40,099 nt of DNA from a virus: positions 1-40,099 of the IMG/VR virus record IMGVR_UViG_3300013137_000719; one strand, given 5' to 3'. The notes below the pieces were generated by a model. That model did no database searches and was not told where the DNA came from. It was given only the letters and a program-made list of their open reading frames with translations. The translations under genes were made by a program, and so were the position numbers. This document shows positions 1 to 40,099 of this stretch, piece by piece (position 1 is the stretch's first letter; every line of letters begins with the position of its first letter).

Positions 1-1
1 A

Positions 2-1312
2 GGGGATATGGGCTTAACCGGAGCCACTGGCCCACAAGGCGACACTGGCCCGACCGGCCCGCAGGGGCCGCAAGGTGATGTCGGAGCGACGGGGCCTCAA
101 GGCCCGCAAGGCGCTACTGGCCCAAACTGGACGACAAGCGCAGAGGCTCGCGCTTCGCTGAGCGATGAGAGCGGCACAGGTGCGATGCTGTTTGCCGGCG
201 GTGGGCCAGCGGGCACGGCTACCGCGCTTGCTGCTAATGCCGCAAATTGTAGCGGGAACAACTTTGCGCTCGGTGTTGATGCGAGTGGGGCGGGGGAATG
301 CGCTCAACCTGCCTTTAGTAACCTAAGTGGTTCAGCTACGGACGCACAGATCCCTAATACAATCACGATAGATAGCGCTTCTGCTGTAACACTCAACGCA
401 CAGAATACAGATAGTACTTCCTTTATCGTTATGGCTGATTCTGCCGGGGCAGGTACAGCACAAACCCCTCGAACAGATAATTCCCTTACTTTTGACGCTA
501 ACGTAAATACACTCCTAATACAGCCCGCCTTATTTGCTGATCTTCGACTTGGGTCATGGACAGCTAACGCTGGTTGGGCAGCAATATCCGTGCATGGTGA
601 TCTTGCTAATCCCAGTCTTTTTGGAACGTCTTTTGGGGGCGTAGGAAACCTCTACCTTGGACGCAAAACCGGGGGATCTATCTATATTACCGAAAATGGA
701 TCAACTGTCGGTGGGGCAGCATTTGCTCCTGCGGCGAGTAACGGTGGAATGACGTTGTATGGCGCAACTAGTGGGGGGGTAAAACTCGCACCAGCGCCGG
801 TTGCCGGTTCAGTTACAGCATATCTCCCCAATGCAACGTCTAAACTCGGTGGAACAATTCATACCGATATAGCTCCTATTGGTAACGTGCTAGGTGGAGC
901 TGATACCTTACAAACATGGACAATGCCTGCCGCCACATTGCGCGGAACTGTCGTCGGAGACTGGATTCGCATACGCACGGCGGTGACAATGGCTGCAAAC
1001 AGTAACACGAAAACCTTTCGTCTACTAGTAGGTAGTTACGTTCTCTATACAACAGGAGCAGCAGCTATAAATGGTGCAGATATTAGCATTGATGCACTAA
1101 TAATGGTAGATGGTGCTGCCACTGGAAAAACAATCGTGAGCGTTAACTCTGATGATACTAACGTACCAATAACAGCTAACTATGATAGGGCGATTGCAGA
1201 AACCTGGGCAAACACGATTGTAATTAAGGGAGAAGGCACTAGCGCTGCCAATACATCATCGGATGTGGTTCAAATGATGCTACTTGTCGAATACGGGCAG
1301 GGCGGACTATAA
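2..1312 (+). CDS. Collagen-like phage tail fibre protein, 5'-partial
   Basis: The reading frame is open from base 2 and the first codons (G-D-M-G-L-T) already follow the Gly-X-Y pattern, so the ATG at base 8 is probably internal and the gene starts upstream of the window. About 14 collagen triplets (GPQ, GAT, GDT, GPT) open the visible part. They are followed by a spacer containing [12 protein letters not shown] and GVDASGAG, a motif style common in phage and prophage tail fibres, and then by about 300 residues of low-complexity beta-rich sequence rich in Gly, Ala, Thr and Asn. Gly-X-Y stretches in phage fibres form trimeric collagen-like stalks; trimerisation here is inferred. The next gene follows after 12 bp with an AGGAG site. 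The first 300 bases are much more GC-rich than the rest, as expected for Gly/Pro codons. Receptor specificity cannot be read from the sequence. Confidence 0.8.
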
Positions 1313-1324
1313 AAGGAGATAATT

Positions 1325-2443
1325 ATGAGCACTACACTACACATTGGCACGGATACATATCGTCTGGATAAATTCCCGTTACCAGCAACTACTGAGACTA
1401 ATCCAGCACCACTTGATATTTGTATCAATAACGGTTATGCTTATTGTTCTTGTGAATTTGATCGTAAATTTTACCGAGTAGCACTTAATGCTCTAGATAA
1501 TACAACTTGTGAAGCTATTGCTATTCCTCGTCCCAGTTCAATTTTTCGTTTAACATTATTCAATCAAGACAATCCCTCTCTAATTGCCGCACACGAAAAT
1601 GTACGAACTGATGCTGCTGGTGTTATCTGGATGTCTGAATGTGGGGCATTACCTTATATGGGACGTAATTTAAATGCATCAAGAGTTATACGATATGATC
1701 CCAACAATAGCTCTACTGAAGCCTTTTCCCTTCCCTTTGACAACGCTGGTGTAGTAGGGCTGTATATAGACGGGGCTCGTCTTTGGGTAACGTGTGCATC
1801 GCCACAAGTAGGGGCACAACTACTAGTAACACGTCCCGCTTCTTGGCCACGTAGTTTAACTTCCCCTTCTAGTATGCCAGGAACTATTCCTCAAGGAACT
1901 GAGCTAGCGGGCTGGCGATCTCTTACTCTTCCCGGTACATTCCCCGCGCATATGACTATTGGCCCCGATGGACGATTATGGATAACGTGCTATTGGTCTA
2001 ATTCCGTACTTGCAGTTAACCGAGATACCTTAGCGATACAATCATATCCGCTTCCTGCAACCACCTTACCACTAGGTCGTGGTCCGTGGCAACTTACTTT
2101 CGATCTAGGGGGTGGGTTATGGGTATCTTGTGACAACGCGCGAGAAATAGCGAAACTCATACCCTCTACAGGAGAGTGGATAGTATATCCTACCGGTTGT
2201 AATGATAATGACCAAGTACACTCCCTTGCTATAAACGGGGGCTCAATATGGTTTACTGCTTATGGGGTCTTAAGCGGTGGGCGTATTGGACGACGAACGG
2301 CGACTGGTATAATGGAACTCTCTGAACCCTTTGATAGCGTTGGTCTACCTAAAGGAGCAGCAGGTATTGCCTTTGACTATACCGGCGCAATTTGGATCTC
2401 CCTATTTGGGAGCCAAGCAATAGGGAGACTCACAAAAATATAA
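1325..2443 (+). CDS. Beta-propeller protein resembling virginiamycin B lyase / NHL-SMP-30 folds
   Basis: This 372-residue protein has recurring blades of the type G-x-L/I-W-x-T/S-C: RLWVTCAS, RLWITCYWSN, GLWVSCDNA, SIWFTAYG and AIWISLFGS. They are spaced about 45-60 residues apart and often followed by a 'xIxRxxxxTG' strand. That is the signature of Vgb-like six- or seven-bladed propellers. Lyase activity is not implied, because this fold is widely reused. No signal peptide is visible. It lies 12 bp after the collagen-like fibre with its own AGGAG (AAAGGAGATAATT then ATG), so I infer a virion surface or receptor-binding accessory expressed with the fibre. A host-derived enzyme is a less likely alternative. 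Confidence 0.7.
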   Translation: MSTTLHIGTDTYRLDKFPLPATTETNPAPLDICINNGYAYCSCEFDRKFYRVALNALDNTTCEAIAIPRPSSIFRLTLFNQDNPSLIAAHENVRTDAAGVIWMSECGALPYMGRNLNASRVIRYDPNNSSTEAFSLPFDNAGVVGLYIDGARLWVTCASPQVGAQLLVTRPASWPRSLTSPSSMPGTIPQGTELAGWRSLTLPGTFPAHMTIGPDGRLWITCYWSNSVLAVNRDTLAIQSYPLPATTLPLGRGPWQLTFDLGGGLWVSCDNAREIAKLIPSTGEWIVYPTGCNDNDQVHSLAINGGSIWFTAYGVLSGGRIGRRTATGIMELSEPFDSVGLPKGAAGIAFDYTGAIWISLFGSQAIGRLTKI

Positions 2444-2454
2444 CCCTAACCTAC

Positions 2455-2491
2455 AGAGAATAAACATTCTCTACTACTTATAATAGGAGAT
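2455..2491 (+). promoter_or_regulatory. Small hairpin, TATAAT and Shine-Dalgarno before the PAS gene
   Basis: A 7-bp perfect hairpin (AGAGAAT, loop AAAC, ATTCTCT; 2455-2472) precedes TATAAT at 2479-2484. AGGAGA follows directly, 7 nt before the ATG at 2497. The -10 candidate lacks the TGn extension seen elsewhere, and transcription from it would start at or past the Shine-Dalgarno. The TATAAT may therefore be chance AT-richness. Confidence 0.35.
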
Positions 2492-2496
2492 ATTAA

Positions 2497-3180
2497 ATGA
2501 ATCACGAGTTATTAGTCAATATTGAACATTATGCTACACTTATCATCGCTCTTGGAGGAGCATTAACTACTTGTTTTTATATTATACGAAAGTTTTATCA
2601 AATCTTTAAAAAGTTCTCTGAACATTTACAAGCAATAGATAATGCTATGCCAACTCTTTTAAAAATAGCAGAAGAGTTCAAACCCAACCACGGATCTTCC
2701 CTACGAGATAGTATTGATCGTATAGAGGAAGAAATGTTACGTACCCAAATAAAAGTACATGCTTTATTATCTACTACTCATGTTGCTTATTTAGTTATAG
2801 ATGGAAAAAATGAATGTAGTTGGGCTAACTGTAAATATCTAGAGATTATGGAAACAACCGTAGAACAAGTTTTACATCGTGGGTGGATTTCTCATATACA
2901 TCCTGAAGATAGAGGAACTATTATCGAAGAATGGACCCGTGCTATAGCAGACAAACGTGATTTTCGTTATATCTATCGATTACTTAAAATATCTGGAGAA
3001 GAAATTAAAGTACTAGTAACAGCGAATATGACTTATCGTCCAATAACACATGAATTTGCAGGAGCACTTTTTGCCATTATTCCGTACGACGAACGAGACC
3101 GTACTAATTTAGTTTGTCCCTACGACTACCCCTGCGTTGACAAGCCTACTGAAATTCCACCCGGTACGGAAAGGGACTAA
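2497..3180 (+). CDS. Membrane-anchored PAS-domain protein
   Basis: The 227-residue protein has one hydrophobic N-terminal segment (about residues 13-30) followed by a basic, aromatic stretch (RKFYQIFKKF) and a helical linker (about 40-88). A PAS fold covers about 88-198, with the PAS-3 hallmark GWISHIHPEDR at 129-139 and a closing strand AGALFAIIPYD. PAS domains sense small ligands, redox or light, or mediate dimerisation. No kinase, GGDEF, EAL, HTH or methyl-accepting domain follows, so the output must act through a partner. The N-in or N-out topology is uncertain. The position between tail-fibre genes and the recombination cassette, with its own AGGAG site, suggests an accessory (moron-like) gene acting on host membrane signalling; that is inference. 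I rate the PAS call high and the phage role unknown. Confidence 0.75.
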   Translation: MNHELLVNIEHYATLIIALGGALTTCFYIIRKFYQIFKKFSEHLQAIDNAMPTLLKIAEEFKPNHGSSLRDSIDRIEEEMLRTQIKVHALLSTTHVAYLVIDGKNECSWANCKYLEIMETTVEQVLHRGWISHIHPEDRGTIIEEWTRAIADKRDFRYIYRLLKISGEEIKVLVTANMTYRPITHEFAGALFAIIPYDERDRTNLVCPYDYPCVDKPTEIPPGTERD

Positions 3181-3222
3181 CCTACTTAAAAAGTTTGCTC
3201 GGTTTACATAATCTATAATACA

Positions 3223-3379
3223 AGAAGTTTTAAACCACATTAGGGAGCTAATTTATCCCCCTTACGGGGGCGAAAACGTGCCTAAACAAGCACTAATGCG
3301 TTTAGAAAGTTTAACACGACGCGGTGTTTATATATTTTATTATAGAAAGTTTTTCTGGCATTAGGGGCTAAATCTTCCC
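3223..3379. repeat. Imperfect direct repeat, two copies about 121 bp apart
   Basis: Copy 1 (3223-3260) and copy 2 (3344-3379) share AGAA(A)GTTTT, then CATTAGGG, then GCTAA, then a run ending TCCC. The central bases differ. The second copy abuts the -35 of the promoter at 3380-3407, so these could be activator or repressor half-sites. A third partial match (TTTAGAAAGTTTAA) lies at 3301-3314. Confidence 0.4.
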
Positions 3380-3407
3380 TTGCCTCCGCGTGTGGGTGTG
3401 GTATCAT
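3380..3407 (+). promoter_or_regulatory. Extended -10 promoter for the recombination cassette
   Basis: TTGCCT (3380-3385) lies 16 bp before TATCAT (3402-3407), which is preceded by TGG, giving an extended -10 (TG-G-TATCAT). It shares TGTGGTATC with the promoter of the divergent gene at 39136. It is the only promoter in this window with a fair -35. The predicted start is near 3413-3415, at the base of a hairpin. Confidence 0.6.
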
Positions 3408-3410
3408 AGG

Positions 3411-3432
3411 TCTGTGGGAACGATCCCACGGA
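3411..3432 (+). promoter_or_regulatory. 5'-end hairpin or operator at the predicted transcript start
   Basis: TCTGTGGGA, loop ACGA, TCCCACGGA forms a 9-bp stem with one G-U pair, placed at the predicted 5' end of the cassette mRNA. It could protect the transcript, as 5' stem-loops do, or act as a palindromic operator. The GAGG Shine-Dalgarno and ATG at 3455 follow in the unpaired region. Confidence 0.5.
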
Positions 3433-3454
3433 TTAAATAATTGAGGTATGAATA

Positions 3455-4216
3455 ATGAGTAATAAAATTGATTTCTTTGATATTTCCGATGAACAAATTA
3501 AGAACGATGGTAAGAGCAGTGGTGACCTAATGACCCTTCCGCCTGGGGATACATTAATCCGATTAATGCCCCCGTGGAATAAAGGTCGTATGTACTACAA
3601 GTCCTACAAAATGCACTTCTCACTAGGTAATCTGGTCAACTATGGACTTGAAGTTGACGGATGGTTTAACTCTCCCTGTCTTGCAGACGTCGAAGGTAAG
3701 TGTCCGATTTGTGCTCTAGCTAATAAAGCCAAAGCACTTGGGACTCGTAACTCCGATCCGAACCTTCTACAACTCAGTCGTGATATTCGCGCGAAGCAAC
3801 AGTATATCGCTAATGTGGTAGATATGCAGCATCCAGAACGCGGGGTGCAACGCCTCACGTTTGGAGCTAAAGTGTATAATGATCTTCAAGCCCATTTCAC
3901 TCGAAAGGGAAACATTACGCACCCTGTCACTGGGTTCAATCTCATTGTGACTAAGCGTGAAATTCCCAATCAGAAGTGGTTTGATTATTCTGTATCACTT
4001 GACGAACGGGTAGATATCTCAAAAGATTGGGATACACTTAAAGGTCAACTCTATGATCTAGACTTGCATCCTAACTATCCAGATCCTGCTCTCGTTGCGA
4101 AAAAGATCGAAGCAGTAGAATTGATTCCACCGAATAGTGTTTTGACTACATCATTACCTACGACCCAGGTAGTAGATATGGTGGACCTTGATAAAGCACT
4201 AGACGATATGGAATAA
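3455..4216 (+). CDS. gp32-like single-stranded DNA-binding protein
   Basis: The 253-residue protein resembles the T4 gp32 family. It has an N-terminal basic and aromatic region (NKGRMYYKSYKMHF), a zinc-binding set H54, C75, C83, C86 (gp32 uses His-Cys-Cys-Cys with similar spacing), and core strands IANVVDMQ, RLTFGAKVYNDL and HPVTGFNLIVTKRE. The acidic tail DLDKALDDME would recruit partner proteins, as gp32's does. It coats ssDNA during recombination-dependent replication. It is the first gene after the extended -10 promoter with a 5' hairpin and is followed by RecA/UvsX-like and gp47/gp46-like genes, which supports a T4-style recombination set. A 17-bp hairpin after the stop could also raise its dose relative to the next gene. 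Confidence 0.8.
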   Translation: MSNKIDFFDISDEQIKNDGKSSGDLMTLPPGDTLIRLMPPWNKGRMYYKSYKMHFSLGNLVNYGLEVDGWFNSPCLADVEGKCPICALANKAKALGTRNSDPNLLQLSRDIRAKQQYIANVVDMQHPERGVQRLTFGAKVYNDLQAHFTRKGNITHPVTGFNLIVTKREIPNQKWFDYSVSLDERVDISKDWDTLKGQLYDLDLHPNYPDPALVAKKIEAVELIPPNSVLTTSLPTTQVVDMVDLDKALDDME

Positions 4217-4218
4217 AT

Positions 4219-4284
4219 AAGGAGAGGGCTAATATAGGTACAAGCGGACACCCCTTTACGTACCTATATTAGCCCTTGTATATT
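4219..4284 (+). promoter_or_regulatory. Hairpin-bridged ribosome binding site of the recombinase gene
   Basis: AAGGAG (4219-4224) is followed immediately by a perfect 17-bp inverted repeat (4225-4241 and 4260-4276) with an 18-nt loop, then 8 nt (TGTATATT) and the ATG at 4285. No Shine-Dalgarno lies within normal range of the ATG on the linear sequence. Folding the hairpin brings AAGGAG to an 8-nt spacing. RNA structures that bring a distant site to the start codon are known from T4 genes. A weak terminator is an alternative, although the tail is not T-rich. Confidence 0.6.
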
Positions 4285-5412
4285 ATGGCTAAAAAAATAA
4301 CAACACAAATATTGGATGATACAGGTATAATCGATCTGGCAAAGGATCTTATGAAAGACTTTAAAGAAGATTCAATTATCACAACACTAGATAGTGGTGA
4401 TATGGGAGGGGAGATTCCTTACTGGATTCCTACCTCGAGTACACTTCTTAACGCGGCTATAGGGGGTGGTGGTGGTATTCCGGGTGGAAGAGTAATTGAA
4501 ATTACAGGCCCATCTAGTACAGGTAAAAGCGCACTATGTTACGACATTATTGCGAATGCTCAAAAGATGGGGGGCATTGCTATGTATATTGACACAGAGG
4601 GAAGTGCGGAACGTACTTTTGCTAGTGTTTTAGGAGTTGATCCTAAACGTGTCGTAGCAGCTCAAGCTAAAACGGTAGAAGAACTCTATAATAAAGCTAT
4701 GAAATTTATAGAGAAAGCACGTTCTAAATTTGGTCCTACTATCCCTATTGTCATTATAGGGGATAGTGTTACACCCCCAACAGACGACGAGTTTGATAAG
4801 GATATGCGAGAAAATCCCAAGATCGCTGATAACGCTAAATTACAACGGCGAGCGCTTCGTAAATTAGTAAATATACTCAGTGATGAAAAAGCCATCTTCA
4901 TCGGTATTAACCACACAGTCTCTACGGCTGGTAGTCAATACGTAAAAGAAGGGACTACTGGGGGAAGTGGATGGGCTTTCTTTCCATCATTACGCATTAA
5001 GTTATCCAATCCTTCTAAAATAGAAGGAGATGTAAAAGACTCTACTATTGGAATTATGGTACGCGCTGCTATTGCTAAATCAAAAGTAGATCGACCATTC
5101 CGTATTTGCAATGTAAGCCTTCTTTACGATAGTGGTATAGATGATATAGGGCCACTCATTGAGTTTGTTAGAACCTCGTCACCATTATTCGGGACTTCTT
5201 CTGGCTGGTATAAACTAGGAGGAGAATCATTACGGGCTGCACAAGTGCTTACCCTAATGAAGACCTCCCCCGAAGCTTTATCCTGGCTTAAAGAAGTAGC
5301 TACAAAAATGATGCAATTTGGAACTACTGAAGGACTCAAAGAATATACAGGACCAGTGCCAACAGGCACTACCTCAGATCTTATTCTGGAGGACGATGAC
5401 TTCGCGGTATAA
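4285..5412 (+). CDS. RecA/UvsX-like strand-exchange recombinase
   Basis: The 375-residue protein has Walker A GPSSTGKS at residues 75-82, the DTEGSAE motif at about 103-109 (catalytic glutamate region), Walker B IVIIGD at 155-160, and the L1/L2-flanking GINH at 207-210. It ends in an acidic tail (LEDDDFAV). These define a phage RecA-family ATPase that forms filaments on ssDNA and pairs homologues. A TTG at 4276 is in frame, but it lies in the hairpin's last base pair. I chose the ATG at 4285 because it gives a proper 8-nt spacing to AAGGAG after hairpin folding. It partners with the gp32-like protein upstream and the gp46/gp47-like nuclease downstream. Its last codons overlap the Mor-like gene. 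Confidence 0.88.
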   Translation: MAKKITTQILDDTGIIDLAKDLMKDFKEDSIITTLDSGDMGGEIPYWIPTSSTLLNAAIGGGGGIPGGRVIEITGPSSTGKSALCYDIIANAQKMGGIAMYIDTEGSAERTFASVLGVDPKRVVAAQAKTVEELYNKAMKFIEKARSKFGPTIPIVIIGDSVTPPTDDEFDKDMRENPKIADNAKLQRRALRKLVNILSDEKAIFIGINHTVSTAGSQYVKEGTTGGSGWAFFPSLRIKLSNPSKIEGDVKDSTIGIMVRAAIAKSKVDRPFRICNVSLLYDSGIDDIGPLIEFVRTSSPLFGTSSGWYKLGGESLRAAQVLTLMKTSPEALSWLKEVATKMMQFGTTEGLKEYTGPVPTGTTSDLILEDDDFAV

Positions 5413-5698
5413 GAAGCCTATCCGGGTTTATGAGAATAAGAACTTCCTAAAGTTAGTAACAACTATAGGAATAGAGAACACACGTAAATTAATTGCTAGA
5501 TTTCCTGGCGAAGTAATTAGTATCCCGAAGATCAATATATTCCTTGAATGCCAAAGGAATATATTGATCACTCGGGATTACCTCCTTGGGATATATTCAC
5601 GAAAAGAAATGGGTGTGAAATGGGGGTTGCACCCCTCTTCTATTGATAGAATTGTAAAAACTACTCTAGCAAACGAGATGTTAAAAAAATGCCTGTAA
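5396..5698 (+). CDS. Mor-like small helix-turn-helix protein
   Basis: The 100-residue protein resembles the Mor/C transcription-activator family of Mu-like phages. It has a dimerisation-type N-terminal half with FPGEVISIPK (residues 36-45, matching the Mor 'G-x-x-x-x-I-P' strand) followed by an HTH of the form YLLGIYSRKEMGVKWGLHP-SSIDRIVK (about 63-88). The ATG at 5396 overlaps the recombinase stop and follows GGAGG closely. The frame extends upstream to 5318 but that part lies inside the recombinase gene. The last bases overlap the nuclease gene start. In Mu, Mor activates middle transcription; here, inside a recombination operon, it could regulate the phage or simply bind DNA. The gene contains a 23-bp hairpin (5522-5578). 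Confidence 0.6.
   Translation: MTSRYKKPIRVYENKNFLKLVTTIGIENTRKLIARFPGEVISIPKINIFLECQRNILITRDYLLGIYSRKEMGVKWGLHPSSIDRIVKTTLANEMLKKCL
5522..5578. repeat. Long inverted repeat inside the Mor-like gene
   Basis: A 16-bp perfect stem (5530-5545 and 5554-5569, starting GATCAATATATT) with an 8-nt loop is extended by a further 7-bp stem (ATCCCGA, 5522-5528, with TCGGGAT, 5572-5578) across a 1x2 internal bulge. That makes 23 paired bases inside coding sequence. No T-run follows, so it is not a standard terminator. Confidence 0.8.
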
Positions 5699-6699
5699 AC
5701 GCTGTACTCGTATCCGATCTACACTATCACCTACACCATGCCTTCTCAAAGGATGGAGGACGATCAAGACTCAAAGACATCTCAGATGTTATGCAACAAA
5801 TATCTGACTATTGTAATAAGAATACTATCGAAAATATCTTTATATTAGGAGACGTTTTTGAAAAACGAGGAATTATCGATTCTCTTGTATATAACGCTTT
5901 CGCTACAGATCTAAAAAGGTTTCTACAAAGACCAAACACAACTGTATATATCCTGGTAGGAAACCATGATCAAGATTTAATTACGAATTCTTCATGGGAT
6001 AACTCTTTAACTCCCTTAGCAAATCTCCATAGTAATCTCGTTATTATATCTGAACCGCAGGTAATCAAATTATATGGATTATTTTCTATCCTCTGTATCC
6101 CTTATATAGCGGATCATAAAGAAGTTGAAATTCTAATCAATAAGAATCCTTCTGATTATGTCTTTGCTCATGTTGGTATATCAGGAGCTAAATTAATAAA
6201 TACAGATTATCAAGTAAAAGACGGAGTAGATCTAGGGAAGCTTCGTCAAGTACCCATCTTTACAGGACATTACCATACCCCACAAACGATGGGTAATGCT
6301 ACCTATATTGGAAGCCCTATCCATCATAGTTTTAATGATGCTGGACAAGAAAAGTGTTTTATAGAACTCAACTTTGCAACCGGTTCTTTCAAACGGATTT
6401 TGACACAGTACCCTAAATTTATTAGACAATATATAAATGATCCTAATGATATTTATAAAATAAATTCTAATGATTATTATCAACTTTATATTAAAGAAAA
6501 GATACTCTTAAATAAAGATTATGATTATCTAAACACGCATACAAAAGGCTATGAAATAATCTTCACTCTAAAAGAAGATACACAAGCTATCGTGGCAAAA
6601 TTTGATTCTGAACTTCGAGTACTTCGTAAATTCATTGAAAAAGAATTCAAAGAAGATAAAGTTCAACTCTATAAGGAAGCCCGTAAATTACTATGTTAA
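5689..6699 (+). CDS. SbcD/Mre11/T4 gp47-like nuclease subunit
   Basis: The 336-residue calcineurin-like phosphoesterase has all metal-binding motifs: D10-L-H12, G-D55, G-N92-H93-D94, a lone His in FAHVG, and GHYH at about 194-198. This is the catalytic subunit that resects DNA ends together with the ABC-type ATPase encoded next. T4 gp47 has a comparable length and genomic partner. The ATG overlaps the end of the Mor-like gene by 10 bp, and the stop overlaps the start of the gp46-like gene by 7 bp, a tight arrangement consistent with translational coupling of a stoichiometric complex. The C-terminal 100 residues are Lys-rich, as expected for the helical capping and partner-binding region. Confidence 0.88.
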   Translation: MPVNAVLVSDLHYHLHHAFSKDGGRSRLKDISDVMQQISDYCNKNTIENIFILGDVFEKRGIIDSLVYNAFATDLKRFLQRPNTTVYILVGNHDQDLITNSSWDNSLTPLANLHSNLVIISEPQVIKLYGLFSILCIPYIADHKEVEILINKNPSDYVFAHVGISGAKLINTDYQVKDGVDLGKLRQVPIFTGHYHTPQTMGNATYIGSPIHHSFNDAGQEKCFIELNFATGSFKRILTQYPKFIRQYINDPNDIYKINSNDYYQLYIKEKILLNKDYDYLNTHTKGYEIIFTLKEDTQAIVAKFDSELRVLRKFIEKEFKEDKVQLYKEARKLLC

Positions 6700-8387
6700 T
6701 TGTTGAATCTCTTGAACTCGAAAATTTCTTGTCCTTTAAAAAAGCCATACTGCGCTTTAACCGTTCTGAACCCACCCTTGTTATTGGGGTAAATAAAACA
6801 ACCTCTACAGCCTCTAGTAATGGTTCTGGAAAGACGGCCCTATTTGAAGCACTTCCCTATGGCCTCTTTGGTTATACGGCGTCGGGGCGGCATGGTGACA
6901 ATGCTGTGCATAACTTTGAACGTGACTGCCTAGTACGAATCACAGGGACAAGTAATGGAAAGTCCTTTGTAATTGAACGCTATAGAAAGCATTACAAGCA
7001 TAAAAACAATCTCTATTTTAAAGTGGATGGTGTATCTATTGAAGGAAACTCTGTAAAGAATACCCAAAAGATGCTCGAGCAATACCTTAGTATTGATTAT
7101 AATCTAATACTACAAACGTGCTATTTTTCGCCCTCTAGTATTCGGACCTTCTGCGGAATGACCGACTCAGACCAGAAAGGCATCTTCCAAGCCCTCCTGA
7201 ACCTGGACCGCTGGGAGGAGGCTTCTTCCCTCATTAAGGGAAAAATAACGTTACTAGAAAGTAACGTTACTACGATCAAAGCAGATGTTAAAACTCTAGA
7301 AGCTATGAAGAAAAAAGATCTTCAACAATTAGCCGAACAACGGATGGAACTTACAACAATACAGATTGTAGTTTCTCCTAAAGAAATTACTGATATAGAA
7401 CAAGACCTCGAAAAAATTCAACAAGCAAAGATTAAACTAAAAGAACTCAGTAAAAAAGTAAATAACTGTCAACAAAAATTAGCGGATACCATCGCTGATG
7501 AAAAGGTACTTACTCGAGAGATCCAAAAGAAAACAGAGCTAGGAGAAACTTGTGAGGTTTGCGATCAATATGTCGATAAAGCGTCTATTCAACATCGTAT
7601 AGATTCCTTAGAGAGCGATCTTGCTAATTTACGCGAGGTAGAGTTTAAATTATCTACTCTATTAACACATGGTCGGCGACGAAAAACTGATCTAACTAGT
7701 CTAGTATCCAGAGAAGAAGCCTTAAAAGTAAAGTGGAAATTCTTAAAAGAACATCTAAAATCGAATTTAAAAATGAAGAGGGCTAGGTTAGCGAAGATCA
7801 CTAAACTAGGGAAAGAGATCAATAAAGTAATACATAAATTAAATTCACATAAAAGAACTCTAGATTTAATTAACTTAAAATTACAAGAACTCAAAAAATT
7901 AGAGATTGTTTTTGGGACGACTGGGGCTAAAACTTACATTATGAAAGAAGTTATTCCTTATCTAAATACTAGTTTAGTTAAGTATGCAAATATTTTAAGC
8001 CCTACTGTTCGGATCGAACTAGATACCCAACGACGAATGACTACTAATCAGTTAAAAAACAAGTTCAGTATTAAAGTTATATCCAAAACTGGGGTAGACT
8101 ATAAAGGACTAAGTTCTGGAGAAGCTAAACGTGTAGATCTTTGTATTGTTTTTGCTTTCCTTGATCTTATTCGAGTGTTAGGTAAGAGTACTAACTTTAT
8201 CATCCTAGACGAAATCTTAGATAATCTAGATCCAGTAGGAGAAGAAATGGCAATTAATCTACTTAAAAACGTTGATGCTACCAATATTTTTCTTATCTCA
8301 CATAAAAACACCTTGCAATCTCGGTTTAGTAATGTACTATGTATTGAGAAATCTAAAGACATTTCGAGTATTATACAAGATGTTTGA
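6693..8387 (+). CDS. SbcC/Rad50/T4 gp46-like ATPase subunit
   Basis: The 564-residue SMC-like ATPase has Walker A SSNGSGKTA (residues 41-49) in an N-terminal lobe with 'NFLSFKKA', two coiled-coil arms (about 180-420) interrupted by a zinc-hook CxxC (TCEVC, about 284-288), the ABC signature GLSSGEAKR (about 470), Walker B FIILDEILDN (about 502-511) and a D-loop/H-switch ending LISHK. It pairs with the gp47-like subunit to process DNA ends. The coiled coil is short compared with cellular SbcC, which is usual for phage versions. A GC-rich patch at about 7140-7235 differs in codon use from the rest of the gene. A perfect 9-bp hairpin lies at 7247-7268. Confidence 0.88.
   Translation: MLIVESLELENFLSFKKAILRFNRSEPTLVIGVNKTTSTASSNGSGKTALFEALPYGLFGYTASGRHGDNAVHNFERDCLVRITGTSNGKSFVIERYRKHYKHKNNLYFKVDGVSIEGNSVKNTQKMLEQYLSIDYNLILQTCYFSPSSIRTFCGMTDSDQKGIFQALLNLDRWEEASSLIKGKITLLESNVTTIKADVKTLEAMKKKDLQQLAEQRMELTTIQIVVSPKEITDIEQDLEKIQQAKIKLKELSKKVNNCQQKLADTIADEKVLTREIQKKTELGETCEVCDQYVDKASIQHRIDSLESDLANLREVEFKLSTLLTHGRRRKTDLTSLVSREEALKVKWKFLKEHLKSNLKMKRARLAKITKLGKEINKVIHKLNSHKRTLDLINLKLQELKKLEIVFGTTGAKTYIMKEVIPYLNTSLVKYANILSPTVRIELDTQRRMTTNQLKNKFSIKVISKTGVDYKGLSSGEAKRVDLCIVFAFLDLIRVLGKSTNFIILDEILDNLDPVGEEMAINLLKNVDATNIFLISHKNTLQSRFSNVLCIEKSKDISSIIQDV
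7247..7268. repeat. Perfect 9-bp hairpin within the gp46-like gene
   Basis: AACGTTACT, loop AGAA, AGTAACGTT. It lies just after the GC-rich patch, and the arms contain the palindrome GTAACGTTAC. Function unknown. Confidence 0.6.
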
Positions 8388-8760
8388 TGAGGAAATAGAA
8401 TACACAGCTAGTGGTAGTAATAGTAATTCTTTTATCACAGAAGAAAAACTACTCGTATTAAAAATCTTTGTTCTAGTACTTCAGGACCTTAATCTTGAAG
8501 AACACTTTAAGGAATTAAGACAATATTTTATAGTCAATAAAAATCCTAAAAATAATATAGAGAATATGCATAGTGCTTTTGATTATCTAATAAAAGACTA
8601 TTCTAACTATGTTCTATCGTTTAGTCACTTCTGTGAACTATTCAAAATACAAGAAGAAGCAGTTCGTGAACGGATATTAAAAATCATACGTAAACAAAAA
8701 AGCTTGGTACACAATCAACTTGTCATATGGGAGACCTTAAATGAGAACGGGTGGAAGTAA
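8380..8760 (+). CDS. Small helical protein of unknown function
   Basis: I do not recognise this 126-residue protein. I chose the ATG at 8380 because it overlaps the gp46-like stop by 8 bp, like the other junctions here; an in-frame start further upstream would lie deep inside that gene. The sequence is predicted helical and charged, with a Ser/Asn-rich N-terminal stretch (about residues 8-15) followed by a Leu-rich helix. The C-terminal part, FCELFKIQEEAVRERILKII then RKQ (about 86-108), could be an HTH-like or basic helix. Its place between gp46-like and resolvase-like genes suggests a role in recombination or its regulation. Confidence 0.7.
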   Translation: MFDEEIEYTASGSNSNSFITEEKLLVLKIFVLVLQDLNLEEHFKELRQYFIVNKNPKNNIENMHSAFDYLIKDYSNYVLSFSHFCELFKIQEEAVRERILKIIRKQKSLVHNQLVIWETLNENGWK

Positions 8761-9244
8761 AGCTAAAGGAAACAGTTTTGAATGGAAGATCGCTAAAGCG
8801 TTAGGAGAAACTCTCTATAAAGATAAGGATACCTTTATCCGTACACCCTCGAGTGGGGCCTTAAATACCATTCGTAAAATGCGGGGGACTATGATGGAGC
8901 AAAACGTAAAAATGTCTGGAGATATTATGCAGATAGCGCACTTTGCTACGTGGGTATTCCCTTACAGTGTAGAATGTAAACACCATAAAGACTTTAATAT
9001 TCTAGACTTACTCTGGAAGAAAGAGAAATCCGTGGCTTATAAAGCCTGGGAACAGTGTTGCCGGGATGCCGACTCCAGTAAACAAAAACCAGCTTTAGTA
9101 TACCGTTCAAATAATCAACCTATTTATGTTGTACACTATGGAGATTGGTCTACTTCAAATATGAATAATTTAATTACTAATATGAATGTTAGTGTTCTTT
9201 TATTTTCTGATTGGTTAGAATATGAGGGACAATACCTATGTTAA
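8741..9244 (+). CDS. PD-(D/E)XK nuclease, Holliday-junction-resolvase-like
   Basis: The 167-residue protein shows the order KAKGNSFEWKIAKAL (E14), RTPSSGA (35-40), GD61I and VE78CK80HHK. This is the E...D...ExK pattern of archaeal Hjc-like resolvases and related restriction-like nucleases. The motif 'R-x-P-x-SGA ... GDI ... ECK' is close to the resolvase version. It would cleave branched or concatemeric DNA made by the upstream recombination proteins; the exact substrate is inferred. The start overlaps the preceding gene by 20 bp, and the end overlaps the next gene by 7 bp. A generic phage endonuclease is the main alternative. Confidence 0.65.
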   Translation: MRTGGSKAKGNSFEWKIAKALGETLYKDKDTFIRTPSSGALNTIRKMRGTMMEQNVKMSGDIMQIAHFATWVFPYSVECKHHKDFNILDLLWKKEKSVAYKAWEQCCRDADSSKQKPALVYRSNNQPIYVVHYGDWSTSNMNNLITNMNVSVLLFSDWLEYEGQYLC

Positions 9245-9627
9245 TGTATGATCCACAAAACAATAAGTATTATACAAAAGGGGATTGTTTATACGTAGAT
9301 ACGGCCAATGGTAAATACCGGCGTTTGATAGGCAGACTAACCGTCAATATTAACACAGGGATTTGTAAACTCCATATAAAACGAAAGCCGACTGAACGTA
9401 TTAAGATGGGATGGTTAGTATCCGCTTTTCCCTTATTCAATATGCCAATCGACACTGTGATTCTTATAGAAGAACCTGGAAATATCTATATGATGGATTG
9501 GGCTAACTATAAAACCAAGCTGAAGCCTTGGCGCTTTACCCCGGTAGGAGGATTTGAAGAACAAATCCTCCTACCCGATGCTCATTGGACCGATATTAGC
9601 CCAAACAAATCTATCCTTATATCTTAA
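9238..9627 (+). CDS. Hypothetical protein, last gene of the rightward operon
   Basis: I do not recognise this 129-residue protein. It begins with MLMYDPQNNKYYTKGDC and has several beta-like stretches (YVDTANGKYRRLIGRLTV, TVILIEEPG) and many Trp, Tyr and Lys residues; no membrane segment is visible. The ATG overlaps the resolvase-like stop. Its 3' end runs 11 bp into the convergent transglycosylase gene, so the two operons meet tail to tail without a spacer. A perfect 13-bp hairpin lies within the last third (9543-9575). Confidence 0.7.
   Translation: MLMYDPQNNKYYTKGDCLYVDTANGKYRRLIGRLTVNINTGICKLHIKRKPTERIKMGWLVSAFPLFNMPIDTVILIEEPGNIYMMDWANYKTKLKPWRFTPVGGFEEQILLPDAHWTDISPNKSILIS
9543..9575. 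repeat. Perfect 13-bp hairpin near the convergence point
   Basis: GGTAGGAGGATTT, loop GAAGAAC, AAATCCTCCTACC, coding for GGFEEQILL. No T-run follows on either strand, so I do not call it an intrinsic terminator. It could still slow or process convergent transcripts that run through each other. Confidence 0.7.
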
Positions 9628-10246
9628 TAGATGCGACATTCTTAAACGCATCTCGATACCGCTTCACAGCAATAACATAAGACTTGTTCTTAGTCGTAGG
9701 AGATCCTGCATTATATGCAGAAATCCACTGATCTTCTTGGGGATATTTAGAGATCAGCTCTACGATATGTTTAATACCGTAGCGTAATCCGATTTCTGGT
9801 TTACAGAGTTCCGTTAGAAACTCCCCCGAGAACCCCCGTTCCCTAGCAGTCTGTCCCATAATCTGCATTAGGCCGAAACTAGTTGCCCTATTATGAAGTT
9901 CCGTGTCTCTACTTATCGAGTTACCGAACTTCTTAATATCCGCACCCAGCCGTGTCATTAACCAACTCTTAAAAGTAGGTTCAAATCTATTAGCCCAAGT
10001 AGCACCATTCGACTCTTGTTTGATAATCCCCAGCACTGTTTCTACTGAAGGAATTACCTTTCCAGGATTCTCCTGTTGGCACTTAGTTATAAGCTCCTCG
10101 ACCATAGGTCTGTATGTTTGATACCAAACTAAATTAGCCTGCAAAAAGTCCCGATCTTCTAGTTCACTCATGGCTTCCATCACCTTCCAGTAAGATTGAT
10201 CTTTTTGATATACCACATATTCGTAGTGGCATGGTGTAGTATGCAT
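9617..10246 (-). CDS. SLT-type lytic transglycosylase (endolysin)
   Basis: The 209-residue protein has a C-terminal SLT fold: catalytic glutamate E78 in IIKQESNGATWANRF, then TSFGLMQIMG (122-131), then GLRYGIKHI and the closing AYNAGSP (177-183). It cleaves peptidoglycan glycan strands. The N-terminal 65 residues are extra, aromatic and charged, with no signal peptide or membrane segment, so export would rely on a holin. AGGAG sits about 6 nt upstream of the ATG at 10246. It is the last gene of the leftward lysis group and converges with the recombination operon. A virion-associated lysin is possible, but the location next to spanins favours endolysin. Confidence 0.8.
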   Translation of the reverse strand: MHTTPCHYEYVVYQKDQSYWKVMEAMSELEDRDFLQANLVWYQTYRPMVEELITKCQQENPGKVIPSVETVLGIIKQESNGATWANRFEPTFKSWLMTRLGADIKKFGNSISRDTELHNRATSFGLMQIMGQTARERGFSGEFLTELCKPEIGLRYGIKHIVELISKYPQEDQWISAYNAGSPTTKNKSYVIAVKRYRDAFKNVASIKI

Positions 10247-10319
10247 AATAGTCTCCTGTTATGTATTGACCACTCTCCATGAACCGCGTTCTGAGAGTAC
10301 CCAAAATGTTATATTTCAT
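10164..10319 (-). CDS. Possible 51-residue overlapping small protein
   Basis: An ATG at 10319, preceded by GAGGGAAAG, opens a 51-codon frame starting MKYNILGTLRTRF. It bridges the 62-bp gap between the metallophosphoesterase stop and the transglycosylase start and overlaps both. Support is its Shine-Dalgarno and the otherwise unexplained gap in a gene-dense operon. Against it, more than half lies in another frame of the transglycosylase gene. Confidence 0.3.
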   Translation of the reverse strand: MKYNILGTLRTRFMESGQYITGDYYAYYTMPLRICGISKRSILLEGDGSHE

Positions 10320-11070
10320 AGACTTTCCCTCGAGTAAAAGCTCTACGGCCCTTACCTTTCTTGGTTTGTTCAACCTCGATAAGCTCTGCAAAAAAGTCTT
10401 TGTTCCCATTATCCTGAAATTCAACAACGGCGAACCCTTGTTGCCAATCTGGATAACGAGTATAATCCACCTCCATAGTACAAAGGCATCCTATCTCATA
10501 TCCCTTTTGTACCCCACATCCCTTAGAAGCCCTGTAGACACTTCCAAGTTTGTGACAATGCCCAACCATTACAGATTGGTTGAGTCTTGCCATAGTTGCT
10601 AGCGCGGTCTTTCCTGATGAGCCTCCACCTGTAGTGACCTCATCTCCGTGCAGTATCAACAACTTTCCTAGATAAATATTCTCACGTAAAAATGATCTCT
10701 TATTATCGATCCCTATTAATTTACTAAATGTTAATGCTTCTAATCCACATAATCCCAGTGCTTTATCTTGAAGATACTTCTTTAATCTTTGGTCATGGTT
10801 ACCTGGGATAATATAAGTAGGAGCTATCGCTGTTAACTTGTCTAATATTCCTTTTGCTATATCTAATTCTCTTTGTAATTCAAATCCTGAACTCCGTTTA
10901 GGATCTTTAGTATACTTTGAGATAGGATAGAAATCTTGATAATCTCCTAATTGGATTATCTTATCAGGACGTAAATCCTTTGCAATTTCTATAACTAAAT
11001 CTAAAGATTTTTGATCGTGGTAGGGGATATGTAAATCAGATAATACTACTGCTGTTTGATAATTACTCAT
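10309..11070 (-). CDS. Calcineurin-like metallophosphoesterase in the lysis group
   Basis: The 253-residue protein has D12-L-H14, LGD43YQDF, PGNH92DQ, LHGDE (about 138-142) and GHCHK (about 167-171), a complete metal site for phosphodiester or phosphomonoester hydrolysis. It differs from the gp47-like protein encoded on the other strand in size, motif context and lack of a partner ATPase. The ATG overlaps the o-spanin stop (TAATG), implying translational coupling. Related phage phosphoesterases are usually annotated only by fold. Possible roles are processing of nucleotides, signalling molecules or 2',3'-cyclic ends. Its location between spanin and endolysin genes is unusual, and I cannot assign a substrate. 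Confidence 0.75.
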   Translation of the reverse strand: MSNYQTAVVLSDLHIPYHDQKSLDLVIEIAKDLRPDKIIQLGDYQDFYPISKYTKDPKRSSGFELQRELDIAKGILDKLTAIAPTYIIPGNHDQRLKKYLQDKALGLCGLEALTFSKLIGIDNKRSFLRENIYLGKLLILHGDEVTTGGGSSGKTALATMARLNQSVMVGHCHKLGSVYRASKGCGVQKGYEIGCLCTMEVDYTRYPDWQQGFAVVEFQDNGNKDFFAELIEVEQTKKGKGRRAFTRGKVYEI

Positions 11071-11354
11071 TATTTAATTCCAAATTGTTCATTAGTTGTT
11101 TTTATTAACGACTCTAATTGAGTTATATGGACTTTTAAAAGTTGCTCTCTTAGATACAGAGCTTGCGCACCTTGTGTATCTAAACACATCTGAGTTTCTT
11201 CTACCTTAAATGACACCACTGGAAGTGGTTCTAAGGCTATATAATGTAGTTCTGGTATCTTATAGATAATTCGAGGGAAGCAACTACTGAGGAGTATTGA
11301 AATAGTTAGCAATATCGCTAAGTGTCTGAGTCTTCGCATCCTGTTTAACCCCAT
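11070..11354 (-). CDS. o-spanin (outer-membrane lipoprotein, Rz1-like)
   Basis: From the ATG at 11354 the protein has 94 residues. It carries a basic start (MGLNRMRRLRHL), a hydrophobic core (AILLTISILL) and the lipobox LSSC, then a periplasmic domain ending in a helical segment (LREQLLKVHITQLESLIKTT). This is the layout of an o-spanin that pairs with the i-spanin to fuse inner and outer membranes at lysis. Its first 71 bases overlap the 3' end of the i-spanin gene in a different frame, the classic nested arrangement. Starts at 11402 or 11339 are also possible; 11354 gives a compact basic leader with GGAG about 10 nt upstream. Confidence 0.75.
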   Translation of the reverse strand: MGLNRMRRLRHLAILLTISILLSSCFPRIIYKIPELHYIALEPLPVVSFKVEETQMCLDTQGAQALYLREQLLKVHITQLESLIKTTNEQFGIK

Positions 11355-11541
11355 CTTTGGCTTTCTCCGTTTCCTGGATTCGTGCCTTTTCCAATCGGTC
11401 ACTGGCTATTGTAGCATCCTTTTGGGCAACGGACGACTCTAATTTTCGTATTCGTGCCTCTAAGTAACGTCTGTAAAGTGCAGAAATCATCGCGGGAAGC
11501 CCCGCGATGAAGCCCAATATTTTAAGTATAGTTACGGTCAT
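11284..11541 (-). CDS. i-spanin (inner-membrane, Rz-like)
   Basis: The 85-residue protein has a single N-terminal hydrophobic segment (about residues 5-22, ILKILGFIAGLPAMISAL) and then a charged helical or coiled-coil region (about 28-70), as expected for a signal-anchored i-spanin with a periplasmic coiled coil. It is short for the family. The assignment rests largely on the overlap with a lipoprotein gene in another frame and the holin candidate just upstream. The start overlaps the upstream stop (CCATGACC). Confidence 0.7.
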   Translation of the reverse strand: MTVTILKILGFIAGLPAMISALYRRYLEARIRKLESSVAQKDATIASDRLEKARIQETEKAKDGVKQDAKTQTLSDIANYFNTPQ

Positions 11542-11846
11542 GGGGTTTTTTGTTGTACAACGGAGGCTATTACAGCATCCTTTCGTTTACTGCCCAAAGA
11601 ACCTCCCATTGATGCACCAAAGAAATAGCCAACTACTGTTCCAAAAGAAGTAGCTAGAGTACCAAATAACTGGTTCACAGAACCTACGTTAGCCGCAGGT
11701 ACTTCGATAAACATCAATGTTCCCATTAGAGTAAAGAAACCCATTACAACTGTCCATCCTAAAAAGTATAGGATTAAAGGCATCTTTTCCTTTATCTCTC
11801 CTATAATAGGAGGAGATAAAGGACTGTCTTCTGTAGGCTCTTCCAT
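11538..11846 (-). CDS. Putative holin, two-membrane-segment protein
   Basis: The 102-residue protein has an acidic Pro-rich N-terminus (MEEPTEDSPLSPP), a first membrane segment at about 24-46 (MPLILYFLGWTVVMGFFTLMG), a second at about 58-80 (LFGTLATSFGTVVGYFFGAS), and a short basic tail with GSKRKD. The 'G-T-V-V-G-Y-F-F-G-A-S' element followed by a Ser/Lys tail is typical of phage holin-like proteins. Holins make lesions that release the endolysin. It sits directly upstream of the spanin pair. The start overlaps the preceding stop. No biochemical hallmark proves the function. Confidence 0.6.
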   Translation of the reverse strand: MEEPTEDSPLSPPIIGEIKEKMPLILYFLGWTVVMGFFTLMGTLMFIEVPAANVGSVNQLFGTLATSFGTVVGYFFGASMGGSLGSKRKDAVIASVVQQKTP

Positions 11847-12139
11847 TACTTTTTTTGTGCGTTAACTACTGTTTCGATAATTAAGTTAAGAACGGATAGT
11901 CCTGCATTAATTCCTTCAGTAATTGCGATTTGTTCTAATTTATTTAGTACCATTTGTTTCTTCTCATTAGAAGAAAGACCAGAAGCCTCTGCTTCTCCCA
12001 CTGCGATTTTTGCTTGTTCTGTAAGCAGTTCAACTCCTGTAGCTGCTACCCGAGCAAAAATATTCCGTACTGCGGTCTGCAATACCGCTACGAAACCACT
12101 ACCAATAAACCATTGCTTTATCTTTGTAAAAAATGACAT
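11846..12139 (-). CDS. Small amphipathic protein, first gene of the lysis group
   Basis: The 97-residue protein begins with MSFFTKIKQWFIGSGFVAVL, a weakly hydrophobic, amphipathic helix. A helical central part rich in Ala and Glu follows, then a second hydrophobic helix (INAGLSVLNLIIETVV). It vaguely resembles LLH-type holins, but the membrane segments are weak. A strong AAGGAG lies 9 nt upstream of the ATG, and an extended -10 (TG-C-TATAAT) sits just upstream, so expression probably starts here. I read it as a lysis accessory or second holin candidate. Confidence 0.55.
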   Translation of the reverse strand: MSFFTKIKQWFIGSGFVAVLQTAVRNIFARVAATGVELLTEQAKIAVGEAEASGLSSNEKKQMVLNKLEQIAITEGINAGLSVLNLIIETVVNAQKK

Positions 12140-12157
12140 ATATTTTTCTCCTTATCT

Positions 12158-12166
12158 ATTATAGCA
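12158..12166 (-). promoter_or_regulatory. Extended -10 promoter for the lysis group
   Basis: On the minus strand TG-C-TATAAT overlaps the stop codon of the tail-tip gene (CTA TAA T). The predicted transcript starts about 11-12 nt before the ATG at 12139, with the Shine-Dalgarno at its very 5' end. No clear -35. Confidence 0.6.
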
Positions 12167-12983
12167 CTTCAGAAAATGAAAATGACGTCTCAATTACTTC
12201 CCCAAGAGGGAACTGCATTTGAGTATTAGGATCTGTATGCCGCACTAAATAAGCGCGTGAGGTATCCCCATAATTTTCATAAAATATAAAGGGGGCTGTA
12301 TTTTTGTTGATAATTCTGCATAAATCTTCCTGTTGAGTTGTACGTACATAAAGAAGTGACTCAAGATTTATTTGTACAAAACGTTGCCCCAGTTCCACAA
12401 ACTCAGTAGAGCCCCCCTGGAACTCTGTACCAATAGTAGGCAATTTGGTTGTTATTGCCATCCCTTTTGGGTTACCCCCCGGCATAGCCAACATGGTTTC
12501 GGTTGTTCCTAAGCTAATCCCCCCAACGTACGCGCGGTCATACGGGGGAAGAACGGGGGTTTGTAAAGACGCATATAGACGTATATAACGAGTATTCACT
12601 GGTGGGGTAGCTGCACTAGACAGATCAATAAACACCCTACAGCGCCCCGTAAGTGGGTCTATGGCTCCGGTTCTTGTGCCTACATCTGACCATGCTGAAA
12701 AGGAACCGTTGTCCGCTATAGTGTTTGTTCGTATTGTCCAATCCGTTAAGTTGGTATTATCAATAAAGATGCCCGCTAAAATCGGACAACTTACTCCTAA
12801 ATCTACTGTAATATGGATATGAGTATCTTCGGGATTTTCGGTAGATTTATAAATACGTAATGGGTGGATTCTATCCTCTACATTCAATAAAGCAAAACCG
12901 GTTTCAGCGGGGCTCGATAATCCGGTTGATGTACTATATGTAAGTGCATCTAACATAAAAATTGGGCCTATATAATTACTCAT
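12159..12983 (-). CDS. Tail-tip/baseplate-associated protein
   Basis: The 274-residue beta-rich protein follows the tail hub gene with a TAATG overlap. The N-terminal half (about 40-150) has the feel of a discoidin or galactose-binding sandwich: HITVDLG, ILAGIFIDNTNLTDWTIR and NTRYIRLYASLQ. That would be a carbohydrate-binding or structural module. The C-terminal half (about 175-274, ITTKLPTIGTEFQGG onward, ending ETSFSFSEVL) looks like a minor tail protein. It likely caps or decorates the tail tip. No enzymatic motif is seen. Confidence 0.6.
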   Translation of the reverse strand: MSNYIGPIFMLDALTYSTSTGLSSPAETGFALLNVEDRIHPLRIYKSTENPEDTHIHITVDLGVSCPILAGIFIDNTNLTDWTIRTNTIADNGSFSAWSDVGTRTGAIDPLTGRCRVFIDLSSAATPPVNTRYIRLYASLQTPVLPPYDRAYVGGISLGTTETMLAMPGGNPKGMAITTKLPTIGTEFQGGSTEFVELGQRFVQINLESLLYVRTTQQEDLCRIINKNTAPFIFYENYGDTSRAYLVRHTDPNTQMQFPLGEVIETSFSFSEVL

Positions 12984-15900
12984 TATTGTTCTAATCCTAC
13001 CGGAATATTTTCTTCTCCGGGGATTCCTCCTGGAGTATAGTTAAAGATTTCTGTACTATAACTCTCCGCTTCTATTGAAAGCTTATCAATATTATAGCCT
13101 AGACGCATAATTTTAAACGTACTTGCTGTGAGGTTTAAAGTTGGGATAGTAACTGTAATTAAATCCCCTACTTCCAAATTTCGACATTCTTGCCCTACTA
13201 CTAATGAAATCATTTTATCTGTATACTTTAATTTCTTACAAATATAGTCCAAAACTTTATCAGCCGTCTCGTGTTCTATAATATAAGGGGCTGTTAACTG
13301 TAAAAGTTCCGTTCCATAAGGTAATACCTCTCGAGTAGTAGAAGCATGATAGTTACGATTTCCAGTAACATCTGGAAAATAACGATAATTTAGAACTACA
13401 CGTTTAGTTAATGATGCTATATCTTTATAGGTATAAGATGTTAATGAAACAATATTATTGTAATAACCATCATTCAAACCTAGATTTGCCTTAATCTTAG
13501 TATTAACTGTATCTATATCTACTACCCATTTATTCTTCACGTCTTTATATAGTTCAATCCCCCGTAACATACAGAGATCGTGGATAATATCTCCAACAGG
13601 TCTCTGATCTAGAGTAACGAAATCTATAGGTAAATTCTCTTCATCTAGTACAGTCATTACTCGATCAAAAGAAGTAGGTTCAATTTTTGTACCTAAACCT
13701 ACCCCTGGATCTGACAAAAAGCGTTTAAGCGCCATACCTAAATTGCGATGTAAGTTTCTAGACTTAACAGGATAATCTGGTCCCTCGATGAATGGGATAT
13801 GGAATAGGGTTTGTTTTGGATGATGTTCGGACGAATTGTTATTTTGTACCCAACAACCTTTTATACCGTGTGCTACTAGGTCCGTTTGTAAAGCAGCGAA
13901 ACCTTCCCCAGGAGCAAAATTACATGCTCCAGCAAATAGAATATCCCCCTGCCAACGTATGCCCGTATAGGCAGAACTTCCAATACTCAAAACATCACTA
14001 GTATAATCTGCCACGTCAGAATAACGACATCTTATTGTATCTACTAAAGTTTTATCCACATAAAGATTTAAATCCCCATGATGACGCTCTAACATTAAAA
14101 AGTGAAATTGATTATCATTAATATCTGTTCTAGAAGTTAGTTCATAAGTAACCCCATCTTTGCCTAAAATATAACCATAAAGATGACCATCTTTAATACC
14201 GATAGAGTAATTAATTACACCACTAGATTCTTTAGTCATAAAATCAGCCGACGCACTAGTCAAACCAGTATAGCGAGTATAACCGTAAAGAGCAAAATCT
14301 CTTTCAAATTTATCGGATAAGTCGTCAGTTCGAGTATTTGTAATATCTATATAAGCCGTACCCGCCCCCTCTAAACCAGGTTCAGATAAGTAAGTACCCG
14401 CCTCTAATAAAGAACTTTCCAATAACCAATAAGGCGTCTCCCCATTAAAGGTTAATGAATTTAACTTATAAACATAACCACTTGGATGAGCTATCTCGTC
14501 CCACTCGACTTGCCCAAAAGCAATAGTTGGGGCTGTAACTGTTATGTTCTCTGGGGGTGTCAAATCGCACCCCGCAACCTTTAAATCTGCTGCTATTGTA
14601 TATGGTGCGTCTCCATATTGAATCGGATTAGAAGCAGAGACATCCATATATTCCCACTCAGCAGTATAGGAATCTTTTTGTGTATCAAAAGTAACCATAT
14701 AAGTTGTACCGGGAAGAGGTTCTTTTCTGTCTTTACCTACTTCTAGATATAGTATTCTCCCCACAAAAGGTTCTACATCATCACGCCAATCTCCCCCTAG
14801 GGTGATCCCCTGTAAGGCACCACCAACAAAAAATGAAGATGTATTTCCAGTTGTGGTTATAAAATCATTTACTTGTGCTTCTAATAAATTATCTACATAA
14901 AGATAATTAGCCATACCATGATGTTGATATAGGTCGATATAGTGCTGTTGGCCATCTGCTAAGTCATATGCTGAAGTAGACATACCCACAAGTTGTATAG
15001 TAGTAATGCCGTCACAAGCCCAAAAATATGGAATATAACGATTTGTAATCCCATCTTGATAATAATCATCCTCTGAGATGATATGTAATTGATAACCAAC
15101 AGTCGTAGCAGGTAATGTTGCGTATAAGGATTTATGGAAAACAATACCCTTTAAATCTCCATCTAAGTTGTTACTAACTACTGTATGAAAACGGGTGTCG
15201 TGGTAAATATCAAGATATGGAGTACCATTGATAGGGTCCATACTGTCATCGGCCACAGCACAATAGCCAAGAGTCTCGGAATTAATAAACTCTAAGCCCC
15301 CACCCTCAAGATAGAAAGGTTGCCCCTGATAGCCTATTAAGGTTATTTCATTTTCTGTTTCATCTACTAAAGTATCAAGAAAATGCCACATACCTCGAGT
15401 CTTATTTCCAATAGGACTCCAATCAATTCGGTCTTCGAATACTCGATAAGGATCCGATGAACTAACAATACAATCCGGATTAGTTATATCCCGTTTAAAG
15501 ATCTTGCTAGTATACTCTCCAGCTATATCCCATTCTTGTTTGATTTCTGTAATCTCTAAGACATTCCAAAAAGGATTTATAGTGTTTCCAACATAATCAG
15601 AAATATAGTCTACCCCATTACGATATTGGCCACGGGTCATTTCTAGTTGTATAGATTGAATTGGGCACTCTTCTGGGTGTTTACCACCCCATGTATCAAC
15701 GGGCAACCATGAAATTCGATTCATAAAGCCAGCATAATCTGTCCCTTGGATGTAGTTATATACGTGTTTTAACTTGACAACAGGTACAAGCGTTGCATAA
15801 GTATCACTAATATATTCATTCGACAAACTATAAGCATCATGCACTATATGGGGGAAATCTTTAATACCAGAAGAAATAGGAGTTTCTATAGGATATGCTT

Positions 15901-18262
15901 TAAATTGTAAACTAGGTACACGATTATCATCTGCTAAATAATTATCATATTCAACTATATAATTTGAATCTGCAAATTCAATAGAACTAGTAATAGCTAA
16001 CCAATCTCGATATAATCCAGTAGGACTATAACTATTATCTACCCGAATATAAGAAAAAGCCCCGTTATTATTTTCACCTATATTATCTAGTAATGGACCA
16101 CCACAGATATAATCAGACGTTGCATCTAAGAAGGGTACATTCATAGGATAGGGGTCTGTATCATCTACTGAAGAGTAGAAATCATAAGAGTTCGTTGTTG
16201 TGCCGTAGTTCTTATGAATATTCGGGATTGGCATTCTTCGAGTTCTACCAAAAAATACTGGGACCAACGCATTCTGATCATCTGCTAGATATTGCGAAAT
16301 ACCAACCATAGAGGTTGATTTAATTAATTGAGAAACTGTTCGATACGGATATAGGATATCTAAAACCCTAGACTCTACATTAGAGGAATCAAAAGAAAAG
16401 GTTTTATTAGTATTTAAAGAGATACTATTAATACGACCATAAGCTAATGTCTTAATTTCACCTGTTGCTATATTATAATCTCGTACTTTAATACCTGCTC
16501 CTAATAAAGAATCTCTATTAGTAATAAGTTCATCATCTGTATCATATAATTGTAAGGAAACTGAATCCAATTCGATTAGTCCATAAAAACTATCAGTTAA
16601 GGCACTGCTTACATCAATAGTTTTTATTACACCCTTTTTATATAACTTATAAAAAGAGTTTAATGTATTATATTCAGAATTAGTTGTACTAGCTTGACTT
16701 GGATTCGCTATAGTAGGATCCTCTAAAAGGGTTTTTGCATAACCCGTAAAACCTAATTGTACAGCTTGATAGATTAAATCTCCATGAATAACTAAATCCT
16801 CTAAAGAAGCACGATCTATTAACCCTAATGCAATATTTTGCATAATTTGATCGCTCGTAAAATTATGTAATAAATATTCATCTTCTTGTAAACAATAACG
16901 AAGAATATTATTCATTAAATAGATTTCCACTAACGTACGTTTATTATATGTTTCACTAGAATTTGTTATAAGATCCGTTTGAATATCTTCTTTTAAATGC
17001 GGAAACTGGATGACAACCATATTAGTGCCACCTGTTTTATATAAGTCACTCTCACTTCCATTAGATTGAATTGCTGAATAGAACCAATAATCATCTATTT
17101 TGGTTTCAGTAGCGGTGGCCATATGGTGTCCAAAACCAGCCGCCCCATCAAAACCAGGTTGGTATGTAGTATGACTACGACGATAACTCTTAATAGATAA
17201 GATATCCTCATTTTGACATCCAAAGGTAATGCCTAAAGGACTGCCAGCAAAGGCAATATTCCATGGTACTAAATTTGCAGTTGTTGCTACAAGATCTAAT
17301 CCGTTATATCTAAAAGAGACTTGTAAAGGTCCAGCACTTTCTTCTACGTGAGTTTTACAATCCCCTAAAATTAGATAAGTAAAATCTTTCACTGTCCGTG
17401 GATTTACTGTTATAAATTCTTCGCCTAAATCAAAAATCTGTTCTTCTGTATAGTAGGGTTTTCCTTGTATAACTCCCAAATCATTAGATTTAAGAGGAAC
17501 AATAATAGTTCGTATATTACGAAATTCTATAGGAAAAGCTGCTGTGTTATATGTTATTGCTTTATGTGTTATCGTGGTTGTAGTTGTATCAAAATCTATT
17601 AATTGAAAACCACTTACACAATAGTATGAATTTGAAACAATAGTATTACCAGGATAACTATAACGTCCGGTACAGTTAACATTAAATAGTGTATTATTTA
17701 ATTTACTTATATTATTATATTCAACTTTATAAGCACCATATATATTAGTTGATACAGTAGAATTTATTTCAGCATAAGAAAAAACTAAAGCTGATCCAAA
17801 AACAGGTTCAAAAGTATCCTGTAATAGGATAGTCTCTCCTACATCTTCTAAACCAGTTTGTCCAATAGCTTCTGATTCTATTGTATAGATACTGTTTAAA
17901 CCAATAGCGGTTAAACGAACCCCTCGAGTTTCACTTGCATAGGCGGGTTGTAAATTCTGTGCATATAATTGAACAGTTACAGTTTGACCAATGGTTGTAT
18001 CAATCGGATAGGCAACATTAAAATCCCCAACTTGTGAGTAGGCTACTGTTATCCCATCTACTAGTAAAGAAGCCTTACCTAAAACAGTTTGTACCTTATC
18101 TACTTCTGGGGATTCTCCGTCTATCTGTGAAGCTACTTGTCCTAAAAGAAGAAACTTTTCATATTGTACTGGACAGAAAGTTAGTTCAGTAATTAATTCT
18201 AGAGTTGCAGATAATCCTACGGAGGGAATAAGTCCTGTTGTATATAAGTCTTTTCTATTCAT
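12983..18262 (-). CDS. Giant tail hub/central tip protein with two LamG-like modules
   Basis: This 1759-residue protein is placed directly after the tape measure gene, where tail hub or tip-attachment (lambda J-like, gp27-like) proteins lie. The C-terminal 260 residues (about 1500-1759: VTLDQRPVGDIIHDLCMLRG, KWVVDIDTVNTKIKANLG, then VGDLITVTIP) resemble hub and tip-attachment domains of long-tailed phages. Two concanavalin/laminin-G-like sandwiches occur at about 990-1175 (with YIDLYQHHGMANYLYVDN) and about 1300-1450 (HFLMLERHHGDLNLYVDK). Each contains the 'HHG-x-x-x-L-Y-V-D' strand, so they look like tandem relatives. LamG modules bind glycans, suggesting host-surface recognition built into the hub. 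The start overlaps the tape measure stop (TAATG). Confidence 0.7.
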   Translation of the reverse strand: MNRKDLYTTGLIPSVGLSATLELITELTFCPVQYEKFLLLGQVASQIDGESPEVDKVQTVLGKASLLVDGITVAYSQVGDFNVAYPIDTTIGQTVTVQLYAQNLQPAYASETRGVRLTAIGLNSIYTIESEAIGQTGLEDVGETILLQDTFEPVFGSALVFSYAEINSTVSTNIYGAYKVEYNNISKLNNTLFNVNCTGRYSYPGNTIVSNSYYCVSGFQLIDFDTTTTTITHKAITYNTAAFPIEFRNIRTIIVPLKSNDLGVIQGKPYYTEEQIFDLGEEFITVNPRTVKDFTYLILGDCKTHVEESAGPLQVSFRYNGLDLVATTANLVPWNIAFAGSPLGITFGCQNEDILSIKSYRRSHTTYQPGFDGAAGFGHHMATATETKIDDYWFYSAIQSNGSESDLYKTGGTNMVVIQFPHLKEDIQTDLITNSSETYNKRTLVEIYLMNNILRYCLQEDEYLLHNFTSDQIMQNIALGLIDRASLEDLVIHGDLIYQAVQLGFTGYAKTLLEDPTIANPSQASTTNSEYNTLNSFYKLYKKGVIKTIDVSSALTDSFYGLIELDSVSLQLYDTDDELITNRDSLLGAGIKVRDYNIATGEIKTLAYGRINSISLNTNKTFSFDSSNVESRVLDILYPYRTVSQLIKSTSMVGISQYLADDQNALVPVFFGRTRRMPIPNIHKNYGTTTNSYDFYSSVDDTDPYPMNVPFLDATSDYICGGPLLDNIGENNNGAFSYIRVDNSYSPTGLYRDWLAITSSIEFADSNYIVEYDNYLADDNRVPSLQFKAYPIETPISSGIKDFPHIVHDAYSLSNEYISDTYATLVPVVKLKHVYNYIQGTDYAGFMNRISWLPVDTWGGKHPEECPIQSIQLEMTRGQYRNGVDYISDYVGNTINPFWNVLEITEIKQEWDIAGEYTSKIFKRDITNPDCIVSSSDPYRVFEDRIDWSPIGNKTRGMWHFLDTLVDETENEITLIGYQGQPFYLEGGGLEFINSETLGYCAVADDSMDPINGTPYLDIYHDTRFHTVVSNNLDGDLKGIVFHKSLYATLPATTVGYQLHIISEDDYYQDGITNRYIPYFWACDGITTIQLVGMSTSAYDLADGQQHYIDLYQHHGMANYLYVDNLLEAQVNDFITTTGNTSSFFVGGALQGITLGGDWRDDVEPFVGRILYLEVGKDRKEPLPGTTYMVTFDTQKDSYTAEWEYMDVSASNPIQYGDAPYTIAADLKVAGCDLTPPENITVTAPTIAFGQVEWDEIAHPSGYVYKLNSLTFNGETPYWLLESSLLEAGTYLSEPGLEGAGTAYIDITNTRTDDLSDKFERDFALYGYTRYTGLTSASADFMTKESSGVINYSIGIKDGHLYGYILGKDGVTYELTSRTDINDNQFHFLMLERHHGDLNLYVDKTLVDTIRCRYSDVADYTSDVLSIGSSAYTGIRWQGDILFAGACNFAPGEGFAALQTDLVAHGIKGCWVQNNNSSEHHPKQTLFHIPFIEGPDYPVKSRNLHRNLGMALKRFLSDPGVGLGTKIEPTSFDRVMTVLDEENLPIDFVTLDQRPVGDIIHDLCMLRGIELYKDVKNKWVVDIDTVNTKIKANLGLNDGYYNNIVSLTSYTYKDIASLTKRVVLNYRYFPDVTGNRNYHASTTREVLPYGTELLQLTAPYIIEHETADKVLDYICKKLKYTDKMISLVVGQECRNLEVGDLITVTIPTLNLTASTFKIMRLGYNIDKLSIEAESYSTEIFNYTPGGIPGEENIPVGLEQ

Positions 18263-21200
18263 TAGCCCCTACTCTGATTAATCAGTCTTAATTCGGCTCC
18301 TACTCTTCCTGTTCGTACACTACGAATTATAGCACCTTCTACAGCCCGTGATACTTGATCTAAGCTTAAATCACCCGTAGTACCATTAATATTGACAACA
18401 ATATTTCCATAGTAGTTTATAGTACCCCCCATTAAGGAGCCACTTAGGCTTTCCGGACGTGTTAAGTACTCAATAAATTGAGTAAATTTCTCAAGTACTG
18501 TAATAAAAGCAGTGTTTTCTACTAAACTCCGTAATCGATCTAATATATCAGTTAAGACATCTGTCGTAACAGCAGGGGCCATTCCTAATCCTTGTGGGTC
18601 TGCTTGTAGATTTACACGACGATCTACAATAGCTGTTTGGGGTGTTTCAGGGGTAGCTGGCGTAACTGCCTTAGCTGTATTATCGGCTATTTGTTGCAAT
18701 AGTTCCAGTTGTTTGAGTAGTACGTCTACTTGAGACGCACCTTGAACAGCAGTATTTTCTATCTCTGTTAACACCCCTAATAAGTTATGACTTAGGGTTT
18801 GGAAGCCTGGGGCTGTTCGTTGATACTCTGGTAACTGCTCTCCCGCGTTAGTCGCTAAACCAAAGAGAGTATTAACCGCTGTTATCACATCCGATGCCGC
18901 AGTCTGTTTTCTACCTACATCTGTTTCTTTACGATAACGAGCTAATTTAACATTAAGATCTTGTTGAGCATTAAATAGAGAAGCACGAATATTCTGTGGT
19001 GTACCCTGTCCAAAAAGAATAGAGTTTTTTGAATCACGAATACTCTTTGCAATTTCTTCCCAACGTTGTGCAACAGTTAATTGATCTTGGACTACTTTCG
19101 CTTGGGAAGAAATTGCGTCACCATATGCATCTAAGAAGCCCGCGTCAGCAAATAAATCATAGATCTGCTGTAATAGAGGAGCTAAAGCAGCCGACGCAGC
19201 ATCAACCGTATCCCCTAGTCCTGGTAGTGCCCCGCCTATAAAGGCTAAGATATCCTGGAGAGCCACTTCTCCTTTCTTATAGCCGAGCATCATCGTATCT
19301 AAAGTATCAAAGAAAGGTCCAAAAATACCAGAGATAAATATCTCATTAGTAAATGATTCCATTAATGCTTCTAATATAGAATCACCTAATGATTTTTTAA
19401 CTGCTTTTGTAAATGCATCTATCCCTGCGGAAACATTTTTAGATGTAAAAGCAGTTGTTACTGCGGATTTTATACCTTCTACAAACTGGGTAAAGCTAGT
19501 TGTTTCTATAGTAAGAAGACGAGTAAATAAGTCTATATTTAATTTACCATCTGCTCCTAATGCTTTTCGATATATCTCTTCAAGATCAATAGCTTTAGGA
19601 AGCTCTTCTTTTAAGGCTTGTAGTCCTTGCGCTATAATGGTCTCACCTATATCCGCCGTCATAAAACCTTCTTCTATTGCTTGCTTTACAGCAGAAAAAA
19701 CAGCGGCAAATTCAGCAGCCGAGGAGATTTCTTTGGCTAAGTTTTGTAAAGCAGTTGTAACATCTCCACCTAAAGCTGCAATACGTTCTAATAATTGAGC
19801 CTTGGCTTCTGCTAATACTCCATCAAATTCCTCTAAATTCAATATTTGAGTTATTTGATCTGCTGTTAATCTCCCTATGTCTACATTTATTGGTTGTCCG
19901 TCTCGTCCTACGCGCCCCCCAAAAAGTCTATTTGCAGCGGCTGTAAATTGCTCTACCGATACACCAGACTCTGTTAGAAAATCGTTTAGATATTGGGTTT
20001 TCTTTAATGCTCCACCAGAGGCTAAAGAGAGCGCTGATTCAGTATCTGCAAAAGATAACTCTTGTGAATCTGCTTGTGGATCAATAGCGGTACCCCCAAT
20101 ATTACCTGTGAACCAGTAAGAAGCCCCGAGCGGACGCCTTCCCTTCTTAGTTATACGTCGGTAAGATCTTATATGTAATTCAATGCCTGGGTACAGAATA
20201 GATTTCTTATTATAAACATCCGTATAAGATTTATTATGGAATAACCATTCATAAGCGTCTTTCTTTAAACGATCTAATTCAATATCCCCGGTAGTCATGT
20301 TGATACCCCGTTCTACACTCATGGCCATAATTCCTGCTAAAACGGTAGCCATATATGTATCTAATATGGGTTGAGCTGCTTCTTTATCTACGAAATCTTT
20401 CGTTCCCCAATCTGCTGGAGCCAATCCTAAATTATTTGAAGTCTCTTTTAATTTACGAATATTGGCCGCAACATCTGAAAAGGCTAGATAAGAAGTCGTA
20501 AATGTTTTCGGACGTATCCCTCGATCATTTTCAAAAGTTAATCCATACCCTAGTTCATTTGCTGGTTGATCTTCTCCTGGTTTAGTCTTAAAGAAACTGG
20601 GAAGCATATCCAACGGAAAACCTAAAGTAGAAGAAAGAATACCAAAAGTATCTTTCATAATATCTTTGAAAACCTGCATATTAGGCAGTAGATTTTCTTG
20701 GAAGAGTTTTCTTAATGAATCGCCATATTCTGCATTAGTTATCTCTCCTTTATAAAGAGCTTCTTGTAAGAACTGAACTTGATCAATAACCGGTGTCAAG
20801 AAACCCTCTTTAACAACAGCCGAACTTATAGTAGTAAGAATACTTTCAGTAAAGAAGTCTTTAATAAAACTATCCACAGCTTTACCCATTACATCTAGTC
20901 CTTTCTGGAGAGATCCTGTTTCTAGGATAAACTTAATAGGTTCTTCTGTTATCTTCTTAATAGCATCAGCTACTTTAGACATAGTTTCTTCGATAGAACT
21001 ACGAAGAGCTTCGATATCTAAAGTACCCTTCTCTCTAAACACTCGTATGGCGTGGGAGGCAGCATCTACTCCGGCAGGGAACTCTTTCCAGAAGATTAGA
21101 GTTAATCCTCGAATAGTATCCTTCACGAACTCCATATCAAGACTCTTTTTCTTGTCGTTATATTTTTTAATAGTCTTATTGAACTCTTCAACCGCAGATT

Positions 21201-24200
21201 TAAAACTACCCATCTGACGGGCGAGTTGACCATAAAAACTTTCCATATCTAATTTAGATAGATCATATCCTACCGCAACCATTGATGCTAGAGTGGCATT
21301 AACAGCTTTTTGTGCGTACTCAAAAGCCTTGCTTCGTTTTATACCCGAAGCTAAAACAACGCCATAAGCGGCCATCGCATCTGAGATATCTTCAATTCGT
21401 TGACGGGTATTATTTGGATTGGATAGATATAGAGCCTCTTCCAATGCCATTTGACGCTCGTGGGTGTTTATACCCCCCGCCGCTGTTCCCTGTCCAGTAG
21501 CGGTAAAGCGCCCAGTATTTGTAGGAGTCATACCCCCTATCCCATACCGTCCTAATACCCCGCCCCCACCATCCTTACTAATACCAAGAGGCTCACCCCC
21601 CGCACCAACAAAAGCACTACCTACACCTTTCTTATATGCCTTAAAGAACATCTTAAAGTAATCTGGTTTCATCAAGAAGGACATAATGATCATAACGATA
21701 GCAGCTATTAAAGCAGCGGCTGCTAATACTGCGCCTAATACTGCTGCGGCCCCGACCGCCCCAGCGGCCCCCGTGCCCCCGGCACCTCCCGCTGCTGCCC
21801 CCGCACTTCCAGCACCCCCCGCTGCTGCCCCGGCCCCACCTGCGCCTGATGCCGTTGCTGCGGATGCTGCCGACATACCTCCAACAGCTATATCTACACC
21901 ACCACCTATACCTCCGGCTCCTATTGCTCCTGTAGATACTAAGCTACCGGCTAAACCTGGCCCTAGTCCATAACCACCAACACCCCCAGCTAATCCACTT
22001 AAAAAGCCTCCCATACTCATAGAACCCCAATCAATCGTAGAGCCTAAACTCCCCCATAAGGAACCCATTGAAGATAAGCCGCTTCCAACTAAACTATAAC
22101 CACTACCCCCCATCGCCTTACTACCTAAATTAGCAGCCGTACCCATATAACTCATCGCGTTAGAACCGCCACCGGAACCACCAAACATACTACCAATAGT
22201 GCCCATAAGGCCACCAGCACCGCCGCCGGAACCCCCTGCCCCACCCGCTTGAGACCAACCAAACATACTACCTATACCTTTTCCGATAGCGCCAATACCA
22301 TTCAAGATACCGCCAAAGAGTCCGCCAACGCCACCCTGGGAGCCGTTACCACCACCCCCGAACATACCAAAGAGGTTCCCTGCAAAAGAAGCGACATTCT
22401 GGAAAGCTGTCCCTAGGTTATTCTGTACAAACTCACCTAGATTTAGGATATTACCTTTAAAGGGTTTATCTAATAGTGGTATTTTGGCTTTTATAGATTC
22501 CTTAAAAGCATTCTTAAACCCATCCGTAATATCTTTCTTTAGACTCTTTAGTACATCTTTAACTTTCCCACCACTGAACATTACATCAGTAATACCCTGG
22601 GCAAAGTCATCGTTGATAGTCTTAGCCATTTCTCGCCAAACATCATTAATCTTAGCAGTAGCTTCATATTCAAGGTCTAATAGTTTAAGCTTAGTCTGTT
22701 GTGCTTCAATAATCTCTTTGATAGCATCTACAGTACCCTCGGCCCCTTCTACTGCGGAAGCCGCTGCAACTTGATCTTCATATTGAGAATTCTTTTTATC
22801 GTCTAATTCTTTTCTACGTATTTCTAAATTCTGTTCTGCTAGAATCAGTTTCTTATTATTAACTTCTATAATACGTTCTGCGGTTGCTTTATCTAATGCA
22901 TATTGTTCTCGAGCTAAATCATTTTCTTCTTTAGTAGATACTACTCGCGCTTTTTTAATATCTAAAATACTAGATAATATTGCAGCTTGTTTAAGTTCTT
23001 GTGTTAAAAGTTTATCAGCAGCTTTTATTTCTTCATTAGCTGTTTTTACTATTTTTTCTCGAGTTATATCAACTTCTTTTAGTCTTGCTACTTCTTCAGT
23101 ATAGCCCGCTTCTTTCATACGTAGTCTTTGATTTTCTATTTCTTTTTGTGCTTCTGTCTGAGTACGTTTCGCTGCTTCTATTTCATTTTCAGCAGCGATA
23201 CGGGATTCTTCATTTAAACCCCTACGTAAGTTAGCTTTATCTATTGCTTGTTGAGCTAATTGAATTACTTTCTCTTCGTGAATGATAGCGGATTGTGCGG
23301 TAGCTATTTCTGCGTCTTTTAATTCTTTATTAAGAGCAATACGTTCTACTTCTGTATCAGCCATTTTAAGTTTTAAATCGTGTTCTCTTTTCAAAAGAGC
23401 AAGTTTTTCTTCTTCATCCCCACGAGCCGTATTTTCTACGGCTATTTGAGCGTTAATATCTTTAATATTAGCCTGTAATTCTCTACTAATTATTTCTTTA
23501 TGCTCACGAGCATAATCATTTATCCGCCCCTGTCGTTCTAAACTAGCGTTTTCTAATTCATTTTTAGCTCGTTCAATTTCTAGTAGTTTCTCAGCGATAT
23601 CGACCTCTAATTTAGCACTTGCTTCTGCGTCCGGTTTAACAGTTTTTAAACGTTCACGCATCTTATTAAGTGAAGTTGTTTCTGCGGATATACGTTCGTT
23701 TATTTTTACTATTTTTAAATCTTCCATTTGAAGAGTTAATCTAGCTAATTCTGTTTCAATTCTTGTACGTTCCGCTGGGTCAGGGGTATCTTTCTGTTGT
23801 TTAACTAATTCTTCTCGTACCCTCTCCATACCAGATAGTTTTTTATCCAAAGCCATCTCATTAGCTTGAGAAACTGATTTAATACCTGCTAATTCATTTT
23901 GTAGATTTTTATCAGCTCTATTTTGTGATTCTAGTTGTTCGTCATTTAATTTAGTTTGAGTTGCTATATATTGCGTTATCTCGCCTTCTAAAGTACCAGC
24001 CTGTTTTTGTAGATCTACTAATTTTGCATAATTTTCTCGTATTTTTTGGACATTAACACCAGCTTTATCTAATATATTTAACTGTAATAAAGCTTTATCT
24101 AAATTATCTATATTTCCTTCTAAGAATGGTAATACTTCCTCTTTTCCTAATTGTTTTGCTAACTCCGCTTTACTTGCATCCACTTCTTTTAGTAAAGGAG

Positions 24201-27120
24201 TTATTTCTTCTCGTACTCTTTTTAATTCATCACGACGGTCTTCCAGCATTCCAGAAACAGATTTTCCAGCGTCTTCTAATTCCTTGGGGGTTTTATTCTT
24301 AGCTTCAGCTAAGAACATCCCCCATTCTGTTCTTACCTCTTCCATCGCAGCCGCGTATGCTGCTTGTGACGTAACCCCCTGTAAAAGAGTGGCATTAATA
24401 TATTGAAGAACCGTATTAACTTTTCCACCAAGTATTTCTAGTTCTTGTTTTCTAGTAACACTAGTACCCTCTGCCGCGTTTTCGGCTGCTATTATAGGAA
24501 GCATTGCTTGTATAATTTCTTTCATCTCTTTAAAACGACGGGTAACAGCTTGTTGATTGCCATCTAATTTAATCAATTCTGTTTTAATTCGAATTATAGC
24601 GTCTTCTGCTCCTAGGTTACTAACGCCTAATAAATTCCCGGCTGTTTTAAGATACTCTGTAAGTTGAGTTTGTTGTGCTAAAGTCTCTGTCCCTAAAGAT
24701 AATTGAGTACTAATAGATTCTTCAACTGATTTTAACTTAATACGTTTTTCTTCTAATGCTTGATTCTGTTTAACGTACTCAGCAGATTCTTCTTCTACAG
24801 ATCTTCCAATAGTATCTAGATTATCTTTGATATATTTATAGCTTTCTTTTAAGTTAGCTAAAAGATCATAAACTGCACCTGGTTTTTGATCTACAACATC
24901 TTTAGCCAAGTTTTCTTGTTGAGTTTGTAATTCTCTTAAATTATCCCGTATTTCAACAAAAGACTCTACTGATCGTTTGGTTAATTCATCATATACTTTT
25001 TTTAGTCCATAAATAGCTGCGGTGAGGGTGGCAATAACCGCTAACATAGCCCCGATAGTTGTGCCAATTACAGCCCCTATTGCCAGAGTAGCCCCTGAAA
25101 ACGTATTAGTAATAAACATACCTAAACCAGTAAAAGCCATACGTAATTTAGTAGAATTAACCATAGTGCCTAGGGTTAAAAAGGTACCACCTAATCCACC
25201 TAATCGGCTAATAATTAAACCTATCTCAGATGTCCATAGTTTAAATCCCCAATAAATATTCCAAATAGCTTTTGAAAGAACTCCTCCTGTACCAAAACTA
25301 TTTAAAACGTTAAATAAAGTAATACTTGCTTTTGCTGAGGAGTATGCAATAGTTCGATAAAGTATCCAACCCTCTACAAATTTAGTTAATAAAGGAGAAG
25401 CATAATCAAAGAAAGGTTTGAATCCTCGAATTGTTTCTAATAATTCTTTAATACTAGAAATTGCCCCTTGTAATACAAGAATACCATTACGCATACTATT
25501 AGAAAAACCTTCATTTTCAATAAAAAGACTATTGAAACTATTCTTTAATACTTTAACTTGAAAATCTAATCCCTGAGATTGTGTTAAATATGCAGCCAAA
25601 GCAGCTCTACTTGAACTAATAGAATCTGATTGATATTTAATTAACTCAGCATTTTCGACTAATTTAGCAAAAGTACTAGCAGTTCGTAATTCTAATGTAG
25701 CAAAAGCATCCGAGGCAGTAAAACCTGCGTTCTTTAATCGTAATAATACATCGGTATAACTATTTGTTATTGGATTTAATTGAGTCATATTCAAACCCAA
25801 TTGATAAATACGTTCTTTAAACCTAGCCGTTGGAGCTAGTAAGGTAGAAAAAACCTGTCTTAAACCAGTACCTTGAGTAGAAGCTTTGACCCCTGAATCG
25901 GCTAATACCGCTAAAGAAGATAGCGTATCTTCTAAAGATACATTTGCATTATAAGCGGCTGTTCCCACATAGTTTAAAGATGTATTTAAACCTTCAATAG
26001 AAAGTTTAGATTTATTTGTAGCCGATACTAATTCATTTGTAATTATATCGGTTTTACTAGCATCAATATTATAGGCCCTTAAAACAGTAGTTAAAATTTG
26101 AACGGTATCTGCTAAGGGAGTTAAAGTAGCTGTAGCTAATTGTACAACTGATGTAAAAGCTTGTGTTGCTTCTGTTCCCGATAAACCCGCCTGCCCTAAT
26201 TGTACATAGATATCAGCTAATTCAGCCGAAGTGAATTTAGACTGATTCATCGTTATAGTCAATGATTTTAAGATCTGTTCAAATTCTTTAGTAGTTGTTA
26301 AAGTAATAGCTTGGACGTTTCTTAAAGCTTGGTCAGTTTCTATTAAATTTCTAATTCCTTCTCTAGCTTGATTAAGAGTTAAATTCCATGTTTTCCAAAT
26401 AGTATTGATTAAAGCAATACGGCCAAACATCTGTCCAAAGGGTATCGATAAACCCGTAAGAGCATGGATTAAATTATTATGAGCTAATGCGGTATCATCA
26501 ACGGAAGCCTTAACCAAGGACATCGACTGGGCGTGTCTACGTGCGGGAGCAGCCGTTCCAGACATATTGCTACTTAGGTTATTTAAGGCTGTATTGAGAT
26601 TATTTCTATTCCCCCCGGCTGCTCCTACAGAAGTCTGTAAAGCGTTAAAAGCTTGTGCTACGTTATTAATTAAAGTCTTAGCCCCACGCATATTAGTCTT
26701 TACATTAAGCATTGCTGTGGCTATTGCTTCTAAACGTCTAGCTAAAGTAGAAGAGGTATTCTTATTTAAAGTCCCCATTGCTGTAGCTAATTCGGTTATT
26801 CCAGACATATTCCCTAGTTTAATTCTAGAGAGTTGCTTTAATAACGGAAGCAACTGTGGAAGGGCTGCTGCGAATTTTTCTATACCAGTAATTGTTTTTG
26901 CTGGTATAGAAAAACCTCTAAAGGCTTCTTTTAGTTCAGATACCCCTGTGGCTGCCGGGGTCATATTTCTTTTTAGAGTTGCTAAAGGAGTTGCTAATCT
27001 ATCTAGGTCTTTTTGTAAATTAGTTATTGCTGTTTGAACTTTAGCAAATTCTTCTATTAAGCGTTGAGCCGACGCTTCAATAGTTATGGAAAGTGTGCCT
27101 AAATTGTTTGTACCGGCCAT
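18262..27120 (-). CDS. Tape measure protein (TP901 family), 2952 residues
   Basis: The longest gene in the window. A helical N-terminus (1-230) leads to a TP901/PhageMin_Tail domain at about 235-530 (with ADIYVQLGQAGLSGTEATQAF, split here: ADIYVQLGQ and AGLSGTEATQAF). Hydrophobic segments follow at about 600-700, then a long charged coiled-coil and helical region (about 720-1500, Glu/Lys/Ala-rich). A Gly/Ala/Ser-rich low-complexity stretch covers about 1580-1795, followed by a very hydrophobic segment at about 1795-1817 (AALIAAIVMIIMSFLM) and a helical C-terminal third. It sets tail length during assembly and probably helps DNA cross the envelope. No peptidase or transglycosylase motif was seen. 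A promoter (27219-27227) and AGGA site precede the ATG. Confidence 0.88.
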   Translation of the reverse strand: MAGTNNLGTLSITIEASAQRLIEEFAKVQTAITNLQKDLDRLATPLATLKRNMTPAATGVSELKEAFRGFSIPAKTITGIEKFAAALPQLLPLLKQLSRIKLGNMSGITELATAMGTLNKNTSSTLARRLEAIATAMLNVKTNMRGAKTLINNVAQAFNALQTSVGAAGGNRNNLNTALNNLSSNMSGTAAPARRHAQSMSLVKASVDDTALAHNNLIHALTGLSIPFGQMFGRIALINTIWKTWNLTLNQAREGIRNLIETDQALRNVQAITLTTTKEFEQILKSLTITMNQSKFTSAELADIYVQLGQAGLSGTEATQAFTSVVQLATATLTPLADTVQILTTVLRAYNIDASKTDIITNELVSATNKSKLSIEGLNTSLNYVGTAAYNANVSLEDTLSSLAVLADSGVKASTQGTGLRQVFSTLLAPTARFKERIYQLGLNMTQLNPITNSYTDVLLRLKNAGFTASDAFATLELRTASTFAKLVENAELIKYQSDSISSSRAALAAYLTQSQGLDFQVKVLKNSFNSLFIENEGFSNSMRNGILVLQGAISSIKELLETIRGFKPFFDYASPLLTKFVEGWILYRTIAYSSAKASITLFNVLNSFGTGGVLSKAIWNIYWGFKLWTSEIGLIISRLGGLGGTFLTLGTMVNSTKLRMAFTGLGMFITNTFSGATLAIGAVIGTTIGAMLAVIATLTAAIYGLKKVYDELTKRSVESFVEIRDNLRELQTQQENLAKDVVDQKPGAVYDLLANLKESYKYIKDNLDTIGRSVEEESAEYVKQNQALEEKRIKLKSVEESISTQLSLGTETLAQQTQLTEYLKTAGNLLGVSNLGAEDAIIRIKTELIKLDGNQQAVTRRFKEMKEIIQAMLPIIAAENAAEGTSVTRKQELEILGGKVNTVLQYINATLLQGVTSQAAYAAAMEEVRTEWGMFLAEAKNKTPKELEDAGKSVSGMLEDRRDELKRVREEITPLLKEVDASKAELAKQLGKEEVLPFLEGNIDNLDKALLQLNILDKAGVNVQKIRENYAKLVDLQKQAGTLEGEITQYIATQTKLNDEQLESQNRADKNLQNELAGIKSVSQANEMALDKKLSGMERVREELVKQQKDTPDPAERTRIETELARLTLQMEDLKIVKINERISAETTSLNKMRERLKTVKPDAEASAKLEVDIAEKLLEIERAKNELENASLERQGRINDYAREHKEIISRELQANIKDINAQIAVENTARGDEEEKLALLKREHDLKLKMADTEVERIALNKELKDAEIATAQSAIIHEEKVIQLAQQAIDKANLRRGLNEESRIAAENEIEAAKRTQTEAQKEIENQRLRMKEAGYTEEVARLKEVDITREKIVKTANEEIKAADKLLTQELKQAAILSSILDIKKARVVSTKEENDLAREQYALDKATAERIIEVNNKKLILAEQNLEIRRKELDDKKNSQYEDQVAAASAVEGAEGTVDAIKEIIEAQQTKLKLLDLEYEATAKINDVWREMAKTINDDFAQGITDVMFSGGKVKDVLKSLKKDITDGFKNAFKESIKAKIPLLDKPFKGNILNLGEFVQNNLGTAFQNVASFAGNLFGMFGGGGNGSQGGVGGLFGGILNGIGAIGKGIGSMFGWSQAGGAGGSGGGAGGLMGTIGSMFGGSGGGSNAMSYMGTAANLGSKAMGGSGYSLVGSGLSSMGSLWGSLGSTIDWGSMSMGGFLSGLAGGVGGYGLGPGLAGSLVSTGAIGAGGIGGGVDIAVGGMSAASAATASGAGGAGAAAGGAGSAGAAAGGAGGTGAAGAVGAAAVLGAVLAAAALIAAIVMIIMSFLMKPDYFKMFFKAYKKGVGSAFVGAGGEPLGISKDGGGGVLGRYGIGGMTPTNTGRFTATGQGTAAGGINTHERQMALEEALYLSNPNNTRQRIEDISDAMAAYGVVLASGIKRSKAFEYAQKAVNATLASMVAVGYDLSKLDMESFYGQLARQMGSFKSAVEEFNKTIKKYNDKKKSLDMEFVKDTIRGLTLIFWKEFPAGVDAASHAIRVFREKGTLDIEALRSSIEETMSKVADAIKKITEEPIKFILETGSLQKGLDVMGKAVDSFIKDFFTESILTTISSAVVKEGFLTPVIDQVQFLQEALYKGEITNAEYGDSLRKLFQENLLPNMQVFKDIMKDTFGILSSTLGFPLDMLPSFFKTKPGEDQPANELGYGLTFENDRGIRPKTFTTSYLAFSDVAANIRKLKETSNNLGLAPADWGTKDFVDKEAAQPILDTYMATVLAGIMAMSVERGINMTTGDIELDRLKKDAYEWLFHNKSYTDVYNKKSILYPGIELHIRSYRRITKKGRRPLGASYWFTGNIGGTAIDPQADSQELSFADTESALSLASGGALKKTQYLNDFLTESGVSVEQFTAAANRLFGGRVGRDGQPINVDIGRLTADQITQILNLEEFDGVLAEAKAQLLERIAALGGDVTTALQNLAKEISSAAEFAAVFSAVKQAIEEGFMTADIGETIIAQGLQALKEELPKAIDLEEIYRKALGADGKLNIDLFTRLLTIETTSFTQFVEGIKSAVTTAFTSKNVSAGIDAFTKAVKKSLGDSILEALMESFTNEIFISGIFGPFFDTLDTMMLGYKKGEVALQDILAFIGGALPGLGDTVDAASAALAPLLQQIYDLFADAGFLDAYGDAISSQAKVVQDQLTVAQRWEEIAKSIRDSKNSILFGQGTPQNIRASLFNAQQDLNVKLARYRKETDVGRKQTAASDVITAVNTLFGLATNAGEQLPEYQRTAPGFQTLSHNLLGVLTEIENTAVQGASQVDVLLKQLELLQQIADNTAKAVTPATPETPQTAIVDRRVNLQADPQGLGMAPAVTTDVLTDILDRLRSLVENTAFITVLEKFTQFIEYLTRPESLSGSLMGGTINYYGNIVVNINGTTGDLSLDQVSRAVEGAIIRSVRTGRVGAELRLINQSRG

Positions 27121-27218
27121 AGGTATCTATCCTAAAAAGCTATATTAAATTTAGAATAGATCGCGGTATTAGTTCTTGTTTATATAGTATTTGTATACCA
27201 TCAAAATCTATCAGATTT

Positions 27219-27227
27219 AGTATAACA
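27219..27227 (-). promoter_or_regulatory. Extended -10 promoter before the tape measure gene
   Basis: TG-T-TATACT on the minus strand begins four bases past the stop of the frameshifted chaperone product. A second weaker copy (TG-G-TATACA) lies about 25 nt downstream. It would give the tape measure/hub/tip genes their own transcript with a leader of about 90 nt. Confidence 0.55.
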
Positions 27228-27230
27228 TAT

Positions 27231-27928
27231 TTACTCTTCAATAATTCCAAACTCCTTTATTTGTTTAGGGGTTAAGTTTACTGCCTCTGTAGTTCTTTCG
27301 TTTCCTGAACCCTTCTTTTTAACCTTATCATAAGCATCCGCTTGTCGTTTATAACGCTGGCTTACGGCATCCACGCAAGCGAAAACCTCAGTCTTAGTCA
27401 GACTGAAAATCTCATCTACGGTCCAGCCATACTCAGAGGCTAGTAGGTCTATAATTGACCCTATTGGGTGCTCTTGGGAAAACTTATCTTTTACGGACGA
27501 AGGTTTGGCACTACTGCCGCCACGCCCTCGGGCAGATTTGTTCCCTGAATGTAAGGCATCAGCTTTGCTTGGATCAGATCCAAACGCTGTCTCAATAAAG
27601 GGACGATTACTGCGATGACCTCCGCGATATCAAGATTTTCCTCAACCCAATCAGTCGATTTGCCCATAACAATACTAATAAACATAGTTGCCTTATCGGG
27701 GGCAATCTCAAGCATACGAGTAATAAACCCTAATGCACTGGCATCTGGGGTTCCTAGAATAGGACCAACATCTTGTAGCACACTTTGGATAATATTGATT
27801 AGTTGTAGTTCCTTCTTCCAATTAAGTTTAGGAATCTTAATACGTAAATCTTCTATCGTGGTTACATAAAGTTCAGGTTGAACAAATGTAGCAATATCGT
27901 TCTTAGGGGTTTCTGTTTTGGTTTCCAT
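27231..27928 (-). CDS. Tail assembly chaperone, -1 frameshift extended form (gpGT-like)
   Basis: Slippage by -1 at C-CCT-TTA (27602-27596) fuses the first 111 codons of the shorter chaperone gene to a 121-codon extension (from ATT GAG ACA GCG, through IGSIIDLLASEYGWTVDEIF, to GIIEE) ending at 27231. The total is 232 residues. The extension has no usable start codon of its own and reads as a normal protein (GWTVDEIFSLTKTEVF, then a Lys-rich helix). A -1 extended chaperone immediately upstream of the tape measure gene is a conserved feature of long-tailed phages (lambda gpG/gpGT). The two forms chaperone the tape measure and tail tube during assembly. The frameshift itself is inferred from the heptamer and the open overlapping frame. 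Confidence 0.75.
27491..27928 (-). CDS. Tail assembly chaperone, short form (gpG-like)
   Basis: The 145-residue unshifted product is acidic and helical: IEDLRIKIPKLNWKKELQLI, then ITRMLEIAPDKATMFISIV and DWVEENLDIAEVIAVIVPLL. Helical repeats around 'W-x-x-x-x-x-L' are usual for tail chaperones. The position between tail tube and tape measure genes fits. TAGGAG precedes the ATG. After the slippage site the unshifted frame continues for 34 codons to LRP-stop. Confidence 0.8.
   Translation of the reverse strand: METKTETPKNDIATFVQPELYVTTIEDLRIKIPKLNWKKELQLINIIQSVLQDVGPILGTPDASALGFITRMLEIAPDKATMFISIVMGKSTDWVEENLDIAEVIAVIVPLLRQRLDLIQAKLMPYIQGTNLPEGVAAVVPNLRP
27596..27602 (-). promoter_or_regulatory. 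-1 ribosomal frameshift heptamer C-CCT-TTA
   Basis: In the zero frame the codons read GTC CCT TTA TTG, so C-CCT-TTA fits X-XXY-YYZ exactly (CCC, TTT, A). The -1 frame has no stop from here to 27231, whereas upstream it is closed by TGA codons about 40 nt before. I did not identify the downstream stimulatory structure. Confidence 0.7.
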
Positions 27929-27989
27929 TAATGTATCTCCTATAAAATAAGTTGCAGTCTATTCTGCTACTTTAAACTTGTTCTTTGCC

Positions 27990-28568
27990 TTATGCAGGCG
28001 GATTAGCTTTCACTAATTGGAATAGACGTTGGGTCGCTCCAAGAGTACTTCCACCCCATTTGGTGCTTGTTTCCAATGCAGCATATGAGTAAGGAATCTC
28101 GTGGAGGGCGTCTCCGAATGTTACGGAAAGATCGCCTTGACCTTCAGCGTGCCATAACCTTAGTGTTAAGGTAGCTCCACTGGGCATTGAGTGAATGTAC
28201 TTTACTGCTACATCGGAAACGTTTAGATCTCCACCGAAACCGAAAGTAACCTCATCCCCTGCCGTTGAAACAGCCCCAGCGCCAATCGCTAATGCTAGAT
28301 TATCCATGTCCCATTCAAGACCAGTTACAGTTAGAACGGCGGACTCAGCAGTAACGAACGTAGCAATCTTAGTTGCTGGGTTTCCCTGAACAACATCTAG
28401 ACGAGTACGTGTGACTGCGAAGGTTGCGCCTGAGCTAACCGCACCAACGTCCTGTAGGTCATTTGCCTCTGTTACAGTTCCGACATCTACGGTAATTGCA
28501 CAAAGGTAAAGAATACCTGGGCCAAAGGTCAGATTATCTACATCGTAATTTGGTACGTTAAAAGCCAT
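27990..28568 (-). CDS. Major tail tube protein
   Basis: The 192-residue protein opens MAFNVPNYDVDNLTFGPGIL, followed by a beta-rich core (VGAVSSGATFAVTRTRLDVV, ESAVLTVTGLEWDMDNLALA) and a C-terminal segment DLSVTFGDALHEIPYSYAAL. This resembles HK97/lambda-type tail tube proteins that stack into hexameric rings. The position before the chaperone pair and after the tail-terminator region matches the standard gene order. A GGAGG site about 10 nt upstream of the ATG lies within the end of the 46-codon gene before it, whose stop abuts this ATG. High expression is expected. Confidence 0.75.
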   Translation of the reverse strand: MAFNVPNYDVDNLTFGPGILYLCAITVDVGTVTEANDLQDVGAVSSGATFAVTRTRLDVVQGNPATKIATFVTAESAVLTVTGLEWDMDNLALAIGAGAVSTAGDEVTFGFGGDLNVSDVAVKYIHSMPSGATLTLRLWHAEGQGDLSVTFGDALHEIPYSYAALETSTKWGGSTLGATQRLFQLVKANPPA

Positions 28569-28709
28569 TTATTTCATACCTCCAAAGTAGCCCTTCCACC
28601 GATCAGAAACCCAGTACGGGGCTCCATAGACTATTTTCGGTTGTGCTTTCTTAGGGTAAATCATATCCGGCGTACTCCGAAACTTATTCCACTGAACCTG
28701 TAAGCTCAT
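28569..28709 (-). CDS. 46-residue small protein between Com-like and tail tube genes
   Basis: A 46-codon frame starts at 28709 (MSLQVQWNKFRSTPDMIYPK) and ends immediately before the tail tube ATG. It fills an otherwise unexplained 115-bp gap. The peptide is Tyr/Trp/Lys/Pro-rich (VYGAPYWVSDRWKGYFGG) and looks like real coding sequence. It overlaps the Com-like gene by 26 bp. A shorter start at 28664 with CGGAG upstream is also possible. No family recognised. Confidence 0.5.
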   Translation of the reverse strand: MSLQVQWNKFRSTPDMIYPKKAQPKIVYGAPYWVSDRWKGYFGGMK

Positions 28710-28920
28710 TAATCTCACCACAAGAGCGGCACGTAATCTCAACTAGTTCAGCATTGGTAACTCTAATATATAAATCTCGATACTTGACCCTAATTCTTGA
28801 TCGAGTTTGCTTATCCACAAAGCCTAAAAGACTTCTACAGGCGCGACAACCAAAAGGAATATCATCACAACGTTGCCGTGCTCTATCTAGTTCGCGATCT
28901 TGGTCTATTTGTTCTGGCAT
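28684..28920 (-). CDS. Com-like zinc-ribbon protein
   Basis: The 78-residue protein has two CxxC knuckles, C25-R-A-C28 and C64-R-S-C67, framing a short beta segment: GCRACRSLLGF and VEITCRSCGEINEL. This matches the Mu Com style (xRCxxCxKLL ... IxCxRCxxxN). Com binds RNA and activates translation of the adjacent mom gene in Mu. I start at 28920 because AGGAG lies 7 nt upstream; an in-frame ATG at 28950 would overlap the tail terminator gene. It sits between tail genes, and the small protein gene downstream overlaps it. A structural zinc ribbon is the alternative reading. Confidence 0.6.
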   Translation of the reverse strand: MPEQIDQDRELDRARQRCDDIPFGCRACRSLLGFVDKQTRSRIRVKYRDLYIRVTNAELVEITCRSCGEINELTGSVE

Positions 28921-28922
28921 TT

Positions 28923-29330
28923 CTATGCTCCTATTTTTCGAACTATCCATAAATTACTTAATACATAAAGATAACGTTTTCCATAAATTCCACTTGCGTC
29001 TGTAATCCCATTATCTTCCTTAATTACAAAATTTCCTAAGTCGGTATTATACCGATTATTATTGATTATATCATAGAAAGTTGTATAGACTTTATTAGCC
29101 TCATCTAGACTACTTTCAGAGACGTAATTGGTCTGAAAAAGGTAAGTCTTAACTGGATACTGATCTCGGTTTGGGCTTGAGGTTAATAGGTGGAAGGAGA
29201 TTAAAGGAAAAACTAACTCTTCGTTTAATTGAACCAACTGAGGACGAAAACGGTCCCCTATTAGTGCGTAGAGATTCCCATCATTTTGGGCCTCAAACTT
29301 CAATTTATGTACAATATCTAGATAATCCAT
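28923..29330 (-). CDS. Tail terminator/tail completion protein
   Basis: The 135-residue protein (MDYLDIVHKLKFEAQNDGNL, later QLVQLNEELVFPLISFHLL and SLDEANKVYTTFYDIINNN) resembles DUF3168/gpU-like tail completion proteins that cap the tube and join it to the head. It comes after the HK97-gp10-like gene and before the tail tube gene, the usual position. The ATG overlaps the preceding stop (TAATG). An extended -10 motif lies upstream within the previous gene. Confidence 0.6.
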   Translation of the reverse strand: MDYLDIVHKLKFEAQNDGNLYALIGDRFRPQLVQLNEELVFPLISFHLLTSSPNRDQYPVKTYLFQTNYVSESSLDEANKVYTTFYDIINNNRYNTDLGNFVIKEDNGITDASGIYGKRYLYVLSNLWIVRKIGA

Positions 29331-29941
29331 TATTTTATAACCTTTATTATAGCATTTTGTACTTCTATTAAGGTTCGATTACTTGTTATATCCTCAAATA
29401 AAGCCACCCGTAGAATATTCCGTCCTGCTATTTTCTCTGATCCCAAAAGAACTTGCCAAGCATATTCTTGTAGAGATTGTTTTGGAAGTTCTTTTCCCTC
29501 TTTTCCTGGAGAGTGTGGAGTAACTACCATATTAGGTTCCCCTGTTTCGGGCCATGAAACTCTATTGCTATCTGATATCCCTGGGGGATCAATACTTTTA
29601 GGGTAGCCTACTTCACCTACGACACTATTACCTTCCATACGTACAGTCTTAGTTAGGGTATCTCGTAATTTACCCGTATCAGTTCCTATCATTCCAGGAG
29701 CTAATGCTGTTCCTGGAACCTCTAATCCTGTACGAGCATAGGGATTTGGTTCTGATTTATCCCGAAGAATATCTCCCCAAATTCTATTTTTCGGACCAGA
29801 TAATGCAGTAGTAAGACGTCCATACATAACTGCTGTACTAGAAGTTATAGCACTATGACACTCAGATTTAAGTGCAGTTTCTAAGGTTTTTAATTTAGTG
29901 GATATTTCTTTAATCCCTGTTATTGTTATATTTTTCGCCAA
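29330..29941 (-). CDS. HK97 gp10-like head-tail joining/minor tail protein
   Basis: The 203-residue protein begins with a helical segment (GIKEISTKLKTLETALKSEC), typical of gp10-like proteins, and then contains ARTGLEVPG and GTDTGKLRDTLT, where 'TG.LR.s' is a family hallmark. The start codon is TTG (29941), with AGGAG 9 nt upstream. It completes the head-tail interface or tail terminator region. A 55-residue basic peptide gene overlaps its 5' end in another frame. Confidence 0.6.
   Translation of the reverse strand: MAKNITITGIKEISTKLKTLETALKSECHSAITSSTAVMYGRLTTALSGPKNRIWGDILRDKSEPNPYARTGLEVPGTALAPGMIGTDTGKLRDTLTKTVRMEGNSVVGEVGYPKSIDPPGISDSNRVSWPETGEPNMVVTPHSPGKEGKELPKQSLQEYAWQVLLGSEKIAGRNILRVALFEDITSNRTLIEVQNAIIKVIK
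29346..29354 (-). promoter_or_regulatory. Extended -10 motif before the tail completion gene
   Basis: TG-C-TATAAT on the minus strand, 15 nt before the ATG at 29330 and inside the preceding gene. It matches the other TGnTATAAT elements exactly. Confidence 0.45.
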
Positions 29942-30077
29942 GATCTATATCTCCTAAATTTGATTCATCTTTATTATAACTCTTTTTAGGTATTTTTTTA
30001 CTGTTCTTTTTAGAACGGTTTTTAGCATACCAAGGAGTCCGATTTTTCTTATCGGACTCCTTAAATGTCTTGCCCAT
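29910..30077 (-). CDS. Small basic protein (55 residues) after the glycosyltransferase
   Basis: An ATG at 30077, one base after the glycosyltransferase stop, opens a 55-codon frame: MGKTFKESDKKNRTPWYAKN, then RSKKNSKKIPKKS. It is extremely Lys/Asn/Ser-rich and probably unstructured or nucleic-acid binding. It fills a 137-bp gap and overlaps the next gene by 32 bp. Codons 5-15 lie within a perfect 12-bp hairpin, so the sequence could be constrained by structure rather than by the peptide. Confidence 0.5.
   Translation of the reverse strand: MGKTFKESDKKNRTPWYAKNRSKKNSKKIPKKSYNKDESNLGDIDLGEKYNNNRD
30032..30062 (-). repeat. Perfect 12-bp hairpin just after the glycosyltransferase gene
   Basis: On the minus strand AAGGAGTCCGAT, loop AAGAAAA, ATCGGACTCCTT. 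It starts about 17 bases past the glycosyltransferase stop. There is no T-run on the transcribed side, so it may be an mRNA-stabilising or processing element rather than a terminator. Confidence 0.65.
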
Positions 30078-30078
30078 C

Positions 30079-32481
30079 TTATTTACCAATCTTCTCTGGA
30101 ATTATGGGTTCATATTTCCAGGGATGCAGGGTTGAGTACAACTGTTGGAGTACATTCCTTACATCAGGTTCAGCCGGAAGTCCTTGACAATCTTTCACCG
30201 TATCGTATGCCCGATTCAAATGAATCATAGTCTGTTCAATCCTAGGACGAATAAACTTCGGACGTATTTGCATACTTTTCTCGAGTAAAACTAAAGCCTC
30301 TGGAATACGTCCAAAATTACGATAATGTAAAGCTAACTCAAACATTGCTTTAGCATTATCCGGATGTTCTTCTAATTCCTTCTCAAGTAATCTTCCGTAG
30401 AATTCTAACTTGTTCTTAATAGTATCCTTATCTGTTAGGAAACCAGGATTGAATACTTTAAGATGAAGATCCTGGTGAGTAAAGAAAGGTAGTTCTTCAA
30501 TACTCTTGTCTAAAGTCTCATGTACTCGCCCATAATAATAAAAACGCGATAAATCACGTTTAAAGAGTCTAGGTTGTTTAATTATCTGTGTACGTCCATC
30601 ATTATGCTGTGTCTCAAGATGCTGTAAGCAAACATCTGGACCGGTATTCAACATAGTGATAATCTTCTCAGGACCATGTTGTTCCATGATTTCATCTGCA
30701 TCGATATGCATAATATAATCTTGTGTTGATTTCTCAATCATAAAATTTCTAATCTCAGAGAAGTTCTCGTTAAAAGGTTTTTCAAGATAAGAGATCCCTA
30801 CTGAATCTAAGAACTCTTTTGTCTTATCGGTAGATCCGGTATCTACAATAACCCATTCACGCACAATACCACCAAAAGTAAGAAGATGCCTTCCTATATT
30901 TACTTCTTCATTCTTTACCATTAAATTAATAGAAAGTGAAAAAGGTTTAGGAACAATCATATCAATATCTACTTCATTCGTTAAATGAGTATAATCAGCA
31001 CTTCCAGCGGTTAACTTCTGTACCTGGGGAGGTGTATTATCGTGGTCTCGATACCACTGTTGTTTACGAATAATTTCATCCGAATCTATATAACCATAAT
31101 GATTAATAACCAAATCACTCATAATAAAAGCGTTATTAGGAATAGACATGGGACGATTTCCACAATGCAAACCAGTATCATCGGGGCCATAATGGGGGCG
31201 AAGTGTAATAGGAAAAAGATGATTCTTCCATAAACGAGTGAAGAAGCCCTTTCCCCAAGACCCATCTACTCTAGCCATAGAATCACATCGCCAATAATTG
31301 TTAAAAAGACTACGATAACCAAAAACTGCTGGATTAATAGGATTCAATAGTTCTTTAAAACGAGTTATAGGATAATTAGGATCAATACACTCATCGTGAT
31401 CCATCAATAAAACCCAGTCTTCTGGCGAAGCATTCGCAGCATTCATTAAAGTTAATCGATCCCGAATCTCATCAAAAGGAAGTTCTTTCTTATTTGTTAA
31501 GAAGGTAGATAATTTATCTCCGAATATTTCTTTAAGATTATTCAAAGTAAATTTTGGATGTGTTGACTTATCGGAGAGAATAATAACACGATCTACATAT
31601 CGTTCATTTACCTTTGCACATCGTATAAAAAGATCATATTGTTTATCAGAGTCTATTTTAACCCGTTGAATCATTACAACCTTATTATCATTTACTTCTC
31701 GAAACTTCTTTATATACTTAGGCCAATTACGTACACCCCCCCTCATTTCTGGATTGTATTTATTAGTAGTTACACTTCCATAATGATATACAAAAGTACG
31801 TTGGCTAATTAAAGCACCAAAACCAGCTTTAATTGCTCGAAGAACGAAATCATTATCACAAAATCCACCAGGAGAATACTGTTCATCGATATAACCTATT
31901 GTGTCCACTACTTCACGCTTTACCATCATGCAAAAACCTGAAAGGAATACAGTTGTGTCTTCAAAACCATACGTCTTACCAAATTGATCTTTAGCTCTAA
32001 ATCGTCCACAATAACTCTTTAAGTAGTTCATGGCTACTGGAATATCCTCCGGTCCACGAATAACTGCTTCAGTAAAAGTCTGTTCACCTGCCGCACAATT
32101 AGACCTAGGGCCAACTAGTCCGATCTTGGGGTGATATAGATGCTCCGTTTCCATCGAGTCTCGCATTTCCTCGAGCCAATTTGGCGCTACTACTGTATCA
32201 TCATTTAACCAAATTAAATAAGGCCCCGTAGCCGCTTTTAATCCTATATTTTGTGCAATACAAAAACCTTGATTACTATCTAATCGAATAAATCTAAAAC
32301 AGTCCCCAAGGACTTTCTTGTATTCTTCACAAACACGAGGAGTTACATCAGTAGAACCATTATCTACTATAATAATCTCTGTTTGTTTCATATCTGAACA
32401 TTGTGTAATAGAATCAATACATCCAATTAATTGGATGTAGTTATTGTACGTCGGTATACATACCGAATATGTGAAACTCAT
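30079..32481 (-). CDS. Three-module GT2-family glycosyltransferase with TPR
   Basis: This 800-residue protein contains three GT-A-like modules. Module 1 (about 1-250) has CIPTYNNY, DNGSTDVT, NQGFCIAQNIGL and the metal-binding LNDDT. Module 2 (about 280-480) has VIILSDKS and LLMDHDECIDP. Module 3 (about 515-700) has INLMVKNEEVNIGRHL, VDTGSTDKT and HIDADEI, resembling SunS-type transferases. A TPR-like helix pair follows (MFELALHYRNFGRIPEALVL). It would transfer sugars to protein, glycan or lipid acceptors; which one is not readable. It is embedded in the head-tail operon between the adaptor and gp10-like genes, preceded by TTAGGAGA. Virion-protein glycosylation is my leading inference; modification of host surface glycans is the alternative. 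Confidence 0.8.
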   Translation of the reverse strand: MSFTYSVCIPTYNNYIQLIGCIDSITQCSDMKQTEIIIVDNGSTDVTPRVCEEYKKVLGDCFRFIRLDSNQGFCIAQNIGLKAATGPYLIWLNDDTVVAPNWLEEMRDSMETEHLYHPKIGLVGPRSNCAAGEQTFTEAVIRGPEDIPVAMNYLKSYCGRFRAKDQFGKTYGFEDTTVFLSGFCMMVKREVVDTIGYIDEQYSPGGFCDNDFVLRAIKAGFGALISQRTFVYHYGSVTTNKYNPEMRGGVRNWPKYIKKFREVNDNKVVMIQRVKIDSDKQYDLFIRCAKVNERYVDRVIILSDKSTHPKFTLNNLKEIFGDKLSTFLTNKKELPFDEIRDRLTLMNAANASPEDWVLLMDHDECIDPNYPITRFKELLNPINPAVFGYRSLFNNYWRCDSMARVDGSWGKGFFTRLWKNHLFPITLRPHYGPDDTGLHCGNRPMSIPNNAFIMSDLVINHYGYIDSDEIIRKQQWYRDHDNTPPQVQKLTAGSADYTHLTNEVDIDMIVPKPFSLSINLMVKNEEVNIGRHLLTFGGIVREWVIVDTGSTDKTKEFLDSVGISYLEKPFNENFSEIRNFMIEKSTQDYIMHIDADEIMEQHGPEKIITMLNTGPDVCLQHLETQHNDGRTQIIKQPRLFKRDLSRFYYYGRVHETLDKSIEELPFFTHQDLHLKVFNPGFLTDKDTIKNKLEFYGRLLEKELEEHPDNAKAMFELALHYRNFGRIPEALVLLEKSMQIRPKFIRPRIEQTMIHLNRAYDTVKDCQGLPAEPDVRNVLQQLYSTLHPWKYEPIIPEKIGK

Positions 32482-32501
32482 GGTTTTCTCCTAAGAACAT
32501 T

Positions 32502-33161
32502 TTATTGTATTTTTGCTATTTTAAGAACCGAATATACATATTTTACCCGATTGTAATATACATCAATATCGAGAACTCGATATTTCTTTGTAAGACCAAT
32601 GGATAAACCTGTATCTACATCTAACATGGAAACGTCTAGTACCCAAGGAGGGTCGCCCGCCTCTGGTACTATAATATCATTAACTAACACAAACTCTTCA
32701 TTACAAGCAATATAACAAATCGCTTCGTCTGGTTTTTGTTCTCCTACGGGTGAAAAGAAAGGAGTACCTGGGCCTATATTTTCAAACCGGGCAGGAACAC
32801 CTACTTGAACCGTGGCTTCTGTCATAGTAGGTTGACCGCTACGCCCTTGAACAGAGGCTGTTACATATGAAGCAGTCCCACTTGTAGCTTCAAGCGAAAG
32901 TAATTCTGTCCAACTCTTTGATGTTATTTTTCTACCGGGGGCATCTCCAGTAAATGTAATCGTCTCTGAAGACGTTACCCCATTCAATAAACCGGTCACT
33001 ACAAATATTCCATTACCATTGGGAATCTTTAAATCTACTACAACGGGTTGAGTATAAGTTAATCCAATAGTATGTGTTTGTCCAAGTACACCTTGATTAA
33101 TCAAGGTAGACGTAGGTCTAAAAATAGCTACGGTATGACTGAATAAGGATCGTATTCGCAT
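32502..33161 (-). CDS. Head-tail adaptor protein
   Basis: The 219-residue beta-rich protein follows the gp6-like connector gene with a TAATG overlap, the position of head-tail adaptor or stopper genes in HK97-like phages. The N-terminus (MRIRSLFSHTVAIFRPT) and C-terminus (KKYRVLDIDVYYNRVKYVYS) resemble small beta-barrel adaptors. The middle (about 35-110) contains an extra beta segment (GIFVVTGLLNGVTSSETITF) that may be an added decoration. Assigned mainly by position. Confidence 0.5.
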   Translation of the reverse strand: MRIRSLFSHTVAIFRPTSTLINQGVLGQTHTIGLTYTQPVVVDLKIPNGNGIFVVTGLLNGVTSSETITFTGDAPGRKITSKSWTELLSLEATSGTASYVTASVQGRSGQPTMTEATVQVGVPARFENIGPGTPFFSPVGEQKPDEAICYIACNEEFVLVNDIIVPEAGDPPWVLDVSMLDVDTGLSIGLTKKYRVLDIDVYYNRVKYVYSVLKIAKIQ

Positions 33162-34027
33162 TAGATACTTCTATCGATATAACGATTAAGAGTGGCTGCT
33201 ATAGATGAATCTGAGGTTAATAAGAAATCATCACGATAAGTAACACTATAAGAACCAATAGATTCTTGTTTAACCCCTTCTTGTTGTCTTGCATTATAAC
33301 CAGCACTTACCAATTTCATAGCAACTAATTTAACATCTTCAGGTACTTGTTTATATCCTGCTTTATAGGTAATAGCAATTGGTACAGGCGCCACGGGAAA
33401 CTTAATTCCATCTACTCTGTGAACATATCCCTCGCGTTCTGCGATATAGGTACTATAGCTTCCTAGTGTAGCATCTAAAGTCACACCGTCAACTAATATT
33501 GATTGGATATTGTCTACTGGGAAATTGGTGAGTTTAATCCTATCGGAAGCCTCATCTAAATAAATGAGGTCTGTATAAGTCGCATATAAGAACCGACGCC
33601 CTGTGATTCGATAAATGGCCCGATCACTAGCGCGCAATAAGCTAAGTAAAATTGCATCGTAATTTACCACCGGAATATCTAAGTATGTTTTTATTTCTTC
33701 AAGCGAAACTAAGGACTGTTCTTCAGCACTTACATATAGATAATTAGTTTTTACGTAAACATTTGAAGAAGCAGTAACTGCACCCGTCGATACCAAAATA
33801 CGATAAACGTTATCATCGTCACCCCCTTGCAAACGGAAAGAGACATCATCATCGGTCACGGAAAGCGAACTATCAATATACAAGGAACTTGTACTATCCC
33901 CATCCGTTTGTAGGTTGGTGATTGTTAAAGTTAGTCCTGCCTGAAGAATCGATTCAGTAACATCTAAAGTATCTGTAAATGAAACTGTAAAAGTCTGAAT
34001 ATCTAATGGTTTCTTATAGAAATACAT
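33161..34027 (-). CDS. gp6-like head-tail connector with N-terminal beta extension
   Basis: The C-terminal part (about 105-288) resembles HK97 gp6 connectors: LVSLEEIKTYLDIP, LLSLLRASDRAIYRITGRRF, then VAMKLVSAGYNARQQEGVKQ. The N-terminal 100 residues are an additional beta-rich Thr/Ser/Asp module (LDVTESILQAGLTLTITNL) not found in minimal gp6. The connector ring binds beneath the portal. The start overlaps the stop of the 33-residue gene by one base (TAATG), implying coupling. Confidence 0.65.
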   Translation of the reverse strand: MYFYKKPLDIQTFTVSFTDTLDVTESILQAGLTLTITNLQTDGDSTSSLYIDSSLSVTDDDVSFRLQGGDDDNVYRILVSTGAVTASSNVYVKTNYLYVSAEEQSLVSLEEIKTYLDIPVVNYDAILLSLLRASDRAIYRITGRRFLYATYTDLIYLDEASDRIKLTNFPVDNIQSILVDGVTLDATLGSYSTYIAEREGYVHRVDGIKFPVAPVPIAITYKAGYKQVPEDVKLVAMKLVSAGYNARQQEGVKQESIGSYSVTYRDDFLLTSDSSIAATLNRYIDRSI

Positions 34028-34128
34028 TATTTCGTCTTAATTCCTTTCTTTGAAACTAATCGATCCTTAGCTTTTAGGAGTTCCTTTTTCTGCTTTGTAT
34101 CAAGTTTTGGTTCAGTTTTCTTAGTCAT
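34027..34128 (-). CDS. 33-residue basic peptide from a leaderless promoter
   Basis: An ATG at 34128 opens MTKKTEPKLDTKQKKELLKA, then KDRLVSKKGIKTK, and stops in a TAATG overlap with the connector gene. TG-C-TATAAT lies 6 nt upstream of the ATG and no Shine-Dalgarno is present. The Lys-rich helix may have its own role, or the frame may act as a leader peptide delivering ribosomes to the connector gene. It lies right after the capsid gene terminator, so it is the first gene of a new transcript. Confidence 0.65.
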   Translation of the reverse strand: MTKKTEPKLDTKQKKELLKAKDRLVSKKGIKTK

Positions 34129-34134
34129 AGATCG

Positions 34135-34143
34135 ATTATAGCA
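34135..34143 (-). promoter_or_regulatory. Extended -10 promoter of the connector operon
   Basis: TG-C-TATAAT on the minus strand, immediately after the capsid terminator. The ATG at 34128 begins 6 nt past the -10, so the predicted transcript starts at the ATG. Confidence 0.65.
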
Positions 34144-34144
34144 T

Positions 34145-34176
34145 AAAAAGAAAGGGAAGCCTTTTGGGCTTCCCTT
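34145..34176 (-). terminator. Intrinsic terminator after the major capsid gene
   Basis: Minus strand: AAGGGAAGCC, loop CAAAA, GGCTTCCCTT (perfect 10-bp stem), followed by TCTTTTT. It is the clearest intrinsic terminator in the window and begins 28 bp past the capsid stop codon. It would isolate capsid transcription from the tail genes. Confidence 0.9.
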
Positions 34177-34203
34177 CCTAGAACTTAACCGATCTAATTT
34201 AGA

Positions 34204-35643
34204 TTAGGGGGTAATTCCTACACCAGCAGCGGCGATAGTATTCGTAGCACTGGGGGTATAAAGAGCCTTGTAATCTAAACGTTGAAGGGCAACCAACACA
34301 AGTTGGTCGGTCTCAATTACTTCACGGTTCTTCAACTGGATGTCACGCCAGTCCCCGAAGCTGAAGCAGTCTTTTCGGATAAGTAGAAGCTCAGTTTTTG
34401 AGCTAGTCCCCATATTCAAACCGGCTGCATCATATGTATCTGCTACATATGCTGAAATCACGATAGGAATACCGTCTAATGATCCGATCTGACCATTTAG
34501 AATCGTAGCACGAGCACCGAACTTGTCAACGGTAAGAACTTCCGTTAGGCCAAGCAGTTTGTGGTACCCGGAAACACCCGTAACATAAACAAGCTGATTC
34601 GTATCAACTCCATACTTACCCATAGCCTTACGAAGCTTACGCAGATTCGTAAGATCGAAGGTGGCTAGATCAACGGTCGTTGCAGCAAGCTGCGCGGCAC
34701 GTCGATAACCATTGTAAGCGGTAGTCTGCACGGTCCCAACAGTTACGCCGTCAATGTTTGACGAAAGGCGAACGTCTCCGTTAATAACTGTGTTTTCCTG
34801 TGCTTGTGCCAAAGAACGTGCAATCTTCTCACGAACGTAAGGAACCACTGCGACAATTGAGTCTTCGGTGATTTCCGTTGATAGAACGGAACGCACGCCG
34901 ACTTTCTTTGCCGTAAAGGTCAGATTGCCAGTTCCCGGTGATGCAGCAGGAACAAAGGCGCTAGTGTTAACTGAATCGTTATCACCAGTAGCCTGTGCAA
35001 CTACATAAGCTGAAATATCAGATCCTTCAACCGGGAAGGTGAAAGGATTGGTGGGCATATTGAAACGCGGATGTAGAGCTGCAACACGAAGGTCAAGCAT
35101 TACTTGCTGAATCATATTACGACTAAATCCGGTTGGAATCCATTCTGGGCCATAGCCTGTAGAACTATTATCCATGGCCTTATAAGCATTTGGGTACTTA
35201 TTAGCAATGTAGTTCTTTAGAGTACGGGATTGCCACGGGGTATTAATCCCTAATGCAACCATGCCAATATAAGCCTCGTCATTCGCCAGTTGAACTTCTT
35301 CATACATGGAATCACGAGTCGCCTTGACATTCAAAATGGATTTTAGACTAGCTGTATTCAGAATAGCACCATTACGGTCCTCGTCTGCCTCAAACTCTGC
35401 CTTACGGGCACCCTTCTCAGACTTCTGTAGAATATCGGTAAGAGCAGCAACTTCTGCTTCCATCTTAGCGATCTTTTCCTTATCGTCTGAACGCACTTCC
35501 CCATTTGAATGGGCCTTTGCTTGAGAAGCCTTTACGGCATCCGTCAGAGACTTGATCTCACCAGCGAGCTTTTCAAACGGATCGACGGTGGGAGCTACCG
35601 GAGTTGTAGCGGTGTCTTCTGTCTTTTTATCTTCATTCTCCAT
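34204..35643 (-). CDS. HK97-fold major capsid protein with N-terminal delta-like domain
   Basis: From the ATG at 35643 the protein has 479 residues. An acidic, coiled-coil N-terminal region (about 1-100, NEDKKTEDTATT then KEKIAKMEAEVAALTDILQK) acts like a delta/scaffold domain, normally cleaved by the upstream protease. The HK97 core follows: GYGPEWIPTGFSRNM, then VRSVLSTEITEDSIVAVVPY (E-loop/spine region) and GKYGVDTNQLVYVTGVSGYH, ending RLDYKALYTPSATN. An in-frame TTG at 35664 extends it by 7 residues; GGAGG lies 14 nt upstream of the ATG, so the start is not certain. It has its own promoter (35694-35702) and terminator, consistent with high independent expression. Confidence 0.88.
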   Translation of the reverse strand: MENEDKKTEDTATTPVAPTVDPFEKLAGEIKSLTDAVKASQAKAHSNGEVRSDDKEKIAKMEAEVAALTDILQKSEKGARKAEFEADEDRNGAILNTASLKSILNVKATRDSMYEEVQLANDEAYIGMVALGINTPWQSRTLKNYIANKYPNAYKAMDNSSTGYGPEWIPTGFSRNMIQQVMLDLRVAALHPRFNMPTNPFTFPVEGSDISAYVVAQATGDNDSVNTSAFVPAASPGTGNLTFTAKKVGVRSVLSTEITEDSIVAVVPYVREKIARSLAQAQENTVINGDVRLSSNIDGVTVGTVQTTAYNGYRRAAQLAATTVDLATFDLTNLRKLRKAMGKYGVDTNQLVYVTGVSGYHKLLGLTEVLTVDKFGARATILNGQIGSLDGIPIVISAYVADTYDAAGLNMGTSSKTELLLIRKDCFSFGDWRDIQLKNREVIETDQLVLVALQRLDYKALYTPSATNTIAAAGVGITP

Positions 35644-35693
35644 TTTATCTTGATTTTCCTCCAAGAAAAATTATTTGATCTACCCTTAAAAGA

Positions 35694-35702
35694 ATTATAA
35701 CA
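35694..35702 (-). promoter_or_regulatory. Extended -10 promoter of the capsid gene
   Basis: TG-T-TATAAT on the minus strand; the protease stop codon TAA lies inside the -10 hexamer. Predicted leader about 45 nt with GGAGG. Together with the terminator at 34145-34176 it defines a monocistronic capsid unit. Confidence 0.65.
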
Positions 35703-36633
35703 TATTCTTCTTAATATAATCGAATACGCCCGAATCTTCAAGTAACTTCTTAGTTTTAAGTATAAGATACTTGTTCTCGAGTTCTTTATATGTTAAGAAA
35801 AGGTTTTCATATTGTTTACTCTGGCGCGTCCGACGAGTGTCGAATTCTCCTATGATCTGATCTAGTTCATTGACAATCTGGTCTTGCTCGGCCAATTGAG
35901 TTTGGAGACTAATAACTTCAGCCTCCTTTTGTTCTAAAATAGTATTCAATGAATCAACCGCACTTTGGAGTGTACCTAGTTGAGCATCTTCGTCTACTTG
36001 ATTAATATCAGTCTCGGCCTCTTTTTCAAGATCCTTTGTTGGGGTCTCTTTTGAGGTCTTATCCAATGACTCAATTAAACTTTTATAAGTTATTACCTCT
36101 GTCTTATTTAAGCATTTAACTTTACTAAGCCCCATAGTCCCCATTTCAAACAATGAATCCGTATTCATCGGAATAGTTACAACTGATACTTCGTATAGTT
36201 CCAGATCCTTAATAAGCAGTTGGTCCGTATCTTCATTATATTCTACGACTATCGGACGAAAACCAATAGAAAAGGAACGTAAAATACCTTGACTAATTGC
36301 TTTCCATACCGTATCCGCAGGTTCAAAATCGCGTCCTATTTCAATCTCTACAAACAAACCAGCCCCACTGATTCTTGCTTGACGTACTTTACCAATTGGT
36401 TCATCCCATTCGTGATTATAGAATACAATAGGATTTTTAGTAAGGTAAGCATCCAAAGAACTCATAAAGGCCCCAGGATCAACTATTTCTTTGCTACGAT
36501 CCTCAATATAAGCATTCGCTAAACCAGAAATAACCCTGGCTGTAGTTCCATCACTGGCGACTTCTTTAACCTTGAGGTCATCTAATGAGTATGAGGCTAT
36601 CTTGCCTAGAATTGTGTTGATCTTTTCGTTCAT
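35695..36633 (-). CDS. HK97-type prohead protease (S78/U35) with C-terminal coiled coil
   Basis: The 312-residue protein carries the protease fold at its N-terminus, with H74 in YNHEWDEPIGK and S122 in LRSFSIGF (the conserved His and Ser of HK97-type proteases), and an acidic 'LYEVSVVTIPMN' strand. After about residue 190 it has a Glu/Gln/Leu-rich coiled coil (LDQIIGEFDTRRTRQSKQYE) that may act as an internal scaffold. It cleaves the capsid N-domain during maturation. TAGGAG precedes the ATG, and an extended -10 lies immediately upstream. Confidence 0.88.
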   Translation of the reverse strand: MNEKINTILGKIASYSLDDLKVKEVASDGTTARVISGLANAYIEDRSKEIVDPGAFMSSLDAYLTKNPIVFYNHEWDEPIGKVRQARISGAGLFVEIEIGRDFEPADTVWKAISQGILRSFSIGFRPIVVEYNEDTDQLLIKDLELYEVSVVTIPMNTDSLFEMGTMGLSKVKCLNKTEVITYKSLIESLDKTSKETPTKDLEKEAETDINQVDEDAQLGTLQSAVDSLNTILEQKEAEVISLQTQLAEQDQIVNELDQIIGEFDTRRTRQSKQYENLFLTYKELENKYLILKTKKLLEDSGVFDYIKKNML

Positions 36634-36644
36634 ATCGTCTCCTA

Positions 36645-36653
36645 ATTATACCA
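36645..36653 (-). promoter_or_regulatory. Extended -10 motif before the protease gene
   Basis: TG-G-TATAAT on the minus strand, with its 3' end 11 nt before the ATG at 36633. TAGGAG lies between, so a start 7 nt past the -10 would leave only a stub leader and cut off the Shine-Dalgarno. It may be a promoter for a near-leaderless mRNA or a coincidence. Confidence 0.45.
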
Positions 36654-36657
36654 TAGT

Positions 36658-38076
36658 TTATTTTACAGGTTTTCCTTCCTGGGGTGGGGTATTGGTGGGG
36701 GGAGGGTTTTTAGGATCGTTTATATCCAGTTCATTGGGATCTGGTTTATTAGGATCTTCTGGGGGTTCAGCTATAGACCCATCCACATTAATTACTGTTA
36801 GTGTTCCTTCCATAAAAGCTATTTCAGTAGATTTAAAAGGTTTCTTTTTTGGATAGACTTCTTTAAGAGCTTCCTCGAGTGGCCACCCATTACGTACTAG
36901 AATCTTATAAGTCTCAGCACGTTTAAACTTCATCTCATCTGTATCACTCAAAGCGGGGATATTTGAAGCGTCGGGAACAAGCATCCAATTCTCGGCAAAA
37001 GCTTGAACTAATTCAGTATTTAATTTATCCAGAACTTTACTAGATAAAGGCATAATAGTATTCGACCAGAAGAATACAATCTGTTCACGAATACCAGCAC
37101 TTCTACTAGAGGTATTTTCAAATTCATAAATACCAGCAATCGTAGGGGGTACCCCAAGTAAAGCTAAAATCTCCTCGCGATTTTGTCGGCGGAGCGCCGC
37201 AAAATCTAGATCTTTAGGATTAGGGGTAGTTTGCTTCCATTCAAGCCCCCCACTCATTATCATTACTTTACCTACTTTACTACGTCCCTCATAGTTTTCT
37301 TTGAGTTCTTTTCGAATCCTTTTAAATTCTTCTTGGTTGATACCTTCTTTACAGACGATAATACCAGAAGGCCAAGTAGCATTTTTAAAATAAGCACTAT
37401 TCCAATCAACAGCGTGCCAATCGGCTTGAATAGCAGATCTTGCTGCGGCGATTTTCGATAACCCATAACGAGACTCTCCCCGAGGATCGAAGTATTTAAT
37501 ATGAATGATCTCCTCTGGTTTGAATTTAACTTCTTTACCATTCACAATATAACGATATCCTTTTACAAAGTTCTTTGTATCGGGAACCACGGTCATATTT
37601 TTAGGGTTTAGAACGTATAATTCAGAGATATTTTGTCCTTTTCCAACTTTTTCTATATAAGCATTACCGGTTAAGATAAGATGTAAAGCAACAGCCTCCT
37701 TAAATTCATTCTGGTTCATCCATGGGTTAGGATTAGCTAAAAGATTAAGTAACTTAGTGGCGATTCTACCCTTAACATCATTATTCGCCTCTCCTTCTTT
37801 CTTCTTGTCTACTAAGCGGAAATCAATCTGACTGAATCCCTCTACAATTCTGGATACTCCTACGTGGAGCCAGATAGAATTGGGATACTTTCTTAGTTGG
37901 ATTTCAGAGGGCTCAACACGATAATCGACTATATCCGATCCACCGGGTTGAATAAATAGATTTGAGGACGTATTAGTATCTTCATTTATGAGGGCACTAG
38001 CACGAGATGCCTTAGTGTCAATTACCTCTAAATCAAATACTGGTTTATTAAAAATTGAACCTATATTCCACTTCAT
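36658..38076 (-). CDS. HK97-family portal protein
   Basis: The 472-residue protein has typical portal blocks: LNLLANPNPWMNQNEFKEAV, then NAYIEKVGKGQNISELYVLN, IIHIKYFDPRGE, SRYGLSKIAAARSAIQADWH, and LLGVPPTIAGIYEFENTS. The last motif (LGVPP) is a hallmark of phage_portal family proteins. The C-terminus is a Pro-rich acidic tail (EPPEDPNKPDPNE), probably flexible. It forms the dodecameric DNA channel at one capsid vertex. The ATG has no Shine-Dalgarno; TG-T-TATAAT ends 7 nt upstream, so it is predicted to be leaderless. It follows the terminase nuclease gene directly. Confidence 0.9.
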   Translation of the reverse strand: MKWNIGSIFNKPVFDLEVIDTKASRASALINEDTNTSSNLFIQPGGSDIVDYRVEPSEIQLRKYPNSIWLHVGVSRIVEGFSQIDFRLVDKKKEGEANNDVKGRIATKLLNLLANPNPWMNQNEFKEAVALHLILTGNAYIEKVGKGQNISELYVLNPKNMTVVPDTKNFVKGYRYIVNGKEVKFKPEEIIHIKYFDPRGESRYGLSKIAAARSAIQADWHAVDWNSAYFKNATWPSGIIVCKEGINQEEFKRIRKELKENYEGRSKVGKVMIMSGGLEWKQTTPNPKDLDFAALRRQNREEILALLGVPPTIAGIYEFENTSSRSAGIREQIVFFWSNTIMPLSSKVLDKLNTELVQAFAENWMLVPDASNIPALSDTDEMKFKRAETYKILVRNGWPLEEALKEVYPKKKPFKSTEIAFMEGTLTVINVDGSIAEPPEDPNKPDPNELDINDPKNPPPTNTPPQEGKPVK

Positions 38077-38083
38077 AAAGAAT

Positions 38084-38092
38084 ATTATAACA
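38084..38092 (-). promoter_or_regulatory. Extended -10 promoter of the portal gene (leaderless)
   Basis: TG-T-TATAAT on the minus strand directly after the terminase stop. The 7-nt gap to the ATG at 38076 puts the transcript start at or next to the start codon. No -35 and no Shine-Dalgarno. Confidence 0.7.
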
Positions 38093-38848
38093 TTAAATTA
38101 TGTAAATAGTCTTTTCTACTCGACTTTCTATATGACTGGCAGCAGCTCGAGCAAACCAACAGCTCATCAAAACATCGTCGTGTCTTCCTAAAGGATAAGT
38201 TTTAAGTTCCTGAAGAAGAATCTCCGTTGTTTCTCTACTTATTTTATTGCCAACAGGGAAAGTCCAACGTAAATGTTCTATTTCAATCGCTAGTCTAGGA
38301 AGACCAAATTCTAGATCAGTTTTCTTAATCGCGGTTGTAGTGAAAGGTTCGACGGGTAAGGCAGTTGTTCTAGTTAATTCCTGGACAAAGGCTTGTTGAT
38401 ATGCATTATTTTCTACATAAATATAAGTAGGATCTAAGAAATCAGCATAATTTTCTACCATTTGTAATTGTTGATTAAATGTTAAACCCCTATTTCTATA
38501 AAGGGTTACTAATGTTCTATGTTTAGTTTTAGGATCAACCATTATGCCAGTAATTACAAAATAGTCCCCGGAAGCCGATTTGGCAGCAATAGCTAGGTCT
38601 ACCCCCATAAAAGTAAAGCAGCCCTTTGGACAAAAGATCCCTTTATCATCTCCGGGGTAATAAAGAATATGCTTATTTGAGCAGCACTCATCAATATACT
38701 GTTCTTTAAAAACTACCTCTGAATCACTGAGGGCTATCTGCCGCCACCCCCGATCAAAGTCTCGAGCCCCGATTAAATCGCGTTTAGCCCTGAGAGATTC
38801 CTCGGACCAGAAATCCCAAAGAGGTATGTCCTTCTGGAGAATAGCCAT
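38093..38848 (-). CDS. Terminase large subunit, nuclease domain only
   Basis: The 251-residue protein begins in the linker that follows a TerL ATPase (PLWDFWSEESLRAKRDLIGA, then RDFDRGWRQIAL). It continues with the RNase H-like nuclease: FMGVDLAIAAKS (first Asp), TYIYVENNAYQQAFVQEL (Glu) and PLGRHDDVLMSCWFA (final Asp). The ATPase domain with Walker A/B is absent. The frame upstream of this ATG reaches a TAG within 50 bases with no other start. Full-length TerL proteins are usually 400-600 residues, so this is a split or truncated form, or the motor half is encoded elsewhere. It has its own leaderless promoter. It cuts concatemeric DNA during packaging. Confidence 0.8.
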   Translation of the reverse strand: MAILQKDIPLWDFWSEESLRAKRDLIGARDFDRGWRQIALSDSEVVFKEQYIDECCSNKHILYYPGDDKGIFCPKGCFTFMGVDLAIAAKSASGDYFVITGIMVDPKTKHRTLVTLYRNRGLTFNQQLQMVENYADFLDPTYIYVENNAYQQAFVQELTRTTALPVEPFTTTAIKKTDLEFGLPRLAIEIEHLRWTFPVGNKISRETTEILLQELKTYPLGRHDDVLMSCWFARAAASHIESRVEKTIYII

Positions 38849-38855
38849 TACTGAG

Positions 38856-38864
38856 AGTATAGCA
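38856..38864 (-). promoter_or_regulatory. Extended -10 promoter of the terminase nuclease gene (leaderless)
   Basis: TG-C-TATACT on the minus strand with 7 nt to the ATG. Its sequence through the start codon (CTCAGTAATG) closely matches that of the divergent gene at 39136 (CTCAGTCATG). Confidence 0.65.
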
Positions 38865-38871
38865 CAAAGCT

Positions 38872-38894
38872 CTAGGGGCTCCGTACACCCCTAG
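38872..38894. terminator. GC-rich hairpin with T-run, possible terminator
   Basis: CTAGGGG, 9-nt loop, CCCCTAG (perfect 7-bp stem, extendable by wobble pairs), followed by GCTTTT on the plus strand and by AGCTTTG on the minus strand. It sits between the terminase promoter and the left inverted-repeat arm. It could stop leftward read-through into the terminase unit or be part of a packaging or control site. Confidence 0.45.
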
Positions 38895-39074
38895 GCTTTT
38901 GCATAGAAGTGCTCCTAAATACGTACCCACTTTTACTAGGGCTGTTCTCTTCTCTTCTTCTTATATATTTAGAAGATTTTATTATTATTTAGAGAGTTAG
39001 AGCCCCAGGAACTGAGGGCTCTAGAACTCAAGCCAAAAGTGAGGACGCATTTAGGAGCACTTCTATGCAAAAGC
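38895..39074. repeat. 40-bp inverted repeat with 100-bp AT-rich spacer
   Basis: Left arm 38895-38934 and right arm 39035-39074 are inverted copies: 26 bp are perfect (38895-38920 with 39049-39074, starting GCTTTTGCATAG) and 37 of 40 match overall. The spacer has a pyrimidine tract (TTCTCTTCTCTTCTTCTT), an AT-rich stretch of TTA repeats, and an inner hairpin TAGAGCCC/GGGCTCTA. The region lies between divergent promoters next to the terminase. Candidate roles are a packaging or cos/pac-like site, an operator array, an origin, or ends of a mobile segment. No gene is seen between 38849 and 39135. Confidence 0.85.
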
Positions 39075-39121
39075 ACCCCCCCTCTTCTTTCCCAGAAACC
39101 CCTCGTCCCCCAGCCCTTCTG

Positions 39122-39130
39122 TGGTATCCT
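39122..39130 (+). promoter_or_regulatory. Extended -10 promoter of the HNH-like gene (leaderless)
   Basis: TG-G-TATCCT on the plus strand with 5 nt to the ATG at 39136. No Shine-Dalgarno. It shares TGTGGTATC with the recombination-cassette promoter. Confidence 0.6.
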
Positions 39131-39135
39131 CAGTC

Positions 39136-40017
39136 ATGCTGAAAGACCCTTCCCCCCAGCTTGAGGCTTGGCTCAATAGCAATCGGGGTGCGTGTTACCT
39201 ACCTACCGTTACTAGGGCTACCTCTGCCCGCGACCAAGAAGAGAAGTGGGTATCAGATGATATATGTTGGGTTTTGGCGGGGGCTCGGGATGACACTACC
39301 TGGTTTACTAAAGAAGAATGTCTTAAATTATTTGGAGATTCTAAATTAGAACAAGAATTTTTTGATCTTTATGATAGACGACTATATACGATACAATCTA
39401 TTTTAGATACTAAGTTAGACAAACATCCCCGACGTAAAGAAGAACGAGTTCTTTATGAATTTCGTTGGATAAATAATAAACGTATTCGTACCCTCGAGAA
39501 AAAACCTACCCATTTAGAACCTAAATATATAGGTAAAGAAGTGGCTGATGGTTATATTATTGAATCTTTACTTTATAAGTATACTCGAGATCGGTTAATC
39601 TTGTTATATGAAAAGAAGGATCTTCCCCTTGTCTATCATCCTACTAAGAAAGATAAGTATGCGGTCTATGCTGTCGTAGTTAAAAATAAAGATCGTAAAT
39701 GTATAAAACTTTGCAATTTACTTATCAAACATAATATAAACGACCAAAGATTTAAACATAATAAACGATATTCTTCGGAATATAAGATTTATACACATCT
39801 AAAAAATAGGAAAAAACCTATGGTTTGGTTATCGTTTCAAGACTTCTTACAGGATCTTCCTAAAAAACCAGATCCGATTGCTCGACTATATCGTCGTAAC
39901 AAAAAGTTACCATATAGTAAAGATAATATATATTGGAAGGTACCTATCCGATTACCTGAAATCCGGGATTCCGAGCTATATACTCTTCCTTTAGATGATC
40001 TGGAACTATCGCTCTGA
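39136..40017 (+). CDS. Putative degenerate HNH homing-endonuclease-like protein
   Basis: The 293-residue basic protein opposes the terminase operon. Its C-terminal 80 residues follow the outline of phage HNH endonucleases of the form 'PEYxxWxxMKxR...RWxxSFxxFLxDMGxxPxxxxxxRxxNxxxYxxxNCRWAT': SSEYKIYTHLKNRKKP, VWLSFQDFLQDLPKKPDP, then RRNKKLPYSKDNIYWKV. The Asp/His residues expected for catalysis (as in 'HSIDRIDN') appear lost, so activity is doubtful. The N-terminal 200 residues are unrecognised. I chose the ATG at 39136 over GTG 39121 because it sits exactly where a leaderless transcript would begin. It overlaps antisense the end of a leftward gene by 74 bp. Homing endonucleases often target terminase genes, which fits the neighbouring split TerL. 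Confidence 0.55.
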   Translation: MLKDPSPQLEAWLNSNRGACYLPTVTRATSARDQEEKWVSDDICWVLAGARDDTTWFTKEECLKLFGDSKLEQEFFDLYDRRLYTIQSILDTKLDKHPRRKEERVLYEFRWINNKRIRTLEKKPTHLEPKYIGKEVADGYIIESLLYKYTRDRLILLYEKKDLPLVYHPTKKDKYAVYAVVVKNKDRKCIKLCNLLIKHNINDQRFKHNKRYSSEYKIYTHLKNRKKPMVWLSFQDFLQDLPKKPDPIARLYRRNKKLPYSKDNIYWKVPIRLPEIRDSELYTLPLDDLELSL

Positions 40018-40099
40018 CTTCAATTCCAGTAAAATCTTCTTTAATAGCTTGAATTAAGATGCCATATTGATTCTTCATCTGTGGATTACTGAGGATCTC
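39944..40099 (-). CDS. C-terminal end of a leftward gene entering from the right edge
   Basis: An open frame of 51 codons on the minus strand runs from the window edge to TAG at 39944: EILSNPQMKNQYGILIQAIK, EDFTGIEVRAIVPDHLKEEY, IARNPGFQVIG. The portion from 40018 to 40099 has no competing gene and looks like ordinary protein. The last 74 bp overlap the HNH-like gene in antisense. I cannot name the family; a missing TerL ATPase half is tempting from position, but no Walker motif is in view. Confidence 0.5.
   Translation of the reverse strand, partial: EILSNPQMKNQYGILIQAIKEDFTGIEVRAIVPDHLKEEYIARNPGFQVIG

Follow-up and report, generated by a model that had tools for sequence, protein, structure and literature searches.

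Extended -10 promoter sequences abut the ATG codons of a 33-aa ORF (34128, minus strand) and of the portal gene (38076, minus strand) of this uncultured phage, and on balance the promoters of these two at least probably give RNAs that are leaderless or nearly so. Four genes were considered, and the cases are unequal; 34128 and 38076 are strong, the terminase nuclease ORF at 38848 (minus strand) is fair and the divergent ORF at 39136 (plus strand) is weak.

The window analysed is the entire IMG/VR virus record of 40,099 bases, which is probably a genome fragment. It has a G+C content of ~38%, and no tRNA or Rfam RNA was found in it. Recombination and replication-type genes lie on the plus strand at ~3.4-9.6 kb (gp32-like SSB, RecA, calcineurin-like phosphoesterase, SMC-type ATPase and PDDEXK nuclease), and the minus strand from ~9.6 to 38.8 kb carries the lysis, tail, head and packaging genes. 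The left end encodes a collagen-repeat protein (8-1312, plus strand) and a virginiamycin-B-lyase-like repeat protein (1325-2443, plus strand), and a protein of 800 aa (30079-32481, minus strand) carrying a pair of glycosyltransferase family 2 domains is found within the head-tail gene cluster. The best protein matches point to Geobacillus/Bacillus for portal and RecA, to a Vibrio-like source for the capsid and to Arthrobacter and Bacteroides phage for the terminase; since these matches scatter over several taxa, assignment of a host from gene content was dropped.

The original prediction placed an extended -10 element 5-7 nt before the ATG of four genes, and all four are present as described. 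Direct reading gives TG-C-TATACT-CTCAGTA-ATG at 38848 (minus strand, gap of 7 nt), TG-T-TATAAT-ATTCTTT-ATG at 38076 (minus strand, 7 nt), TG-C-TATAAT-CGATCT-ATG at 34128 (minus strand, 6 nt) and TG-G-TATCCT-CAGTC-ATG at 39136 (plus strand, 5 nt). The hexamer matches TATAAT exactly at 34143 and 38092, with one mismatch at 38864 and two at 39122, and at every site the TG of an extended -10 stands one base before it. Across bacteria, leaderless genes have been recognized by a TANNNT hexamer placed ~12 nt ahead of the start, counted from the first T (PMC3160421); here, the first T of the hexamer lies 11 nt (39136), 12 nt (34128) and 13 nt (38076 and 38848) before the start codon, all within the ~10-13 nt of leaderless spacing. 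It had also been claimed that none of the four has a Shine-Dalgarno (SD) sequence while most other genes do, and duplex energies with the 16S rRNA tail bear this out, being -1.5 (38848), +1.0 (38076), +0.7 (34128) and -2.9 kcal/mol (39136), as against -5 kcal/mol or lower at 18 of the 27 other gene starts. Sigma-70 scans paired no -35 partner with any of the four hexamers. From these directly observed sequences and spacings we infer promoter activity and the probable start sites. Judged by the published TANNNT pattern, the prediction of leaderless mRNAs is fair for 34128, 38076 and 38848 and overstated for 39136.

The gene at 34128 is set among the following features:
34149..34179, minus strand: predicted intrinsic terminator (13-bp stem and T-run), 3' of the capsid gene and just upstream of the 34143 promoter
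34135..34143, minus strand: extended -10 TGC-TATAAT, read in the sequence as part of TATGCTATAAT, 6 nt before the ATG
34027..34128, minus strand: lysine-rich ORF of 33 aa, whose stop overlaps the connector ATG (TAATG in the sequence)
33161..34027, minus strand: head-tail connector/adaptor, 288 aa (Pfam Phage_connect_1, E=3e-7; PHROG 442, E=8e-27)

The T-run of the predicted terminator (fold z-score -3.3) adjoins TATGCTATAAT directly, and the ATG at 34128 follows 6 nt beyond, a gap that makes the A of this ATG the preferred start. The promoter would thus restart transcription past the capsid terminator, and the leaderless 33-aa ORF may pass ribosomes to the connector gene through the stop-start overlap TAATG. 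The best SD-like stretch of the connector gene is badly placed and, if the 33-aa ORF were left untranslated, the connector RNA from this promoter would have a leader of ~100 nt. The 33-aa ORF gave no family match. Its likeness to a 101-aa MTKKK... ORF of contig L053 is confined to the first residues, without a BLAST match, and was not counted.

At the portal gene, the promoter lies between two late genes:
38084..38092, minus strand: extended -10 TGT-TATAAT, beginning one base past the terminase stop and 7 nt before the portal ATG
36658..38076, minus strand: portal protein, 472 aa, no SD (duplex energy as above, +1.0; Pfam Phage_portal, E=4e-62)

The stretch between terminase and portal is exactly TGTTATAATATTCTTT. 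The first base of RNA from this promoter would be the A of the ATG or the preceding T, and the promoter may provide extra portal RNA from inside an operon. It counts against a strictly leaderless reading that a 7-nt gap puts the usual start at the base before the AUG; since the promoter abuts the ATG, the RNA would be leaderless or carry one or two extra bases. A 5'-terminal RTG on the mRNA suffices for translation in mycobacteria, where +1 starts seem more efficient than those at +2 to +5 (PMC4633059). In addition, this phage uses SD sequences elsewhere, so its host is not obviously rich in leaderless genes.

The third case concerns a partial terminase:
38856..38864, minus strand: extended -10 TGC-TATACT (TRTGn type), read in the sequence 7 nt before the ATG at 38848
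38093..38848, minus strand: ORF of 251 aa without an SD, limited to the nuclease (RNaseH-like) domain of the terminase large subunit

The ORF matches Pfam Terminase_6C (E=2e-5) and positions 484-699 of 760 in PHROG 38, and it aligns from ~residue 248 of the 529-aa fused TerL of contig L054, beginning at the ATPase-nuclease linker of that protein. No ATPase domain was recognized among the window proteins scanned; as the ORF holds the nuclease domain only, the ATPase half must lie beyond the contig or be encoded separately. Terminase genes split into ATPase and nuclease parts are annotated in an Arthrobacter phage. A split by an intron or a homing-endonuclease insertion was considered; an HNH-like ORF neighbours the nuclease half, and no Rfam intron was found in the window. 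On the terminase strand, a 51-aa open frame (39944-40099) runs off the right end of the contig, with no family match and no match to the L054 terminase.

These sites belong to a wider set. Exact TGNTATAAT occurs nine times in the window against 3.7 expected; eight of the nine are on the late-gene strand, mostly immediately 5' of genes. The gap from the exact site to the gene is 6 nt for the 33-aa ORF, 7 nt for portal, 11 nt for protease, 15 nt for the gene at 29330, 18 nt for the gene at 12139 and ~50 nt for capsid, and the TATACT variant stands 7 nt upstream of the terminase nuclease ORF. A longer TRTG form is seen at 34143, 35702, 36653 and 38864. Two of the sites precede genes with SD sequences:
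36645..36653, minus strand: extended -10 TGG-TATAAT, read in the sequence 11 nt before the protease ATG at 36633, with AGGAG between
35694..35702, minus strand: extended -10 TGT-TATAAT, read in the sequence 5' of the SD-bearing capsid gene

The leader predicted for the protease promoter at 36653 is only ~5 nt. As the SD of this gene lies between the -10 and the predicted start of its RNA, the promoter RNA would lack it and read-through RNA would contain it. A -10-like hexamer followed directly by an SD is seen at 36633 (minus strand), 2497 (plus strand) and 1325 (plus strand) as TATAATTAGGAG, TATAATAGGAG and TATAAAAGGAG, respectively; the SD would fall outside the RNA at all three if transcription began from those hexamers. 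Late-strand genes thus seem to be served by extended -10 promoters that lie close to each gene and give short leaders, with the leaderless candidates at the short extreme. Because the distances form a continuum from about 5 to 50 nt, dense gene packing may by itself account for some of the closest spacings. The arrangement suggests a late strand on which several host-type extended -10 promoters (TRTGnTATAAT), with no recognizable -35, stand before single genes. Three of them, at 34128, at 38076 and probably at 38848, adjoin the ATG, and translation there would proceed by recognition of the 5'-terminal AUG.

Translational coupling competes with leaderless initiation at 39136, where the relevant features are:
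39122..39130, plus strand: weak extended -10 TGG-TATCCT (4/6 match to TATAAT), 5 nt before the ATG at 39136
39136..40017, plus strand: divergent ORF, 293 aa, with a weakly HNH/restriction-endonuclease-like C-terminal part (PHROG 8790, E=0.004; PHROG 3377, E=0.025)
39065..39142, plus strand: SD-led ORF of 25 codons, with AGGAG at 39053 and a stop that overlaps the ATG at 39136 (ATGCTGA)
38895..38934, minus strand: left arm (40 nt) of an inverted repeat, 93% complementary, with the same SD and ATG
39035..39074, plus strand: right arm (40 nt) of the inverted repeat; an exact 15-nt core is common to both arms

For this gene, there is close to an even chance that ribosomes arrive by coupling from the SD-led 25-codon ORF, on RNA begun farther upstream in the 287-nt divergent region. 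The overlap of the stop of that ORF with the ATG makes coupling an equal rival here, and the -10 is only 4/6. Each arm reads AGGAG-N7-ATGCAAAAG, pointing outward toward the terminase nuclease ORF or the HNH-like ORF, so that SD and ATG, read directly, are the conserved core of both. On the 38848 side, the mirrored SD and ATG open a 10-codon ORF that ends ~24 nt before the start. However, a scan of 38849-39140 gave no sigma-70 promoter upstream, and the short ORFs are without known relatives. This estimate applies to 39136 only; coupling does not compete with the leaderless reading at 34128 and 38076. The arms together could form a very stable hairpin. With its poor -10, a gap one nucleotide short of the preferred start site and the overlapping SD-led ORF, 39136 is excluded from the leaderless claim. 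Its product looks weakly HNH-like, rather than like a known structural gene, and is therefore not to be counted with the structural genes.

For the remaining genes, it is rather unlikely, though a serious alternative, that the -10 sequences are active and yet most translation is by non-SD initiation on longer polycistronic RNAs, with leaderless RNAs a minor species. Ribosomes would then re-initiate past an upstream stop in AU-rich, weakly structured RNA, as at portal, or be coupled. The portal start follows the terminase stop by 16 nt, with both genes on one strand and AU-rich sequence around them, many closely packed genes have weak SDs (5689, 11070, 11846, 28950 and 33161), and about half of the distant portal homologues lack both a strong SD and an adjacent -10. 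Against this, the TGnTATAAT motif in this register is improbable by chance, and 34128 sits after a strong predicted terminator, so that read-through there should be low. Leaderless or near-leaderless RNAs from the abutting promoters remain the preferred reading for 34128 and portal.

Polycistronic RNAs also bear on the suggestion that, through leaderless initiation, the translation of late genes depends on 70S ribosomes or host state, which was overstated; portal, connector and probably terminase can be read from such RNAs as well. That this dsDNA phage expresses packaging, portal and connector genes from separate abutting extended -10 promoters as leaderless mRNAs, with late ratios set by the host's 70S/leaderless capacity, is very doubtful. 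The neighbours of the leaderless candidates, protease and capsid, are SD-led.

Conservation of the spacing in relatives, proposed as a check, is not supported, and as far as the comparison reaches its outcome counts against the prediction. The spacing is absent from all 31 distinct portal homologues, all 5 of the connector and both of the terminase, which are only ~20-34% identical and too distant for a fair test; its absence is no refutation, since promoters change rapidly over such protein distances. Normal SDs precede portal, protease and capsid genes in L054, L053 and others, and ~770 kb of distantly related contigs gave a single comparable match at 5-8 nt (in L050), outside the homologous genes. 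No close relative was found in viral-contig scans with portal, capsid (alone and as an alignment), terminase, protease, SSB and glycosyltransferase, nor with the exact inverted-repeat DNA pattern, genome scans or a distant nucleotide search of GenBank phages; the closest match in these searches was a capsid identity of 47-48%, along part of the protein only.

The abutting placement is well above chance expectation. A loose motif, TGn followed by a hexamer with 5/6 or more of TATAAT, has 27 copies on the two strands of the whole window, and among the 31 gene starts counted it lies 5-8 nt upstream of three ATG genes and one GTG gene (11402, minus strand, a doubtful gene); the 39136 site (TATCCT, 4/6) falls below the threshold and outside the count. 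At 11402, TGCTACAAT stands 5 nt before the GTG of an ORF of 110 aa that overlaps a second frame; this may be chance, since much the same stretch, AAAGGATGCTGTAATAGCC, is seen again upstream of 11541. With gene starts displaced by 30-300 nt, a mean of 0.09 was expected at 5-8 nt and the maximum in 20,000 trials was 2, never 3; a first-order Markov model of the upstream regions gave a mean of 0.04 and never reached 3 or more, and within 2-25 nt of starts 7 were observed against 0.54 expected, all of these figures being a guide only because the test was defined once the sites were known. A scan of five control phages (lambda, Silence, sk1, Javan255 and A118) gave a few TTG/GTG matches and a single one at an ATG, which lies 98 codons into an open frame. 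It is very improbable that AT-rich compact phage DNA supplied these -10-like sequences near starts by accident, even with a G+C of 38%, 27 loose matches in the window and a pattern chosen by eye, since neither control reached three and the AT-rich phages of similar size, Silence, sk1 and A118, contain 23-40 loose matches, none of them in register with the ATG of a gene.

If confirmed, this phage would give a clear example of virion genes expressed without leaders, from host-type promoters within a late operon, and of a short leaderless ORF that feeds the gene after it. It would then also be a warning for gene callers that require an SD. The mRNA of lambda cI from PRM begins at the AUG. It is likewise a phage gene, but a regulatory one with an activated promoter whose site fails the TGnTATAAT scan, whereas structural and packaging genes are concerned here. 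The original view that such use would be unusual was overstated, as leaderless genes are widespread in bacteria and a study of AR9 describes phage transcripts as 'often leaderless' (PMC5312081). The closest parallels are the '-10 region adjacent to ORF' genes of Deinococcus-Thermus, in which the pattern was tested by mutation in Deinococcus (PMC12340547), and the TA-led genes (PMC3160421); these share TANNNT/TATAAT a few bp upstream, the absence of an SD, a dispensable -35 and an expected leaderless mRNA. They are supported by mutation and reporters and are genome-wide, whereas here a few candidate genes of one phage have the extended TGn motif. Mycobacteria have leaderless short ORFs that lie upstream of annotated genes and overlap them, in which the stop of the short ORF overlaps the next start as at 34128/34027 (PMC4633059); those have ribosome profiling support, whereas this phage is mostly an SD user for which we infer leaderless translation, and coupling to the next gene, from its predicted promoters. 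As -10-adjacent leaderless genes are known to be widespread, the general picture is unchanged, and the phage is a plausible further example rather than a new kind of system.
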